Shown here piece by piece: positions 1-64,000 of a stretch of 64,000 nucleotides of DNA. Origin of the DNA: Acinetobacter sp. WU_MDCI_Axc73 (GTDB taxonomy: Bacteria > Pseudomonadota > Gammaproteobacteria > Pseudomonadales > Moraxellaceae); contig NZ_JAHPRO010000010.1 in assembly GCF_025562455.1 (NCBI RefSeq), positions 62,001 to 126,000 on the forward strand, written 5' to 3'. Under the pieces are notes generated by a model. It searched no databases. It was not told where the DNA came from and saw nothing but the letters and a program-made list of their open reading frames with translations. Both the position numbers and the translations under genes were made by a program. Each line of letters starts with the position of its first letter. The stretch's first letter is position 1.

Positions 1-554
1 TCGGGAATATGTTGAGCATTTCCATCCCATGATAATTCTGCCAAATTATGGGTGATGCTGCCTGAACCAATTAACAGAATTTGGCGTTCGCGTAATGGAG
101 CAAGCACTTTGCCAATTTGATAAATTTCATCTGCATTCATGTTCATCGGCAATGAGATTTCAATCACAGCTATATCTGCCTCAGGATACATATGTAATAA
201 CGGCATCCAGACACCATGATCACGTGGACGAGTGCTATTTGCATGTGCAGGAATATGCTGTTCCGCCAGTAATTTCAAGATTTCTTCAGCTAACTCTGGT
301 TCACCTGGGGCGGGATAGTGAATCTGATACAACTCTTTGGGAAAACCACGAAAATCATGCCATGTCTGAGGGCGTGTCGAGGTGCTAATTTCAAGTGACT
401 GACTTTCCCAGTGTGCAGACATGATTACAATGGCCTGAGGTTTAGGTAAGTTAAAACTCAAACGGTGTAAAGCAGGACCTACTTGTTCTGGATCTAGCGC
501 AAGCATAGGTGAACCATGAGAGATAAATAGCCCGGGGAGTGTTTGTAAATTCAT
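1..554 (-). CDS. ygiD: LigB-family extradiol dioxygenase (4,5-DOPA dioxygenase-like), 5' part only
   Basis: Reading the minus strand from the ATG at 554 gives a protein starting MNLQTLPGLFISHGSPMLAL that stays open to the window edge, so about 184 N-terminal residues are present and the C-terminus is outside. The SHGSP motif near residue 13, SAHWES near residue 46, and a later HGVWMPL segment match the metal-binding and active-site histidines of LigB-type class III extradiol ring-cleavage dioxygenases, of which E. coli YgiD is the model. Family members open catechol rings such as that of L-DOPA; the real substrate here is unknown. It points the same way as rlmH and lies 81 bp downstream of it, with no obvious terminator between, so co-transcription is possible. 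Confidence 0.85.
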   Translation of the reverse strand, partial: MNLQTLPGLFISHGSPMLALDPEQVGPALHRLSFNLPKPQAIVIMSAHWESQSLEISTSTRPQTWHDFRGFPKELYQIHYPAPGEPELAEEILKLLAEQHIPAHANSTRPRDHGVWMPLLHMYPEADIAVIEISLPMNMNADEIYQIGKVLAPLRERQILLIGSGSITHNLAELSWDGNAQHIP

Positions 555-635
555 GCTGCTTACCTCATACAAATATCATTTTATCTTGTCAAACAAATAA
601 AATTTTAGTTTGATAATTTTGTCTCCAACGATGCA

Positions 636-1115
636 TCAAGCACGGTGATAAGGATGATTATGGTTGATGCTCATGGCTCGATACAGTTGCTCAATCAATA
701 AAATTCGAACCATCGGGTGTGGCATTGTGAGTTTTGATAAAGACCAATGCCAGGCAGCCGCTTGACGAACTTGATCAGATAATCCATCTGGGCCACCAAT
801 AGCTAAAGCTACATCATTGCCTTCAAGCATCCATGATTTCATGGTTGCAGCCAGTTTTTCTGTACTTAATTCTCGACCACCAACTTCCAGTGCAATCAAG
901 GTCTCATTTGGTTTTAAAGCATTCAGAATAGTTTCACCTTCAATTTGGCAATATTTTAAAATATCTGCTTCTGAATCATTTTTTCCACGTTTCGCCATCG
1001 GTAACTCAATCACTTGAGTCTGCACAAAAGGTTGTATTCGTTTGAAATAATCTTCAAAACCTGTAACTACCCAAGCTGGCATTTTCTGACCAATTGTGAG
1101 GATGCGAATTTTCAT
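636..1115 (-). CDS. rlmH: 23S rRNA pseudouridine-1915 N3-methyltransferase RlmH
   Basis: This 159-residue protein starts MKIRILTIGQKMPAWV, matches the family's normal length (about 155-160) and carries the SPOUT knot motifs LIALEVGGRELSTE and ALAIGGPDGLSDQVR, plus the C-terminal QLYRAMSINHNHPYHRA tail that closes the AdoMet pocket and binds rRNA. RlmH methylates N3 of pseudouridine 1915 in helix 69 of 23S rRNA on assembled 70S ribosomes, using S-adenosylmethionine. The gene lies downstream of a strong hairpin-plus-T-run (1237-1274) on the same strand, so it either has its own promoter in the 120 bp before its start or depends on readthrough of that terminator. Identification is close to certain from the tail alone. 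Confidence 0.96.
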   Translation of the reverse strand: MKIRILTIGQKMPAWVVTGFEDYFKRIQPFVQTQVIELPMAKRGKNDSEADILKYCQIEGETILNALKPNETLIALEVGGRELSTEKLAATMKSWMLEGNDVALAIGGPDGLSDQVRQAAAWHWSLSKLTMPHPMVRILLIEQLYRAMSINHNHPYHRA

Positions 1116-1236
1116 AATGTGACTCGATGCTCAATGCGAACAAATCTAAGTATAACGGGGATCCTATCAGGCTTCATGTCGATTGTAATGGTATCTATTT
1201 GAATGATTAAGCCTTAAACAAAAAAACTGGGGGCAT

Positions 1237-1274
1237 AAAAAAACGCAGCCCATCAAAAGCGTGAAAGGGCTGCG
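1237..1274 (-). terminator. rho-independent terminator of the candidate small RNA
   Basis: Eight G/C-rich pairs (1244-1251 with 1267-1274) around a 15-nt loop are followed on the minus strand by seven T (plus-strand A run 1237-1243). The T run is only on the minus-strand 3' side, which gives the direction. Confidence 0.7.
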
Positions 1275-1344
1275 GTTAAAAGGTCATCTGTCTGGAGAAT
1301 CAGATGACCAGACTAAATTCAGCAAACTAAAATGATGAATTGTT
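1237..1344 (-). ncRNA. candidate small RNA (about 108 nt) between lon and rlmH
   Basis: On the minus strand a good sigma-70 promoter (1351-1378) is followed by about 108 nt with two hairpins and a rho-independent end. Stem 1 pairs 1301-1309 with 1282-1290 (nine perfect pairs, GGUCAUCUG with CAGAUGACC). Stem 2 pairs 1267-1274 with 1244-1251 (CGCAGCCC with GGGCUGCG) and is followed by seven U. A rival helix, GUCUGG (1308-1313) with CCAGAC (1290-1295), overlaps stem 1. No start codon with a Shine-Dalgarno opens a useful reading frame. The lon transcript already ends at its own 12-bp terminator (1391-1418), so this unit is separate from lon. It is a stand-alone RNA, or an attenuated leader of rlmH. 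I do not recognise the family. Confidence 0.45.
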
Positions 1345-1350
1345 ACTTTT

Positions 1351-1378
1351 ATTATGGAGTTAATTGATTAATTTTCAA
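1351..1378 (-). promoter_or_regulatory. predicted sigma-70 promoter for the lon-rlmH intergenic RNA
   Basis: On the minus strand TTGAAA (1373-1378) is followed after 16 nt by CATAAT (1351-1356); each hexamer matches five of six consensus bases. With 17 nt spacing the -10 would read ATAATA. The start of transcription would be near 1344. No other gene start lies within 230 bp downstream. Confidence 0.5.
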
Positions 1379-1390
1379 CCTAATAAATGT

Positions 1391-1418
1391 AAAAAAGAGA
1401 GCCTGAGCTCTCTTTTTT
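1391..1418. terminator. bidirectional terminator after lon
   Basis: A perfect 12-bp stem, AAAAAAGAGAGC with GCTCTCTTTTTT around CTGA, gives a T run in both directions. It begins 18 bp after the lon stop codon on the minus strand. Confidence 0.85.
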
Positions 1419-1435
1419 ATTGACATAGTGTGAGA

Positions 1436-3862
1436 TTAATGGCGTGCAGCTTTTGATTCTTCAACAGGTTTTACGATCGGCGTTTTTGCAAGTGGTTTAG
1501 GCTGTTCAGTTAAAGCCAATGGCAGAATCTCATCGATGCTTTTCACTGCTTTAATTTCCAGACCTTCTTTCACATTATCTGGAATTTCAGCTAAATCACG
1601 TACGTTATCCTGCGGGATAAACACCAGTTTGATACCGCCACGGTGTGCGGCTAAAAGTTTCTCTTTCAAGCCACCAATACGAAGTGCATTACCACGTAAA
1701 GAGGTTTCACCTGTCATGGCAATATCAGCGCGGATTGGAATCCCAGTAAATGCAGAAACCAATGCTGTTGTTAATGCTAATCCAGCAGAAGGACCATCTT
1801 TAGGGGTTGCACCTTCAGGCAAGTGAACGTGAACATCAGTTTCTTCAAAACGAGAAGCCTCGATTCCCAATTCATCTGCACGAGTACGAACCACGGTCAT
1901 TGCAGCGGTAATCGATTCTTTCATGACATCACCAAGCGAACCGGTAGTAATGAATTTACCTTTACCTTTAACAGCTGCTACCTCGATGGTCAATAACTCT
2001 CCACCTACTGAAGTCCAAGCCAAACCATTAACACGGCCCACTTGAGCTTCATCTTCAGCCATACCGTAGTCAAATTTATGTGCACCTAAGTAGTCTGGCA
2101 AATTTTCACCAGTAACATCGATATGCAAATTTTTTGACTTTTTACTAACGGCTTCTTTCACCACTTTACGTGCAATTTTAGAGACTTCTCGTTCTAAACT
2201 ACGCACACCAGCTTCACGGGTGTAACGACGAACGATATCTCGAATTGCTTCTTCATGAACTGTCAATTCACTGCTACGCAAACCATTGTCTTTAATTGCT
2301 TTTGGTACGAGGTAACGTTCAGCAATATTGACTTTCTCTTCCTCGGTATAACCCGGTAAGCGAATGACTTCCATACGATCCAGCAGCGCTTCTGGAATAT
2401 TCATGCTGTTGGCAGTACAAATAAACATCACTTCTGATAAGTCCAGATCAAGATCTAAGTAGTGATCGTTGAACTTACTATTTTGTGATGGATCTAGAAC
2501 TTCGAGCAGAGCAGAAGCAGGGTCGCCACGATAATCCTGCGCCATCTTGTCAATTTCATCGAGCAAGAATAAAGGATTCTTGACACCGACTTTGGTCAAT
2601 GACTGCACAATTTTACCCGGCATCGCACCAATATAAGTACGACGGTGACCACGAATCTCAGCTTCGTCACGTACACCACCTAAGGCCATACGCACAAATT
2701 CGCGTCCCGTAGCTTTTGCAATAGACTCACCGAGTGAGGTTTTACCCACTCCAGGAGGACCAACCAAACACAAAATTGGGCCACGAAGTTTTTTCACACG
2801 GGACTGAACCGCTAGATATTCCACAATACGGTCTTTGACATCATCTAGACCATAGTGGTCAGCATCCAAAATTTCCTGAGCTTTTTTCAGGTTGATACTG
2901 ACTTTACTTGCGGTATTCCATGGAGTATCCAGAATCACTTCAAGATAATTACGAACTACAGCCGCTTCGCTCGAAGCTGGTTGCATTGCTTTTAACTTGC
3001 GAAACTCAGCTTCCGCTTTTTTACGGACGTGTTCGGGTAAATCTGCTTCAGCCAGACGTTTTTCAATTTCAGCAACGTCATCTTCAGCACCGCCATTCAT
3101 ATCGGAAAGCTCACGCTGAATCACTTTCATTTTTTCATTAAGAAAGTATTCGCGCTGATTTTTTTCCATTTGGCGTTTTACATTGTCATGCAATGTTTGC
3201 TCAATTTGTTGTTCAGCAGATTGTTGAGTTAAATAAGTGGTTAGCTCTTGCAAATGTGCTTCAAACTCATCATGTTCCAGAAATTTCTGTTTTACATCGA
3301 TATTTAAGGGCACACGAGTCGCGACGAAGAACATGAGTTGTAATAAGTCGTCGATTTTGTTTGCAGCCGTCACCAACTCACGGGCATTACGTAATTTTGC
3401 TTCTGCATATTGAGCAAATAAAGTCCGTAACTCCTGCAACCGAGTTTCTTGATCAGTTTTATCCATACTAACCGCCATCGGACTTAATTGATGTTCGGCT
3501 GTCAGATGGCTATCTTCATCAATAATCTTGGTCAGTTTTGAACGATATAAACCTTCAATTAGAACCTTAATACAGTTTTCATCATTTTCGTGATTCACAA
3601 CTTGCACAATCTTCGCGACAGTACCGTATTGATAAAGGTTGTCGTGATCAATTTCTTCGGTAAGAGAATCTTTTTGTGCAACTACAAATACTAAATTGTC
3701 ACTGTTACGAGCCACATCCACTGCATTGATCGATTTTTCACGACCCACGAATAGCGCAATTTGCATGTGTGGATAAACCACAACATCACGCAACGCTAAA
3801 AGCGGTAATACACTTGGAACCTGAGGCTCTAAGGTTTCTATATTCATAATATTTTCAGACAT
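1436..3862 (-). CDS. lon: ATP-dependent protease Lon
   Basis: Lon is a cytosolic AAA+ serine protease that unfolds and degrades damaged or short-lived regulatory proteins. The order is normal: N-terminal substrate domain, a coiled region near residues 190-270, the AAA+ module with Walker A GPPGVGKT near residue 366 and Walker B LFLLDEIDK, and the protease domain with the catalytic serine in PKDGPSAG near residue 690 and its lysine about 43 residues on. I place the start at the ATG at 3862, which has AGGAG five bases upstream; a GTG two codons earlier directly abuts that AGGA and is a poor start. This gives 808 residues, slightly longer than E. coli Lon because of a proline- and lysine-rich C-terminal tail. 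A bidirectional terminator follows. Confidence 0.97.
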   Translation of the reverse strand: MSENIMNIETLEPQVPSVLPLLALRDVVVYPHMQIALFVGREKSINAVDVARNSDNLVFVVAQKDSLTEEIDHDNLYQYGTVAKIVQVVNHENDENCIKVLIEGLYRSKLTKIIDEDSHLTAEHQLSPMAVSMDKTDQETRLQELRTLFAQYAEAKLRNARELVTAANKIDDLLQLMFFVATRVPLNIDVKQKFLEHDEFEAHLQELTTYLTQQSAEQQIEQTLHDNVKRQMEKNQREYFLNEKMKVIQRELSDMNGGAEDDVAEIEKRLAEADLPEHVRKKAEAEFRKLKAMQPASSEAAVVRNYLEVILDTPWNTASKVSINLKKAQEILDADHYGLDDVKDRIVEYLAVQSRVKKLRGPILCLVGPPGVGKTSLGESIAKATGREFVRMALGGVRDEAEIRGHRRTYIGAMPGKIVQSLTKVGVKNPLFLLDEIDKMAQDYRGDPASALLEVLDPSQNSKFNDHYLDLDLDLSEVMFICTANSMNIPEALLDRMEVIRLPGYTEEEKVNIAERYLVPKAIKDNGLRSSELTVHEEAIRDIVRRYTREAGVRSLEREVSKIARKVVKEAVSKKSKNLHIDVTGENLPDYLGAHKFDYGMAEDEAQVGRVNGLAWTSVGGELLTIEVAAVKGKGKFITTGSLGDVMKESITAAMTVVRTRADELGIEASRFEETDVHVHLPEGATPKDGPSAGLALTTALVSAFTGIPIRADIAMTGETSLRGNALRIGGLKEKLLAAHRGGIKLVFIPQDNVRDLAEIPDNVKEGLEIKAVKSIDEILPLALTEQPKPLAKTPIVKPVEESKAARH

Positions 3863-3994
3863 GGGCACTCCTAATGAGTGACAACAATGTTGCCATGTTT
3901 TTTATAGTGATGTGTATTTTGAAAATTACAAGGGCATTCATATAGAAAATGCAAAAAAATAAGCAAATCAGTCGGAATTCTTTAGATCAGCAGC

Positions 3995-4570
3995 TTAGCG
4001 TTTAAAATGATAGATAGCGTGAGGTGTCAGAAGTGCATCCAATGGCTGATCCCATGCTTGACGAGGCAAGGTTTGATCAAGTAATTGAAAAGTGTGAGCT
4101 AAGCCTAAACGAAACGGTTGATGTGGTGCTGTTGCTAATGTGCGGTCATAAAAACCACCGCCCATTCCCATTCGTGTTCCATGATGATCACAGGCGACTA
4201 AAGGCATTATTACTAAATCAAGATGAGAGACAGAATAACCACGACTTGCCATTGGTTCTTTCATGCCTAAAGGATGATGAGAAAACCGCTTATTTCGATA
4301 TTGATGAGAGCTCACTTTCACCCAGACCAATTTATTATTCATATTACAGATCATGGGTAAATAAACTTGTTTTTTTAATTTATAACATTCTTCTATGAGC
4401 AATCTCGTATGAACTTCACCAAATGCATGAAGATATAAACCTATTTTTTGATGATCGGTCTTTGTTAGAAATTGTCTAAAAAAAAATAAAGCCGAGGAGG
4501 CTAATTTTTTTTGCTGAAATTTATTTAGCTGTTTGCGCTTCTGAATTAAAGTTTTACGAATATTTTTCAT
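3995..4570 (-). CDS. ygfA: 5-formyltetrahydrofolate cyclo-ligase
   Basis: This protein of 191 residues begins MKNIRKTLIQKRKQL, a basic helix typical of the family, and has the signature LVACDHHGTRMGMGGGFYDR near residues 125-145, the ATP- and folate-binding loop of 5-formyltetrahydrofolate cyclo-ligases. The enzyme uses ATP to convert 5-formyltetrahydrofolate to 5,10-methenyltetrahydrofolate, returning a storage or dead-end form to one-carbon metabolism. It is the first gene upstream of lon on the same strand, 132 bp away. In enterobacteria ygfA follows the 6S RNA gene, but here the upstream DNA is AT-rich and I see no 6S-like structure. Confidence 0.9.
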   Translation of the reverse strand: MKNIRKTLIQKRKQLNKFQQKKLASSALFFFRQFLTKTDHQKIGLYLHAFGEVHTRLLIEECYKLKKQVYLPMICNMNNKLVWVKVSSHQYRNKRFSHHPLGMKEPMASRGYSVSHLDLVIMPLVACDHHGTRMGMGGGFYDRTLATAPHQPFRLGLAHTFQLLDQTLPRQAWDQPLDALLTPHAIYHFKR

Positions 4571-4884
4571 ATTTTACAAAATGCCAACTATCTAACAAAT
4601 AAATACACAAAATTAAAAGAATATCTCACATGAATTTTATCAAAAAAATAATTAAATTAACCTAATGAATAAGTCTAAATACAAAATTTAATAGAAAATC
4701 CATAATTCCTATTAATTATATTAAATTATACATAGGGATTAAAAACAAAAACTTAACAATATGTTTTATTCGATCATGTTTTTTGTTTTTAGTGTGATGG
4801 ATTTATCATTATTTTATTTTTAAATTATAGACTTTAACCAAAATCAAAAAATCCTATAACTTACTTTACTGGCGGTAATAAATA
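4571..4884. other. AT-rich intergenic region upstream of the adhesin gene
   Basis: This 314-bp stretch between the divergent ygfA and ata genes is very AT-rich, with many A and T runs that would favour bending and nucleoid-protein (H-NS type) binding. It must hold both promoters. I cannot choose a -35/-10 pair with confidence. Before the ata ATG the only Shine-Dalgarno-like stretch is GGCGG about ten bases upstream. No reading frame of more than a dozen codons looks real. Confidence 0.5.
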
Positions 4885-7800
4885 ATGAACAAAGTATACA
4901 GAGTCATATGGAACGCTTCTTTAGGAGCATGGGTTGCGGTTTCTGAGTTAGCTAAATCTAAAAGCAAATCAAAATCAGTAAAGAAAACAGCACAGATTGC
5001 CATTGTAGCGACGACAATTGCATTTGCTGTATCGGCTCATGCGCAGGATATCGATGAAGATTTAAATGTAACAGGTGATATAACAGCTACGGGGGAGATG
5101 ACTGGTTCGGATGTAACTACAACGAATGGCGCATCTCTCAATGAGTTGAATAATAAAGTAAATGACACTTCTACAGGTTTAGCAACTAAAGCATCCCAAA
5201 CTGATTTCAATACACTCAATAATCAAGTCAATAACACGACAACAGGTTTAGCGACCAAAGCATCTAAAGACGATGTAAATGCTGCAAAAACCGAAGTGCT
5301 GGAGGGTAACAACATTAAAGTTACTCCTTCTAATGGCAGTAACGGTCAAACGATTTATACAGTTCAAACAGCAGATGAAGTGACTTTTAATAAAGTCACT
5401 GTAGGCGGCACAATTATTGATGATGGGCAAATTACAGTTGCAAAGGATGGAACCATTGCAGCAGGCTCACAACAAGTGATTACAGGCAATCAGTTTTATG
5501 AGCTAGAACAAAAACTTTTTAACAGTGGTGCGCAAGGCATTAAATATTTCCACGCAAATTCAAACTTGGATGATTCGGCCGCCTATGGTACAGACTCTGT
5601 CGCTGTAGGACCCAAAGCAATTACTAATAAATCCGCCACTGACTCTATCGCGATTGGTACAAATGCACTCGTAGGAACCCAAGATGACGGTACAACACCA
5701 GCTCCAACTGATGGGGTAGAGTCTATTGCTATTGGTAAAGATACTATCGCTTTAGGTAACAAAAATACCGTTATTGGTCAGGCTGCAACTGTCGATTCAA
5801 AATATGTTACCAGCTCTTTAGCTCTTGGTGATTCTGCAAAAGTCACAGGTGACGATAGTAATAATGCTTTGGCGATCGGATCTAATGCTGTATCAAGTGC
5901 CGCAGGCGCAAGTGCAATAGGGAATGCAGCAGCAGCTAGTGGTTCAAATGCTACGGCAATAGGCGGAAATTCGAATGCTTCAGCAACAAACGCAACGGCT
6001 ATTGGTGAGAACTCAACTGCTGGTGCTGATGCAGGTACAGCAATAGGAAGTAACTCTCAGGCAAATAGTACTAATGCGGTATCAATTGGTAGTAATGCTG
6101 GACTAGGTACAACTAACTTACCAGGGAATGCCAATCAAAATCATATCGCAATCGGCACATCGTCTGGTCAAAACATAACTGGCAATGAAAATATTGCAAT
6201 TGGTTTGGAAGCCTCCAATAACACATCGGGTAGTTATAATATTGCAATTGGCTCCAAAGCAGGTCAGGGCGCTACAGGAGAGGAAAGTGTAAGTATTGGT
6301 TATATCTCTAATCAAGGTTCGACTGCAATTAATCATACCACCGCACTTGGAGCGAGAACTCAATCTGGACAAAATGCTGTGGCAGTTGGATATTCTGCAA
6401 ACGCCAGTAATCAAGGTGCAGTTGCAGTAGGCTCATTATCAAAAGTTCAGGGTGTGGATGACGGCACAGGCAATATCACAAATGCAGATAACGGCGTTGC
6501 ACTAGGTACAAATGCATGGTCACAGGATAATAGTATTGCACTTGGAGCAAACTCTATTGCATCAAGCACTGCCTCGCAAACTCAAGCTGGATATATTACC
6601 TCTGCGTTAATTGGTGATCAGGGCGTAGTTTCAGTCGGTGCCGATTCCAATGGATCAACTGCATCTTTTAACCGTCGAATCGTACATGTCGCTGATGGTG
6701 CTGGAGATTATGATGCAGTTAACGTTAACCAATTAAGAAAGGCACAGGAAAAAGTTGCAGATATTATTGGTGGTAATGTGACTGTTAATAGTCAAACTGG
6801 GGATTATTCTCAAATCACGCTCAAAGATACGAGCGGTAAAGAGTATCAATATAATACAGTTGTTGAAGCTTTAGGTGCACTTAGTACAGGAGCAATCCAG
6901 CTTCCTGCTACAGAAAATGCAGTGACTTATACAGATGCCTCATCTAAACAAATTAATCTTCGTCCAAATACAGTGATTAGTGGGGTTGCTGAAGGTAAAG
7001 TTGGTACAGACGCGGTCAATCTTGAACAAATGCAACAAGCCGTTGAAGAAAGTCGTGCTAAATATATTAGTGTGAACTCAACGACCAAAGGTAATCGTGC
7101 CAACGAAGGAGCTACAGGTATTAATGCGGTGGCGATCGGTCCAGATGCTATAGCTGCAAACAATAATAGTACCGCTATCGGCTCAAAAGTTCAGTCTTTG
7201 GGGGATTATGCAACCGTTATCGGAACTGCGGATTCAGTTGTATACGATACGGCAGGTGTAGCAATAGGTAATCACGCGATTAGTCGCGGTGAAGGCAGTA
7301 TTGTGATAGGTAAAGATGCTAAAGCAGAACCTCAAACATCACCAACGGGCAAAATTGACAATGCAATTGCTATTGGTACTCAAGCTTTAGTCACGAATGA
7401 AAAAGGGATTGCAATTGGTCAAAATACAATTGCTGAAGGTGCTGAAAGTATTGCTCAAGGTTATGATTCAAGATCAATTGGAAATGCCTCTACTGCAATT
7501 GGTGTAAGTTCTCGTGCCAGTGCAGAAAATGCTTATGCATTGGGTACAAATGCTAATTCCTCAGCGACCAATGCGCTTGCATTTGGTAATGCTGCGAAAT
7601 CAACTGCTACGGATTCAATTGCAACAGGAACGAATGCAACTACTTATGCGACCAATGCGGTAGCATTAGGTAAAGGTGCTGTTTCAGGCAAGGCCAATCC
7701 AACTAAAGAAGAAATAGATAATAATTCCAACTCTGATACGATCGCGATAGGCACTAATAGCTTTGCACAAATTAAAAATTCGCTAGCAGTTGGTAATACT

Positions 7801-10800
7801 GCAAGAGCAACTGAAGAAAGTTCACTTGCTTTAGGTACAGAATCTCAAGCAACTGCAGAAGATGCAATTTCAGTTGGCCAAAAATCACAAGCTTCGGGTT
7901 TAAATAGTTTGGCCTTGGGTAAAGAGGCACTGGCTACTCAAGAAAGTGCAATCGCGCAGGGTTATGGTGCGAAAGCTTTAAATACTAATACCATTGCTCA
8001 GGGCGTAAATGCTCAGGCTTCTGCTGATTATGCAATTGTTACAGGTACAAATGCTTTAGCGACTGGAAAAAATGCTATAGCTCAAGGGTTAAATGCACAA
8101 GCAATGGCAAATAATGCGGTAGCCATTGGTGCTAATACAAGTGTAACAAATGCAAATGCAGTCGCATTAGGAAGTAATTCGGTATCAGGCAATTATAATC
8201 AAACTACAAAAAGCACCATTAATGGTAGGGATTATAACTATGCAGGTTCTGGTGCAAGTTTATCCACTGTTAGTGTTGGTTCAAAGGATAGTGAAAGACA
8301 AATTATAAATGTTGCGGCAGGTCGAGTAAGCTCAACAAGTACAGATGCTATTAACGGAAGTCAACTCTTTGCAGTACAGCAGGAAGTTCAACAGCCTTTA
8401 AGTTTTGCAGGTGACAGTGGAACTAAAGTTGATCGTAAACTTGGTGAGGAACTCAAGATTACAGGGGGGGCAACGAGTGCATTAACGGAAGGTAATATTG
8501 GTGTAGTCGCCAATGGTTCCGATACGTTGCAGTTAAAATTGGCGAAAGATGTGAATTTAACCAGTGCAGGTAGTTTAACGGTCGGTAACAGTAAAGTAAC
8601 TGATGGAAAAGTGGAAATAAAAGATTCCTCCAATAATAGCAATGTGAGTACCTCGACAAATAATGTCATTACAGCGGGTGCGAGTACAAACACGATCGAT
8701 GCTAATACCATTACATTAAAAAATGCAGCTAATAATGTCGTGCTTAGTGGTACAACAGGAACTTTAACTGGCTTAACCAATAAAACTCTATCCGTATCAG
8801 GATTTGCAACAGAAGGCCGAGCAGCGACTGAAGAGCAGTTAAAGCTGGTGAATGATACGGTCAATAAAGGTTGGAACATCACGACCAATAAAGATACAGC
8901 CAATAAGTCCAATGTAGCCCCAGATGCAACAGTAGATTTCTCCAATAGTGATAACAATATTACAGTAAGTCATACAGACACTAATGTGGATGTGAAACTA
9001 GCAGAAGTTGTCAATATTGGGGGGCAGCCTGGAGGCGCTACCATTAGTGTTAATGGTAAGAATGGAACGATTACTGGTTTAACCAATAAAACTTTTGATC
9101 CAAATAATTATACAACTGGTCGTGCAGCGACTGAAGATCAACTTGCGACACCACTTACATTCACAGGGGATAATGCAGGTGTAAATGTTCAACGTAAATT
9201 GGGTGAGCAACTCAGTATTGTCGGTGGTGAATCTGTCGCAGCAAATTTAACCGATAATAACATTGGTGTTGTTGCAGATAGCACTACTAATAAACTCACG
9301 GTCAAACTTTCTAAAGACATCAAACTTGATAGTGTGAATGCTGCGGGTACAGTGATCGATAGTAAGGGGTTAACGTTTGTTGATTCAAGTGGTGGGGCTA
9401 TTCCAAATTCACCAAGTATCAGCGCAACAGGTATCAATGCTGGAACCAATAAGATTACTAATGTTGGCGCTGGAGCAATTACTGATACTTCAATGGATGC
9501 TGTGAACGGTAGTCAGATCAAAGGCATTATTGATAAAGGCTTTACCGTCAGTTCAAATGGAAATACAGCAGCTAAGGATACGATTGCCTTAGGTGAAAAT
9601 GTTGATTTCAGTGCAACTGATAATAATATTAAAGTAACTAATACTGGAAATAATCAAATTACTTTTGGTCTGGAACCTGTCATTAAAGTCGGGCCTGCGA
9701 CTGGAGGAAATCCTGTTACTATTGATGGCAATACTGGTGAAATTACAGGTCTAACCAATAAAACGACGACAAGCTCAGACTTTGCAACCGTAGGGCGTGC
9801 AGCGACAGAAGAGCAATTAAAGACGATCCAGACAGGTTTAACGGATTCAGGTTTTGGTCTTAAAGCAGCGGATAGTAATACGGTTAATAAAAAGTTAGGA
9901 GAAACAATTGATATTGTGGGTGCTGATAGCAATATCACCACCAAAGTCGTGAATGATCAGATTGCAGTGGAACTTTCCAAAAATATAGATTTGAGTAAAG
10001 CGGGTAGTTTAACGGTTGGTAACAGTGAAGTAACTGATGGCAAGGTTGAACTAAATGATGGAACAAAATCTAATACCAGTACTGTAGACGGTACAGTGGT
10101 ATCCGATGGAACAAATACGACCACCATAGGTACATCACAAATCACAGTCGGAGCTGGATCAAATCCAGTTATTATTAATGGTGCTACAGGTCTTATTAGT
10201 GGATTAAGCAACACCACATGGGATCCAAATGCAACTTATAACCAAAAGCAAGCGGCCACAGAAGAGCAGCTTAAATCGGTCAGTGATGTTGCTCAAAATG
10301 CCAATCAAGGCTGGAACGTTAAATCCGATTCAACTTTAGCATCCACTCAGGTTAAACCAGCAGATACTGTTGATATAGGTCTTGCGAATGGCGAAAATAA
10401 CCTTAAAGTTGCGGCGACTAATAGTAATGGAACAACCACTATTGACTTTAGTCTGAATAGAGATTTGTTGCTAGACAGTGTGAATGCAGGTGGAACAGTT
10501 ATTGATAATACTGGTCTAAGATTTGTTGATCCTATTACAGGTTTACCACTCACCAACTCCCCGTCGATCTCTTTGGGTGGAATTAACGCAGGTAACCAAA
10601 TTATTAGCAATGTTGCCCCAGGTCAAAATGGGACGGATGCTGTTAATGTTAATCAGTTAAATGATGTTAAGGCGATTGCAGAAGAAGGATGGATATTTAC
10701 CACAGCCACATCAGGTAAAGGCCAAGTATTCAATTCATCTCTGCAAACGATTAAGCCAAATCAAACCTTTACCATGATTTCTGGCGATAACGTGGAGCTT

Positions 10801-12282
10801 ATTCAAAATGGAGATAAAGTTACCATTACCACCACACCAGAAGTCAGCTTTGACAAAGTCAATGTTGGAAACGTCGTTATCGATAAAACAACCAATAAAA
10901 TCACGGGGGTTGAAGCTGGAACAGTCGCAGCAAATTCAAAAGATGTGGTAAATGGCAGTCAGCTTCATGATCTGGGTAGCGGTGTTCAAAATATTATTGG
11001 TGGCAATACCACTTATGATCCGAATACTGGTACATATACCAATAATAATATTGGGGATACTGGACAAAACAACATCAATGATGCGATCAAATCGATCAAT
11101 GACACCGCTCAAAATGCTAATAAGGGTTGGACAGTTTCCACTAATGGTCAAAATGCAAGTCAGGTAAAACCAACAGATACTGTGGATTTTTCCAACAACG
11201 ACGGCAATATTCAAGTCAATAACACAGGCAATAACATTACTGTTGACTTAGCGAAAGATATTCAAGTTGATAGTGTGACGGCTGGTAATACAACCTTGAA
11301 TAATAATGGTTTAACCATCACTGGCGGGCCAAGTGTAACCATAGATGGTATTGACGCAGGTGGTAATAAAGTCACTGGTGTTGCAGAAGGCAGTATTGCT
11401 CAAGGCAGTAAAGATGCAGTCAATGGTAGCCAGATTCATGACATTATCGGTGATGGTGCATTTCAGGGAGGTGATGGCAATACCATCACCAATATTGGGG
11501 GTACGGGTGCAACCAATATTAATGATGCGATTGGGTCAATTAATCAAAAAGCAGGTCAACATAGCACTGTTGAAGCCGGTCAAAATATTACGGTTAAAGA
11601 AAGTACCAATATTAATGGTGGTAAAGAATATACCGTTGCGACTGCTGATGATGTGAAATTTAACTCTGTCACTTCAAATACAGTGACTGCAAATAATGTG
11701 AAAGTTGGCGATGTAAATATTGATCAAAATGGTATTAATGCAGGCAATCATAAAATCACGAATGTTGCACCGGGTGAAATTTCCAGTACATCCAAAGATG
11801 CAGTCAATGGTTCGCAATTAAATACCTCGAATCAATATATCGTAAACTCGCTGGGTGGTGGTGCCAAATATGAAAATGGTCAATTTACTGGTCCTACCTA
11901 TAATGTGAACAACGGAAGTTATAACAATGTCGGCGATGCTTTAGGTGCATTAAATCAGGCCGATATTAATCTTGGAAATCGAATTACCAATCTCGGTGAT
12001 CGCTTGGAACAAGTGTTCTATAACGTAAATGGTCGTATCGATGATGTCGAGAAAAAAGCCAATGCGGGTATTGCCTCTGCGATGGCACTGGAGGGAGCAC
12101 CTTTTGTTGCGGGTAAATTTACCTATGCTGTAGGCGCTGCTTATCATGGTGGAGAAAATGCAGTCGGTGCAACCTTGCGTAAAACTGCAGATAATGGTCG
12201 CTGGTCAATTACAGGTGGTGTTGCGGCAGCGTCGCAAGGAGATCCAAGTGTCCGTGTGGGTATCAGTGGTGTGATTGATTAA
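4885..12282 (+). CDS. ata: trimeric autotransporter adhesin (YadA/Ata family), 2465 residues
   Basis: This is a giant surface adhesin that should secrete itself as a homotrimer through its own outer-membrane barrel and mediate binding to surfaces, host matrix or other cells. Residues 1-54 are an extended (ESPR-type) signal peptide starting [19 protein letters not shown] and ending at AHA-Q. Two left-handed beta-roll head regions follow (about residues 220-560 and 690-1120), packed with AIG/ALG-type 14-residue repeats. Neck motifs such as DAVNVNQL and DAINGSQL separate them. A long stalk has recurring GRAATEEQL and PNxTVDF-type modules. The last 90 residues are the YadA anchor ([14 protein letters not shown]). 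The final residue is aspartate in GISGVID, not the usual aromatic residue. It sits upstream of a tpgA-like gene, as ataA does in Acinetobacter sp. Tol 5. Confidence 0.93.
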
Positions 12283-12299
12283 TTTCATGAATGCTCAAC

Positions 12300-12322
12300 A
12301 GGAGGTGGATGTGCCATCTCCT
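12300..12322 (+). other. hairpin between the adhesin gene and tpgA
   Basis: AGGAGGTGG (12300-12308) pairs with CCATCTCCT (12314-12322) around a five-base loop: nine pairs with one G-U. No T run follows, so it is a poor terminator. It contains a Shine-Dalgarno-like AGGAGG and lies 30 bp before the likely tpgA start, so it could protect the upstream mRNA end or tune translation of tpgA. Confidence 0.45.
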
Positions 12323-12352
12323 TTCACAAAAATATTAAAGAGAACAAAAGCT

Positions 12353-13150
12353 ATGCAAATCAAAAAAACTTTTATGTTCGCTGCAATGTTGGGCTTTATG
12401 ATGTCTGCAACAGCAGCTGAACCAATGGCAACGACTGAACAAATTACTTTTCCTGATGTCAGTAAAAGCTATCTTAAACAGGTGTTGCGTTATGAGGTGG
12501 GAGATGTAGCACGTTTAGATACTGGATTGACTAAAGATCAGATCAGACATTTATTAGGTAATCCACAATTTAATGAAGGAGTTTTTGGGTCAAAAATATG
12601 GAATTATGTGTTGGATATTCGTGTACCCGATCGTAATGATTATAGACGCTGCCAGCTTCGTATTGATTTTGACAAGAATAATAAGGCTGAGCGGTTATCT
12701 TGGAAAGGTCAGGATTGTGAAGCTTTAATACATCCTAGTAATCCAGTACCAACTCGAACAACCCTAACTTCAGTACCAGTTGCTTCTGCACCAGTTCGAT
12801 CAAAAGATATTCTGTTCGCTTTCGATCGCTCTGATGTTGCAGGAATTACAACTGGAGTAGATTCGGTTAAAGAAATCGCAGAACAGATTGATAGTTCACA
12901 AGATCATCGTCCTGTTGTTGTTGCAGGTTATACCGATCGATTGGGTTCTTATGCATATAACCAAAAACTTTCTGCAAAACGCGCACAAACGGTTGCGACA
13001 TTGTTGACTCAATATGGTATTGATTCTAATCGTATAAAGATAGAAGCGAAAAATCAGACCACTGCTTATCAACAATGTGGTGCAAGCTCAGATAAGTCTC
13101 AATTGGTCGAATGTCTGGAGCCGAATCGCCGTGTTAATGTAAATTGGTAA
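12353..13150 (+). CDS. tpgA: TpgA-like periplasmic protein: BamE-like domain plus OmpA C-terminal domain
   Basis: From the ATG at 12353, preceded by AAAGAGAA, the protein has 265 residues and starts with a signal peptide ([24 protein letters not shown]). Residues about 45-125 resemble the SmpA/OmlA (BamE) fold, including [14 protein letters not shown] and later [10 protein letters not shown]. Residues about 150-265 form an OmpA-like peptidoglycan-binding domain, with [22 protein letters not shown]-type residues split across positions 205-228 and ending [10 protein letters not shown]. In Acinetobacter sp. Tol 5 a protein of this build, TpgA, is encoded with the adhesin AtaA and helps it reach the surface while anchoring it to peptidoglycan. 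The reading frame is open back to 12275, overlapping the adhesin's end, but that extension would hide the signal peptide. The 70-bp gap to ata suggests one operon. Confidence 0.88.
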
Positions 13151-13165
13151 TTAAATCAAACAAAT

Positions 13166-13193
13166 AAAAAGTACGCTTAAGGCGTACTTTTTT
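13166..13193. terminator. bidirectional terminator between tpgA and the export operon
   Basis: AAAAAGTACGC (13166-13176) pairs with GCGTACTTTTT (13182-13192) around a five-base loop, with T runs on both sides. It ends the ata-tpgA unit and overlaps the stop codon (13192-13194) of the convergent permease gene, so that gene's own coding end forms part of its terminator. Confidence 0.85.
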
Positions 13194-14304
13194 ATGACTT
13201 ATTCGATAACACTTTGGGTCGTATCACTAAACGATAATAAGCAATGAATAAGAAAACCCCTGCGGCACAGCTCAAAAAGATCAGTTTAGGTAATACGAAA
13301 TAAGTTTGAGTACCCATTTGATTAAGTTGAATAAATAACTGTACCGCATGGGTTGAAGGTAACAGCCAAGTAAAACCTTGAATCCATAACGGCATTGCTT
13401 CAATAGGCCAAGCAATGCCCGTTAATAAAAATAATGGAATAGAGGTCGAAACCAGAAAAAATCCTGCTCGTTCAGACATATCCAAGAGCGAACCAAAAAG
13501 TAGACCTAATCCAGTGATACAACTGACGAAAATGGGTACGGCCAATAGCATCCCCCAGAAGTTTCCGCCATGTGGGTAGTCATTTATCCAAAAAATGAAG
13601 CCAAATAAATAAAAACAACCTAAGCAACCTATGGTAAAAAAGCAGGCAAAAATTCCCCAAAATTCACTTGCTTTCGGACGCCATTTTTTTTCTCGAAAAC
13701 CGCCAATCAACATGCCTAAACCCAAAATAATGGTTTGATGAATAATCACAGGTGCGACAGCAGGAAAAATATAACTTCCATAACCAGACAAAGTATTAAA
13801 TAAAGGAATTTGATGAACTGAAAGTTCGGGTTTGAAATGAGAAATTTTTCCAAAGCGTTCTACTTGTTCACGAATCGCATTTTCAATCGCAGTGGCTAAG
13901 CCTAATCCGATATCTTTGGTTTTTAAAAAGTATGCGGTACTAATATAAAGCCCGATTCCTCCAACTTCGCCGCGTTGAATACTATTAGACAGATTATCGG
14001 GTAAATATAATATTCCATCGGCTTTTTGGTTACGCACCATTTGTTCGGCTTCAAGAAAATTACCAGTGATGGCCTTAATTTTCACATCAGGGCTATTGGC
14101 AACTTGAGTAATGATCGTTGAAGTGACGATGCTCTGTTCTTCATCTACAATGACGATAGGAAGGGATTCAGCATGTTCTGCCTTATAGGCGGTTGGATAA
14201 AAGATACTATAAAAGAAAACAGATAAAATGACGGTCGTCAAAATAGATGAATTTTTAAAAATATTTTTAAATGTTTCAAAATAATAGTGAAAGAAATTAT
14301 GCAT
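13192..14304 (-). CDS. ABC-2 type permease, last gene of an ATPase-less export operon
   Basis: This inner-membrane protein has 370 residues and the ABC2_membrane_3 layout: one N-terminal membrane helix (about 19-37), a periplasmic domain of about 130 residues beginning IVIVDEEQSIVTSTI, then five or so helices including the conserved LFLLTGIAWPIEAMP segment. It resembles YhhJ and YbhR-type subunits that, with an ATPase and a membrane-fusion protein, export drugs or other solutes. It overlaps the upstream permease gene by 8 bp, so the two are translationally coupled and probably form a heterodimer. No nucleotide-binding subunit is encoded in the operon. The substrate is unknown. Confidence 0.85.
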   Translation of the reverse strand: MHNFFHYYFETFKNIFKNSSILTTVILSVFFYSIFYPTAYKAEHAESLPIVIVDEEQSIVTSTIITQVANSPDVKIKAITGNFLEAEQMVRNQKADGILYLPDNLSNSIQRGEVGGIGLYISTAYFLKTKDIGLGLATAIENAIREQVERFGKISHFKPELSVHQIPLFNTLSGYGSYIFPAVAPVIIHQTIILGLGMLIGGFREKKWRPKASEFWGIFACFFTIGCLGCFYLFGFIFWINDYPHGGNFWGMLLAVPIFVSCITGLGLLFGSLLDMSERAGFFLVSTSIPLFLLTGIAWPIEAMPLWIQGFTWLLPSTHAVQLFIQLNQMGTQTYFVLPKLIFLSCAAGVFLFIAYYRLVIRPKVLSNKS

Positions 14305-15430
14305 TACTTTGCTCCTTCACTAACTTTTTCATCAGTAGCACACTCAGTGCAAAATAAAATAGACAATAGCCCAGTAAAATCAGAAAAGGCCAAATTGAAA
14401 TAGAGATATCACTTCCCACCACCCATTGTTCTGTTTGTAAACGTGCATAAGGGGTATAAGGAATGATCATTGACCAAAACTGGGTAAACAGGGGAGCATT
14501 ATTTAATGGCAATGTGACACCCGCAAAGCTTAAAGATGAGCCGCCATAAACCGCAATAAACCCAAAAGTTCGTCCTAAATTTTTAGTCGCAAGTACTACC
14601 GTTGAACTTATAAAGGCATAGGCAAAATATAGTAAAATTTGACCTGCCAGTATCATCACTAAGCTTCCTGCAACAAACCAACCTCTAATCTCGATTAACC
14701 AAAACATCCACGCCCAAGTCCAGAAAGTGTAAATCATCACATAAACCAATATTTTCGCGAAAAAAGCTTGGATGTAATCATCTTGGTTTGCCCACTTGAG
14801 GACAGTTTTTCTTTTTAATTCCTGCCCAATAGCAAATGCCACACAACAACATAGTAATAAATGTAAAATAGCAGGAATAACAAAAGGTTCTAAGTAAAAT
14901 TCATAACTTAAATTTGGATTATATAAGGTTGAAATTTTAACGTTGGGTGTTGGCATATTCAGGTAGGGCAGTACATTTCCCAGATAACTTTTTCCAGCAA
15001 AATCTGCTATCCCATTCAAAACGGACAAAAGCATGGCAGATGAAACCGTATTTCCCACACTAAAAAATGACTGATTAAACGCTACACTGATTTGGGCATC
15101 CTGCGCATTGACCAAACGTTGTTCTGCCCCCGCAGGGATGTGGACATAACCCCAGATTTTGGTTTGGTTGAGTAAATTCTCAACTTCAGTCTGGTTTTGA
15201 GTCTGGTATTTTACATCGAGGGTATGATTGAGGGATAAATTACGGCTAATGTTACGACTGAGCTCACTTTGATCCTGATCGATGATTGCAATTGGGAGGT
15301 GATCAGGTTTTCCCGTATAAAACATACTGCCAAATAACAAAATGATAAATAGTGGGGCAACCACCACCATTGCCAGATCCCACTTATTGTGGAGTAAATA
15401 GCGTAGTTCTCGTAACATACTGGCAAGCAT
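14297..15430 (-). CDS. ABC-2 type permease, first of a pair
   Basis: This protein of 377 residues is a distant paralogue of the next gene's product. It has an N-terminal helix (LAMVVVAPLFIILLFGSMFY, about 19-38), a periplasmic domain starting LPIAIIDQDQSELSRNISRN, and a C-terminal half of about five helices with PLNNAPLFTQFWSMIIPYTP in the place of the family's conserved late loop. It starts at an ATG 2 bp after the stop of the HlyD-like gene and overlaps the following permease gene by 8 bp. Partner permeases of this type normally work with an ABC ATPase, which is missing here. Confidence 0.85.
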   Translation of the reverse strand: MLASMLRELRYLLHNKWDLAMVVVAPLFIILLFGSMFYTGKPDHLPIAIIDQDQSELSRNISRNLSLNHTLDVKYQTQNQTEVENLLNQTKIWGYVHIPAGAEQRLVNAQDAQISVAFNQSFFSVGNTVSSAMLLSVLNGIADFAGKSYLGNVLPYLNMPTPNVKISTLYNPNLSYEFYLEPFVIPAILHLLLCCCVAFAIGQELKRKTVLKWANQDDYIQAFFAKILVYVMIYTFWTWAWMFWLIEIRGWFVAGSLVMILAGQILLYFAYAFISSTVVLATKNLGRTFGFIAVYGGSSLSFAGVTLPLNNAPLFTQFWSMIIPYTPYARLQTEQWVVGSDISISIWPFLILLGYCLFYFALSVLLMKKLVKEQSNA

Positions 15431-15432
15431 GT

Positions 15433-16557
15433 TTATTTTGCCTCAGTCACTTTAAAGATCACACTCATTCCTACTTTCAAATCTGGTATGGTGTGTTCTG
15501 GGACTAAATGTAGTTTAAAACTACGAATGTCGTAACCACCTGTTTGGCGTGTGGTTTTAATCGTGGCGAATTCTCCTTCTGCATCAATATTTTTAATTTT
15601 AAACTCGACTTTCTGATTGAGTGCGGGAATATAACCTTCTAGGGTTTTGGCTTTATAAACTGAGCGATATTGATCTTCACGCACATTTAAACTCACCCAA
15701 AGTTCATCATCTTCTAAGATACTGACCACAGGAACCGCAGTTGCAACTAATTCAGATGGTTTGCCATACGTTTTCGATACCGTTCCATCGACAGGGGAAT
15801 ACAGTTTAGTTTCACCTTCTAGTGCATTAGCTTCAGCTAATGCAGCTTGAGCAATTTCAACCTGCGCATCTGCCATTGATTTTTGTTGAGGAGTGCTGCC
15901 GCGTTTGGCGCGAGCATATTGTTGATAAGTTGCTTCACTAAGCGCTTTGGCCGATTGTTGAGCAGCGTGCATTTCATCACGACGCTGACGTGAAATTACA
16001 CCTTCTTGATAGAGTACTGCTCCACGTTGATAAGTTTTAGTAGCCAGCTCAGCCTGTGCCTGTACACTTTTCCAGTTGGCATACAAAGTCTCAATATTTT
16101 CTTCTTGTGAACCGCGTTCAGCCGTGGATTGCAGCGCTTGTGCAGATTGTAACGCAGCCTGAGCCTGCTGTTTTTTTGCTTGAATTTCAGGGCTAGTTAA
16201 CAGTACCAGTTCTTGTCCTTTTTTTACTTTTTGCCCTTCAGAGACATAAACTTGTTCGATCCTACTAGGCACCTTGGTACTGATATGTAAGGTTTCAGCT
16301 TCTACTCGACCCTGCACTTGTACTTGTTTGGGTTGGTAGGCTTTCCATAATCCATAAGCAATGAGTCCCAGTATTAATAACACTACAATTGCAACGATGA
16401 CTTTCAAGAGTCCTTTGTTTTTAGGTTTTTGGGTCTTACTTTGCTGTTGTTCTGTGTGGTTTTGCTCCGTCTGATCAGGCTTTTCTTTTGTATTCTCTGG
16501 GTTAGAAGAGGGATCTGGATGTTGAGCGTCAGATGGTGGTTGATCTTGATTCATCAT
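15433..16557 (-). CDS. HlyD/EmrA-type membrane fusion protein
   Basis: This protein of 374 residues has a long polar N-terminal cytoplasmic segment rich in Q, N, P, E and K (about 1-48), one membrane helix (LLKVIVAIVVLLILGLIAYG, about 50-69), then a split biotinyl-lipoyl domain (VQVQGRVEAETLHISTKVPS and YSPVDGTVSKTYGKPSELV) interrupted by an alanine- and glutamine-rich coiled-coil hairpin (about 120-245). That is the layout of periplasmic adaptors joining an inner-membrane transporter to a TolC-like channel. The unusually long, low-complexity cytoplasmic tail is notable. The gene starts at ATG 16557 or 16554 behind GGAGAGG, 10 bp after the TolC-like gene's stop. The identity of its inner-membrane partner rests on operon order. 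Confidence 0.88.
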   Translation of the reverse strand: MMNQDQPPSDAQHPDPSSNPENTKEKPDQTEQNHTEQQQSKTQKPKNKGLLKVIVAIVVLLILGLIAYGLWKAYQPKQVQVQGRVEAETLHISTKVPSRIEQVYVSEGQKVKKGQELVLLTSPEIQAKKQQAQAALQSAQALQSTAERGSQEENIETLYANWKSVQAQAELATKTYQRGAVLYQEGVISRQRRDEMHAAQQSAKALSEATYQQYARAKRGSTPQQKSMADAQVEIAQAALAEANALEGETKLYSPVDGTVSKTYGKPSELVATAVPVVSILEDDELWVSLNVREDQYRSVYKAKTLEGYIPALNQKVEFKIKNIDAEGEFATIKTTRQTGGYDIRSFKLHLVPEHTIPDLKVGMSVIFKVTEAK

Positions 16558-16567
16558 GTCCTCTCCT

Positions 16568-18067
16568 TTAACGAATGAAATCGGTATTTGGTTGGTTTAC
16601 ATAGGCTTTAAAGTTTGAAATCGATCCGTGACTTTGTAACAAGGTCGCCAAGGATAAAATATATTTATAGGCATTGAGCGCCATTTCGGTATCTAAAGCA
16701 TTTAAGGCATTTTGAGCATCAATCACTTGTGTTGCGGTGCCCATATCTTCTTTAAAGGACAGCTCTTGAATGCGTAGATTTTCCTGTGCTGCTTTTTGGT
16801 TTTGTAAGAGTAGGCTATGAGTTTGTTGTGCTGAATAAAGTTCGCTATAAGACTTATTCAGTACATTTTCAATTTCCTGTTTGGTACGTGCCGTCAGTAA
16901 TTCTGTGGCATAACGTTTAAGTTCGGCAGAATGAATACTTTTACTTTTATCGATGCCTGAAAATAAATTATAGCGAGCTGCAATTCCAACGATCCAGTTT
17001 TCTTTATCGTCTAGGCTATATTCACCAAAAGCAAATAAATTTGGTTTTTTGGCGGCTTGCTGGACCCTAACATTTTCATTGGCAATTTGAGTATCCATTT
17101 GCATTTTTCGCACCAGACTGGACCGTTCTGGATAGGTTGCCATTAAATTTTCTAAAGATTGAGTTTGGGCTTTGTTCACAAATAACGGCGTAGTAAGTTG
17201 ATTGACTTGATTGGTTCGTAGTAAATTATTGAGTTGAAACTGACTACTTTGTAAATTTGCCTGCGCATTTTGCAATAAACGCTGCGCATTATTCCTCGCC
17301 ACTTCAAACTGCATTCGCTGTCCTTTACTCAAAAATCCCTGTTTTTCAAGTTTCAGCGCATTATCCAAATGATGTTGCATGGCATTAAAATTAAATTGAC
17401 TCGATTTCAGCAATTGCTGTTGTAATTGCACATTGAAATAAGCCTGAATCATTTCAAAGCGTTGTACGTCTTGCTGTTGTTCGGTATTAAGTTCAGAACG
17501 CTGTGATTGGATCGCTGCAATTTGTTTGGTTGATTTGAGTAAGCCACCTGTATAAAGCGGCATTACCATTGAGATTGATGATCTGATTTGCTCATCTTGT
17601 AGGGTTAAATTGGCATAGTTGGGTACAATATTGACCCCGTCATGAATAATCCCACTGACTCCATTTTCAATATCACCAATGATATTAGGAGGAATTACAT
17701 TTTCCCATTCATTCAATTGATTATCGAGTTTGTCATTCAGCGCATTTTCAATACCCTGTTTAAATGAGTTTAATGGTACATCTACTTCACTGTGAAATTT
17801 ATAGGCGCGAACATTCAAGTCAATCCGGGGTAGCCCTAAACCTTTTACAGCTTCGGCATCTAATTTTGCAGAATTTTGTAGTGCTTGATTGGCCTGAGAG
17901 GTGTACGAGTTTTCAAGCACTTGCTGTTCAGCTTGTGCGTAGCTATAACTTTGAGCTTGTACCTGAGTACACAAGCCTGTAAAACCTAATCCAACCGCCA
18001 TGATCTTGAATAAAGTCTGCGTCAAGAAGGTTGGTTTTGTTGTATAAACCTGACGTCTAAATCTCAT
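16568..18067 (-). CDS. TolC-family outer-membrane efflux protein
   Basis: This is the first gene of the export operon. From the ATG at 18067 (a TTG three codons earlier is less likely) it has 499 residues: a basic N-terminus, a signal peptide ending VQAQ-S near residue 39, then two OEP domains with long helical coiled coils. Family features include the repeated structure, the PLYTGGLLKSTKQI segment near residue 165 and its counterpart ARYNLFSGIDKSKSIHSAE near residue 370, which correspond to the beta-strand-to-helix turns of the two TolC repeats. It should form the trimeric exit duct for the adaptor and permeases encoded downstream. A region of about 90 residues early in the mature protein (NDKLDNQLNEWENVIPPNI) is longer than in E. 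coli TolC. Confidence 0.87.
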   Translation of the reverse strand: MRFRRQVYTTKPTFLTQTLFKIMAVGLGFTGLCTQVQAQSYSYAQAEQQVLENSYTSQANQALQNSAKLDAEAVKGLGLPRIDLNVRAYKFHSEVDVPLNSFKQGIENALNDKLDNQLNEWENVIPPNIIGDIENGVSGIIHDGVNIVPNYANLTLQDEQIRSSISMVMPLYTGGLLKSTKQIAAIQSQRSELNTEQQQDVQRFEMIQAYFNVQLQQQLLKSSQFNFNAMQHHLDNALKLEKQGFLSKGQRMQFEVARNNAQRLLQNAQANLQSSQFQLNNLLRTNQVNQLTTPLFVNKAQTQSLENLMATYPERSSLVRKMQMDTQIANENVRVQQAAKKPNLFAFGEYSLDDKENWIVGIAARYNLFSGIDKSKSIHSAELKRYATELLTARTKQEIENVLNKSYSELYSAQQTHSLLLQNQKAAQENLRIQELSFKEDMGTATQVIDAQNALNALDTEMALNAYKYILSLATLLQSHGSISNFKAYVNQPNTDFIR

Positions 18068-18369
18068 AGAAAACAACTTTTAATATTTTCAGCTAGTGTA
18101 ATCGATTATTTATAAAAGTAAGTTATTGAATTGTTTATAATACATTCGTATAACAGGCTTAAGCTATTGATCAAGTTCAATCAAAACCCAGTCTTGATCA
18201 AGGACGGACTGTCAGTTTGATATTAGCCTAAATTAAGATTTTGAATAGATTAAATCAAGAGACTTGGCAGTTTATATCGAAATATTTATGGGTTCAATTA
18301 CTGCACGAAACTTCAAGATATGGTTAAATGCCACATTCAGGTTTGTTTCACTCTAACAAAGGAAAAATC
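18068..18369. other. divergent promoter region between the export operon and serC
   Basis: About 300 bp carry promoters for both directions. Two TTGATCAA palindromes lie at 18167-18202 (listed separately). A minus-strand pair TTGATC and TATACG with 16 nt spacing overlaps the first palindrome and is a possible promoter for the export operon. The serC start is preceded by AAAGGA at a good distance. No gene is visible inside. Confidence 0.4.
18166..18202. promoter_or_regulatory. paired TTGATCAAG palindromes, possible operator
   Basis: ATTGATCAAG (18166-18175) and CTTGATCAAG (18193-18202) share a nine-base TTGATCAAG whose core is self-complementary. Their centres are 27 bp apart, between two and three helical turns. 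They sit about 100 bp upstream of the TolC-like start and 170 bp upstream of serC. No regulator gene is adjacent, so any binding protein would be encoded elsewhere. Confidence 0.35.
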
Positions 18370-19449
18370 ATGCGCGCGTACAATTTCTGTGCTGGTCCTG
18401 CTGCATTACCCACTGCCGTTTTAGAAAAAGCTCAAGCTGAGTTATTGGACTGGCACGGTAAGGGCCTTTCCATCATGGAAATGAGTCATCGCAGTAAAGA
18501 TTATGTCGCGGTTGCGGAAAAAGCTGAAGCGGATTTGCGTAAACTGATGAATATTCCTGAAAATTATCAGGTTTTATTTTTACAGGGCGGGGCATCACTT
18601 CAATTTTCAGCGATTCCACTCAATCTATTGGGTAAAAATCCTAAAGCGGACTATATTCATACTGGGATTTGGTCAGAAAAAGCCTTAAAAGAAGCACAAC
18701 GTTATGGTGATATTAATATCGTAGAAGCGGATACCACGTTCAATGGTAAACTGGCGATTAAAGACCAAAGCGAATGGAATTTATCTCAAGATGCTGCGTA
18801 TGTGCATTATGCTGATAATGAAACCATTGGCGGCTTACAGTTTGCGGGTGTTCCTGAGGTGAGTGCACCTTTGGTCTCTGATTTGTCTTCAAGTATTTTG
18901 TCTGCGCCAATTGATGTATCCAAGTTTGGTCTGATTTACGCGGGTGCGCAAAAAAATATTGGTCCAGCTGGCTTAACGATCGTTATTGTTCGTGATGATT
19001 TACTGGATCAATCTCGTCCAGAAATACCGAGTATTTTGAAATACTCTGCGCAAGCAAAAAATGATTCAATGGTGAATACGCCTGCGACTTATTCATGGTA
19101 TTTGTCTGGTTTGGTCTTTGAATGGTTACTTGAACAGGGTGGGGTAGAGGCTATTCATCAGGTGAATCTGGAAAAAGCCAAATTGCTTTATGGCTATATC
19201 GATGCCAGCGACTTTTATAATAACCCGATTGCCGAGGCAAACCGTTCAATTATGAATGTGCCATTTACCTTGGCAGACCAAGCTTTGGAAAAATTGTTTT
19301 TGAAAGAAGCTGAAGAAAATCATTTGTTAAATCTGGCTGGACACCGCTCAGTTGGTGGGATGCGTGCGAGTATTTATAATGCTGTCCCGCTTGAAGGTGT
19401 ACAAGCGTTGGTGAACTTTATGGATGACTTTGCTCGACGCAATGGTTAA
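18370..19449 (+). CDS. serC: phosphoserine aminotransferase
   Basis: This protein is 359 residues from the ATG at 18370, which has AAAGGA upstream; an in-frame ATG 14 codons earlier lacks that support and would extend the conserved N-terminus MRAYNFCAGPAALP. SerC is a cytosolic pyridoxal-phosphate enzyme that makes 3-phosphoserine from 3-phosphohydroxypyruvate and glutamate in serine synthesis, and also acts on the vitamin B6 intermediate 3-hydroxy-2-oxo-4-phosphonooxybutanoate. Visible motifs are GGASLQFSAIPLN near residue 76, DLSSSILSAPID near 170, and YAGAQKNIGPAG, where the lysine (about residue 196) should carry PLP. The C-terminal GHRSVGGMRASIYNAV is also typical. Length and motifs are complete. 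A terminator follows. Confidence 0.97.
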   Translation: MRAYNFCAGPAALPTAVLEKAQAELLDWHGKGLSIMEMSHRSKDYVAVAEKAEADLRKLMNIPENYQVLFLQGGASLQFSAIPLNLLGKNPKADYIHTGIWSEKALKEAQRYGDINIVEADTTFNGKLAIKDQSEWNLSQDAAYVHYADNETIGGLQFAGVPEVSAPLVSDLSSSILSAPIDVSKFGLIYAGAQKNIGPAGLTIVIVRDDLLDQSRPEIPSILKYSAQAKNDSMVNTPATYSWYLSGLVFEWLLEQGGVEAIHQVNLEKAKLLYGYIDASDFYNNPIAEANRSIMNVPFTLADQALEKLFLKEAEENHLLNLAGHRSVGGMRASIYNAVPLEGVQALVNFMDDFARRNG

Positions 19450-19464
19450 TTAAGCGAAAGAAAT

Positions 19465-19489
19465 AAAGCCCTCAAAATGTGAGGGCTTT
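19465..19489. terminator. terminator after serC
   Basis: AAAGCCCTC (19465-19473) pairs with GAGGGCTTT (19481-19489) around a seven-base loop. T-rich sequence follows on both strands, so it may also stop the convergent micro-protein transcript. Confidence 0.85.
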
Positions 19490-19525
19490 ATTTTGAATAT
19501 TTGATATATCAAACAGTAAATAAAA

Positions 19526-19675
19526 CTAAGCAGCTAATAAACCAAAGTGGTAAAAAATCATAGCTGCGAGAAACATTCCAAGAACAAAAAAGCAAAAGGC
19601 ACCTTTGTCCAACTTAATTCGTTGACCACTAAATTGGATGAGACTATAGCTTTGTTGTTCTCGAATAATTTTCAT
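19526..19675 (-). CDS. small membrane protein, 49 residues
   Basis: A minus-strand frame runs from ATG 19675 to TAG 19526 in the 260-bp gap between serC and the unknown gene at 19712. The product starts MKIIREQQSYSLIQF, has a polar basic stretch (SGQRIKLDKG, residues 16-25), then one hydrophobic helix (about residues 26-49: AFCFFVLGMFLAAMIFYHFG and LLAA). An AGG lies eight bases before the ATG. Codon choice looks like its neighbours, and the order charged head then single helix is that of a real membrane micro-protein. It shares orientation with, and lies 36 bp downstream of, the unknown gene, so they may form one transcript. I do not recognise it. Confidence 0.6.
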   Translation of the reverse strand: MKIIREQQSYSLIQFSGQRIKLDKGAFCFFVLGMFLAAMIFYHFGLLAA

Positions 19676-19711
19676 TAATGAGCCTAATAATTAAATTATT
19701 GTGAAAATATA

Positions 19712-20650
19712 TTAATTATTGGTAGTTTTAGCATAAATATTCGCCTGAATCCAGAGGTTACCGCGAATATACTGTCCAATTTCAAAGTTTTTATACAAAT
19801 GTTCTTTCGTTGCAATACGAATTAATGTTGCAGGTAGATTATCTTCTAAAACTAAAGTGACATCATAAAGGGTATATTCCTCATCCATAAAAGTCATGGA
19901 AGTTTTACCTACAATATTACCCTGAAACCATGCTTCATCTTCCTGTCCCATCGTTTCACCATATAAATAGGCCACCATTTTAGAAAAATCAACGGTGACA
20001 GGTTCTTTATCTTCAGGGGTTTTGGGCTCCCAAGCATTGATTAGTTCCTGCAAATTTTCAGGCGCAACACCATTATGTTCAGCTAAAATATCATTTAATG
20101 CACGATGATGTTTAATTGAGGCAGGATCATCCACAATAATCGTTTCATTATCTGCCACATGTTCTAATTCATACGCCCAAGCGTTGAGTTGAACTTGATA
20201 ATTTTGATTTTTTTGATAATGACCATGATTGACAGCATATAAACTATCAAAGGCATAAATAATCGTGTTTGCATTTACTTTTAGTCTTAATACTGCTTGA
20301 GTCGCAGAATCTGAAGTAATAATTCGATCAATGGTCGCATTAAATTTGTACGGACTTTCAAATGTAGGAAACGCCGTCATTAATGCTTTAGGTTTATTAT
20401 TTTCGACTGCAATAATCTGATTCAGTTGAATTGAAGACTTTGCAGGACCTTGAATGAGCCAAAAAGCCTGATCCATTTCTTCTTCACATTCACAAATCCC
20501 CATCGGCATAACTGGGCTATCTAATGCCAAGCCCAACCATTTTGGGACATCTTGCTCAGGCTGGGTAGAGAGAAGTGTCCAGTGCTGCGCATGACTGCCA
20601 AAATTATTTTCTTCAATGTGAATGATTTCAGGGCTGTTTTGATTTTTCAT
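19712..20650 (-). CDS. conserved-looking protein of unknown function
   Basis: This protein of about 312 residues, if started at the ATG at 20650 (MKNQNSPEIIHIEENNFGSH), is acidic and soluble, with no signal peptide or membrane helix. An ATG 16 codons earlier (20698) is also open, and neither start has a clear Shine-Dalgarno. The middle has beta-rich sequence (KFNATIDRIITSDSATQAVL) and a CECEEEMDQ cluster near residue 52. The C-terminal third (GNIVGKTSMTFMDEEYTLYD, then IRIATKEHLYKNFEIGQYIR) looks like a small OB-like or nucleic-acid-binding fold by its strand pattern, but that is a guess. No motif ties it to a known enzyme. The 49-residue micro-protein gene follows it on the same strand. Confidence 0.75.
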   Translation of the reverse strand: MKNQNSPEIIHIEENNFGSHAQHWTLLSTQPEQDVPKWLGLALDSPVMPMGICECEEEMDQAFWLIQGPAKSSIQLNQIIAVENNKPKALMTAFPTFESPYKFNATIDRIITSDSATQAVLRLKVNANTIIYAFDSLYAVNHGHYQKNQNYQVQLNAWAYELEHVADNETIIVDDPASIKHHRALNDILAEHNGVAPENLQELINAWEPKTPEDKEPVTVDFSKMVAYLYGETMGQEDEAWFQGNIVGKTSMTFMDEEYTLYDVTLVLEDNLPATLIRIATKEHLYKNFEIGQYIRGNLWIQANIYAKTTNN

Positions 20651-20822
20651 ATTGGCTGTGAATCGAAAATGGATAACTTGATATATTAAATCGAGCATAT
20701 CTTGGTTTTTTCAAGTCTAGCACTGTAATTATGTAAAAAAATCATCAGGATTTTTAACTTGAATAAATATCCATGAGCAAAACTGAATCTGTTAAAATGT
20801 TAATTATTTCCGTCCAAGAGAC

Positions 20823-21296
20823 ATGCAGTTGTTAGCATTCAAGTTATGGGTAGATGCAGATGCATTGCCTAAAATTCTGCGTGAAGTGATTTTACGTGCA
20901 TCTGATCGTTATCAACTCGAAGTGACCTTTGTCGCCAATCAAAATGTTGGGATTACACCATCAGTCCGAATTAAATCTATTCAAGTCATGAGTGGTGCAG
21001 ATCAGGCAGATCAAGAAATTGTAGAACGAATGCAGGAAAATGACATTGTCATTACGCAGGATATTCCACTTGCTGCGCAAGTGATTGAAAAAGGTGGCGT
21101 TGCAATTCATCCTCGTGGCGAAGTTTATACCACAGCCAATGTAAAAGCCCGACTGCATTTACGTGATTTTATGGACACCTTGCGCGGTGCAGGAGTACAA
21201 ACAGGCGGGCCGCCTCCGATTTCTGAACGAGATAAAAGAGAGTTTTCGAGTGCTTTGGATCAAACCATTTTGAAACAAAAACGAAAAACAGCATGA
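20823..21296 (+). CDS. UPF0178 (DUF188) family protein, YaiI-like
   Basis: This protein of 157 residues starts [20 protein letters not shown]. The WVDADALP segment, [11 protein letters not shown] near residue 40, [11 protein letters not shown] near residue 80, and the C-terminal [15 protein letters not shown] all match the YaiI/YqxD family, whose fold is related to PIN-type nucleases with clustered acidic residues (D13, D15 and the D of QDIPL). No function is proven for the family. The start has AAGAG upstream. The EamA transporter gene follows after 9 bp, so the two are likely co-transcribed. Confidence 0.9.
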
Positions 21297-21305
21297 GAAT
21301 CCAGC

Positions 21306-22241
21306 ATGCTATCTAAAAGTAACATTGTCATCACCTATGTTGTGTTGGTGTTTATCTGGGCCACTACGCCTCTTGCAATTGTGTGGAGCGTTTCGGATCT
21401 CTATATTTTGTGGGCAATGGCGCTACGTTTTTTTATTGCTTTACCAATTGCTGCAATTTTATTATTTTTTCTCAAAATTAAATTTCCAACCGATAAAGTC
21501 GCACTACAGAGTTATGTCGCGGGTTCTTTTAGTCTGATTGGTTCTCAGATTTTTACCTATATCGCCACACAATATTTAAGTTCAGGAATTATCGCGTTAA
21601 TGTTCGGTCTCGCACCGATTATTGCAGGACTAATGGCGTACTTTGTTTTGAATCAACATCTGAATCGATTGCAATGGCTAGGAATGTTCGTGGCGATTTG
21701 TGGGCTTGCGCTCATTTGTTTTGCTGGATCTGAGCAGAATATCCAGCCCATTGGGATTGGTTTAATGCTGATCAGTGTATTTATGTATTGTCTATCGATT
21801 TTTTGGGTCAAGAAAGTCAATGCCGATATACAACCCATGGCTCAAGCAACAGGTTCGATTTTAGTTTCTGCTTTAGGGGCGATTTGTTTAATGCCGTGGA
21901 TTTGGCAATATGCGCCCACACATCTACCTGAAACTAAATCCTTATTAGCCTTAATTTATACTGTGATTATGGCATCATTGATCGCGATGTTCTGCTATTT
22001 TAAATTAGTTCGTAATATTAAAGCGACGACTTTATCACTCACCAATGTGATGACACCACTTTTAGCTATGTTAGTTGGTGTTTTGGTCAATCATGAAAAA
22101 CTATCCATGTTTGGAGTCATAGGCGCGGCGATTATTTTAATTGGATTATTTTTATATTTTTATAAGGATTTACAAGCCAGTCGTAGATTACAAATGCACT
22201 TAAAACAGCAAAATTCCAAGCAATCATTTGAAAACGAATAG
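21306..22241 (+). CDS. EamA-family (DMT) membrane transporter
   Basis: This protein of 311 residues has ten predicted membrane helices arranged as two EamA repeats: the first from VITYVVLVFIWATTPLAIVW to about residue 135, the second from PIGIGLMLISVFMYCLSIFW to the C-terminus, ending with a polar basic tail (LQASRRLQMHLKQQNS). Drug/metabolite transporter family members export amino acids, metabolites or drugs across the inner membrane; the substrate cannot be read from sequence. It is 9 bp downstream of the UPF0178 gene and converges on the PilZ gene, 27 bp away, with no clear terminator between. Confidence 0.9.
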   Translation: MLSKSNIVITYVVLVFIWATTPLAIVWSVSDLYILWAMALRFFIALPIAAILLFFLKIKFPTDKVALQSYVAGSFSLIGSQIFTYIATQYLSSGIIALMFGLAPIIAGLMAYFVLNQHLNRLQWLGMFVAICGLALICFAGSEQNIQPIGIGLMLISVFMYCLSIFWVKKVNADIQPMAQATGSILVSALGAICLMPWIWQYAPTHLPETKSLLALIYTVIMASLIAMFCYFKLVRNIKATTLSLTNVMTPLLAMLVGVLVNHEKLSMFGVIGAAIILIGLFLYFYKDLQASRRLQMHLKQQNSKQSFENE

Positions 22242-22268
22242 CCTCCATAAATAATTTATTGAATCATT

Positions 22269-22829
22269 TCATACTTGTTCCGCAATACATTCTGCTAGCT
22301 TCACTCGATCATGTGGATGTAAGGTAATAAAATAAACCCCTGTTTTAAATTTATTATTATCTTCAGGAATACTATATATGACTTGAGCCGTCACCGCGAT
22401 ATGAAAATAGTTGTCAGGATGACTAAGCGTAATATGAATATACGTTCCTTCATTTAGTGATTCAGATGTATAAAAACTGAGTCCAGTTTCAGAGACGTTG
22501 ACTTGTTCAGTACTCGGTAAGATAGATTGAACGATAGAGTCGTATAGAGAACCCGTAATTAAATTCAATTTTTGATTAAATAAAGATAAGATACGAGCAA
22601 TTTGTTGATCTTTTTGATTTAATTGTTCTAATTCGTAGCTAAACGCATGATCAATTTGATCTAATTCTGCAAGTAGTAGAAAATAGCGCGGCAAAACAAA
22701 ACTTGGATCGTAAGGATCGTTAAGCGCAACTGCCTCATTAATAATCTGATAGTTGATTCTTAACGCAGCATCTATACGAGACATGACACGGCGTTCAGTT
22801 ATACCACTCGAATGCTGTGAATTTTCCAT
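22269..22829 (-). CDS. atypical PilZ-domain protein
   Basis: This protein of 186 residues has the two cyclic-di-GMP signatures far apart: RRVMSR at residues 13-18 (RxxxR type) and NVSETG at 111-116 (the D/NxSxxG type). They are separated by a helical, leucine- and glutamine-rich segment (about 30-105) that may form a coiled coil. In simple PilZ domains these motifs are usually 20-35 residues apart. The rest of the barrel (SLNEGTYIHITLSHP, VTAQVIYSIPEDNNKFKTGV) is present. The protein may bind cyclic-di-GMP and oligomerise through the insert. It is divergent from lolF with 26 bp between the start codons, so their promoters must overlap into coding DNA. Confidence 0.82.
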   Translation of the reverse strand: MENSQHSSGITERRVMSRIDAALRINYQIINEAVALNDPYDPSFVLPRYFLLLAELDQIDHAFSYELEQLNQKDQQIARILSLFNQKLNLITGSLYDSIVQSILPSTEQVNVSETGLSFYTSESLNEGTYIHITLSHPDNYFHIAVTAQVIYSIPEDNNKFKTGVYFITLHPHDRVKLAECIAEQV

Positions 22830-22855
22830 AATGAAATTACCTCGGATTAGATGGT

Positions 22856-24091
22856 ATGTTTAAACCAATCTCGTTATATATCGGGTTGAGATACACTCGC
22901 GCACGGCGTAGTAATCACTTTATTTCTTTTATTGCATTGGTTTCCATGATTGGTCTCACCTTGGGTGTTGCCGTACTCATCACCGTGCTATCGGTCATGA
23001 ATGGTTTTGACCGTGAGTTGAAAAACCGTGTCTTAGGCATGATACCTCAAGCCACTGTTTCTTCAACACAAATTTTAACAGATTGGCCAGAACTTGCAAA
23101 AAAAATTGAAAGTCATCCGCATGTCACGGGTGTTGCCCCTTTTACCCAGTTACAAGGCATGTTGACTGCACATGGTCAGGTGGCAGGCATTATGGTAACC
23201 GGGATCGAGCCCAAGTACGAAACCAAGGTTTCTATTATCCAAAATCACATGGTTGCAGGGAGTATTAATAGCCTGCAAAAAGGTGAGTTTGGTATCGTAT
23301 TGGGTAAACAAATGGCAGATGCATTAGGACTTGGTCTTAATGACAATGTGACATTAGTACTTCCCGAAGCAACGCCATCGCCCGCAGGTGTCGTACCGCG
23401 TTTTAAACGTTTCAAAGTAGTGGGAATTTTTAGCATTGGTGCCGAAGTCGATTCGATGATTGGCTACATCGCTCTCAATGATGCTTCAACGTTGTTACGT
23501 TTGCCCGATGGTGCACAAGGTATTCGACTAAAATTAGACAATATCTTTCAGGCACCTCAAGTTGCAAATGACATTGTGAAAACCTTGCCACCGAACTTTT
23601 ATGCATCTGACTGGACCTACACTCACGGTAACTTATTCAGTGCGATCCAGATGGAAAAAGCCATGGTAAGTTTATTACTATTTCTAATTGTCTTGGTTGC
23701 TGCATTTAATATCGTGTCGTCTTTAGTGATGGTCGTGACCGACAAAAAATCGGATATTGCCATTTTGAGAACCTTGGGTGCTTCTCCAGCGACCATTACC
23801 AAAATTTTTATGGTACAAGGCACGGTGATTGGTGTGATTGGGACCGTTGCAGGTGCGATTTTGGGCATCATACTGGCGACCAGTATCAGTAATGTGATCG
23901 ACTGGCTCAATACTGCTTTTGGCTGGCATCTGTTTGACGCTTACTTTATAAACTATTTACCGTCGTATTTAAGATGGCAAGATGTGGTGTTGATTGTTTC
24001 TGTGTCTTTAATCTTAAGCTTCTTAGCGACTATTTATCCAGCTTTGCGTGCTGCAAAAATTCAGCCTGCGGAGGCTTTACGTTATGAGTAA
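22856..24091 (+). CDS. lolF: lipoprotein-releasing permease LolC/LolE-like (LolF)
   Basis: This protein of 411 residues has the FtsX/MacB-type layout of Lol permeases: helix one at about residues 20-48 (ALVSMIGLTLGVAVLITVLS), a large periplasmic domain (about 50-265), then three helices in the C-terminal part. The family signature MNGFDRELKNRVLGMIPQ is near residues 49-66. It should extract mature outer-membrane lipoproteins from the inner membrane and pass them to LolA, driven by LolD. Only one permease gene accompanies lolD, whereas E. coli has separate lolC and lolE; a homodimeric LolF-LolD arrangement is known from several gammaproteobacteria including Acinetobacter. Its end overlaps lolD by 8 bp. 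Confidence 0.93.
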   Translation: MFKPISLYIGLRYTRARRSNHFISFIALVSMIGLTLGVAVLITVLSVMNGFDRELKNRVLGMIPQATVSSTQILTDWPELAKKIESHPHVTGVAPFTQLQGMLTAHGQVAGIMVTGIEPKYETKVSIIQNHMVAGSINSLQKGEFGIVLGKQMADALGLGLNDNVTLVLPEATPSPAGVVPRFKRFKVVGIFSIGAEVDSMIGYIALNDASTLLRLPDGAQGIRLKLDNIFQAPQVANDIVKTLPPNFYASDWTYTHGNLFSAIQMEKAMVSLLLFLIVLVAAFNIVSSLVMVVTDKKSDIAILRTLGASPATITKIFMVQGTVIGVIGTVAGAILGIILATSISNVIDWLNTAFGWHLFDAYFINYLPSYLRWQDVVLIVSVSLILSFLATIYPALRAAKIQPAEALRYE

Positions 24092-24773
24092 AATCGTTCT
24101 GGAAGCCAAAGATATTTATAAAAGTTTTACCGATGGTAAATCCAAAGTTGACGTGATTAAAGGCCTCTCTTTACAGGTCAACGCGGGTGATTTTGTCTCA
24201 ATTGTGGGCGCAAGTGGCTCGGGTAAAAGTACTTTACTGCATGTATTGGGCGGACTGGATCAGCCAACGCAAGGTCAGGTTTTTTTAAATGGTCAGCGCT
24301 TTGACACTTTAGGTGAAGCGGAGCGCGGTTTTAAGCGTAACGAATATTTAGGCTTTGTCTACCAGTTTCATCATCTTTTGCCTGAATTTACGGCACTTGA
24401 AAATGTTGCAATGCCGCTTATGCTGCGTAGTAGTAGCAATTTTAAAGAGGTGAAACAACGTGCGGAATATTTGCTGGAGCGAGTAGGATTGTCACATCGT
24501 CTTGAACATAAACCTGGTGAGTTATCGGGTGGTGAAAGACAACGTGTTGCTTTAGCTCGTGCCTTAGTGACTAAACCTGCTTTAATGTTAGCCGATGAGC
24601 CAACAGGTAATCTGGATCGTAAAACAGCCATGACGATTTTTCAGTTGTTAATGGATCTCAAAAAAGAATTGAATATGGCGATGCTGATCGTCACACACGA
24701 TGAGCAGCTTGCTCAATCCGCGGACTCAATTTTGCATATGCAAGATGGTTTATGGGTTGATCAAATTAGTTAA
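24084..24773 (+). CDS. lolD: lipoprotein-releasing ABC ATPase LolD
   Basis: From the ATG at 24084, overlapping the end of the permease gene, the protein has 229 residues. It has Walker [10 protein letters not shown] near residue 43, the Q-loop in [20 protein letters not shown], signature [15 protein letters not shown] near residue 147, Walker [13 protein letters not shown] near residue 166, and the H-loop IVTHD. The [14 protein letters not shown] stretch is a good marker for LolD in the MacB-like ATPase group. It powers lipoprotein release from the inner membrane. An open frame extends 12 codons upstream but lies inside the permease gene and would displace the conserved [15 protein letters not shown] start. 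A terminator follows. Confidence 0.96.
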
Positions 24774-24804
24774 GACAAAATGTTTTACCGACCAATAACC
24801 TTTT

Positions 24805-24832
24805 AAAGCCCATGAAAATGGGCTTTAATTTT
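24805..24832 (+). terminator. terminator after lolD
   Basis: AAAGCCCAT (24805-24813) and ATGGGCTTT (24818-24826) form a nine-pair stem with a GAAA tetraloop, followed by TTTAATTTT-like sequence. It lies between lolD and comEC. Confidence 0.85.
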
Positions 24833-24859
24833 GTCCCAAAAGAATGCCTATAAAATTGC

Positions 24860-27316
24860 ATGTTAAAAATTATATTATTGGGATGGATTACTGGCATCAG
24901 TTTGATGGGATATTCATTGCCTTACCTGAAATCGATCAGTGTTTATTTTATTGTATTTGTTTTAATTTTATGGGGAATTTATTTTTTAAAAATAAAGACA
25001 TGTAGCGAAAATATATCCTTTAAAGTAGTTCTAATAGCAAGTTCAACATTTTGTATGTTGATACTGGGTCATTTATACGCAGACCATGCCTTGACCGAAC
25101 GCCTTAAATATAAAGAAATGACACCAAGAAGGGTCTCCGAAGTCATCTATATCTCAAAAATTGGAGAGGGTAGTGAACATGGAATAAAACAGCCTGCTGA
25201 AGTGCTGAGCTTAAATCACTCTCCTGTGGTTTGGTTAGTGTATATGGATGATTCGATTTTAGAACATCATGAAGTCAATCAGAAAAGTTTAGCGCTGGGA
25301 CAATATTATCAGGTACAAGGAATCGTGAAGCCTGTGCATGGTTATGCGAATGCAGGAGGATTCGATCAGGAAAAGTGGTTTGCTCAGCAAAACTGGATGT
25401 CAGGCTTTCAAGTCCAACAAATTCAGCCCTTATCGAAGGAACAGGTTTATCGTTTGGGTTTTCAGCAACATCTCAAACAGCAAAATAATCTCTGGCAAAA
25501 ATTTAGTCGAAGTATTGAGCAATTACGACTGGATTTTCGTATTCAATTAGAACAGCAACCCCTGAAATACAAGGCATTAATGCTGGCGCTGTTGACAGGT
25601 GATCGCAGTTTATTAGATAAAAATACGGAACAGATGTTTCAGCGCTTTGGTATTTCACATTTGTTGGCGATCTCTGGCCCACATGTACTGATCTTGGCGG
25701 CATTATTTACATGGCTACTAAGCTCCATAATCCATAAATACCAGCCCACACTTTATTTAGGATTTCCCAGAAAAATTTTAATGATTGTGCCGTTTTGTAG
25801 CTGTGTCTTTATATATACTGCATTTGTAGGTTTTGAAATTCCAGCATTACGTACTTTATTAATTACCCTGATTGCCAGTTTGTTCTTAAGCTTTAGACAT
25901 GAAATTCGACCGTTTAATTTGCTGTTATATACGGCTAGTCTGACTGTATTGATTGATCCATTGAGTATTTTATCGGCTGCTTTTTGGTTATCTTATGGCG
26001 CTTGTTTTATTTTGCTAAATATTTATCAGTCTTTACAACATCCATTAGACTCAGTTCCAAACTTTAGCCAAAAAATATGGAGAAACAGCAAAATATTGGT
26101 GCAATCGCAATGCAAAATTTTTATTGCTTTATGTCCATTGGTTCTTATATTTTTTAAACAGGTATCGTGGATCGCGCCGATTGCCAATTTGATTGTGATC
26201 CCATTTTTAGGCGGTGTGATTGTGCCGTTGGGCATTATTGCAGCTTGTATCGCCTTGATCATTCCGTCTTTGGGGCAGTTGCTTTTTCATATCGATGATT
26301 TACTCATAGGTCTTTTATTTTCTGTTTTAAACGGTCTGGATCATCTTTTTCAACCTGAGCTGTATGCATTTGCTTTTACTCCCATGCTCTTGCTCAGTTT
26401 GGGTCTGAGTGTGGTGTTGTTATTTTTACCGAAGGGCAGTATTCCAAAGTCATGGGCACTATTATGTATTTGTCCCATATTTTTATTAGGATGGATCAAA
26501 CGCGATACACAGATATCGGTGATTGATGTGGGACAAGGACAGTCTATTTTTGTACAAGATGTATCACAGCGTATGTTGATTGATACGGGCGGTTATTATG
26601 ATGAAAGCAAATTTAGTATAGGTCAAAATGTTGTGGTTCCTTATTTAAAATCTCAGGGTGTTGCACAACTTGATCGTATTTTACTTTCTCATTTGGATCA
26701 GGATCATAGTGGGGCGCTTGATACTATTTTGCAGCAAACCAAAGTTAATCAATTAATGGCCAATGAAACCCTACCACAGCCAAAATTATCGATACAAACA
26801 GACACTTCCTTTTCCAGATGTCATGCGGGTCAAACATGGAAAACTTCAGAGATACGCTTACAAATACTATCTCCAGAACCTGTTGATGATCAAACAATTC
26901 AATACAACCGCAATGAATATTCCTGCGTGGTCTATCTGGAGATGTTAAAAGCCAATGGCCTTCGTCGATTTTTAATTATGGGCGATGCAGGCTGGGAAAC
27001 CGAATATCAAATTTTGCAGAAGTATCCAGATTTAAAAGTTGATGTTTTGGTGTTGGGGCATCATGGTAGTAAACACAGTTCATCTTATGATTTTTTGAAA
27101 CATTATCAGCCTAAAATCGCGGTTGCATCAGTTGGTTATACCAATCGTTATGGGCATCCGAGTTTAGAAACATTATCTAGATTAGGTGCTTTACATATTC
27201 CGCTTTATACGACGATCCAGTCAGGAACGATCACGTTTAAGGTGGAGGATCATCAAGTAAAAATGCAACAATATCGAAATACGGTTAAGTGGCTGCATCT
27301 GCATGAGTCATATTAA
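24860..27316 (+). CDS. comEC: DNA uptake channel protein ComEC/Rec2
   Basis: This protein of 818 residues has the three expected parts: N-terminal membrane helices plus a soluble DUF4131/OB-like domain (about 1-220), the competence domain of about eight helices (about 240-530, with HLLAISGPHVLILAALFTWL as its hallmark), and a C-terminal metallo-beta-lactamase domain (about 555-800) with DVGQGQSIFV, DTGG, LSHLDQDHSG, MGDAG and LGHHGSKHSSS. ComEC carries single-stranded DNA across the inner membrane in natural transformation; the C-terminal domain is thought to degrade the non-transported strand. All metal-binding residues are in place, so the protein looks functional. No other competence gene is present in the window. 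The 3' end overlaps the convergent acyltransferase gene by 32 bp. Confidence 0.95.
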   Translation: MLKIILLGWITGISLMGYSLPYLKSISVYFIVFVLILWGIYFLKIKTCSENISFKVVLIASSTFCMLILGHLYADHALTERLKYKEMTPRRVSEVIYISKIGEGSEHGIKQPAEVLSLNHSPVVWLVYMDDSILEHHEVNQKSLALGQYYQVQGIVKPVHGYANAGGFDQEKWFAQQNWMSGFQVQQIQPLSKEQVYRLGFQQHLKQQNNLWQKFSRSIEQLRLDFRIQLEQQPLKYKALMLALLTGDRSLLDKNTEQMFQRFGISHLLAISGPHVLILAALFTWLLSSIIHKYQPTLYLGFPRKILMIVPFCSCVFIYTAFVGFEIPALRTLLITLIASLFLSFRHEIRPFNLLLYTASLTVLIDPLSILSAAFWLSYGACFILLNIYQSLQHPLDSVPNFSQKIWRNSKILVQSQCKIFIALCPLVLIFFKQVSWIAPIANLIVIPFLGGVIVPLGIIAACIALIIPSLGQLLFHIDDLLIGLLFSVLNGLDHLFQPELYAFAFTPMLLLSLGLSVVLLFLPKGSIPKSWALLCICPIFLLGWIKRDTQISVIDVGQGQSIFVQDVSQRMLIDTGGYYDESKFSIGQNVVVPYLKSQGVAQLDRILLSHLDQDHSGALDTILQQTKVNQLMANETLPQPKLSIQTDTSFSRCHAGQTWKTSEIRLQILSPEPVDDQTIQYNRNEYSCVVYLEMLKANGLRRFLIMGDAGWETEYQILQKYPDLKVDVLVLGHHGSKHSSSYDFLKHYQPKIAVASVGYTNRYGHPSLETLSRLGALHIPLYTTIQSGTITFKVEDHQVKMQQYRNTVKWLHLHESY

Positions 27317-28259
27317 GTTGTTTGGCTTGTTCACGCACTTGTTCTATTTTTTCCAAAGCAGCTTCATCCTCTAGCGTATAAACATTGTCGAGTTCAGGAT
27401 TCGCTTTAAAGCGCTTATAACTCCAATGATAATGTTGAGGATATCGACGAATTAGATTTTCAATAGCGTGATGAATGACCAGAGTGCCATGTGCATCTGA
27501 TCCTTCATAGATTGCAGGATCAATCGGTTCGATAAACATATCAAAACCATCACTTTCATTCCGAATCGCGTACAGAAGAAGTGCCTTGGCCTTGGTTTTT
27601 TGAATGAGTTTCGAACTTAGATTGCTTGATGCCAGTGGAATACCAAAATAATCGATCATTTCTCCACCTACATGCGGGGAATGGTCGGGTAAAATCACGG
27701 TCGTTCCACCTTTCTTTAAGGCTTTAAAAATCTGACGAACACCACTTTCATCAGTGGGAACCAGATTTGCCTGTTCTCGGCTCCTCGCTTCACGGACAAA
27801 GACATCTGCATCTGCATTTTTAACAGGTTTATATAAAATAGTCATGGCTGTAAATTGTGCACACCATGCATTCATCACTTCCCATGTACCAAAATGTGGA
27901 ACAATTAAAACCAAGCCTTTATTTTCAGCTAATGCTTCGTGGAAATAATGCTCACCTGTAATATTTTGGACGCGAGAAATATTTTTATCATTAGACGAAC
28001 CCCAAACACTAAAAAACTCAAAATATGAAGTGAGTTCATTGCGAATGGCTTGTTGTGTAATGTGATGACGTTCATTTTCAGTCAAATAAGGTAAAGCGAT
28101 TTGTAGGTTTAGCTGAATGGTTCTGGATGTTTTGGTAATTTTTAAAGTGTTGACTAATCCTGCGAGCATACGCGCAATAAAACGTGAAAATTGAATAGGC
28201 TGTCGACTAACAAATCTTAAAAGACGGTAATTGAAGCTGTGCGTATCAGGTGTCGTCAT
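27285..28259 (-). CDS. LpxL/HtrB-like lysophospholipid or lipid A acyltransferase
   Basis: This protein of 324 residues starts from the ATG at 28259 (a TTG two codons earlier is also open). The family marks are the H-x4-D-like catalytic motif in VPHFGTWEVMNAW (about residue 120), YKPVKNADADVFVREARSR, and TTVILPDHSPHVGGEMIDYFGIP (about 195-217), typical of the LpxL/LpxM group. A basic amphipathic N-terminal region (about 15-45) would dock it on the inner membrane. Such enzymes add a secondary acyl chain to lipid A or a related lipid from acyl-ACP. Which acyl position it serves cannot be told. It converges on comEC with a 32-bp coding overlap. Confidence 0.85.
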   Translation of the reverse strand: MTTPDTHSFNYRLLRFVSRQPIQFSRFIARMLAGLVNTLKITKTSRTIQLNLQIALPYLTENERHHITQQAIRNELTSYFEFFSVWGSSNDKNISRVQNITGEHYFHEALAENKGLVLIVPHFGTWEVMNAWCAQFTAMTILYKPVKNADADVFVREARSREQANLVPTDESGVRQIFKALKKGGTTVILPDHSPHVGGEMIDYFGIPLASSNLSSKLIQKTKAKALLLYAIRNESDGFDMFIEPIDPAIYEGSDAHGTLVIHHAIENLIRRYPQHYHWSYKRFKANPELDNVYTLEDEAALEKIEQVREQAKQLNMTHADAAT

Positions 28260-28394
28260 TATCAAAAAAGGAATTAAAAATTAAGGGAATGATCATTGGG
28301 CAAAAATATTATAAGTGAAATCCTATCGATTAAATAGTTTTTACCGATTCAATGTATATAATGGCAGAGATTTTAACTTTTTGGGTTGTTTTTT

Positions 28395-29411
28395 ATGTCC
28401 GATTGGCCACCAAAACCACAAAATGGACCATCGAATAGCAATAATAAGGCTGGACAGGAATGGCAAATTTTGGAAAAAGCTGTTCTAGCCTCTGTAGAAG
28501 AACAACGTCGAGCTAGACGTTGGGGAATATTTTTCAAAATTCTCACCTTTCTTTACTTAATTTTCATTGTCGTTGTTTTAGGTCGAGGATGTTCTAGTGT
28601 AGAAAGTAGTACAATGTCTTCAAGTTCAAGCCCGCATCTAGCGGTGGTGAATATTATTGGTACGATTGATTCAGGCAACCAGTCCGTCAACAGCGATGAT
28701 ACCAATAAAGCACTGAAACGAGCATTTGAAGCAAAGTCAAGTCAAGCCGTAGTTTTAAATATCAATTCTCCAGGTGGATCACCTGTACAATCTGATGAAA
28801 TTTGGCAACAAATTCGATATTTAAAACAACAGCATACGGATAAGAAAGTCTATGCAGTGATTGGTGATATGGGAGCATCTGGTGCTTACTATATTGCATC
28901 AGCAGCAGATGAAATTATTGTCAATCCATCAAGTCTGGTGGGGTCGATCGGGGTGATTATGCCAAACTACGGCATAAGTGGGCTTGCTCAAAAATTAGGT
29001 ATTGAAGACCGCACCATGACTTCAGGTTCAAATAAAGACATTCTGAGCATGACTAAACCGATTAATCCGCAGCAGCGTGAACATATTCAGGCATTATTGG
29101 ATAATGTTCATCAACACTTTATCGATGCTGTGAAGCAAGGTCGTGGCAAACGTCTCAAAACAGATGATCCTGCAATCTTCTCAGGCCTATTCTGGACAGG
29201 TGAACAAGCGATTAAACTCGGTGTTGCTGACCGTACAGGTAACATTGATAGTTTGATGCGCGAGCTAAAACTTGATACTAAAGTAAACTATACGATTGAA
29301 CGCAGCCCATTTGAATCTTTGGTTGGGCGTATGGGTTCACAAATAGGTCAGGGAATTAGCCAGTCGATTTCTCAGCAATTGCAGACGGAACAACAGGCGC
29401 AATTCAAGTAA
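28395..29411 (+). CDS. SppA-like S49 family peptidase, membrane-bound
   Basis: From the ATG at 28395 the protein has 338 residues: a proline- and asparagine-rich cytoplasmic start (MSDWPPKPQNGPSNSNNKAG), one membrane helix at about residues 44-63 (IFFKILTFLYLIFIVVVLGR), then a single S49 domain. The nucleophile serine lies in GDMGASGAYYIASAAD (about residue 161) and the general-base lysine in MTSGSNKDILSM (about residue 212). It is the short, one-domain form of signal-peptide peptidase rather than the double-domain E. coli SppA, and should degrade leftover signal peptides or membrane peptides. A perfect TATAAT (28357-28362) lies 33 bp before the ATG, without an obvious -35. Shine-Dalgarno is weak. 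The hydrolase gene follows after 14 bp. Confidence 0.88.
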   Translation: MSDWPPKPQNGPSNSNNKAGQEWQILEKAVLASVEEQRRARRWGIFFKILTFLYLIFIVVVLGRGCSSVESSTMSSSSSPHLAVVNIIGTIDSGNQSVNSDDTNKALKRAFEAKSSQAVVLNINSPGGSPVQSDEIWQQIRYLKQQHTDKKVYAVIGDMGASGAYYIASAADEIIVNPSSLVGSIGVIMPNYGISGLAQKLGIEDRTMTSGSNKDILSMTKPINPQQREHIQALLDNVHQHFIDAVKQGRGKRLKTDDPAIFSGLFWTGEQAIKLGVADRTGNIDSLMRELKLDTKVNYTIERSPFESLVGRMGSQIGQGISQSISQQLQTEQQAQFK

Positions 29412-29425
29412 TTGAGTTCGTAACT

Positions 29426-30253
29426 ATGATATCTGATAAACCCATCATCCACTTTGCGCACGCCAATGGCGTGCCTTCTAAAGTTTATCAAAAACTTTTT
29501 GATTCACTTAAAGATGACTATGACATCATTTATGTGCCTTTGATCGGGCCGGATAAACGTTATCCGATTACCAATCACTGGCCACATTTGGTTGAGCAAG
29601 TTGTTGATAGCATTGTACAACAGGCGCAAGGTCGCAAAGTGATTGGTCTGGGACATTCTCTAGGTTCAGTTTTAACATTGATGGCTTGCTATCAACGTCC
29701 AGAATTGTTTTCTCAAGTGATCATGCTAGACCCACCGTTGATTTTGGGTAAATACTCCTTTGCTTTTCATATGGCAAAGCTGATTAGTCCAAAGCAAGTG
29801 GATAAAATGACACCTGCAGGTTTGTCTTCACGACGTCGGGATCATTGGGCATCGAAAGAGCAAGCCGCTGAATTATTACGTCCGAAGGGTTTTTATCAGC
29901 ATTTTGATCCAGAATGTTTCGAGGCTTATATCCAGTATGGTTTAAGTCCAGATCCTGCGCGTGGTGGTGTGACACTGACCATTCCTAAGGCAGATGAAGT
30001 TGAAATCTTTCGACAGAATCCGTCTTGGTGGTGGTTAACACCACGTCATTCTCCACATGTGCCTGTACATTTAGTGGTTGGGGAAAAAAGCGATTTTCTA
30101 AAACGATTTTTTCCTCAACAAGCTAAAAAAACGTTAAATATTCCATATACTGTGGTCAAAGGTGGACACATGTTCCCATTGGAGTATCCATTGGTGACAT
30201 CTGATCAAATTAGACAATTAATCAATGAACAGAGCCAACAAAAAAGCGCGTGA
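29426..30253 (+). CDS. alpha/beta-hydrolase
   Basis: This protein of 275 residues has an alpha/beta-hydrolase fold: HFAHANGVPSKVYQ near the start for the oxyanion hole, the nucleophile elbow GLGHSLGSVL near residue 74 (serine about 76), and a late histidine in VKGGHMFPLEYP (about residue 250). An acid residue is expected in LVVGEKSDFLKRF. These fit a cytosolic esterase, lipase or thioesterase-like enzyme of unknown substrate. It is 14 bp downstream of the SppA-like gene and probably in the same transcript. A weak hairpin overlaps its stop codon. Confidence 0.88.
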   Translation: MISDKPIIHFAHANGVPSKVYQKLFDSLKDDYDIIYVPLIGPDKRYPITNHWPHLVEQVVDSIVQQAQGRKVIGLGHSLGSVLTLMACYQRPELFSQVIMLDPPLILGKYSFAFHMAKLISPKQVDKMTPAGLSSRRRDHWASKEQAAELLRPKGFYQHFDPECFEAYIQYGLSPDPARGGVTLTIPKADEVEIFRQNPSWWWLTPRHSPHVPVHLVVGEKSDFLKRFFPQQAKKTLNIPYTVVKGGHMFPLEYPLVTSDQIRQLINEQSQQKSA

Positions 30254-30268
30254 TTTACGCTCTTTTTT
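30240..30268 (+). terminator. possible terminator overlapping the hydrolase stop codon
   Basis: AAAAAAGCG and CGCTCTTTTTT are nearly complementary (one mismatch) around a nine-base loop that contains the TGA stop, with a seven-T run following. It would end the SppA-hydrolase transcript. Confidence 0.5.
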
Positions 30269-30347
30269 AAGAGTTAAAGTTCCAGCTTCTTACTCTAATG
30301 TTATTGGAACACCATGAAATAGGTACTTTAGCGCCTGTTTGAATGCA

Positions 30348-30375
30348 AAAGCCAGTTACGCGGGTAACTGGCTTT
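30348..30375. terminator. strong hairpin between the convergent hydrolase and permease genes
   Basis: AAAGCCAGTTAC (30348-30359) pairs perfectly over 12 bases with GTAACTGGCTTT (30364-30375) around GCGG. Only short T runs flank it, but its position 44 bp after the permease stop (minus strand) suggests a terminator for that gene. Confidence 0.65.
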
Positions 30376-30418
30376 CATCAAAAAGAGTTAAACTGTTTGA
30401 GTACGCGATATCGTAATT

Positions 30419-31816
30419 TTATTCAGAAGCAGATGACTTCGAATTTAATAACTTATATAAAACATACATGAGCACAATCCAGATCGGAATCATAATCACA
30501 GATTCTTTAAATCCTTGTGTCCACATAATATAAAGAACAACCGCAATAAACAGAAGAACGATATAGTTACTCACAGGCGACCAAAGTGCAGGGAAGGAGA
30601 CTTTATGATTCAGTGTTTTCATTGCCGATTTAAATTTCAAATGGGTCAGACTGATCATCGCCCAATTTAGAACCAAAGCACCTACAACGACATACATCAA
30701 GTGACCAAGCGCATCTTCTGGAACAAAATAGTTCAGCAATACACAACCAAAAATTAATACCGCAGACAATAAAACGGCTGGAATAGGAACGCCTTCTTTA
30801 TTTACCTTTTTAAACACGGCTGGTGCATTGCCTTGTTGCGCTAGACCATAGAGCATCCGACTATTGGCATACATCCCACTGTTATAAACTGATAATGCCG
30901 CTGTCAAAATAATGAAATTGAGTAGATGAGCTGCCCAGCCAATCCCCAATTGACTAAAGATCATCACAAATGGACTTTTATCCAGACCACCTAAATCTAA
31001 CTGATTCCATGGCACTAGAGAAAGCAAAATAGTCAATGAACCCACATAGAAAATCAGGATACGAATCACGACTTGGTTGATCGCTTTAGGAATAGTTTTC
31101 TTGGGATCATCTGCCTCTGCTGCTGCCATTCCGATCAATTCAATCCCGCCAAAAGCGAACATGAGAAATGCCAACATATAAAATAAGCCATCAAACCCAT
31201 TTGGAAAAAATCCACCATGTGTCCATAGATTACTAAATGATGCCGTTGAATATGGGCCCGCCGTAAATAACAGATATAGACCAAAAATGATCATGGAAAT
31301 CACGGCAACGACTTTAATGATGGCAAGCCAAAACTCGGATTCACCATAAAACTTAACATTGGTTAAGTTAATTGCCGTGATCACCACAAAGAAAAACAAG
31401 ACAGAAACCCATGACGGAATATGAGGCCACCAGTAATTAATATACTTAGCAACTGCTGTCAGTTCAGTCATAGCCACTAAAACATAAAGAATCCAGTAGT
31501 TCCAGCCTGCTAAAAAGCCAGGAAACTTGCCCCAATATTTATTTGCAAAGTGGCTAAATGAACCCGCAACAGGTTCTTCTACAATCATTTCACCAAGTTG
31601 GCGCATGATGAGAAAAGCAATTAAACCACCAATGGCATAACCTAGGATAATAGAGGGACCAGCAGATTGAATAACTTGTGCGGAACCAAGAAATAAACCT
31701 GTACCAATTGCGCCTCCCATGGCAATCAATTGGATATGACGGTTTTTTAACCCCCGCTGAAGTTTTGAAGAATCGTTGCTCAAAGGACTTCGCTCGACCG
31801 TGAATAAGTGGGACAT
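30419..31816 (-). CDS. aroP: aromatic amino acid permease, AroP/PheP-like (APC superfamily)
   Basis: This protein of 465 residues has 12 predicted helices and the amino-acid-permease signatures LQRGLKNRHIQLIAMGGAIG and TGLFLGSAQVIQSAGPSIIL, then RQLGEMIVEEPVAGSFSHFA and GWNYWILYVLVAMTELTAVA. By recalled sequence it is closest to E. coli AroP/PheP over its whole length, so a proton-coupled importer of phenylalanine, tyrosine or tryptophan is likely, though D-alanine/D-serine or other substrates are possible in this group. The N-terminus has an extra polar stretch (MSHLFTVERSPLSNDSSK). It is divergent from the prpF-like gene; a 32-base palindrome lies between them. Confidence 0.85.
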   Translation of the reverse strand: MSHLFTVERSPLSNDSSKLQRGLKNRHIQLIAMGGAIGTGLFLGSAQVIQSAGPSIILGYAIGGLIAFLIMRQLGEMIVEEPVAGSFSHFANKYWGKFPGFLAGWNYWILYVLVAMTELTAVAKYINYWWPHIPSWVSVLFFFVVITAINLTNVKFYGESEFWLAIIKVVAVISMIIFGLYLLFTAGPYSTASFSNLWTHGGFFPNGFDGLFYMLAFLMFAFGGIELIGMAAAEADDPKKTIPKAINQVVIRILIFYVGSLTILLSLVPWNQLDLGGLDKSPFVMIFSQLGIGWAAHLLNFIILTAALSVYNSGMYANSRMLYGLAQQGNAPAVFKKVNKEGVPIPAVLLSAVLIFGCVLLNYFVPEDALGHLMYVVVGALVLNWAMISLTHLKFKSAMKTLNHKVSFPALWSPVSNYIVLLFIAVVLYIMWTQGFKESVIMIPIWIVLMYVLYKLLNSKSSASE

Positions 31817-31980
31817 TCTAATAGATCAAGTGATTTTAGCCTAGCCTGACTATAAAAAAAGCGATCAACTTTAGTTGAACTTGATAGTCGAATTTATCTC
31901 GATTTTGATTAATAGATGGACATATTAAATCGTTTCGCCATGATTTGGGTCATTGAGAAATTATGTGCTGCTGTAAGAAA

Positions 31981-32012
31981 ATAAATCTCTAGACTTAAGT
32001 CTAGAGATTTAT
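31981..32012. promoter_or_regulatory. perfect 32-base palindrome upstream of the prpF-like gene
   Basis: ATAAATCTCTAGACTT is followed at once by its exact reverse complement AAGTCTAGAGATTTAT, with no spacer. It lies 88 bp before the prpF-like start and 164 bp upstream of the divergent permease start. With no loop it would form a poor hairpin end but a good cruciform or dimeric-regulator site; a T-rich stretch (tttttttg) begins nine bases after it, so a terminator is also possible. Confidence 0.5.
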
Positions 32013-32100
32013 ACATTGGCTTTTTTTGCTTATATGATGTATGAAATTAGTCATGTTACATTTTGTCTCAAGCAAAAATAAATGAAAAGGATAACGGATC

Positions 32101-33288
32101 ATGAGTTCGCGACCACAAATTAAAATTCCAGCAACTTATATGCGTGGTGGAACCAGTAAAGGCGTTTTCTTTAAACTGGATGACTTACCTGAATCTGCAC
32201 AAGTGGCTGGACAGGCGCGTGATCAATTGCTGCTCCGAGTAATTGGAAGTCCAGACCCCTATGGAAAACAAATTGATGGCATGGGGGGGGCGACGTCTAG
32301 CACCAGTAAAACCGTTATTTTGACCAAAAGTACTCAGCCTGAGCATGATGTCGATTATTTATTTGGACAAGTATCTATTGATCAACCTTTTGTTGATTGG
32401 AGCGGGAATTGTGGCAATTTGACTGCTGCGGTTGGATCTTTTGCTATTAGTCATGGTTTGGTCGCCTCGAACCGTATTCCTGAAAATGGTATTTGTACGG
32501 TGAGAATCTGGCAAAAAAATATTGAAAAAACCATTATTGCACATGTTCCAATTACTAATGGTCAAGTACAGGAAACAGGTGATTTCGAACTAGACGGAGT
32601 GACCTTCCCAGCAGCAGAAGTACAAATTGAATTTCTTGATCCAGCTGATGATGGAGAAGAGGGAGGCGACATGTTTCCTACAGGAAATGTCGTGGATACG
32701 CTTGATGTACCAGAAATTGGCAGCTTTCAAGCTACTTTTATTAATGCAGGTATTCCTACGATTTTTTTAAATGCTCATGATTTGGGCTATACAGGTATGG
32801 AATTGCAGGATGCGATTAATAGTGATACTCAAGCTTTAACACGTTTTGAAAAAATTCGTGCCTATGGTGCAGTTCAAATGGGCTTAATTTCAGATGTGAC
32901 TCAAGCCGCAGCGCGCCAACATACGCCAAAAATTGCATTTGTTGCCCCTGCTAATACTTATCAATCTTCAAGCGGTAAAACGGTTCAAGCACAAGATGTT
33001 GATTTATTGGTACGTGCATTATCTATGGGTAAATTACATCATGCGATGATGGGCACGGCAGCTGTCGCTATTGGAACTGCTGCTGCTATTCCTGGAACTT
33101 TGGTCAATCTGGCGGCAGGAGGGGGCGCACGAGAAGCTGTACGTTTTGGGCATCCATCAGGGAGCTTAAGAGTAGGGGCACAAGCCGAGCAACAGGGTGA
33201 AAAATGGGTGGTGAAAAAGGCCATCATGAGCCGCAGTGCGCGTGTATTAATGGAAGGCTGGGTACGCGTTCCCGCAGATAGTTTCTAA
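32101..33288 (+). CDS. prpF: PrpF-family isomerase (2-methylaconitate cis-trans isomerase-like)
   Basis: This protein of 395 residues starts MSSRPQIKIPATYMRGGTSK, with YMRGGTSKGVFF, DGMGGATSSTSKTVI (about residue 62), and DWSGNCGNLTAAVG (about residue 100), all hallmarks of the PrpF family, which has a diaminopimelate-epimerase fold with two catalytic lysine or cysteine sites. PrpF moves the double bond of 2-methylaconitate in the AcnD-dependent 2-methylcitrate cycle for propionate. The late GHPSGSLRVGA segment is also conserved. The usual prpB, prpC and acnD neighbours are absent, so this may be a paralogue acting on another tricarboxylate. Shine-Dalgarno AAAAGGA precedes the ATG. Confidence 0.85.
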   Translation: MSSRPQIKIPATYMRGGTSKGVFFKLDDLPESAQVAGQARDQLLLRVIGSPDPYGKQIDGMGGATSSTSKTVILTKSTQPEHDVDYLFGQVSIDQPFVDWSGNCGNLTAAVGSFAISHGLVASNRIPENGICTVRIWQKNIEKTIIAHVPITNGQVQETGDFELDGVTFPAAEVQIEFLDPADDGEEGGDMFPTGNVVDTLDVPEIGSFQATFINAGIPTIFLNAHDLGYTGMELQDAINSDTQALTRFEKIRAYGAVQMGLISDVTQAAARQHTPKIAFVAPANTYQSSSGKTVQAQDVDLLVRALSMGKLHHAMMGTAAVAIGTAAAIPGTLVNLAAGGGAREAVRFGHPSGSLRVGAQAEQQGEKWVVKKAIMSRSARVLMEGWVRVPADSF

Positions 33289-33659
33289 TGAAAAACATGC
33301 TTTAGTCATCAGCTTATACCTGCTGCAATAAGCAGAATGCATTAATCTCAACGATAAAGTCTCGCTATCGCTTAAATAAACTATACGAGACTTCACATAG
33401 AATAAAGAGAATCCATACAGCATGTGAATTTTATCGCTTTAACCAAGCTTTTGAATTCGATGTAAAGATAAAGGTGATTTAATTAAGATTATCTTAAATA
33501 GAATTTTTTTCATCATGGTTTAAACTCTTCTGATTTCTCTTCTATAACGAGAAATAAAAGCGATTTATGAAAGAAATTTAATTTGTTTGTGAGAATTTGA
33601 TCATTAAAATAATTAAATAAGTGAATTTTATTGCATATTTTGAGGGAGTTTTGGTTACA
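33289..33659. other. intergenic region between prpF and the GGDEF-like gene
   Basis: These 371 bp are AT-rich and hold no credible gene. TTTCTC and GAGAAA near 33532-33552 form a weak inverted repeat. A GGGAG at 33644-33648 is the only good ribosome-binding site and fits the short frame at 33660 rather than the GGDEF-like gene's own ATG. Confidence 0.4.
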
Positions 33660-33689
33660 ATGTCCTTCTGGTGGGGAAAATATAATTGA
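33660..33689 (+). other. nine-codon frame just before the GGDEF-like gene: leader or frameshifted start
   Basis: ATG at 33660, with GGGAG eleven bases upstream, encodes MSFWWGKYN and stops 4 bp before the ATG at 33694. Removing one G from the GGGG run at 33673-33676 joins it in frame to the next gene (MSFWWENIIENMLDDND). It is therefore either a leader peptide with translational coupling or the true N-terminus broken by a one-base insertion. Confidence 0.45.
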
Positions 33690-33693
33690 AAAT

Positions 33694-34665
33694 ATGCTTG
33701 ATGATAATGATTTGGAAACAGTGTTTATTTTGGGGCAGCAACAATTACGTACGTTGACACCTCTAATCTCGAAGGAGTCTATACAAAGTTCAGTACCCAC
33801 ACTGTCTTTATTGGATAAGTTACCTGTTCCTGCATTTATTTTAAGTAGTGATAGCATTTTTCTAAAGGTTAATCAGTTGTTTGCCGATATCTATGCAAGT
33901 GATGCTTTATATATGCAAGGGAAGTCGATTAATAGCTTTATTGAAAATATTGAATCTGAAATATCCGCTATGCTTGAACAATTTGAGCATAATGAAGGGC
34001 ACTATGAAAAAGAGCTCTATGTAAAGGGGCATTTTTATAATACGTATTGTCGAGCCTTAAAAAACGATGATGAGCAAATTATCGCGTTGATGACAGTTTG
34101 GGCGAAAGTAACTAAATTAAAACGCCGAGAACGAGTACTCGAACTTAATAATCTACGTTTACAAGAATATCTGTATATTGATGCCATTACTGGTGCTCCT
34201 AATCGATTGGCACTGGAACAATGGTTAAGTGAAACTCAATCCGAGCAAAAAAAGACACCTTTTTATGCCTTGATGTTTGATCTCGATGATTTTAAAAAAT
34301 TCAATCAGACTTATAGTTACAGTCAGGGAGATATCGTTTTAAAAGAAATTGCAGAACTTTTGCAAAGTTATTTAAACCCTAAAGAAAGTATGCTATATCG
34401 ACTAAATTCTGCTCAATTTATCATTATTATGCCTAATGCATCAGAGCTTACGGCTTATACATTGGCAGAGCGTTTGCGCATTGCAATTTATGATGCCGCA
34501 TATTTTTTTGAAGAAGGTGTTCATGAGCGCCTTACTGCGACGGTTGCGATTTACAAACCTTCATTTCAAGAGTCTACTTCATTTTCTGAAATTGAATCGC
34601 GTTTATGTTTTGCGATCAAGAATGTCAAAGTCAGAGAAAAGAATAAAAGTATTTCATTAGAATGA
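33694..34665 (+). CDS. PAS-GGDEF protein with degenerate active site
   Basis: From the ATG at 33694 the protein has 323 residues. Residues about 40-135 look like a PAS domain (LLDKLPVPAFILSSDSIFLK). A short linker helix (LKRRERVLELNNLRLQEYLY) leads to a GGDEF-type domain from DAITGAPNRLALEQWL onward. The catalytic GGDEF is replaced: YRLNSAQFIIIMPN stands where YRxGGDEFxxxxPN is normal, so both glycines and both acidic residues are lost, and diguanylate cyclase activity is not expected. It may still bind GTP or a partner, or act as a signalling pseudo-enzyme. The start lacks its own ribosome-binding site and the frame is open further upstream from a TTG at 33631. A one-base insertion near 33675 may have displaced the original start. 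Confidence 0.8.
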   Translation: MLDDNDLETVFILGQQQLRTLTPLISKESIQSSVPTLSLLDKLPVPAFILSSDSIFLKVNQLFADIYASDALYMQGKSINSFIENIESEISAMLEQFEHNEGHYEKELYVKGHFYNTYCRALKNDDEQIIALMTVWAKVTKLKRRERVLELNNLRLQEYLYIDAITGAPNRLALEQWLSETQSEQKKTPFYALMFDLDDFKKFNQTYSYSQGDIVLKEIAELLQSYLNPKESMLYRLNSAQFIIIMPNASELTAYTLAERLRIAIYDAAYFFEEGVHERLTATVAIYKPSFQESTSFSEIESRLCFAIKNVKVREKNKSISLE

Positions 34666-34852
34666 TCTAATGCATAAAATTTTGATTAAGTCTTTATCAA
34701 ATTTAAATTTTATGTAAAACAGATACATCTGTCACATTTTGATTGAGGAAAAAAGTTTAAGCCTGATATGAATATGTTATCTTTGTGGGTAACTCATCAG
34801 ATCGCGCTTGGGCGTGTAAAGATCTCTTATTTTTGTTTCATCAGAGGCTGTC

Positions 34853-35761
34853 GTGACATCGATTTCACCAGTAAATGCCAATGCATTATTTGCGGCACAA
34901 GAGCGTATTCAGCAAGATTTAAAATTGGCCTTAGATGCTTTTTCTTTGGCTGAACCTCTGAAGTCAGCCGTTTATCACGCTGTAATGTTAGGTGGAAAAC
35001 GTGTACGTCCTGCGTTGTGTTATGCAGCAGCATCACTCATTGAACACTCAAATTTTGCTGCGGCACGCCGCGCTGCAGTTGCGGTGGAGTTTATTCATTG
35101 TTACTCATTGGTACATGATGATCTGCCCTGTATGGATAATGATTTATTACGCCGTGGGCAGCCGACTTGTCATGTGGCCTTTGGTGAAGACACTGCTTTA
35201 CTCGCGGGAGATATTTTACAGTCGATGGCATTTGAAGTTTTGACCAGTCGTTTATTTGACCAACAGGCAAGTGTTGATAGTACAGTTGTATTAAAACAGG
35301 TTCAAATCTTGGCAACTGCTAGTTCTAAAATGGTCAGTGGTCAAGTCATGGATTTGCAAGCAGAAGGCAAAGCAATCGATCAAGATCAACTTGAGAGCAT
35401 CCATCGCAATAAAACTGGTGCCTTGATTCAAGCTGCGATTATGATGGGTGCAGTTACCGCATTTTCAGGTGCAGATCAAGCCATTCCGCAGTTGCGTCAA
35501 TTTGGGCAAAATATTGGGCTGGCTTTTCAAGTGCATGATGATGTACTGGATATTATTTCCACTACCGAAACATTAGGTAAAACCGCAGGTAAAGATGAAC
35601 AGGTAGAAAAGTCAACTTATCCTGCATTAATGGGTTTAGAGGAAGCGCAACAATACGCTCTTTCTTTACAGCAACAAGCACTTGCTGCTTTGGATTATTT
35701 TGGTGAATCTGCTAAAGATTTACTGGAAATTGCGCAGTTTGTGTTATCGAGAAAAAACTAA
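34853..35761 (+). CDS. ispA: farnesyl diphosphate synthase
   Basis: This protein of 302 residues starts at GTG 34853 with AGAGG five bases upstream. Visible marks are GGKRVRPALCYAAA near residue 47, the first aspartate-rich motif HDDLPCMDNDLLRRGQP (about residue 86) in its bacterial DDxxxxD form, and the second LAFQVHDDVLDIIS near residue 225. IspA joins dimethylallyl and isopentenyl diphosphates to geranyl and farnesyl diphosphate, feeding undecaprenyl and quinone synthesis. The residue pattern before the first motif (HCYSLVHDD) fits a farnesyl rather than a longer-chain product. A strong hairpin follows the gene. In many gammaproteobacteria ispA lies between xseB and dxs; neither is here. 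Confidence 0.95.
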   Translation: MTSISPVNANALFAAQERIQQDLKLALDAFSLAEPLKSAVYHAVMLGGKRVRPALCYAAASLIEHSNFAAARRAAVAVEFIHCYSLVHDDLPCMDNDLLRRGQPTCHVAFGEDTALLAGDILQSMAFEVLTSRLFDQQASVDSTVVLKQVQILATASSKMVSGQVMDLQAEGKAIDQDQLESIHRNKTGALIQAAIMMGAVTAFSGADQAIPQLRQFGQNIGLAFQVHDDVLDIISTTETLGKTAGKDEQVEKSTYPALMGLEEAQQYALSLQQQALAALDYFGESAKDLLEIAQFVLSRKN

Positions 35762-35775
35762 TTTTCAGGATCTTA

Positions 35776-35806
35776 AAGTGCAATTCTGTTAAAAAGAATT
35801 GCACTT
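35776..35806. terminator. hairpin terminator between ispA and the convergent qmcA-like gene
   Basis: AAGTGCAATTC (35776-35786) pairs over 11 bases with GAATTGCACTT (35796-35806). It lies 15 bp after the ispA stop and 20 bp after the stop of the gene on the other strand. T runs are short. Confidence 0.65.
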
Positions 35807-35825
35807 ATTGATGTATTATTCTGGC

Positions 35826-36683
35826 TTATGACGGATTTCTTCCCATCACACCACGAATAGTATTGAGAATATCGGCAGGGAGTACCACGGTTTTGGCATT
35901 ATTAGATCTCGCCAGATCTTGCATAGCTTTGATATATTGTTCACCTAACAAATAAGCTACAGGAATTTCCTGTTCACCGACTGCCGAAGTCACCATTTCA
36001 ATGGCTTTTTGTGAAGACTCAGCCAAGACCACCTGTGCTTCAGCATCACGACGAGATGCTTCCAGACGACCATCCGCCTCTAAAATCGCAGCCTGTTTTT
36101 CACCATCGGCTTTGGTTACGGTAGCACGACGCTGACGTTCTGCTGCGGCCTGAGCTTCCATCGCGGCCTGCATAGTTGGAGAGGGTTGGATATCCTGAAT
36201 TTCGACGGTTTTTAAGGTAATACCCCAGTCAGAAATATCATCTGAAATGGCTGCTTTGAGTTTGGCTTTGATATGATCACGCGAGGATAATGCATCATCC
36301 AGATCCATTTCGCCGACGATAGAACGTAGCGAGGTCTGAACGAGATTTTGAATTGCCCATATATAATTTTCGATGCCGTACACCGCCTTTTCAGGTGTGG
36401 TTAAATTAATATAAGCCACTGCATTCATGACCAAAACTGCGTTATCGCGGGTAATCACTTCTTGCGAAGGAATATCTAAAACAATGTCTTTGGTCGTCAC
36501 TTTATAAGCGACTTCATCAACATATGGAATGACAAAATTTAGTCCAGGACTGAGCGTTGCGTGATATTTCCCAAGACGCTGAACAATCCATTTATAGCCC
36601 TGAGGAACAATACGTACCCCTTTAAAAATGGTCACTCCCACAAAAATGAGAAAGGCTAAACCAATAATCGTACCGACTGGCAT
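35826..36683 (-). CDS. qmcA: SPFH/band-7 membrane protein, QmcA/stomatin-like
   Basis: This protein of 285 residues has one N-terminal membrane helix (GTIIGLAFLIFVGVTIFKGV), then a band-7 domain with VPQGYKWIVQRLGKYHATLS and PGLNFVIPYVDEVAYKV, and a glutamate- and alanine-rich coiled coil (about 180-240: AMEAQAAAERQRRATVTKAD). This is the layout of bacterial stomatin-like proteins such as E. coli QmcA, which form large ring-like cages in the inner membrane, often with FtsH. It is 11 bp downstream of an NfeD-family gene, the usual partner of this family, so they form an operon concerned with membrane microdomains or quality control. Confidence 0.92.
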   Translation of the reverse strand: MPVGTIIGLAFLIFVGVTIFKGVRIVPQGYKWIVQRLGKYHATLSPGLNFVIPYVDEVAYKVTTKDIVLDIPSQEVITRDNAVLVMNAVAYINLTTPEKAVYGIENYIWAIQNLVQTSLRSIVGEMDLDDALSSRDHIKAKLKAAISDDISDWGITLKTVEIQDIQPSPTMQAAMEAQAAAERQRRATVTKADGEKQAAILEADGRLEASRRDAEAQVVLAESSQKAIEMVTSAVGEQEIPVAYLLGEQYIKAMQDLARSNNAKTVVLPADILNTIRGVMGRNPS

Positions 36684-36694
36684 AAAAAATCCTC

Positions 36695-37174
36695 TTATGT
36701 TTCTTGAAATTTATGTAATTGAACAACCAGATCATTGCCCATAATATCGACTACACGTACACGATCGCCAACCTGTACTGGTGAAAGGCTACGGCAGTTC
36801 CATTCATCAGCACCCAACACGGGCAAGGCAAAACGTACTACGACCTGATCGTGAGTTAAACCAACCTGAATCACCATGCCAATTTGACCGATGGTGGCTT
36901 CGCGGGATAATCCCGCTTTGGTTTTATCAATTGAAAGTGGCTTAATAAATTTAAACCATAGAATCGTGCAAAGAATAGACAGGATAATCCACATCACAAT
37001 TTGTATGTTTAAACTCATGATGGGGAAAAGCCACAATAAAATACCCACCATAATGGCGGCAATACCAAACCAAAGGGCGGCAAAGGCAGGTAAAATCAAC
37101 TCAGAAAGCATGAGAATAATACCTAAAACAAACCAATGCCAGGGTTCTAAAACTAATTCCATAGCGTTGCTCAT
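36695..37174 (-). CDS. NfeD-family membrane protein
   Basis: From the ATG at 37174 the protein has 159 residues (an upstream ATG at 37231 is open but unlikely). It has two to four N-terminal helices (WHWFVLGIILMLSELILPAF, LWFGIAAIMVGILLWLFPIM, IQIVMWIILSILCTILWFKF) and a C-terminal OB-fold (about 95-158) with TIGQIGMVIQVGL, GADEWNCRSLSPVQVGDRVR and VVDIMGNDLVV. The pattern is that of short NfeD proteins, which pair with SPFH proteins; the qmcA-like gene follows after 11 bp. It has no protease domain, unlike the long ClpP-class NfeD form. Confidence 0.9.
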   Translation of the reverse strand: MSNAMELVLEPWHWFVLGIILMLSELILPAFAALWFGIAAIMVGILLWLFPIMSLNIQIVMWIILSILCTILWFKFIKPLSIDKTKAGLSREATIGQIGMVIQVGLTHDQVVVRFALPVLGADEWNCRSLSPVQVGDRVRVVDIMGNDLVVQLHKFQET

Positions 37175-37426
37175 ATTACTTATGTGAAAGATGAAAAAAT
37201 CATCAGTTGTCAATGTAACAGAACTGGGCAAAGATGAATATTAAAATAGCAAAATGAATATAAAAATCAGAAAAATGCTTCGTAATGAATAGATAGTTGG
37301 GGTATTTGAATTTAAGTCAAATACCCATTGAGAATGACTTTCTTTCATTGCTCTACAGGGTGCACTTTATTTTCTCTCTGGGAGAAATTAAAGGGGGTGA
37401 TGAAAGAGGTTTGAGAAACATAAGCT

Positions 37427-38344
37427 TTAAAATTTTGGATGTGGTGCAGGTTTGAGTGCGGCAGGAGAGTGTTTAAAGGCATTAATAACACCTTGAATCT
37501 CTTTAATTTTGAGCTGTGCCGCTTTTTCTCCTTCCAAAATGGCCTGATTGCTCGATTTCAAATCGAGCACACCCAGATTACCGACTTTAGGCTGAATGAC
37601 GACATTTGCCTGATTGAGCTCAGTACTGATACTTTGCTGCCCCATAATATTAATGGTCTGATCCAATAAACCTAGCATATTTCCTGCACCAGAACCTGTT
37701 GGACGGGCAGAAATATCGACAGCAATGACAATATCCGCACCCATATCTTTGGCCGTTTTAACTGGAATTGGACTGACTAAACCACCGTCGACGTATTTTA
37801 CATTAGCAATCGTTGCAGGTACAAAAACATTGGGAATACTACAAGATGCGCGAACGGCCTGACCTGCATTGCCTTTAATAAAATCGGCTTTTTGACCATT
37901 GTCCAGACGAGTAGCGACGGCAGCAAAACGGATTGGGAATTTTTCAATCGGTTTGTTTCCGACTTGAGTATTCACATAATCCTGTAATTTTTGACCTAAA
38001 ATAATGCCCTGACGATTGAGGGTAAGATCGCGCAGATCAGACTCCTGCAACTTCAGTGCAAGACTCTGCATTTGGTAAGGCGTTTGACCACTTGCATAAA
38101 TACTGCCAACAAAACTTCCAGCACTGGTTCCTGTCACGATTTTAGGTTTGATCCCATGAGATTCTAAAACTTTGATCACACCAATATGTGCAAATCCTTT
38201 CGCACCGCCACCGCCAAGAGCCAATGCAATCACAGGTTCGCGGGCTTTCAGCGGAGTGGTTTGGGTTGGAGTTTTAACAGTTTTATCACAGCCAAATAGC
38301 GCTAGGCTCAGGGTGCCAATCAAAGCAAAATGTGCAACTTTCAT
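37427..38344 (-). CDS. patatin-like phospholipase, lipoprotein (RssA-like)
   Basis: This protein of 305 residues has a lipoprotein signal peptide with lipobox LALFGC (cysteine at residue 19), followed by a patatin domain: glycine-rich oxyanion loop ALGGGGAKGFAHIGV near residue 42, nucleophile GTSAGS near residue 72 (GxSxG), and the catalytic aspartate in VDGGLVSPIP near residue 185. All catalytic positions are intact. It should hydrolyse acyl ester bonds in a membrane lipid from the periplasmic face; residue 20 after the cysteine is aspartate (CDK), which by the E. coli Lol rule would favour inner-membrane retention, though that rule is weaker outside enterobacteria. It is followed on the same strand's upstream side by an acyltransferase gene (38412), so phospholipid remodelling is a plausible shared theme. 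Confidence 0.88.
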   Translation of the reverse strand: MKVAHFALIGTLSLALFGCDKTVKTPTQTTPLKAREPVIALALGGGGAKGFAHIGVIKVLESHGIKPKIVTGTSAGSFVGSIYASGQTPYQMQSLALKLQESDLRDLTLNRQGIILGQKLQDYVNTQVGNKPIEKFPIRFAAVATRLDNGQKADFIKGNAGQAVRASCSIPNVFVPATIANVKYVDGGLVSPIPVKTAKDMGADIVIAVDISARPTGSGAGNMLGLLDQTINIMGQQSISTELNQANVVIQPKVGNLGVLDLKSSNQAILEGEKAAQLKIKEIQGVINAFKHSPAALKPAPHPKF

Positions 38345-38411
38345 TTTCAGTTAAAATAGCAAAAAATGGTCAAAAAGATGCGCACATCTGAACAGATTTA
38401 AGATCTGAATA

Positions 38412-39035
38412 CTAGCGTTTTTTGACTAGATTTTGTAAAGGTAGAGAGAGCCAGTCTGGCGTATGCGGTGAGAATTTTCCCGCAAATCGCTGCATAATCT
38501 GATCCAAATCTTGTTCATATTCACCTGTTGGATTAAACACGCCCAAGCTATGAATAATCTTATGATCGAAATCAAAAGCAAAAATTACAATTGGGATTTG
38601 TGCTTTTAGAGCGATTTGATAAAAACCACTTTTAATTTTTTCTGCTTTTTTTCGAGTGCCTTCAGGTGCCATACCGACCCAAATTTGATCTTGCTGTTGA
38701 ATAAACTCAACCACTTGCGCAGTTAATCCATTAATGCGATCACGTTTAACGGGAATCAAGCCGGCCCATTTTAAAAAAGGCTGAAAGGGCGGTCTAAAAA
38801 GGCTGTCTTTACCCAACACAGTAATTTTAATGCCTAATCCACCAATCGCTAGAAAACCATACCATGCATCAATATTTGAAGTATGTGGTGCAATAATCGC
38901 AACTGCTTTACTTAAATTTGGAAATTCGCCATCTATGCTCCAGCCTTGCGCTAAAAAAAGGGTTTTAAATAATGCTCGACTCAAAGATGTACCCCGACGC
39001 GGGACTTGATCAGGTAATTCTGGAAACTGTGACAT
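38412..39035 (-). CDS. 1-acyl-sn-glycerol-3-phosphate acyltransferase-family protein
   Basis: This protein of 207 residues has a PlsC-like domain: the catalytic H-x4-D motif in IIAPHTSNIDAWYGF near residue 50, KDSLFRPPFQPFLKWAGLIP and VKRDR near residues 78-100, and the substrate motif MAPEGTRKKAEKIKSGFY near residue 123. The form EGTR is the usual PlsC phosphate-binding motif. It likely acylates a lysophospholipid or related lipid at the inner membrane. It is short, without an added domain, and is not plsC itself by any visible context. Gene order on the minus strand is this gene, then the patatin-like lipoprotein gene after 67 bp. Confidence 0.87.
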   Translation of the reverse strand: MSQFPELPDQVPRRGTSLSRALFKTLFLAQGWSIDGEFPNLSKAVAIIAPHTSNIDAWYGFLAIGGLGIKITVLGKDSLFRPPFQPFLKWAGLIPVKRDRINGLTAQVVEFIQQQDQIWVGMAPEGTRKKAEKIKSGFYQIALKAQIPIVIFAFDFDHKIIHSLGVFNPTGEYEQDLDQIMQRFAGKFSPHTPDWLSLPLQNLVKKR

Positions 39036-39141
39036 ATATTGATCACTATAAAATCCTTTTTTATGATCATAGGCTTTTGAAATTGAACTGACATTGGCAA
39101 AATGTAGACTTTATTTCTCCACTTTTTGCAAAGGGAAAGGG

Positions 39142-40377
39142 ATGCTCAATCCTGTGCGCTTATATGTCTTATTATTTTCATTGTATTGGGCGCAAGGATT
39201 GCCTGTTGGTTTTATGACCCATGCCTTACCTGTAATTTTAAGATCGCAGGGCGTATCTTTGGCACATATTGGCGGGTTTGGTTTACTGATGTTACCGTGG
39301 TCAATCAAGATTCTTTGGGCTCCTTTAGTCGATCGATTTGGTCATTCTAAAAGAGGACATTATCGAAGCTGGATTTTACCGACTCAGATTTTTAGTGTGC
39401 TTATTTTAGTCATTTTATCTTTTTATCCAATTGAATCACTCAGCCAAACAGATTCTCTATTTTTATTTTTTGTACTGCTTTTTTGCCTTAATTTAACTGG
39501 AGCGACGCAGGATATTGCCACTGATGCATTGGCAGTGAATCTGCTCAAAACAGATCAACAGCATTGGGGCAATACCTTTCAGGTAATTGGCTCACGACTT
39601 GGGTTTATTGTCGGTGGAGGCACTTTACTTTGGGCGCTGGATTGGCTTAGTTGGCAAATGACTTTTTGGGGTTTGGCTTTGCTGGTACTCATCAATACCA
39701 TTCCTGTCTGGTCTTATAAAAATGAACCCACACGAATAAGTCATGCATCACACCCAACCCAAACGCAACTTGCATTAAAAGACTATTTTAAGCATTTTTC
39801 GCAATCGCCAGAGTTACGTTGCTGGTTGTTAGTACTGATCAGTTTTAAAATTTCTGATGGTTTGAGTGGTCCATTATTAAAACCACTCATGGTTGATATC
39901 GGTCTAAGTTTTACTCAAATAGGAATATATATCACCATGTTTGGCGCGTTTGCTGCATTATGTGGAGCTGCCATCGCAGGTTATTTACTTAAGCGATATA
40001 CACGATCTAAGCTACTGATTGTATTTTCGTATTGCAAAATTTTAATGCTCTTCGCATATGCTGGATTAGCCTTTGCCTTTGAGCAGAACATCTATATTTC
40101 TTACTTTATTGTGTATCTGATCAATGCACTGGAAGATGTGGTATCAGCGATGCTTTTAGTGGTCATGCTAACTTTGGTCATGCAATACAGTCGAAAAGCG
40201 TTTGCAGGAACAGATTTCACCTTTCAGGTTGCTATTATGGCAACAGTAAGCGGTGGTTTATATATCTTAAGTGGAATTATGGGTGATTTTCTGGGTTATG
40301 CTATATATTTGGCACTGATTGTATTGATTGCGATCGTTTGCTTAGTGCCAATTTATCAATGGAGAAAAATGATCTAA
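39142..40377 (+). CDS. major facilitator superfamily transporter, AmpG-like
   Basis: From the ATG at 39142, which directly follows AAAGGGAAAGGG, the protein has 411 residues and 12 predicted helices. The N-terminal YVLLFSLYWAQGLPVGFMTH, the LPWSIKILWAPLVDRFG segment (MFS motif A region) and TGATQDIATDALAVNLL near residue 130 resemble the AmpG branch, which imports anhydro-muropeptides for cell-wall recycling and beta-lactamase induction. AmpG usually has 14 helices in E. coli and the resemblance is partial, so a related PAT-family acetyl-CoA or siderophore transporter is also possible. An earlier ATG (39094) is open but would add 16 residues without a ribosome-binding site. Confidence 0.78.
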   Translation: MLNPVRLYVLLFSLYWAQGLPVGFMTHALPVILRSQGVSLAHIGGFGLLMLPWSIKILWAPLVDRFGHSKRGHYRSWILPTQIFSVLILVILSFYPIESLSQTDSLFLFFVLLFCLNLTGATQDIATDALAVNLLKTDQQHWGNTFQVIGSRLGFIVGGGTLLWALDWLSWQMTFWGLALLVLINTIPVWSYKNEPTRISHASHPTQTQLALKDYFKHFSQSPELRCWLLVLISFKISDGLSGPLLKPLMVDIGLSFTQIGIYITMFGAFAALCGAAIAGYLLKRYTRSKLLIVFSYCKILMLFAYAGLAFAFEQNIYISYFIVYLINALEDVVSAMLLVVMLTLVMQYSRKAFAGTDFTFQVAIMATVSGGLYILSGIMGDFLGYAIYLALIVLIAIVCLVPIYQWRKMI

Positions 40378-41052
40378 GTGGCTTTCAAATATTAAATATC
40401 GATTGGCTCAAAAAACAACCCGGTAATATGTCACCGCAAAATCCACATTAAAACTGATTGATAACATTTGCAGATAAATTCACCATAACCGATCGTAGTT
40501 GTCGCTTTTGCAAAGCATATTAGGGTGCATGAGGTTGTGCGCGTGATTTTATCCTGAAGAAGAGGCTGATAAAAAGGTGAACAGCATCCCATTAATACTA
40601 GGCTTTCGCCTAAATTCCAATGAATCAATAAACTAATTAAAGTTAAGCGTGAGCTTGCTGTTATTTATTTAAGAGAGTTTTAAGCTTAAATTCTTAGATT
40701 AGCGAATGTAATCTGAATATGATGTCGATACTAATTTACATTTTTTAAGCGTATATGAGACTTTAGTAGAGTTTGACAAATCAAGATGATTCATTCGGAT
40801 TGTTAAATAAAATAAAATTTCACCAAGCCGAAAATGATTGACGTGATTTATTCAATATAAAATTTTGTGCAGGATTTATATTGGTCTGGTCATTTTAAAC
40901 ATAACCTGTTTAAATACAGATGAAAATAAACATTTTAATGTTCAGATACACAGTCGCGGTACTTCAGATATTTCATATTTTACGAAGATCTGAGTCAGAT
41001 GACATAATGATAGATATCCTGATAATAAACTGATTAGCTGTGAGCCAATACC
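40378..41052. other. 675-bp region without a convincing gene
   Basis: This is the longest non-coding stretch of the window. The only frame above 60 codons (40431-40628, minus) is cysteine-rich and unlike any protein I recognise. A small hairpin, TAGGC with GCCTA around four bases, lies near 40602-40615. The last 100 bp should hold the promoter of the response-regulator gene, but I cannot assign a clear -35/-10. It may be the remains of a decayed gene. Confidence 0.4.
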
Positions 41053-41727
41053 ATGCCTAAAATCCTGATTATTGAAGATGACTTCATGATTGCAGAATCT
41101 ACGCTCACTTTACTTAAGTATCATCAATTTGATGTAGAATGGGTAAATAACGGAATTGATGGACTATCGCAACTTTCAAAACAAAGTTTTGATCTGGTAT
41201 TGCTTGATCTCGGTTTACCAATGATGGATGGTATGCAAGTCCTTAAACAGATTCGTCAAAAAACGACTGTTCCTGTACTGATTATCTCAGCGCGTGATCA
41301 GCTGGAAAATCGTGTTGATGGTTTAAATCAAGGGGCAGATGATTATTTAATTAAGCCTTATGAGTTTGATGAATTATTGGCTCGTATTCATGCTTTATTA
41401 CGTCGAAGTGGAAAGGAAGCTCAGTCTACAAGTCAGGATCAAATTCTTAAAAGTGGTGATGTGACTTTAAATATCGAAAAGCATGTTGCAACAGTCAAAG
41501 GTCAGGAAATTGAACTTTCTAATCGTGAATGGGCAATTTTAATTCCCCTTATGACGCATCCAAACAAGATTTTCTCCAAAGCAAATCTCGAAGATAAATT
41601 GTATGACTTTGATAGCGAAGTCACCAGTAACACCATTGAAGTCTATGTGCATCATTTGCGTTCTAAACTGGGTAAAGATTTTATCCGTACCATTCGTGGA
41701 TTAGGCTATCGTTTGGGTCAGAGTTAA
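41053..41727 (+). CDS. OmpR-family response regulator
   Basis: This protein of 224 residues has a receiver domain with acidic pair D9-D10, phosphoryl-acceptor D52 in LLDLGLPMMDG, T/S at LIISARD and the conserved lysine in DDYLIKPYEFDEL (about residue 103). The C-terminal winged helix (about 130-222) ends with VYVHHLRSKLGKDFIRTIRG and LGYRLGQS, typical of the OmpR/PhoB class and closest in feel to QseB/PmrA. It is 14 bp upstream of a histidine-kinase gene, so the pair forms one two-component system. The signal and targets are unknown; the large non-coding region upstream could hold autoregulatory sites. Confidence 0.94.
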   Translation: MPKILIIEDDFMIAESTLTLLKYHQFDVEWVNNGIDGLSQLSKQSFDLVLLDLGLPMMDGMQVLKQIRQKTTVPVLIISARDQLENRVDGLNQGADDYLIKPYEFDELLARIHALLRRSGKEAQSTSQDQILKSGDVTLNIEKHVATVKGQEIELSNREWAILIPLMTHPNKIFSKANLEDKLYDFDSEVTSNTIEVYVHHLRSKLGKDFIRTIRGLGYRLGQS

Positions 41728-41741
41728 GGAACTTGTCCATT

Positions 41742-43067
41742 ATGACCCTGCATTATTCTTTAAAGCGACGCTTAATCTGGTACACGTCTATTTTTAGTAT
41801 ATTGCTGGGCTGTGTTCTGATATTTTCAGCTTATAAAATTGCATTGCAGGAAAGTAATCAAATTCTTGATGCGCAAATGCAATATTTGGCCAAACGTGCA
41901 GCTACTCAACCTTTTGGAACAGTCGTCAGTCATTTTGAAAAAGATCATGTCTATCGCGAAGAAGACTTATTTGTTGATATTTGGGCGTATAAAGATCAAA
42001 GTCATTTAAGTCATGCAGACCGGTTATTGGTTCCTCCTGTCAAATATGCTGGATTTTATACCCAGCAAACTGAACATGGCATCTGGCGTACTTATGTGAT
42101 GCCCACTAAAGATTTTCAAATCCAGATTAGTCAGCAAGAAAAAGTAAGGCAAGTGATGGCGTTAGAACTTGCGGGTAGTATGTTTCTCCCTTATGTCATT
42201 ATTTTGCCTTTTGCCTTAATTGGGCTGGCAGGTATTATTCGACGTAGTTTAAAACCATTGGATGACTTTAAATCTGAATTGATACAACGTGATTCTAGTG
42301 ATCTAGCGCCTATTCATGAAAAAGATTATCCAGAAGAGCTTTCCCCAACAATTCATGAAATGAATCGATTGTTTGAACGAATTTCTACGGCTCAACAAGA
42401 ACAGAAACAATTTGTCGCTGATGCCGCTCATGAGTTGCGTACACCCATTACTGCTTTAAATTTGCAAACCAAGATTTTACTCAGTCAGTTTCCTGATCAT
42501 GCTGCGTTTCAAAATCTGAGCAAAGGGCTCGCACGAATTCAACATTTGGTCAGTCAACTATTGGCTTTGGCTAAACAAGATGCATCAATGAGTAGTCTTG
42601 AGCGATTTAGTACTTTTCAGTTGAATAATGTTGCCTTAAATTGCGTTGAGCAATTGATGAATTTAGCTATGGAAAAGGAAATCGATTTAGGCTTTGAACG
42701 TAATGAAGATATTGAAATGGTGAGTATTGAACCCACAGTACATTCCATTATTTTTAACCTGATTGATAATGCGATTAAGTACACGCCCGTAGCAGGCGTG
42801 ATTAATATTTCCGTTTATGAAGATGAAAATAACTGTGCTTGTGTCCAAATTGAAGACAGTGGTGCAGGGATTGATCCTCAATATTATGATCAGGTATTAA
42901 AACGTTTTTATCGGGTACATCATCATCTTGAAGTCGGCAGTGGCTTGGGTTTGTCCATTGTTGATAAAGCAACACAGCGCTTGGGGGGAGACTTGATTCT
43001 TGCTCAAAGTCGAGAGCTTGGTGGGCTAAGTGTATTGGTACGATTACCCAAGATATTAAAGAGTTGA
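41742..43067 (+). CDS. sensor histidine kinase, QseC-like
   Basis: This protein of 441 residues is read from the ATG at 41742 (AAGGA lies 11 bases before; a TTG three codons earlier is open). It has two membrane helices (about 14-33 and 140-165) around a periplasmic sensor domain of about 105 residues of the 2CSK_N type (DAQMQYLAKRAATQPFGT). A HAMP-like linker is followed by the H-box FVADAAHELRTPITAL near residue 229, N-box NLIDNAIKYTP near 336, and G-boxes EDSGAGIDP and VGSGLGLSIVDKA. It should phosphorylate the response regulator encoded 14 bp upstream. Confidence 0.94.
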   Translation: MTLHYSLKRRLIWYTSIFSILLGCVLIFSAYKIALQESNQILDAQMQYLAKRAATQPFGTVVSHFEKDHVYREEDLFVDIWAYKDQSHLSHADRLLVPPVKYAGFYTQQTEHGIWRTYVMPTKDFQIQISQQEKVRQVMALELAGSMFLPYVIILPFALIGLAGIIRRSLKPLDDFKSELIQRDSSDLAPIHEKDYPEELSPTIHEMNRLFERISTAQQEQKQFVADAAHELRTPITALNLQTKILLSQFPDHAAFQNLSKGLARIQHLVSQLLALAKQDASMSSLERFSTFQLNNVALNCVEQLMNLAMEKEIDLGFERNEDIEMVSIEPTVHSIIFNLIDNAIKYTPVAGVINISVYEDENNCACVQIEDSGAGIDPQYYDQVLKRFYRVHHHLEVGSGLGLSIVDKATQRLGGDLILAQSRELGGLSVLVRLPKILKS

Positions 43068-43096
43068 TGGTATTCAACCATTGAGCATGATGAAAA

Positions 43097-43121
43097 TGAT
43101 CAGATCAATGTAATCTGATCA
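43097..43121. repeat. inverted repeat between convergent genes
   Basis: TGATCAGAT (43097-43105) and ATCTGATCA (43113-43121) form nine pairs around seven bases, 30 bp after the kinase stop. There is no T run, so it is a weak terminator or a transcript-end stabiliser. Confidence 0.45.
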
Positions 43122-43143
43122 AGACAAATGAGATAAATCTCAG

Positions 43144-43947
43144 TTAGATCATTGGAAGGGGTTCTTGCTGTTCGAGTCTCTTTAAAAACAACATACATTT
43201 TTGGACACGTTTGCCATCATTGCCTAATTTTTCAGGTTTAAAATTTAAGATCCACTGCAATTTATGACCCACATTGCAAATGTCACGATATATCTTTTTA
43301 TTGTTATTTAAAGCATCATAAAAAATAGCACTTGCTTGATCGAGTTCCGTGAATTCAAGTCGATATGACGATGAAAAAATAAAGCATAACCAATCACGTA
43401 CCTGACATTGATTTAAATCTAAAACTTCTCCTGGATCTGTTTCAAAATCTATAAAGGTAAACTGATGATCCTCATCAACTAAAATATTGCGGACAAATGC
43501 TTCACTCAAATAGCTGCCCTTTGAATGAATAGATTGAATTGCTAAAATTGCAGCCGTATAAAGTTGAATACGTTGTTCAGAACTGATAGCTCTGGCCAAA
43601 GCATGATCTAGTTGTACGGCTTCGTGCTCACTGGAACCGGCATCCTCAATTAAAATTCCTTCATGAGAAACAGCCAAAACCTGTGGTGTTTTTATACCTA
43701 GCTTTTCCAGAGCAGTAATGCGTTGATATTCACATTGGATCGCTTCTTTGCCACCACGATTAGGAACGGGAATTAGTGCATCTAGTTGAAGCAAACGGGC
43801 AACCCATCTTAGAGGAATATATAACCAAAGTGCATGGCGCTCAGATGCTTTCTTTAACCAAACTTTACGACCATTAAACTCATAAGACTGTATCGATTTA
43901 TTCTGTTGATCAATTGACGCATTCAAGAAGTCTGCAAAATTGCTCAT
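43144..43947 (-). CDS. kinase-like protein, RIO/BUD32/WaaP-type fold
   Basis: This soluble protein of 267 residues reads from the ATG at 43947 (AGGA nine bases upstream). Short motifs fit the small-molecule or lipopolysaccharide kinase-like group: the ATP lysine in NGRKVWLKKASERHA near residue 30, a glutamate candidate in GGKEAIQCEYQRI, and a DFG-like IDFETDPGE near residue 172. The catalytic loop normally reads HxD(x4)N; here it reads YLSEAFVRNILV (about residues 150-161), with glutamate where aspartate is expected. Activity is therefore uncertain. Similar Acinetobacter proteins are often labelled BUD32-like or InaA-like. No cell-envelope sugar genes are nearby. It converges on the two-component operon. 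Confidence 0.72.
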   Translation of the reverse strand: MSNFADFLNASIDQQNKSIQSYEFNGRKVWLKKASERHALWLYIPLRWVARLLQLDALIPVPNRGGKEAIQCEYQRITALEKLGIKTPQVLAVSHEGILIEDAGSSEHEAVQLDHALARAISSEQRIQLYTAAILAIQSIHSKGSYLSEAFVRNILVDEDHQFTFIDFETDPGEVLDLNQCQVRDWLCFIFSSSYRLEFTELDQASAIFYDALNNNKKIYRDICNVGHKLQWILNFKPEKLGNDGKRVQKCMLFLKRLEQQEPLPMI

Positions 43948-44098
43948 CAATATAATCCTGTCATCATCTGTCTTTTATTTTACGCATATTTATATTTAGT
44001 GTCACGATAGGATTTGTTGAGTAAATTTAAATCGTTGTGTATAAAAACGGCTCAATGGAGCCGCTCAAATAATATAAATACTAACCAAAAAAATTGAT

Positions 44099-45286
44099 CT
44101 AAAACATACCTTCTTCTGAGTTTGCAGAAATTTTATGGATAGACAAATCTGCACCTTGAAATTCATCTTCTTGCGATAGTCGAATCCCTACAGTCATTTT
44201 TAAAACACCATAAACCATGAAACCGCCAAATAGGGCGATACTGACCGCTAGAATGCTTCCTATTAACTGTGAGATAAAAGAAACATGACCTAATCCACCT
44301 AGCCATTGTTGTCCAAATATTCCTACAGCAAGACCACCCAAAACACCACAAACGCCATGTAAAGGCCAAACACCTAGAACGTCATCAATTTTCAGTTTGT
44401 TTTGGGTATAAGTAAATAACTTTACGAAAATCACACCCGCAATTAAGCCAATTACTAATGCCCCAAAAGGATGCACCACATCTGAGCCTGCACAAATTGC
44501 GACGAGACCAGCCAAAGGTCCATTATGTAAAAATCCGGGATCATTCTTTCCGACTAAATTGGCGCTCAACGTACCGCCGACCATTGCCATCAATGAGTTG
44601 ATGGCCACTAAACCAGAAATTGCATCGACTCGTTGCGCGCTCATGACATTAAAGCCGAACCAGCCAACAATCAAAATCCATGAGCCCAAGGCTAGAAAAG
44701 GAATTGAAGAGGGTGGATGTGCACTTACACGGCCATCATTTTTATAACGACCATGACGTGCACCTAATAAAATTACGGCGGCAAGTGCAATCCAGCCACC
44801 CATGGCATGTACCACAACTGAACCTGCAAAGTCATGAAATGGCGCACCAAAATGTGTTTCTAACCAATGCTGTAAACCCCAATTACCATTCCATGCAATG
44901 CCCTCAAAAAAGGGATAAACCAGTGCAACTAACACAAAAGTGGCAATTGCTTGCGGTCGCATTTTGGCTCGTTCGGCAATCCCACCTGAAATAATGGCAG
45001 GAATTGCTGCGGCAAACGTCAGCAAAAAAAAGCAGCGCATGAGATTGTATCCATGTTCTGCTGAAAGCGTTGTGCCCATGTGAAAAAAATGCAGCCCGTA
45101 GGAGATGTAATAGCCTATGAAAAAATAAGCAATTGCTGAAATAGAAAAATCGGTCAAAATTTTACTGAGGGCATTGACCTGATTTTTATGGCGAACTGTC
45201 CCTAATTCCAAAAATGCAAAACCTGCATGCATGGCTAAGACGAGAACAGCTCCAAGCAATAAGAAAAAAAGATCTACATTTTGCAT
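44099..45286 (-). CDS. amt: ammonium transporter, Amt family
   Basis: This protein of 395 residues has 11 predicted helices. The pore's twin histidines are present in GSVVVHAMGGWIALAAVILL (about residue 160) and VWPLHGVCGVLGGLAVG (about residue 307), with FAGxxVVHxxxG spacing typical of Amt/MEP/Rh channels. The N-terminus (MQNVDLFFLLLGAVLVLAMH) has no cleavable signal peptide, unlike E. coli AmtB. It conducts ammonia or ammonium across the inner membrane. No glnK/PII gene is next to it, which is unusual for amtB, so PII control, if any, comes from elsewhere. NtrC-like half-sites lie in the upstream 200 bp. Confidence 0.93.
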   Translation of the reverse strand: MQNVDLFFLLLGAVLVLAMHAGFAFLELGTVRHKNQVNALSKILTDFSISAIAYFFIGYYISYGLHFFHMGTTLSAEHGYNLMRCFFLLTFAAAIPAIISGGIAERAKMRPQAIATFVLVALVYPFFEGIAWNGNWGLQHWLETHFGAPFHDFAGSVVVHAMGGWIALAAVILLGARHGRYKNDGRVSAHPPSSIPFLALGSWILIVGWFGFNVMSAQRVDAISGLVAINSLMAMVGGTLSANLVGKNDPGFLHNGPLAGLVAICAGSDVVHPFGALVIGLIAGVIFVKLFTYTQNKLKIDDVLGVWPLHGVCGVLGGLAVGIFGQQWLGGLGHVSFISQLIGSILAVSIALFGGFMVYGVLKMTVGIRLSQEDEFQGADLSIHKISANSEEGMF

Positions 45287-45657
45287 AGTTTGCTCAAAAT
45301 AGGTGCTTTAAACCTTTTTTTGTGACATCAATTTAGAATTGATGCACCAAAATGGTTTAGTAAATCTAAAAAATAGGAACCAAAGTCATCAGACTTTGAT
45401 AATTTGAAACTTTAAGCAAAAAACGCACCAGTTTGGATGTGATTCATCTTTTTTTTAATAATTGTGGTGCATATTGAGCAAATATGGTGCTGGTTGTAAG
45501 AGACGGATAGATGATTTGAGTGATGATAAAGATATTAAATATTTTTTTAAGTGCCATAAGACTTTATTATTTTAATTATTTCTTAAAGCATAAGCTTTGA
45601 TTTTAATTTCAGCATAAAATGTTTTTTAAATGACAATACATAAATAAGTGATGACGG
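45287..45657. other. divergent intergenic region upstream of amt
   Basis: This 371-bp gap holds several structured sites and no gene. It contains an inverted repeat CATCAATT-TAG-AATTGATG (45326-45344), another CAAAGTC-ATCA-GACTTTG (45381-45398), three further GCACC or GGTGC half-sites (45424-45440, 45464-45471, 45486-45491), and an imperfect sigma-54-like element on the minus strand (CAGCAC-N5-TTGC, 45478-45492). Together they suggest nitrogen control of amt. Confidence 0.4.
45343..45359 (-). promoter_or_regulatory. NtrC-like binding site upstream of amt
   Basis: TGCACCAAAATGGTTTA matches the NtrC consensus TGCACC-N5-GGTGCA exactly in its left half and in three of six bases (GGT) in its right half. 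It lies 57 bp upstream of the amt start codon. A perfect 11-base core ACCA-AAA-TGGT is included. Confidence 0.4.
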
Positions 45658-46563
45658 ATGCAACATATATTTCTTGCCTTATTTCCATTGATTACTTTGA
45701 TAGCTACAGGTTATCTCTTCAAAAAATATCAGTTTTTAAATCTTGAATTTTGGAGTGGGGCTGAAAAGTTGAATTATTACGTTTTATTTCCAGCTTTACT
45801 TTTTCATACTTTGGCGACAGCAAATATTGACTCTCATAGCTTGAAAACAGTGATTGCGGCTATGTTTATCGTTCTTTTTATTATTATCTGTGCATTTTAT
45901 ATTTTACGTTTTTTTAAGCAGATACCGCCTGCTCGTTTTGGCGTACATGTTCAAAGCCTGATACGTTTTAATACTTATATTGGACTGGCTTTAGTGGCAG
46001 CGCTTTATCATAAAGAGGGAATGGCCATTCTGGCGATTTTATTGGCGATCTGTGTGCCGATCGTTAATATTATTTCGGTGCTTGCCCTTACGCCGTCTGA
46101 ACAAATGTCACTCAAACCCGTTTTGATTGCCCTGATTAAAAATCCATTGATTCTATCGTGTATTTTAGGTGGTTTGGTAAATGCTTTACAGATTCCAGTT
46201 TGGGAGGGTTTGATGAGTTTACTTAAACTGTTTTCTGCATCAAGTTTACCTTTGGGGCTGCTATGTGTTGGAGCTGCTTTACAGTTCATGGAAATGAAGA
46301 AAGATGTTCCAGTTTTAATCTTGGATACGTTTGCTCGATTATTGTTGATGCCCGCATTGGCTTATGGCGTGTGTTTATGGTTTGGGTTATCTCATCTTGA
46401 AACACAGATTCTAGTCGTATTTTTTGCGTTGCCTACTGCATCCGCTGCTTATATTCTGACTAAAGTTTTAAAGGGGGATAGTCGGCTTATGGCAGCGGTC
46501 ATTAGCCTACAAACCCTGTGTGCGGCCGTGACCTTACCGCTGGTGATTTGGTGGGTGGGGTAA
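45658..46563 (+). CDS. AEC-family (auxin efflux carrier-like) transporter
   Basis: This protein of 301 residues has ten predicted helices in two halves, starting MQHIFLALFPLITLIATGYL. The second half repeats the fold (IALIKNPLILSCILGGLVNA, LFSASSLPLGLLCVGAALQF, FFALPTASAAYILTKVLKGD), and the LPLGLLCVGAAL and PTASAAYI segments are typical of bacterial AEC proteins such as YfdV or MdcF. They are secondary carriers of organic acids; the substrate is unknown. It is 54 bp upstream of the J-domain-like gene in the same direction. Confidence 0.87.
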   Translation: MQHIFLALFPLITLIATGYLFKKYQFLNLEFWSGAEKLNYYVLFPALLFHTLATANIDSHSLKTVIAAMFIVLFIIICAFYILRFFKQIPPARFGVHVQSLIRFNTYIGLALVAALYHKEGMAILAILLAICVPIVNIISVLALTPSEQMSLKPVLIALIKNPLILSCILGGLVNALQIPVWEGLMSLLKLFSASSLPLGLLCVGAALQFMEMKKDVPVLILDTFARLLLMPALAYGVCLWFGLSHLETQILVVFFALPTASAAYILTKVLKGDSRLMAAVISLQTLCAAVTLPLVIWWVG

Positions 46564-46617
46564 CAACGTATCTTCCTTTGGGTATTGTTGCTACACTTTC
46601 TAATTTTCAGGCGGTAG

Positions 46618-47652
46618 ATGGGCATGTCCTTTGGCCTTAAGGTTACGATCAAGCAAAAGAGAAATGTATCTGGGCCGCACAACAAATTGAATTTGCTGAT
46701 TGAGAAAATTGAACAACAAAAAACGATGCTTGCCACATGGAAAAATGCTCAAACTGAGATTCAGCAATACATCCGACAAAAACTGTTGCCTATGTATCAC
46801 GAATTACACGGACTATGGTTTCAGCAGCTTAATCAGCTTTGGAAGATACTACATGAATATGAGTTTTCCAAAGCAGATATCGCCAATCTTGATGATAAAA
46901 TTGCCCAGCTTGCGAAGCGCTTAAAACACTCACAGATGCTGAATGCCGAACAGCTTAAACACGTGATTCAGATGGATACCTTTTATAGCCAGCGTACTGA
47001 GCTAAACCAGCGCAAATCTAAAAAAGAATTGTCAGAGCATGCCGAATACATAGAAGATGCTGCAAATAACCTCGACCAAGAGGATGCATCCGAGGCCGAT
47101 TTTGAGCACTATGCAGCCGAGCAGGAACAGGCAAGGGAACAGGCCAAGCAACTTCGACAACAACAGAAAAGAGAACAAGCTGAGCAGATGGCAGCGCAAA
47201 CACTCAAAACGGTATATTTAAAAATTGCGGCGATGATTCATCCAGATCGAGAGCAGGATGAAACCAGAAAAGTAGAAAAAACTGATTTGTTTCAACAAGC
47301 CAGCCAAGCCTATGAACAGCAGGATTTATTTTATTTACTCAAAATACAGCTACAGCTTGAACAGAATAAAGGTGTAGGGGCTAAAGAGCTTAGCCCTGAG
47401 CAAGTGAAATTTTATAAATTCGCTTTGGATGCGCAAAGACAGCAGCTTGAAAGCCAAATTGATGACATTCTAAACTCTTTTGAGTTGGCAAAAAAACTGA
47501 AAGCTGAGCAAATAAATATTGATGATGTGTATAAAGCCATTGATGCAGATGCTACGGAGTTAAAGCAGCATGTGAAGTGGGAAAAGGAGTGTTTAAAGCA
47601 TATGAAAAAGGTGAGTGGGGTAGAGATGTTGTTGGAGCGTGAGATTTTGTAA
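46618..47652 (+). CDS. coiled-coil protein with C-terminal J-domain-like segment
   Basis: This protein of 344 residues is mostly helical. Residues about 20-200 are rich in Q, K, E and L and form probable coiled coils, ending in the very acidic/basic stretch EQEQAREQAKQLRQQQKREQ. Then a segment like DnaJ's helix II-III occurs: TLKTVYLKIAAMIHPDREQD with the HPD motif near residue 207, followed by FQQASQAYEQQDLFYLLKIQ. The HPD loop and the following helix are what J-proteins use to stimulate Hsp70 ATPase. The J-domain is internal and lacks the usual glycine/phenylalanine region. Function and client are unknown. It lies just upstream of a RelA/SpoT-domain gene. Confidence 0.72.
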   Translation: MGMSFGLKVTIKQKRNVSGPHNKLNLLIEKIEQQKTMLATWKNAQTEIQQYIRQKLLPMYHELHGLWFQQLNQLWKILHEYEFSKADIANLDDKIAQLAKRLKHSQMLNAEQLKHVIQMDTFYSQRTELNQRKSKKELSEHAEYIEDAANNLDQEDASEADFEHYAAEQEQAREQAKQLRQQQKREQAEQMAAQTLKTVYLKIAAMIHPDREQDETRKVEKTDLFQQASQAYEQQDLFYLLKIQLQLEQNKGVGAKELSPEQVKFYKFALDAQRQQLESQIDDILNSFELAKKLKAEQINIDDVYKAIDADATELKQHVKWEKECLKHMKKVSGVEMLLEREIL

Positions 47653-47816
47653 ACTTAGTACTCTTTTATGTGAAGAGATAAAATTTTAAATTAAATAAGG
47701 AATGAGTTTAAGATATTCCTTTAGGATAAGCAGAGTAAAGTTTAAAATTAGATTTATAAAAATTCATTTTTATACTAAAGTTATTTGAAATGTAATAATT
47801 AAATTAAGAGGCTAAT

Positions 47817-48881
47817 TTGAGTTCAAAAGTTGAAATCAAAACTAGAGAAGAACATGGTCTCTGGTATGACAATAATATTGATCCATATAAAGGATTAGCA
47901 GAAATTATTGCTGTTACTTTAAAAAACTCTTTAATTTCTCATAAAATTAGTTTCGTTGATGTTCCTTATCGACACAAAACAAAGAAAAGTTTTTTGAAGA
48001 AAATTGAAGATAAGTTAACTGAAAAAGATTATAGCCCTGATTTTATGACTGATTTAGCTGGTATCCGTGTTATCACATTAATTGAATCAGGTGTCCAAAA
48101 AGTTTGTGATTTGATTGCTACTATGTTTAATGTGCATCAAGCAGATAGCATCAATAAATCTGAAAAATTGGGTGAAGAAAAAGTTGGTTATCGCTCAGTT
48201 CATTTTGTATGCGATGTAGGTAAAATAAGAGGTGATTTACCTGAGTTTTCTGCTTATAAAGGGTTATGTTTTGAAATTCAAGTTAGAACAGCGTTGGAAC
48301 ATGCATGGGCAGAAATTGAGCATGATCGTGGTTATAAACTGGGTGGGAAATTACCCTCACATTTAAACCGCCGATTTAAGTTACTATCGGGTTTGTTAGA
48401 ATCTGCGGATTTAGAGTTCAATCGTTTAACAGTAGAAATTGAAGAGTATGCAAAAGAATTAAATAAGGGTATTGTAGAAAAAAATCTAGATTTTGAAATT
48501 ACTAACATTAGTCTAATTACTTTACTTCAGACGAAATATTCACAAAATTGTAATGACACAGCTCGTTCAGAGTTGACTACACCTTTAGAAGATTTAATCG
48601 ATGAAATAAACGCGTATGGAATATTCAACTTAAATGAGCTTGACCAATTAATACAAGTTACTTTAACTCGGTTTCCAATACTGTTTGTTCCGTCATTTAA
48701 TGGATTTATAAGAACAATAATGATGTTGGATAATTTAGAAAAATATTTTGCAGTTAATTTTAAAGATGATAACAAACCTTGGGGAGGGATAAATCGTCTT
48801 ACTCAAGAAAATTTATTACTCAAATACGATAATGAGACTATTAATTCTATTTTAGAAGAATATAAAATTCAGAAATTGTAA
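47817..48881 (+). CDS. RelA/SpoT-domain nucleotidyltransferase (small alarmone synthetase-like)
   Basis: This protein of 354 residues is translated from TTG 47817, with AAGAGG five bases upstream. Residues about 48-185 form a (p)ppGpp-synthetase-type domain: basic ATP-binding segment YRHKTKKSFLKKIEDK (51-66), metal-binding aspartate in DLAGIRV (79-85), GYRSVH (124-129) with the guanine-stacking tyrosine, and FEIQVRTALEHAWAEIEHDR (152-171) with the metal-binding glutamate. No hydrolase (HD) domain is present. The last 170 residues are helical and unknown. It may make (p)ppGpp, pppApp or pyrophosphorylate tRNA as toxic SAS enzymes do; sequence cannot decide. The gene is more AT-rich than its neighbours, which suggests acquisition. 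It converges on valS. Confidence 0.85.
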   Translation: MSSKVEIKTREEHGLWYDNNIDPYKGLAEIIAVTLKNSLISHKISFVDVPYRHKTKKSFLKKIEDKLTEKDYSPDFMTDLAGIRVITLIESGVQKVCDLIATMFNVHQADSINKSEKLGEEKVGYRSVHFVCDVGKIRGDLPEFSAYKGLCFEIQVRTALEHAWAEIEHDRGYKLGGKLPSHLNRRFKLLSGLLESADLEFNRLTVEIEEYAKELNKGIVEKNLDFEITNISLITLLQTKYSQNCNDTARSELTTPLEDLIDEINAYGIFNLNELDQLIQVTLTRFPILFVPSFNGFIRTIMMLDNLEKYFAVNFKDDNKPWGGINRLTQENLLLKYDNETINSILEEYKIQKL

Positions 48882-48885
48882 ATTA

Positions 48886-48912
48886 AAAACCCCTCATTCG
48901 AGGGGATTTTTA
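48886..48912. terminator. bidirectional terminator between the RelA/SpoT-domain gene and valS
   Basis: CCCCTC (48890-48895) pairs with GAGGGG (48900-48905) around ATTC, with A and T runs on each side that extend the stem after one mismatch. It serves both convergent genes. Confidence 0.8.
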
Positions 48913-48927
48913 AATCAATTTACATCA

Positions 48928-51831
48928 TTAAAGCGCAGCAATCTGTTCCATACTCGCTTTAATCTTGCTTAACTGATCCGCACATTCAGCCAACTTGGCT
49001 TTTTCACCTTCCACAACGGCAGCAGGTGCTTTTGCGACAAAGCCTTCATTGCCCAATTTGTTAGCAATTTGATCATGCTGCTTTTGGACTTTATCCAAGT
49101 CTTTTTGCAGACGAGCTAGCTCAGCTTTCGGATCGATCAAGCCTTTCATTGGAACAAAGACAGACGCATGACCCACAACACTAGAAGATGACAATGGCGG
49201 TTCTTCACCTTGCGCCAAGAAAGTAATACTTTCCACTTTCGCCAACGCTTTAAAGAGCGGTTGAATACGTTCGATCTGAGTACGCTCGGCATCCGAAATG
49301 TTTTGCAGCAATACTGGCAATAGACGTGCATTGCCTAAGCCCATTTCACCACGAATATTACGCACCGCACCAATCAAACCTTGTAACCATTGCATATCGG
49401 CTTCAGCTTGTTCATTGATTTTTGCAGTTTCTGGCACAGGATACTCTGCCGTCATGATTGTATCGCCACCTTTACCAATCATTGGGGCAAGGGTTTGCCA
49501 GATTTCTTCGGTCAGGTATGGCATGAGTGGATGTGCTAAACGAAGTGATGCTTCCATCACCGAAAGTAATACACGACGAACTTCTGCTTTACGTTCTTCC
49601 GAAACTTCGGCATCGTTTAAAACTGGTTTGGTGAGTTCAACATACCAGTCGCAGTATTCATTCCAGATAAAGTCATAGATGGTTTGTGCGGCAAGATCCA
49701 GACGATAGGTGGCAAATGCTTGATGCACCGCTTGTTCTGCTTTTTGCAAACGGCTGATGATCCATTGCTCTGGCAATTCCCATAGGTCTGGACGTGCTTC
49801 TTGCCCCACCGTTTGACCTTCGACATTCATCAAGACAAAGCGGGTCGCATTCCAGATTTTGTTACAGAAATTACGGTAGCCTTCGACACGCTTCAAATCA
49901 AACTTGATGTCACGGCCTGTATTTGCAAGCGCACAGAAAGTAAAACGTACTGCATCTGTCCCGTAAGAGTTGATACCTTCTGGGAATTCTTTACGTGTTG
50001 CTTTTTCAATTTTTTCAGCCTGTTTTGGATTCATCAAGCCAAAAGTACGTTTTTGAACCAGACTTTCTAAATCAATCCCGTCAATCAAATCTAAAGGATC
50101 AAGCACATTGCCTTTCGATTTTGACATCTTCTGGCCTTCGCCATCACGTACCAAGCCATGTACATAGACTGTTTTAAATGGGACTTGGGGTGTGCCATCT
50201 TCATTCTTCATAAAGTGCATGGTCAGCATGATCATACGTGCAACCCAGAAGAAGATAATGTCAAAACCTGTCACCAATACATCGGTTGGGTGGAAGGTAT
50301 TGAGGAAGTAGTTCTCTTTATCTTTGGCAGCATCACCTGTCCAACCTAAAGTGGAGAATGTCCAAAGACCTGATGAGAACCATGTATCTAGTACATCTTC
50401 ATCTTGTTGCAGTTCTACATCAGCTGAGATGTTATTTTTCGCGCGAACTTCTTCTTCGTTACGCCCCACGTAAATGTTGCCATTTGCATCGTACCAAGCA
50501 GGAATTCGGTGACCCCACCATAGTTGACGCGAAATACACCAATCCTGAATGTTATTCATCCATGCCATGTACATATTGGTGTACTGCTCTGGAACAAATT
50601 TGATGCGTCCATCTTGAACTGCTTCAATGGCAGGTTGTGCCAATGGTGCAATTTTGACATACCATTGATCTGTGAGTAATGGTTCAACGATTACGCCTGA
50701 ACGGTCACCACGCGGTGCTTTTAAGTCGTATGGTTGGATTTGGTCTAACCAGCCTTCAGCTTCTGCCTGAGCGACCAGTTTTTTACGTGCAGCAAAACGC
50801 TCTAGGCCGACATAGTCTGCTGGCGCTGCAATGCTGTCAGAAATTTGCTCGCCTGCTTTGGCAATAAATTCAAATTCAGCCAATATTTCGGCATTTTTAT
50901 TGAAAATATTGATAATTGGCAGGTCATGGCGTTTGCCCAAGTCATAGTCGTTAAAGTCATGTGCTGGTGTGATTTTTACACAGCCTGTTCCAAAGTCTTT
51001 TTCAACATATTCATCGGCCACTATTGGTACTAAACGTCCAGTAATCGGGAGAATGATATTTTTACCAATCAAGTGTGCATAACGTTCATCTTCAGGATGT
51101 ACTGCAACTGCGCTATCGCCGAGTAAGGTTTCTGGACGTGTAGTTGCCACCACAAGAAAGTTATTGCCATCTTGTGTTTTGAGTGATTGGTCTTCAAAGA
51201 AATATTTGAAATGCCATAAAGAACCTTTTTCTTCAACTGATTCAACTTCCAAATCAGAAAGGGCAGTTTGGAGTTTTGGATCCCAGTTGACCAAGCGTTT
51301 GCCACGATAAATCAGACCTTGTTCATGAAGTTGAACAAAGACTTCTTTAACGGCATTAGATAAGCCGTCATCCATAGTAAAACGTTCCCGTGACCAATCT
51401 ACAGATGAACCTAAGCGACGGATTTGTTTGGTAATAGTACCGCCTGATTGTTCTTTCCATTCCCAGACTTTGTCGATAAATTTGTCACGGCCTAAATCAT
51501 GACGGCTGATATCCTGAGCAGCCAATTGACGCTCGACCACCATTTGCGTCGCAATACCTGCATGGTCAGTACCTGGTTGCCACAAGGTGTTTTTACCCAT
51601 CATGCGGTTATAACGGGTAAGCGCATCCATGATGGCATTATTAAAGCCATGTCCCATGTGCAAACTACCTGTGACGTTTGGTGGCGGAATCATGATACAG
51701 AATGATTCACCATGACCAGATGGTTTAAAGTAACCCTGTTGTTCCCAAGTTTGATACCACTTTTTTTCAATCTCAGTCGGATCATAAGTGGTCGCAATGT
51801 TTTGAGCAGATGGAGCGTTTGCGTCAGACAT
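48928..51831 (-). CDS. valS: valyl-tRNA synthetase
   Basis: This class I aminoacyl-tRNA synthetase of 967 residues attaches valine to tRNA-Val. It carries the HIGH-type motif in [15 protein letters not shown] near residue 55, the editing (CP1) domain (about 200-360), [12 protein letters not shown] near residue 570, the anticodon-binding domain, and a C-terminal coiled coil (about 900-967: [20 protein letters not shown]) that grips the tRNA elbow. Length is normal (E. coli 951). The N-terminus [20 protein letters not shown] is ordinary for the genus. It is alone on the minus strand here, with its promoter in the 247 bp toward 52078. Confidence 0.98.
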
Positions 51832-52078
51832 AATTTAAAAGTCAAAAGTGTATAAAAAATTGCCCCTATTGTAGCAAAAAAACAATGAAAATGGCGCGTT
51901 ACGATCAGATTGACTTAGCTAAGATGATTGACATTTATTTTGATTGTAAAGTGATATGTTGAGTTAGTAAAAAAGCTGATATTTTGACCTAAAATGATTG
52001 AATTTATATCGGATAGTCATTTAAAAATTCTACAAAAATAAGCTATACAAGACGAGTTAGGAATTTACGGATGATGCA

Positions 52079-52759
52079 ATGGGATATGCAGTCTTTTTAA
52101 AAATTAATGAAGCGACACATGGTCGTTTTGAAAATATTCGTAGCCAATTAAATTTGGGTGCTGAACAAAGTCAGTCTAAGGCATTGGGGAATGTCCTATC
52201 TGAAATTGCCTGTGAAATTATTGAGCAGGTCTTTGCGGATTTATTGTATCAACAAAAGCAAAAGAATAATGCAGATACGCAAAAGCATGTTGCAGAATCA
52301 GAAAAAGTAATTCAGCAGGTCTTAGAGACTATGCGAAAATATATGCCATGGTCGGTTTCTTTTTTTAGCAATGAACGCTTAACACCGCTAGTCAACTATT
52401 TTTCAGATTTATTAAGTGAGCGTAATCGACAAATTTATGTCCGTTATGAGTTAGATCCATCCTTGGTTCAAGAAGCTTTTGCATATATTGAAAAAGTCCG
52501 AGAAGGGCAGATGAGTTATGTACCTAAAGCATTTCAGGTGTTGACTCAGATTGTGGATGAGGGGGTTACCAGCCTTATTCGCGAACCTAAAAAACTACTC
52601 AAATTTAATTTGGTTGTTGATAAAACACTTAATGGCGTGATTAATATGACCACACATTTAGGATACAAACGTCTTGAAAAATTAGGCAAAAAAATTGATT
52701 CAAATACAGCAAATGAATATATTGAACACTTTCTGATTTTTTTGCAAAAAGAAGCATAG
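52079..52759 (+). CDS. unknown helical protein, paired with an SDR gene
   Basis: This protein of 226 residues looks all-helical and soluble, with no signal peptide. It opens MGYAVFLKINEATHGRFENI and has Q/K-rich amphipathic helices near residues 55-85 and a repeat-free C-terminal half (VQEAFAYIEKVREGQMSYVP). I recognise no domain. It lies 25 bp upstream of the SDR gene, so the pair is almost surely an operon. Other ATGs just upstream (52071, 52074) are out of frame. The Shine-Dalgarno is weak (GGA about ten bases before). Confidence 0.75.
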   Translation: MGYAVFLKINEATHGRFENIRSQLNLGAEQSQSKALGNVLSEIACEIIEQVFADLLYQQKQKNNADTQKHVAESEKVIQQVLETMRKYMPWSVSFFSNERLTPLVNYFSDLLSERNRQIYVRYELDPSLVQEAFAYIEKVREGQMSYVPKAFQVLTQIVDEGVTSLIREPKKLLKFNLVVDKTLNGVINMTTHLGYKRLEKLGKKIDSNTANEYIEHFLIFLQKEA

Positions 52760-52784
52760 TTTCATTATTTATAAGGAAATAAAC

Positions 52785-53591
52785 ATGGCGAAGTTAACAA
52801 CACTTGAAAATAAAATCGTCTGGATTACTGGAGCATCATCAGGTTTAGGTAAGGCTTTGGCACGAGAATGTGCATTACAGGGAGCTCAGGTCATCTTAAC
52901 CGCACGCCGATACGATGAACTGGAAAGTGTCAGAATTGGTTTATTTAAACCTGAACGACATATTTCAATTGCTGCGGATATTACCGACGAAGTTCAAATT
53001 CGCCATGCATATGTACAAGTTCTCGAAGAAAAAGGAAAAATTGACTGGCTCATTAACAATGCAGGATTAAGTCAACGCGCTCTAATTCAGGACACCACTA
53101 TGCAAACTGAACGCGCGATTATGGAGATTGATTACTTCTCACAGGTTTATCTCACTAAAACTGTGCTTCCAACATTTATTCAGCAGAAATCAGGTCGAAT
53201 CGCCTTTGTGTCTAGTGTAGCAGGTTTATTAGGCACTCAATATCGCGCCAGTTACTCCGCAGCAAAAGCAGCGATTCATATGTGGGCGAATAGCTTACGT
53301 GCTGAAATCGCACAGTTTGGCGTTGGAGTTTCGGTGATTTTTCCTGGTTTTGTTAAAACGAATGTGTCTTTTAATGCGCTGAATGGCGAAGGAAAGCCAC
53401 AAGGTCATCAGGATGAAGCAATCGAGAATGGAATCGAAGCTGATGTTTTTGCACAAGAAGTGGTTAAGGCACTAATGTCTGAACAAGAATATATCGTGGT
53501 TGGTGGAGCCAAAGAAAAACTAGGTGTTTTGATTTCTCGCTTAGCGCCACCTTTACTTTATAAAATGATCCGTAAGATGAAGGTGAAATAA
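52785..53591 (+). CDS. short-chain dehydrogenase/reductase
   Basis: This protein of 268 residues has a classical SDR fold: the cofactor loop TGASSGLGKALAREC near residue 14, NNAGLSQRALI near 87, catalytic serine in VSSVAGLLG near 144, and YxxxK in YSAAKAA (Tyr about 159). The dinucleotide loop TARRYDELESV after beta-2 suggests NADP preference (two arginines). The C-terminal segment ends SRLAPPLLYKMIRKMKVK, a hydrophobic-basic tail that may dock to the membrane, as in DHRS7-like and lipid-linked SDRs. The substrate is unknown. It follows the unknown helical gene after 25 bp and is followed by a terminator. Confidence 0.9.
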   Translation: MAKLTTLENKIVWITGASSGLGKALARECALQGAQVILTARRYDELESVRIGLFKPERHISIAADITDEVQIRHAYVQVLEEKGKIDWLINNAGLSQRALIQDTTMQTERAIMEIDYFSQVYLTKTVLPTFIQQKSGRIAFVSSVAGLLGTQYRASYSAAKAAIHMWANSLRAEIAQFGVGVSVIFPGFVKTNVSFNALNGEGKPQGHQDEAIENGIEADVFAQEVVKALMSEQEYIVVGGAKEKLGVLISRLAPPLLYKMIRKMKVK

Positions 53592-53606
53592 TAGCTTTAT
53601 TTTTTT

Positions 53607-53639
53607 ATCAAGAAGCTGCTTTCAACTTCTTGATTTTCT
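53607..53639 (+). terminator. terminator after the SDR gene
   Basis: ATCAAGAAG (53607-53615) pairs with CTTCTTGAT (53626-53634) around a ten-base loop, followed by TTTCT. It lies 16 bp after the SDR stop. Confidence 0.7.
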
Positions 53640-53666
53640 AAGGTGATTTTAGCGAAAGTAGCAGTG

Positions 53667-53822
53667 TCACGAGTAAATACTTCTACCATATTGCCTTGCA
53701 TCCCAAGTTTCGTTGTACTTGAGCCTATCCTCATGATTTGTATCTACACCGGGATGAGCAGCTTCTGTTTTAAGCTAGACAATGACCTCTCTTCGTGCAC
53801 GATCGATTACTCTTTCATAGCA
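53667..53822 (-). pseudogene. possible gene remnant with an internal stop
   Basis: On the minus strand one frame reads YERVIDRARREVIV, then a TAG, then LKTEAAHPGVDTNHEDRLKY and NETWDARQYGRSIYS before TGA at 53667. The polar, aromatic composition looks like real protein, and the in-frame stop suggests decay. No start codon is present. I do not recognise the parent family. Confidence 0.25.
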
Positions 53823-53881
53823 AAAACAATCAAAAAAAGTATTCAAAAAAGAGCAACCTAAAAAATAAGATTTTTCATAAG

Positions 53882-54055
53882 TTATGCCTTAAGAACTAAA
53901 ATGGTGGGGGAGTGATGGTGTATTAGATTGCACCATAAGGGCTGTTGTTTAGTACGAGCGGTACTGCCATAAATGGCATCAAGTTGTCGGATGATTTGAT
54001 GTGCAGGTCTATTTTTTAAGTGGCTGAATAACACACAATTTTTCTTAGTGAATTC
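53882..54055 (-). pseudogene. possible C-terminal remnant of a gene
   Basis: A 57-residue minus-strand frame without ATG reads FSHLKNRPAHQIIRQLDAIY then GSTARTKQQPLW and ends at TAA 53882. It looks protein-like but lacks a start and a ribosome-binding site; a GTG at codon 8 is possible. It lies in a different frame from the remnant at 53667. Confidence 0.25.
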
Positions 54056-54104
54056 TCATTCGAGATATGGGAAAAATACAGTCAATGTGATGAAAATTTC
54101 TAAC

Positions 54105-54126
54105 AAAAAAGCCCACCGAAGTGAGC
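54105..54126 (-). terminator. terminator of the PAP2-adeIJK operon
   Basis: On the minus strand GCTCAC (54121-54126) pairs with GTGGGC (54111-54116) around a stable TTCG tetraloop, followed by six T. It lies 20 bp after the adeK stop. Confidence 0.85.
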
Positions 54127-54145
54127 TTATTCAAACTGTTGAGAA

Positions 54146-55597
54146 CTACTGTTTGTTCAAGTCAGCAGTTGATGGCTGATGAACAACAGTATCTGTGGTA
54201 TTGGCTTTAACACCACCACCCAGAGTCTTGTAAAGCTCAATTTGATTATTTAAATTGGCTTGTTCAAGTAACAATAAGCCTTGTTCTGCTGAGTAAGACG
54301 AGCGTTGAGCATCCAATACGGTGAGGTAGTTATCAATACCAGCGCGGAAGCGGGCATTAGATAAGTTATAGGTGGTATTGGTTGCTTCCACTAGACGACG
54401 TTGTGCAGAGATACGATCTCCGATATTGGCACGTGTGGCTAATGCGTCGTTAACTTCACGGAATGCTGACTGAATTGATTTCTCATAATCAGACAATGCA
54501 ATTTTCTGATCAGTTTCAGAAATTTTGATGTTAGAACGGCGTGTACCCCAGTCAAAAATTGGTAATTCAAGACTCGGACCAATCGACCATATACCTGCAC
54601 CCGATTTAAATAGGTCACTTAATTGCGTAGATGCATAACCAGCCGACCCTGTAAGGCTAATCGTTGGGAATAAGGCCGCTTTTGCTGCGCCAATATTGGC
54701 ACCAGCAGCACTCAATTGATATTCCGCTGATTTCACATCAGGACGATTATTCAATAGGTCACTTGGTAAGCCTGTCGCAAATAAATTTTGACGTGTTACA
54801 GATTTAACAGGTTGGTTTGGCAATAAGTTCTGAGCAACAGGTTGTCCGACCAGTAAATTTAACAAGTTTTGAGCTTGCGCGATTTGAGTCTTGTAGTTCG
54901 CTACATCATTACGTGCAGTTTCAACAGAAATCTGTGCCTGACGTAAAGGAACCTCACTATCAATGCCGACATCAAAACGCTTTTTGTTCAGATTGTAAGC
55001 ATCAAGTTGAGACTTAAGCGTTTGATCTGCAAGCTTTAAGTTAGCGCTTGCAAAAGAATAGCTTAACCAAGCCTGAGCCACCTGACTGACCAAACTAATT
55101 TGTGTTGCATCACGCGCACTTTGTGTTGCGAGATAATTATCAAGGGCAGCATCTTTTAGGCTACGGACACGTCCCCAAAAATCCAACTCATATGAGGTCA
55201 CCCCTAACCCTACTTGAAAGGTAGAATAAGGATTATTTGGATCTCGAGTCGGATTCACTTGACGAACCGCACTACCACTAGCTCCAATTGTTGGAAGCTG
55301 GTTATTTTCAGTAATTTGATATTGTTGCTGCGCGCGTTGAATATTCAAAGTTGCAGTACGAAGATCACGGTTATTGTCTAGAGCCAACTCAATCACTTGC
55401 AACAAGCGAGGGTCAGAGAAAAAGTCTTTGTAGCCTTGTTCTGCAATAGACGTACCTGAAGCGCCATAACTATAGCTTTCAGGAATATCGGCTTTTGTCA
55501 CTGGTTCTGGGCCACGCATGCTTTGACATGCAGCCAAAGCAAGCGCAAGTGCAGATACCGCAATGCTACGACCTGAATTAGACCATACTTTTTGCAT
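54146..55597 (-). CDS. adeK: outer-membrane channel AdeK (OprM family)
   Basis: This lipoprotein of 483 residues reads from the ATG at 55597 (a GTG directly before it is also open). The lipobox LALAACQ gives a lipidated cysteine near residue 24. Two OEP repeats follow, with GLGVTSYELDFWGRVRSLKD and GPSLELPIFDWGTRRSNIKI as the matching turns, and the FRAGIDNYLTVLDAQRSSYS segment near the end. This is the outer-membrane duct of the RND pump. Its start overlaps the adeJ stop (TGATG), so translation is coupled. Recalled A. baumannii AdeK is nearly the same length and closely similar. A strong terminator follows. Confidence 0.95.
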   Translation of the reverse strand: MQKVWSNSGRSIAVSALALALAACQSMRGPEPVTKADIPESYSYGASGTSIAEQGYKDFFSDPRLLQVIELALDNNRDLRTATLNIQRAQQQYQITENNQLPTIGASGSAVRQVNPTRDPNNPYSTFQVGLGVTSYELDFWGRVRSLKDAALDNYLATQSARDATQISLVSQVAQAWLSYSFASANLKLADQTLKSQLDAYNLNKKRFDVGIDSEVPLRQAQISVETARNDVANYKTQIAQAQNLLNLLVGQPVAQNLLPNQPVKSVTRQNLFATGLPSDLLNNRPDVKSAEYQLSAAGANIGAAKAALFPTISLTGSAGYASTQLSDLFKSGAGIWSIGPSLELPIFDWGTRRSNIKISETDQKIALSDYEKSIQSAFREVNDALATRANIGDRISAQRRLVEATNTTYNLSNARFRAGIDNYLTVLDAQRSSYSAEQGLLLLEQANLNNQIELYKTLGGGVKANTTDTVVHQPSTADLNKQ

Positions 55598-58500
55598 CAC
55601 GATCTGTGCTCCTGATTATTAAGAGTTTTAGGTTTGTACTTAAAGATACTACGAATCCACACGAAGAATACAGGGATGAAGAAAATACCTAAAAGTGTTG
55701 AAGAAATTACACCACCAAGGACACCATAACCGACGGAATGCTGGCTACCTGCGCCGGCTCCGCTTGAAAGTGCTAAAGGTAAAACACCAAAACCAAATGC
55801 AAGCGTGGTCATGATAATTGGACGTAAACGCATTTTTGCAGCATGTAATGTTGCTTCAAATAGTTCTTCGCCTTGTTCCTGTAATTCTTTTGCAAATTCC
55901 ACGATTAAGATCGCATTCTTTGCAGAAAGACCAATGACGGCAACAATCGCAACTTGGAAGTAAATGTTAAAGGATAAGTTTGGATCGCCTTTAATCATCA
56001 TCCCGAGCCATGTCAATGTGAATGCACCAACAATACCTAAAGGTACAACCAGTAATACAGAAACAGGAACGGACCAGCTTTCATATAATGCAGCAAGACA
56101 TAGGAATACGATTAATAAAGAAAGAACTAATAATGGAGCCGTTTGGCTACCAGAGTCACGTTCTTCTAACGATAAGCCTGTCCACTCATAGTCGAAACCT
56201 GATAAGCCCATAGATGGTAATTTACCAATGATTTCTTCCATCGCCAACATCGCATCACCTGAGCTGACACCCTGTGCAGGGGTACCTTGGATATTGACAG
56301 AAGATACGCCATTATAACGTTCTAGACGAGGTGAACCATAAGTCCATTCACCTTTAGCAAAGCCAGAGAAAGGAACCATTTCGCCTTTGTTGTTACGGAC
56401 ATACCACTTGTTCAAGTCTTCAGGCATCATGCGTGTATTCGATTCACCCTGAACGTAAACTTTTTTCACACGACCACGATCTACGAAATCGTTAATATAA
56501 GAACCACCCCAAGCCATGCTCATGGTGCTGTTAATGTCTGCAATGCTGACACCCATTGCACCTGCTTGTGCTTGATCAATCGTGATTTGGTACTGTGGTG
56601 TATCTTCTTGACCATTTGGACGGACGCCCGCAAGACGTTTGTCTTGAGATGCCAAGCCCAATACAGCATTACGTGCGGCAATCAGTTTTTCATGTCCTTG
56701 ACCGCTTACATCTTTCAATTGGATATCAAAACCAGAAGCGACACCCAATTCAGGCATTGCGGGTAATTGCAATGGCATGATGTAAGACGCATCTTTTACA
56801 ATCATATTCAATGCCATACCGCGTTGTATGATGGCGCCAATTTGTGATTCTTTGGAAGTACGTTCACTCCAGTCTTTTAACTTAATAAAGGCAAGACCAG
56901 CATTTTGACCAACACCAGTAAATGAGAAACCAGCAACCGTAAAAATGGAATCTACATTGTCTTTTTCCTTATCTAGGAAATAGTCTGTCATGGTGTCGAT
57001 GACTTTATCGGTACGTTCCAAGCTAGCGCTAGGCGGTAATTGAACTAAAGTCATGACTACGCCCTGATCTTCTTCCGGTAAGAACGAAGATGGCAATATT
57101 TTGTAGATACCTACCAAGACGACAATCACAACAATATAAAGTACACCAGAGAATACCTTGTGGTGGGTCATACGATTGACACCGCCTTGGTATTTCTCCG
57201 AAATTTTTTCAAAACTACGGTTAAACCAACGGAAGAAGCGCGCAAAAATATTGTTACTTTCTTGCTTGTTCGGATCATGTTGTTTTAACAAAGTCGCACA
57301 AAGGGCTGGGGTAAAGGTTAAGGCTACGATCAAAGATAAGATCATTGCTGTAACCAAGGTGATGGAGAACTGACGATAAATAACGCCAGTAGTACCACCA
57401 AAAAATGCCATCGGTACGAATACTGCTGTTAATACACTGGTGATACCGACCAAAGCACCTGAAATCTGGCTCATCGACTTTTCTGTCGCTGCAACAGGTT
57501 CCAGATGCTCTTCTTGCATCACCCGTTCAACGTTTTCAACCACAACGATTGCATCATCCACCAAGAGGCCAATGGCAAGTACCATCGCGAACATGGTGAG
57601 CGTGTTGATTGAGAAGCCGAAGATATTGATGATCGCAAATGTACCCAGTACAACTACAGGTACCGCTAATGTCGGAATGATCGTTGCACGCCAGTTCTGT
57701 AGGAACAGGAACATGACGATAAATACCAATACAACTGCTTCAATTAAAGTATGTACAACACTTTCGATAGATAGGCGAATAAACGGAGTTGTGTCAAATG
57801 CCAATTGGTCTTTTAGACCGCTAGGGTAGTTATGACGCAATTCAGATAATCGATTTTCAACCGCGGCTGCTGTATCCAGTGCGTTAGAACCTGTTGCAAG
57901 TTTAATCGCAACACCGCCTGCAGGTTTACCATTAAACTTCGAGTCAAACTGGTAGTTATCTGAACCTAGTTCTACACGTGCAACATCACCCAAACGAACT
58001 TGTGCACCATCTGAAGCATTTTTCAGGAAGATGTTTTTAAATTGTTCAGGTGTTTGCAACATCGTTTGTGCGTTTACTGTTGCGTTGAGTACCTGACCCT
58101 TAGTCGATGGCGCACCCCCTAATTGACCTACGGCAACTTGAGCGTTTTGCGCACGAATCGCATTTGCAACATCATCTGGCGTTAGATTAAAACTCGTCAG
58201 CTTAGCAGGATCTAACCAGACACGCATGGCATAAGAGCCACCAAATACCTGAATTTCACCTACGCCAGCAACACGACTAAGGGGCTCAGAAATGTTTGAG
58301 TTCACATAGTCTTTAATGTCAGATGCAGAAAGGCTGTTATCGGGCGAATAAAATGCAATAACCTGCAAAAAGCTTGCACCAGATTTTGTCACTTTTACGC
58401 CTTGACGTTGTACGTCAGCAGGTAAAAGAGCAGTTGCCGATTGCAATTTGTTTTGAACTTGAACTTGGGCGATATCTGGATCGATCCCTTGTTCAAAGTT

Positions 58501-58776
58501 TAAGTTGATAGATGCTTGACCATTACCTGCACTGTTCGATGAAATGTAACGCAAACCATCCAAACCATTCATTTGTTGTTCAATGATTTGGGTTACGGTA
58601 TTTTCAACAGTTTGAGCAGAAGCCCCAGGATAAGTTGCAGAAATTGTGACCGTGGGGGGAGCAATAGTCGGATATTGTGCAACGGGCATTTTTGTTAGCG
58701 TGATAATACCCGCTAGCATAATCACCAATGCGATCACCCATGCAAAGATTGGGCGATGAATAAAGAAATGAGCCAT
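55597..58776 (-). CDS. adeJ: RND multidrug transporter AdeJ
   Basis: This protein of 1059 residues is a hydrophobe/amphiphile efflux (HAE1) pump: MAHFFIHRPIFAWVIALVIM opens helix 1, and the proton-relay acidic pair lies in LAIGLLVDDAIVVVENVERV near residue 407, with the partner lysine in VIGLSAKNAILIVEFAKELQ near residue 940. Two large periplasmic loops between helices 1-2 and 7-8 hold the drug pockets. AdeJ uses the proton gradient to expel beta-lactams, tetracyclines, chloramphenicol, dyes and host compounds through AdeI and AdeK. It is 12 bp downstream of adeI and overlaps adeK by one base. No frame damage is seen, so the pump should be functional. Confidence 0.97.
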   Translation of the reverse strand: MAHFFIHRPIFAWVIALVIMLAGIITLTKMPVAQYPTIAPPTVTISATYPGASAQTVENTVTQIIEQQMNGLDGLRYISSNSAGNGQASINLNFEQGIDPDIAQVQVQNKLQSATALLPADVQRQGVKVTKSGASFLQVIAFYSPDNSLSASDIKDYVNSNISEPLSRVAGVGEIQVFGGSYAMRVWLDPAKLTSFNLTPDDVANAIRAQNAQVAVGQLGGAPSTKGQVLNATVNAQTMLQTPEQFKNIFLKNASDGAQVRLGDVARVELGSDNYQFDSKFNGKPAGGVAIKLATGSNALDTAAAVENRLSELRHNYPSGLKDQLAFDTTPFIRLSIESVVHTLIEAVVLVFIVMFLFLQNWRATIIPTLAVPVVVLGTFAIINIFGFSINTLTMFAMVLAIGLLVDDAIVVVENVERVMQEEHLEPVAATEKSMSQISGALVGITSVLTAVFVPMAFFGGTTGVIYRQFSITLVTAMILSLIVALTFTPALCATLLKQHDPNKQESNNIFARFFRWFNRSFEKISEKYQGGVNRMTHHKVFSGVLYIVVIVVLVGIYKILPSSFLPEEDQGVVMTLVQLPPSASLERTDKVIDTMTDYFLDKEKDNVDSIFTVAGFSFTGVGQNAGLAFIKLKDWSERTSKESQIGAIIQRGMALNMIVKDASYIMPLQLPAMPELGVASGFDIQLKDVSGQGHEKLIAARNAVLGLASQDKRLAGVRPNGQEDTPQYQITIDQAQAGAMGVSIADINSTMSMAWGGSYINDFVDRGRVKKVYVQGESNTRMMPEDLNKWYVRNNKGEMVPFSGFAKGEWTYGSPRLERYNGVSSVNIQGTPAQGVSSGDAMLAMEEIIGKLPSMGLSGFDYEWTGLSLEERDSGSQTAPLLVLSLLIVFLCLAALYESWSVPVSVLLVVPLGIVGAFTLTWLGMMIKGDPNLSFNIYFQVAIVAVIGLSAKNAILIVEFAKELQEQGEELFEATLHAAKMRLRPIIMTTLAFGFGVLPLALSSGAGAGSQHSVGYGVLGGVISSTLLGIFFIPVFFVWIRSIFKYKPKTLNNQEHRS

Positions 58777-58788
58777 TCAGTCTACCCC

Positions 58789-60051
58789 TTATGCATTTGA
58801 AGTAGCTTTTTGTTCAGATTGAGCTTTATTTGATTCAGCTGGTTTTGCCTTATCAGCATCAGGATTCTGTGATTGTGCCGGTGTAGCTTTTGACTCAGGT
58901 TGATAAGGTTTAGCTGAAACCTTTTGACCTTCTTTCACTTTTGCTACTCCATCAACAATGACTTTATCGCCTGATTTAAGCCCTTCCGTTACAATCCAGT
59001 CTGTTCCTTGAACGCCCGCAGTCTTAATCTGGCGAGTTTCTACTTCACCTTTATCATTGACAAGCATCGTTGTAGCTTGCCCAGTAGGAGTACGAGTAAT
59101 CGCTTGTTGTGGAATCAGATAAGCATTAGGAATCACAGCTTGTGTGATTTTTGCAGTTGCATACATGCCCGGCAGTAATAAGTGCTTCGGATTCGAGAAG
59201 ACTGCACGCAGGGTAATACTGCCTGTATCTTGATTTACACTTGCATCTGAAAATGCAAGATGTCCTTCAATTGGATAAGTTGATCCATCTTCAAGGCGAA
59301 GTTTAACTTTTGTATCGCTACTATTATTAAGACTGCCTTGACTCAATTGTTGACGTAAACGTAATAGCTCTGCGCTAGATTGATTTATATCCACATAAAT
59401 TGGATCAAGACGCTGGATGGTAACCAATGGGTCTGCTTGATTCGCTGTGACTAAAGCACCTGCTGTGACAGAAGAGCGACCAGACTGTCCTGAAATTGGT
59501 GAGCGAATGGTTGAATAGCCTAAATCAACTTCAGCATTCTTAACCTGTGCTTTGGCTGAAGCAACTTGAGCTTCTGCAACGTTCACTTGCCCAACGAGGT
59601 CATCATATTCTTGCTTAGAAACCGCATTACTCGAAACCAGTTGTTTGTAACGATTCATTTTGGTTCTAAGTGAATTTAGATTCGCTTCCTGTTGTAATAA
59701 TGCTGCCTTGGCATTATCTAAAGTAGCACGATTTGTTCTAGAATCCAGCTCATACAATGACTGACCTTCACGAACATAACTACCTTCTGTAAATAACCGC
59801 TTAAGAATTACGCCGCTCGTTTGGGGGCGTACATCTGAAATTTCATAGGCATTCGTTCGCCCAGACAACTCAACACTTTGTTCTACACTTTGTGGCTGTG
59901 CAACAAGTACACCGACTTCAGTAGGGGGCATTTGTTGAGCTGCACCAGCTTGCTGCGCATCTTTTGGATCTTTGCTACAGCCAACAAGTGCAATACTTGC
60001 TGCTAATGTGCAAGCAGTAAGGGCTGGAGCCCAAAGCTTTGCAGACATCAT
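58789..60051 (-). CDS. adeI: RND periplasmic adaptor AdeI
   Basis: This protein of 420 residues is a lipoprotein adaptor: lipobox ALVGCSK with cysteine near residue 25, a lipoyl domain split around a coiled-coil hairpin (about 105-170: NAKAALLQQEANLNSLRTKM), GYSTIRSPISGQSGRSSVTA, and a beta-barrel plus membrane-proximal domain. The C-terminal 45 residues are Q-, K- and A-rich low complexity. AdeI links AdeJ to AdeK. The start ATG 60051 (or 60048) overlaps the PAP2 stop by 4 bp, and AGGTGAAACA precedes it, so translation is coupled to PAP2. The operon order PAP2-adeI-adeJ-adeK fits the locus as known in A. baumannii. Confidence 0.96.
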   Translation of the reverse strand: MMSAKLWAPALTACTLAASIALVGCSKDPKDAQQAGAAQQMPPTEVGVLVAQPQSVEQSVELSGRTNAYEISDVRPQTSGVILKRLFTEGSYVREGQSLYELDSRTNRATLDNAKAALLQQEANLNSLRTKMNRYKQLVSSNAVSKQEYDDLVGQVNVAEAQVASAKAQVKNAEVDLGYSTIRSPISGQSGRSSVTAGALVTANQADPLVTIQRLDPIYVDINQSSAELLRLRQQLSQGSLNNSSDTKVKLRLEDGSTYPIEGHLAFSDASVNQDTGSITLRAVFSNPKHLLLPGMYATAKITQAVIPNAYLIPQQAITRTPTGQATTMLVNDKGEVETRQIKTAGVQGTDWIVTEGLKSGDKVIVDGVAKVKEGQKVSAKPYQPESKATPAQSQNPDADKAKPAESNKAQSEQKATSNA

Positions 60052-60686
60052 TGTTTCACCTCATTTAGAGCTTTATTTAAAAATAATTTGTTGTTGTTCA
60101 ACTTGCTTTGTTTCCACAACCAAAGCAGTGAGATCCAAATAAAACCGATACTCCAACCTGCTAATACATCTGTAGGATAATGAACACCTGCATACACTCT
60201 TGAAAGCCCCATACTAAGCAGCCAGAAACAGGAAACTACGAAGAAATATGCTCTCTTAGGATGATTTTGATAAATCAAGATGACTAAACTGGCGAGAGTA
60301 GCCGCATAGGCACTATGAGCACTTGGAAATGATGCGCCATAGTTGACCACCAGTTGATAGATCTCTGGTGGTCTGGGCCGATTAAAACACCACTTTAATA
60401 ACCATCCTAAAACAATACTTCCGCTCACACCTATTAAAATGAAGATAAGTGTTGAGTATTTTTTATACCATGCACAGACTAAACACCAGATCATAGTAAA
60501 AAATAATACAAAAGGCATGCCACCTAGATAAGCTAAAGTCAGTACAATTTGATTGAGCGTTTTATTTCGATGTTCATTCAGGACTTGAATTGCATGTAAA
60601 TCAAATCCTGAGATGAAGGGAGAGTACAAACCAAACACACTCAAAAAAAATAAAAAGCAACCAATACAGAGCATTAGGTAGGGCAT
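60048..60686 (-). CDS. PAP2-family membrane phosphatase
   Basis: From the ATG at 60686 (GAAGG nine bases upstream) the protein has 212 residues and about six helices. The three phosphatase motifs are present: KWCFNRPRPP (KxxxxxxRP form), FPSAHSAYA (PSAH) and SRVYAGVHYPTDVLAG (SRxxxxxHxxxD). It should remove phosphate from undecaprenyl pyrophosphate, phosphatidate or phosphatidylglycerophosphate on the periplasmic side. Upstream codons to 60755 are open but without support. Its stop overlaps the adeI start by 4 bp, so it is the first gene of the efflux operon. A role in peptidoglycan carrier recycling is the likeliest, but a link to drug tolerance is only inferred from the operon. Confidence 0.9.
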   Translation of the reverse strand: MPYLMLCIGCFLFFLSVFGLYSPFISGFDLHAIQVLNEHRNKTLNQIVLTLAYLGGMPFVLFFTMIWCLVCAWYKKYSTLIFILIGVSGSIVLGWLLKWCFNRPRPPEIYQLVVNYGASFPSAHSAYAATLASLVILIYQNHPKRAYFFVVSCFWLLSMGLSRVYAGVHYPTDVLAGWSIGFIWISLLWLWKQSKLNNNKLFLNKALNEVKQ

Positions 60687-60875
60687 GCTTACAACCTTCA
60701 GTTTAACCAAGCTTATCGGTTGGAATACGGTTATGAAGTGTACTCGCCAGTACACTTTTTTTCAAGACTAAGCTATTTATACTAATTTCTTTTTTGACAA
60801 TATTTAACTATCAGCACACAAATATAACAATTTTAAGTGAGATTTGGCACATTTTCTTCATCATTAGAACTATAG

Positions 60876-62930
60876 CTAGTGTGATGTTGATCCGGGTTTT
60901 GTTGCACCATCATCCACTTCAAGAGGTTGTTTGGGTGGCCAGAAAAAATCACTAGGACGGGTGAGAAAATGGGTGACTACCAGTTTGGCTAAAGGTTTCC
61001 ATTGTTCAAAGCGCACACGACGTGCTCGCAAAGCCACAATAATAGTCAGGCTAAAGCTGACAAACAGGTTAGTCAGACCGATGAGTAAAACTCCTAAAAA
61101 AGAAACAATAATGAGTCCAATATCAGGGGGGCCATTAATGCACATCAAGCCCTGTATAAAGTTGGCAGAAGCAAAAGCAATATGTCGGATATCTAGGGGT
61201 AAACCTAAAATAAAACCTATAGTTCCCATACTTCCCAACATAATCCCGAAAATAAAATTACCCGAGAGTGCACCAAGATTAAGTTGAATATAATCTGCAA
61301 ATTTATTTAAACGTTCTTGCCCCATCCAGTTTGCCAAACGTCGATGCGCTTTAAGACGCGGGCCAACCTTACGATAAACAGCCATGTTATCGAAATAGCC
61401 TGCTAGCAAACCGGATAAAAATAAACATATGCCAGCAATAGCGGCATGGGGAATAGCCAGCGAGGTGAAAGGGTTCAAACTATGCAGTACGATATTTGCT
61501 TTTGCATGATTGAGTAATGGTTCATTCAGGAAGTATTGCCACAGATAAGTGATGATGGCAGCCGTAGGAATGGCGATAGAAATATTGCCTAAAATGGCCA
61601 CAAACTGTGTTCTGATAATATTGATAATCAGGGCAGCCAGTTCCGCAATTTGCGCAGTTCTTGAGCCTTTACGTTGTTGTACAGTCGAAGCAAGCGCTGC
61701 CGCAGTCATGGCAGGCTGTTTGGTTGCAACAGTAAAATGTAAAACATGAATCAGAACAAAGCCCAATGAATAGTTCATGCTATAAATAAAGGCATGCATC
61801 ATGGGTGCAAGGGTGAGTCGTGCTGCCAATATTTTCAGCGTTGCCATGACAGCAATGATCACACCTGCACCTGCTGCTGCCCGGTACATTTCAAAAAAGC
61901 CTTTTTTATCGGTACTTACATAATGTTCGCCAGTACGGCTGGCGTTTTCTGTTACTTGTAAAGCGATTAGCTCACTGTTTGTAGTCATCAATGAGCGTAC
62001 GCTTTTTTCACTATAATGTGCTTCTGTGATATCTTCTAGAAACTCACCCAGTGAGTGGTAACGAATTTGGGCATCACCCACCACAATATTTAAAAGTAAC
62101 TCGATTCGATCCAGACATTGCTCAAGTAAAGACAATAAATAAGTCAGGCTTATACTGACACCGATACGTTTGGTCGCACGACGTATTTTGAGAACAACTT
62201 CCCGACATTGCTCAAACATAACAAAGGCTTGAGAGGCATCAGGTGGCTCAAGAACTGCGACTTCATGACCGGTATAATGCTGCTTTTTAAATTTTTCAAT
62301 AAAATCGATAACTTCTCGATTTTGCACTAAAAAAGGTGATTCATATTCGGTCAGTTCAGGCTGTGCATTAATAAATTCTGGATACAAGCCAATACCACTG
62401 ATACGGTAGGATAAAACCGTAATGGCTTTAATCATTTGATCTTGAATGGCACGTTTTTCATCAATATTGCTATTACTTTGACCAATGATTTCAAAAAGAG
62501 CATACCAGTGCTTTTCATCAATCGCATTGAGCCAATATTTGTCACTACGTTGGTGAAATACCTTACCAATCAAAGTACTTAGGTCAAGATCATCTTGAAT
62601 TAAAGGTAGAAAATGTGCGCCAAGACGTTTGACTAGCTGGTTCCAAAAACCATCTAAAGACAATATGCCACTGTCGGCATATAAGTTGGTTTGTTTGTAT
62701 TGATTGATTAAGCGTAATAGAAAGCTTTGTAAGGTGTTGGCAGCATTAGGTCTGATCAGTAAAGACTCAAGGAATGCCTCAAACTTATCATTGATTTCAT
62801 CTTGATCTTTACTGTCGGCTGGACGAATACGATTGATCAGCTCAATAACAATATGTTCATCTAAAACAGCCTGAGTTTGATCAAGCTGTTGCTGCATTTG
62901 AATGTATAGATCAGATAAATTTATATGCAT
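60876..62930 (-). CDS. PF10136 ('site-specific recombinase, Gcr-type') multi-helix membrane protein
   Basis: This protein of 684 residues reads from the ATG at 62930 (a TTG two codons earlier is open). Its N-terminal half (about 1-340) is helical and soluble; the C-terminal half (about 345-650) has about seven membrane helices (AAAGAGVIIAVMATLKILAA, FVAILGNISIAIPTAAIITY, GLLIGL-like segments) with GLLAGYFDNMAVYRKVGPRL and FIFGIMLGSMGTIGFILGLP. Databases call this family site-specific recombinase, after a gonococcal gene, but I see no tyrosine- or serine-recombinase motif, and the helices suggest an integral membrane protein of other function. It lies 12 bp downstream of ispB on the same strand and is likely co-transcribed. 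Confidence 0.82.
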   Translation of the reverse strand: MHINLSDLYIQMQQQLDQTQAVLDEHIVIELINRIRPADSKDQDEINDKFEAFLESLLIRPNAANTLQSFLLRLINQYKQTNLYADSGILSLDGFWNQLVKRLGAHFLPLIQDDLDLSTLIGKVFHQRSDKYWLNAIDEKHWYALFEIIGQSNSNIDEKRAIQDQMIKAITVLSYRISGIGLYPEFINAQPELTEYESPFLVQNREVIDFIEKFKKQHYTGHEVAVLEPPDASQAFVMFEQCREVVLKIRRATKRIGVSISLTYLLSLLEQCLDRIELLLNIVVGDAQIRYHSLGEFLEDITEAHYSEKSVRSLMTTNSELIALQVTENASRTGEHYVSTDKKGFFEMYRAAAGAGVIIAVMATLKILAARLTLAPMMHAFIYSMNYSLGFVLIHVLHFTVATKQPAMTAAALASTVQQRKGSRTAQIAELAALIINIIRTQFVAILGNISIAIPTAAIITYLWQYFLNEPLLNHAKANIVLHSLNPFTSLAIPHAAIAGICLFLSGLLAGYFDNMAVYRKVGPRLKAHRRLANWMGQERLNKFADYIQLNLGALSGNFIFGIMLGSMGTIGFILGLPLDIRHIAFASANFIQGLMCINGPPDIGLIIVSFLGVLLIGLTNLFVSFSLTIIVALRARRVRFEQWKPLAKLVVTHFLTRPSDFFWPPKQPLEVDDGATKPGSTSH

Positions 62931-62942
62931 AGGCAAAAGAGA

Positions 62943-63920
62943 TTATTGAATCCGATATAAAGCCATTAAAGTCAGATTGGTGAGTGCTTGACGCGCCTCA
63001 CTCTCTGGTAATTGATTTAAAGCATCAAGGGCTGCTTGTGTTTCTTGTTCAGCACGGGCGCGACAATACTCTAAAGCACCAGAGTTTTGCACAATCTGGA
63101 CGACTTGCTCAAGCTGAGTGATCCCACCTGTGGAAATACTTTTACGAATAATTTCATGTTCTTCGCCAGTGGTTTTTTGTAACGCGGCAATTAATGGTAG
63201 AGTGGGTTTACCTTCCATCAAGTCATCGCCGATATTTTTACCTAATGTATCTGCATCAGAGGTATAGTCCAAAATATCGTCAATAATTTGGAATGCATTA
63301 CCAAAATGACCTGCAAAATGACGCAAAGGCTCACGGTATTCTGGTCTGTTAGCTAAAATCGCTGCGCCTTCGGTGGCCAGCTCAAACAGGCGAGAGGTTT
63401 TACCGTGAATAATATTTAAATAAGTGGCTTCAGTCGTATCTGGGTCATGCTGAGATTGAAGCTGTAAAACTTCACCTTCTGCGATTTCACAGGTTCCTGT
63501 TGAAAAGTCCTTAAGTAAGACCATGTCATTTAGATCGACCAGTAAATCAAAAGCACGCGAGATTAAAAAGTCACCGACCAAAACCGCTGTTTGGTTGTTC
63601 CAAGTCGCATTTGCAGTAGGACGACCACGGCGTAAGCCTGATTCATCTACTACATCATCATGAACCAGCGTTGCAGTATGCAGCATTTCAATGATCGCGG
63701 CCAATTTACGATGATGTTCTAAGTCTTGAACTCCACATGCCTGACCTGCCAGTAAACACATGATAGGGCGCATACGCTTGCCACCAGCTTCGACCACATG
63801 TTTACTTACCGCCATAACTAAAGCGACTTTTGAGGTAATTCCTTCATTAATAAATGTGTCCATCACAGCAAAGTCATTAGCTACAGGCGAGAGTATATCT
63901 TGCTTAAAGTCGATGGCCAT
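62943..63920 (-). CDS. ispB: octaprenyl diphosphate synthase
   Basis: This protein of 325 residues has the trans-polyprenyl synthase motifs GGKRMRPIMCLLAG near residue 47, LVHDDVVDESGLRRGRP (first DDxxD) near residue 84, GKTSRLFELATEGAA near residue 175, and FQIIDDILDYTSD (second DDxxD) near residue 210. The LHTATLVHDDVVDESGLRRG stretch and the small residues before the first motif suit a long-chain product, the side chain of ubiquinone. The C-terminus ends LTLMALYRIQ. Its usual neighbour rplU would lie beyond the right window edge. It heads an operon with the PF10136 gene. Confidence 0.95.
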   Translation of the reverse strand: MAIDFKQDILSPVANDFAVMDTFINEGITSKVALVMAVSKHVVEAGGKRMRPIMCLLAGQACGVQDLEHHRKLAAIIEMLHTATLVHDDVVDESGLRRGRPTANATWNNQTAVLVGDFLISRAFDLLVDLNDMVLLKDFSTGTCEIAEGEVLQLQSQHDPDTTEATYLNIIHGKTSRLFELATEGAAILANRPEYREPLRHFAGHFGNAFQIIDDILDYTSDADTLGKNIGDDLMEGKPTLPLIAALQKTTGEEHEIIRKSISTGGITQLEQVVQIVQNSGALEYCRARAEQETQAALDALNQLPESEARQALTNLTLMALYRIQ

Positions 63921-64000
63921 ATGAAAGGAAACCTCATTAATATATTGGTAATTTGCTCAATGGATTAAAGCTATAAAATCTTAAACTCAAATGAATGACA

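Follow-up and report, generated by a model that had tools for sequence, protein, structure and literature searches.

Enterobacterial MicA represses ompA, and RsaE and LhrC are loop-seed small RNAs (sRNAs) with C-rich apical loops complementary to Shine-Dalgarno sequences. A homologue of MicA is described for Bordetella in the available part of PMC12235514. Within Acinetobacter, the available parts of two papers describe Aar (RF02375), which is 103 nt long in A. baumannii and has a CUCC seed that acts on ribosome-binding sites (PMC11472050, PMC12802169); the CUCC is needed both for target binding and for repression of carO (PMC11472050). The RNA discussed here lies between lon and rlmH, on the minus strand of a 64,000-nucleotide stretch of DNA from Acinetobacter sp. 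WU_MDCI_Axc73, which we call the window. Like Aar, it is an Acinetobacter sRNA with a CUCC, though the CUCC of Aar is in a single-stranded 5′ region (as given in the available part of PMC11472050) and that of the window RNA is in the apical loop of its first hairpin. We rejected membership of the Aar family, as the match scores 29.4 bits against a gathering threshold of 60 (E 0.017 in a 401-nt stretch). The pyrimidine-rich anti-Shine-Dalgarno apical loop resembles those of RsaE and LhrC, which belong to a different phylum, the likeness being one of description with an absent Rfam match. If it acts on ompA, it would work as MicA and the other ompA-repressing sRNAs do, by covering the ribosome-binding site of that gene; it differs in having no Rfam match to MicA or to any family, and in that its targeting of ompA is a prediction (−15.0 kcal/mol). 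There were no Rfam matches at gathering thresholds anywhere in the window, nor in five stretches taken from relatives. Matches below threshold, for instance to CssrB (27.3 bits against 76), were taken as chance, and one to Trp_leader at 13098–13195 of the window (30.9 against 41) was ignored.

Read along the minus strand, the locus consists of the lon terminator, a promoter-like box, about 35 nt of A+U-rich sequence, hairpin 1, a short U-rich linker and a rho-independent terminator. The upstream neighbour, lon (1436–3868, minus strand), is the conserved context of the RNA; rlmH, encoding a SPOUT methyltransferase (636–1115, minus strand), is the downstream neighbour and lies outside it. The original prediction held that the RNA is separated from lon by lon's own terminator, and a terminator scan indeed finds one at 1419–1390, which is also visible in the relatives inspected and forms the upstream boundary of the sRNA gene. 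The promoter-like TTGAAA-N16-CATAAT (1351–1378; TTGAAA at 1378–1373, CATAAT at 1356–1351) precedes a predicted RNA of about 108 nt (1237–1344), whose 5′ end is placed 7 nt past the −10 box and whose 3′ end is the U-run. Hairpin 1 (1282–1309) folds into nine pairs with a 10-nt loop, the arms being GGTCATCTG (1309–1301) and CAGATGACC (1290–1282) and the loop ATTCTCCAGA (1300–1291), within which CUCCAG (1292–1297) is the proposed contact site. The terminator (1237–1274) has eight pairs and a 15-nt loop, with arms CGCAGCCC (1274–1267) and GGGCTGCG (1251–1244) followed by seven T (1243–1237); it is not in the scan list, and its loop exceeds the scan's stated limit of 8 nt. The promoter-like boxes, nine-pair hairpin and U7 terminator are thus all present at 1237–1378 as had been claimed. 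A 115-nt stretch of this locus folds at −35.7 kcal/mol compared to −18.9 ± 2.7 for shuffled sequences (z −6.2; 0/200 as good). The window sequence contains no minus-strand open reading frame of at least 20 residues wholly within 1237–1344, and one (1167–1256) overlaps the end of the terminator.

To assess structure we aligned 26 of 30 hairpin regions, dropping two identical and two near-identical rows. Standard pairs occupy 94.0% of the cells in these 26 sequences, compared to 28–41% when the partner is slid, and the terminator helix is 97.0% paired. Compensatory changes occur in 10 of the 20 base pairs, 7 of the 11 counted for hairpin 1 and 3 of the 9 counted for the terminator. Cells with both sides changed number 48 compared to 17.5 in shuffles, none of 500 being as high; by one measure, that of further standard pair types, the alignment does not exceed the shuffles (19 compared to 19.8; 411/500). 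The CUCCAG columns are invariant in the alignment, and in distant loci (e.g. L139, L140, L151, L154 and L158) the letters of the stem largely differ while the pairing and the CUCCAG loop are retained. When we folded 69 distinct stretches, drawn from 180 loci with a lon end, 64 gave a stem of at least seven pairs that leaves CUCC unpaired in its apical loop, compared to 198 of 1380 controls with shuffled flanks; in the other five the stem forms and the minimum-energy fold pairs part of the loop. The same 69 stretches hold 33 different 11-nt strings on the 5′ side of the stem. These comparisons indicate that the secondary structure of the sRNA is under selection, and since selection keeps one loop sequence on a changing stem, the loop is likely to be the working part of the RNA.

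A covariance model built from the 26 sequences gives a single clear match in the window genome, at 82.7 bits; it found no paralogues there, the next matches being at 21.2 bits (E 0.66). Matches are present in 111 of 149 Acinetobacter genomes, or 110 of the 144 good ones. A BLAST count of 122/149 was set aside for the model count, as many BLAST matches cover only the lon-terminator part of the query. Searching the family Moraxellaceae, we found matches in 53 of 199 genomes: 47 Acinetobacter, five in two further genera (50–53 bits) and one weak. The search of the order gave 2 of 194, namely the window's own genome and one weak match. Three weak matches were rejected as false, lacking both the CTCCAG loop and lon: L144 from a third other genus (34.2 bits), L145 from the order search (33.2) and L147 (33.7). 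A pattern scan of named genomes returned 66 records, all of them Acinetobacter, with species including A. nosocomialis, A. pittii, A. calcoaceticus, A. seifertii, A. ursingii, A. soli, A. haemolyticus, A. towneri and A. baylyi; none of the 66 is named A. baumannii. The closest to the window genome among the genomes compared is A. ursingii, and the intergenic region is 93% identical in genome G115.

The position after lon is kept in nearly all of the loci in which synteny was counted (sets of 31, 66 and 20 stretches). The RNA adjoins lon in all 31 loci of the first set. Of the 66 named stretches, 65 likewise hold lon, and the remaining one, cut at its edge, shows rlmH at the usual spacing; among 20 further stretches fetched for weak or distant matches lon is found in 15, the exceptions being the three false matches above and L146 and L152, described below. 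In the two other genera lon is 76–78% identical and the RNA again follows it. Of 151 loci with a lon end, 147 have the core, and the 88 distinct ones among these served to count promoters and spacings; L149, L151, L157 and L158 are model matches that the text pattern missed. TTGA(A/T)A-N15-18-CATAAT is found in 47 of the 88, and in 60 when variants of the −10 box are allowed, with the start sites being predictions only; the remaining 28, among them the five of the other genera, have no match to the pattern. The first 4 kb of the window hold six promoter-like sites compared to 9.3 expected in shuffles, so the promoter alone means little and its weight comes only from relatives.

The model finds no match in 38 of the 149 Acinetobacter genomes. 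Leaving aside G110 and G113, we looked for lon in the other 36 and also in G085 and G097, and scanned the 1500 nt after lon for exact CTCCAG in 30 of the resulting loci (L266–L295), representing 28 genomes with no match plus G097 and G085. The CUCCAG hairpin was not found in this interval in 27 of the 30, some of which hold CTCCAG without such a fold. G085 and G005 keep the hairpin after lon, the latter (L291) as a strongly diverged copy missed by the model, and in G068 the sequence runs off the contig. Such a pattern may reflect loss or relocation of the RNA in several clades. One candidate for a move is G097, which has no CUCCAG hairpin at lon; at L146:3148–3230 (minus strand; 37.1 bits) it has a terminator and a hairpin whose loop is again UAUCUCCAGA, between other reading frames and some 0.2 Mb from lon on the same contig. 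At this score it is probably, though not certainly, a relocated copy. A stretch from G031 (L152) is similar to L146; upstream of its hairpin about 0.6 kb of contig is left, and there is no lon in the stretch.

An independent small RNA, one of the two options in the original prediction, has strong support: the synteny, the covariation, the conserved terminator and partly conserved promoter, and the persistence of the RNA with other genes on either side all speak for it, and on these comparisons we are very confident that it is a real, conserved and autonomous small RNA gene. An RNA sitting 3′ of lon in nearly all loci checked, with only 75–1136 nt (median 171; 88 distinct loci) from the end of lon to the loop, could also be a by-product of lon transcription, i.e. 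a 3′ UTR fragment or a second terminator with no function of its own. We consider this highly improbable: a strong lon terminator precedes the RNA, 60 of the 88 distinct loci have a promoter-like box ahead of the hairpin, a glyoxalase-family gene separates lon from the RNA in locus L010, and the compensatory evolution shows that the structure is under selection. The other option was a leader or attenuator acting in cis, in which two competing helices would control readthrough into rlmH. In the window the RNA shares its strand with rlmH and directly precedes it, lon and rlmH are less than 400 nt apart in 55 of the 83 distinct loci that reach rlmH, and a rival helix, GTCTGG (1308–1313) with CCAGAC (1290–1295), spanning 1290–1313 of the minus strand, can be drawn in the window sequence. 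However, the rival helix is not conserved, being lost in relatives: across the alignment only 58.3% of its cells are paired, with no compensatory changes and no better than shuffles, and four of its six pairs leave the commonest pair only by breaking. The distance from lon to rlmH is at least 400 nt, mostly 1.2–2.3 kb, in the remaining 28 of the 83 loci, and the two relatives whose genes were read one by one have an oppositely oriented M28 peptidase gene between the RNA and rlmH (L010:1584–2525 and L018:1591–2556, both minus strand). In addition, rlmH has a −10-like box of its own (TATAAT or TATACT) within 70 nt in 79 of the 83; that of the window, TATACT at 1149–1154 on the minus strand, is likely rlmH's own promoter, and like boxes are found in relatives. 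Finally, the hairpin of G097, probably an off-site copy, is away from both lon and rlmH. On the loss of the helix, the intervening M28 gene, the rlmH box and the probable off-site copy we rejected the attenuator and its competing hairpins, and give them almost no chance of being correct.

The transcript itself is probably already catalogued. For A. baumannii AB5075, the available part of a survey by Weiss et al. (2016; PMC5320573) lists Art50/ABUWs054, a plus-strand transcript of 148 nt at 2,875,807–2,875,954, and 6S RNA on the same strand at 2,870,610–2,870,897 (288 nt); the Art50 entry, as far as that part of the survey goes, gives no function, structure or family. The end of Art50 is 5,057 nt past the annotated end of 6S RNA. 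In two genomes that we take to belong to the calcoaceticus-baumannii complex our RNA is also on the 6S strand, and ends 5,054 nt (G061) and about 5,039 nt (G082) past the end of the 6S model match, an agreement good only to about 100 nt as the AB5075 6S annotation is about 100 nt longer than the 6S model match. The predicted length in G061 is about 142 nt, compared to 148 nt for Art50. The same distance is about 10–34 kb in four other genomes of the complex (G007, G099, G008 and G052), and the match of the Art50 position is thus not generic. Gene numbers point to the same place: lon is ABUW_2865 in AB5075 (available part of PMC5727411), ABUW_2969 overlaps a transcript at 2,982,596, i.e. 2.98 Mb (available part of PMC5320573), and at our estimate of about 1.02 kb per gene this puts lon near 2.876 Mb. 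Position, strand and size therefore agree, to about 100 nt, by way of 6S coordinates and ABUW gene numbers, and the RNA is probably Art50/ABUWs054, an assignment that rests on coordinates, strand and size. The earlier statement that no named Acinetobacter RNA is known at this place is thus probably out of date. Evidence of expression comes through Art50, by map inference only. In literature searches by the place or name of the RNA we found only the Art50 table line and no function; the family, the structure and the fixed loop were likewise not found in the literature searched. A term search of the main texts, as available, of the Hi-GRIL-seq (PMC11472050) and Hfq RIL-seq (PMC12802169) papers found no mention of lon, Art50 or ompA.

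6S RNA lies about 5–34 kb upstream of this RNA in six other Acinetobacter genomes searched, and was not found in the 64-kb window, even at E 0.05. At 4885–12282 (plus strand) the window has a gene for a trimeric autotransporter adhesin of 2465 residues, with ESPR and YadA head and stalk domains in the first 1333; it adjoins a 5-formyltetrahydrofolate cyclo-ligase gene (3995–4570), and its end is overlapped by a gene at 12275–13150 (plus strand) for a protein with BamE and OmpA-family domains. In G007 a large reading frame (1985 residues) likewise lies between 6S RNA and lon, and such a large reading frame may explain the varying distance from 6S to the sRNA.

How might such an RNA work? We propose an independently transcribed non-coding sRNA of about 108 nt (a predicted 142 nt or so in G061) with two hairpins, the first of which presents the fixed CUCCAG loop ahead of a terminator with a U tail. 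The loop would be the seed of a trans-acting, probably Hfq-assisted sRNA, pairing with ribosome-binding sites that carry (U)CUGGAG and blocking their translation, much as the CUCC of Aar does on carO. Since CUCC complements GGAG, and the CUCC of Aar works in the same genus, we give roughly even odds (a probability of about 0.5) that this is a trans-acting sRNA with an anti-Shine-Dalgarno seed in its loop, judging from sequence and from the analogy with Aar. The conservation of the loop does not by itself favour a pairing seed, as a protein-binding site would be just as likely to keep its loop unchanged: the loop may be read by a protein, or the RNA may titrate other sRNAs, with no pairing to mRNA. 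A fixed loop on a freely changing stem marks a protein site too, and the poor conservation of sequence upstream of hairpin 1 leaves no second obvious pairing region. The motif of CsrA is GGA, and the loop holds no GGA, which makes a CsrA sponge unlikely. Against a protein site or sponge in general stand the complementarity of the loop to Shine-Dalgarno sequences and the working CUCC seed of Aar in the same genus (available part of PMC11472050), and we regard such a role as unlikely.

The most speculative step of the proposed mechanism concerns its leading target, which would be ompA (omp38), by way of the Shine-Dalgarno region UCUGGAGGAU. In the window species this sequence can pair along the entire 10-nt loop, through nine Watson-Crick pairs and one G-U. 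Of four loop types set against the ompA leader, AUUCUCCAGA alone pairs without a break over all 10 positions, and the three others make at least seven pairs. The predicted duplex (−15.0 kcal/mol) beats all 45 gene starts called in the window, of which the best reaches −10.0, and only 2 of 500 shuffled loops do as well or better on ompA, though the best shuffle (−17.2) goes beyond the real loop and ompA was picked by the same UCUGGAG motif on which it is scored. UCUGGAG occurs 4–9 nt before an ATG 31 times in the window species, 53 times in A. baylyi and 39 times in A. nosocomialis, compared to 7, 10 and 6 when the pattern is reversed. As UCUGGAG holds an ordinary Shine-Dalgarno core, chance should account for some of the matches. 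We did not fetch sites that we take to be copies of 23S rRNA (five in A. nosocomialis, two in A. baylyi and one in the window genome), and in the window genome and A. nosocomialis we also passed over the site on the strand opposite the sRNA itself. Of all the sites, 38 lead into a reading frame at least 60 codons long (window species 9, A. baylyi 20 and A. nosocomialis 9). Two UCUGGAG starts are common to all three species, that of OmpA (Omp38, NCBIfam NF045788) and an ATG inside mlaE, the latter being internal as the family match starts at position 183 of 253. Thus ompA is the only true gene start with UCUGGAG 4–9 nt before the ATG in all three species examined.

The anti-Shine-Dalgarno reading comes in two versions, which differ in what the loop would pair with. 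The targets may be other genes, or many genes, and not ompA, a possible though tentative alternative; several UCUGGAG starts per genome fit it (9, 9 and 20 with frames of at least 60 codons), including that of pyrE, which is common to the window species and A. baylyi, but no true start other than that of ompA is common to all three species, the one in mlaE being internal. As to ompA, we found TCTGGAGGAT in all 28 leaders examined, from 30 loci fetched, the other two having been missed by the text pattern. The leader motif TCTGGAGGAT-N2-5-CCATGAA is present in 132 of the 149 genomes, counted by motif without tying each occurrence to ompA. It does not track the RNA, being found in 100 of the 111 genomes with a model match and 32 of the 38 without (Fisher p = 0.38), a test slightly blurred by copies that the model missed (e.g. 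G005). As the motif is about as common where the model finds no match, its conservation needs no sRNA. The ompA leader UAUCUCUGGAGGAUA(AA)UCC-AUG is nearly invariant in the 28 leaders (L237:1441–1500 and 27 other genomes), and in the window species the ompA Shine-Dalgarno sequence is predicted to lie in a small hairpin (UGGA/UCCA). We regard ompA as a main target only as a lead, not a finding, and a doubtful one at that. Equally doubtful is the wider proposal that the sRNA family, with members in Acinetobacter and two or more related genera, is a counterpart of MicA whose anti-Shine-Dalgarno apical loop represses ompA, on a stem that may drift provided that CUCCAG stays presented.

What had been an intergenic feature, probably Art50, can now be described as an RNA family that has a structure model, extends beyond Acinetobacter and offers one proposed contact site. 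Should ompA be its target, the RNA would be a post-transcriptional regulator of a major outer-membrane protein of the genus. Should the targets be other genes, the CUCCAG loop and the CUCC of Aar together would hint at a common anti-Shine-Dalgarno code in Acinetobacter.
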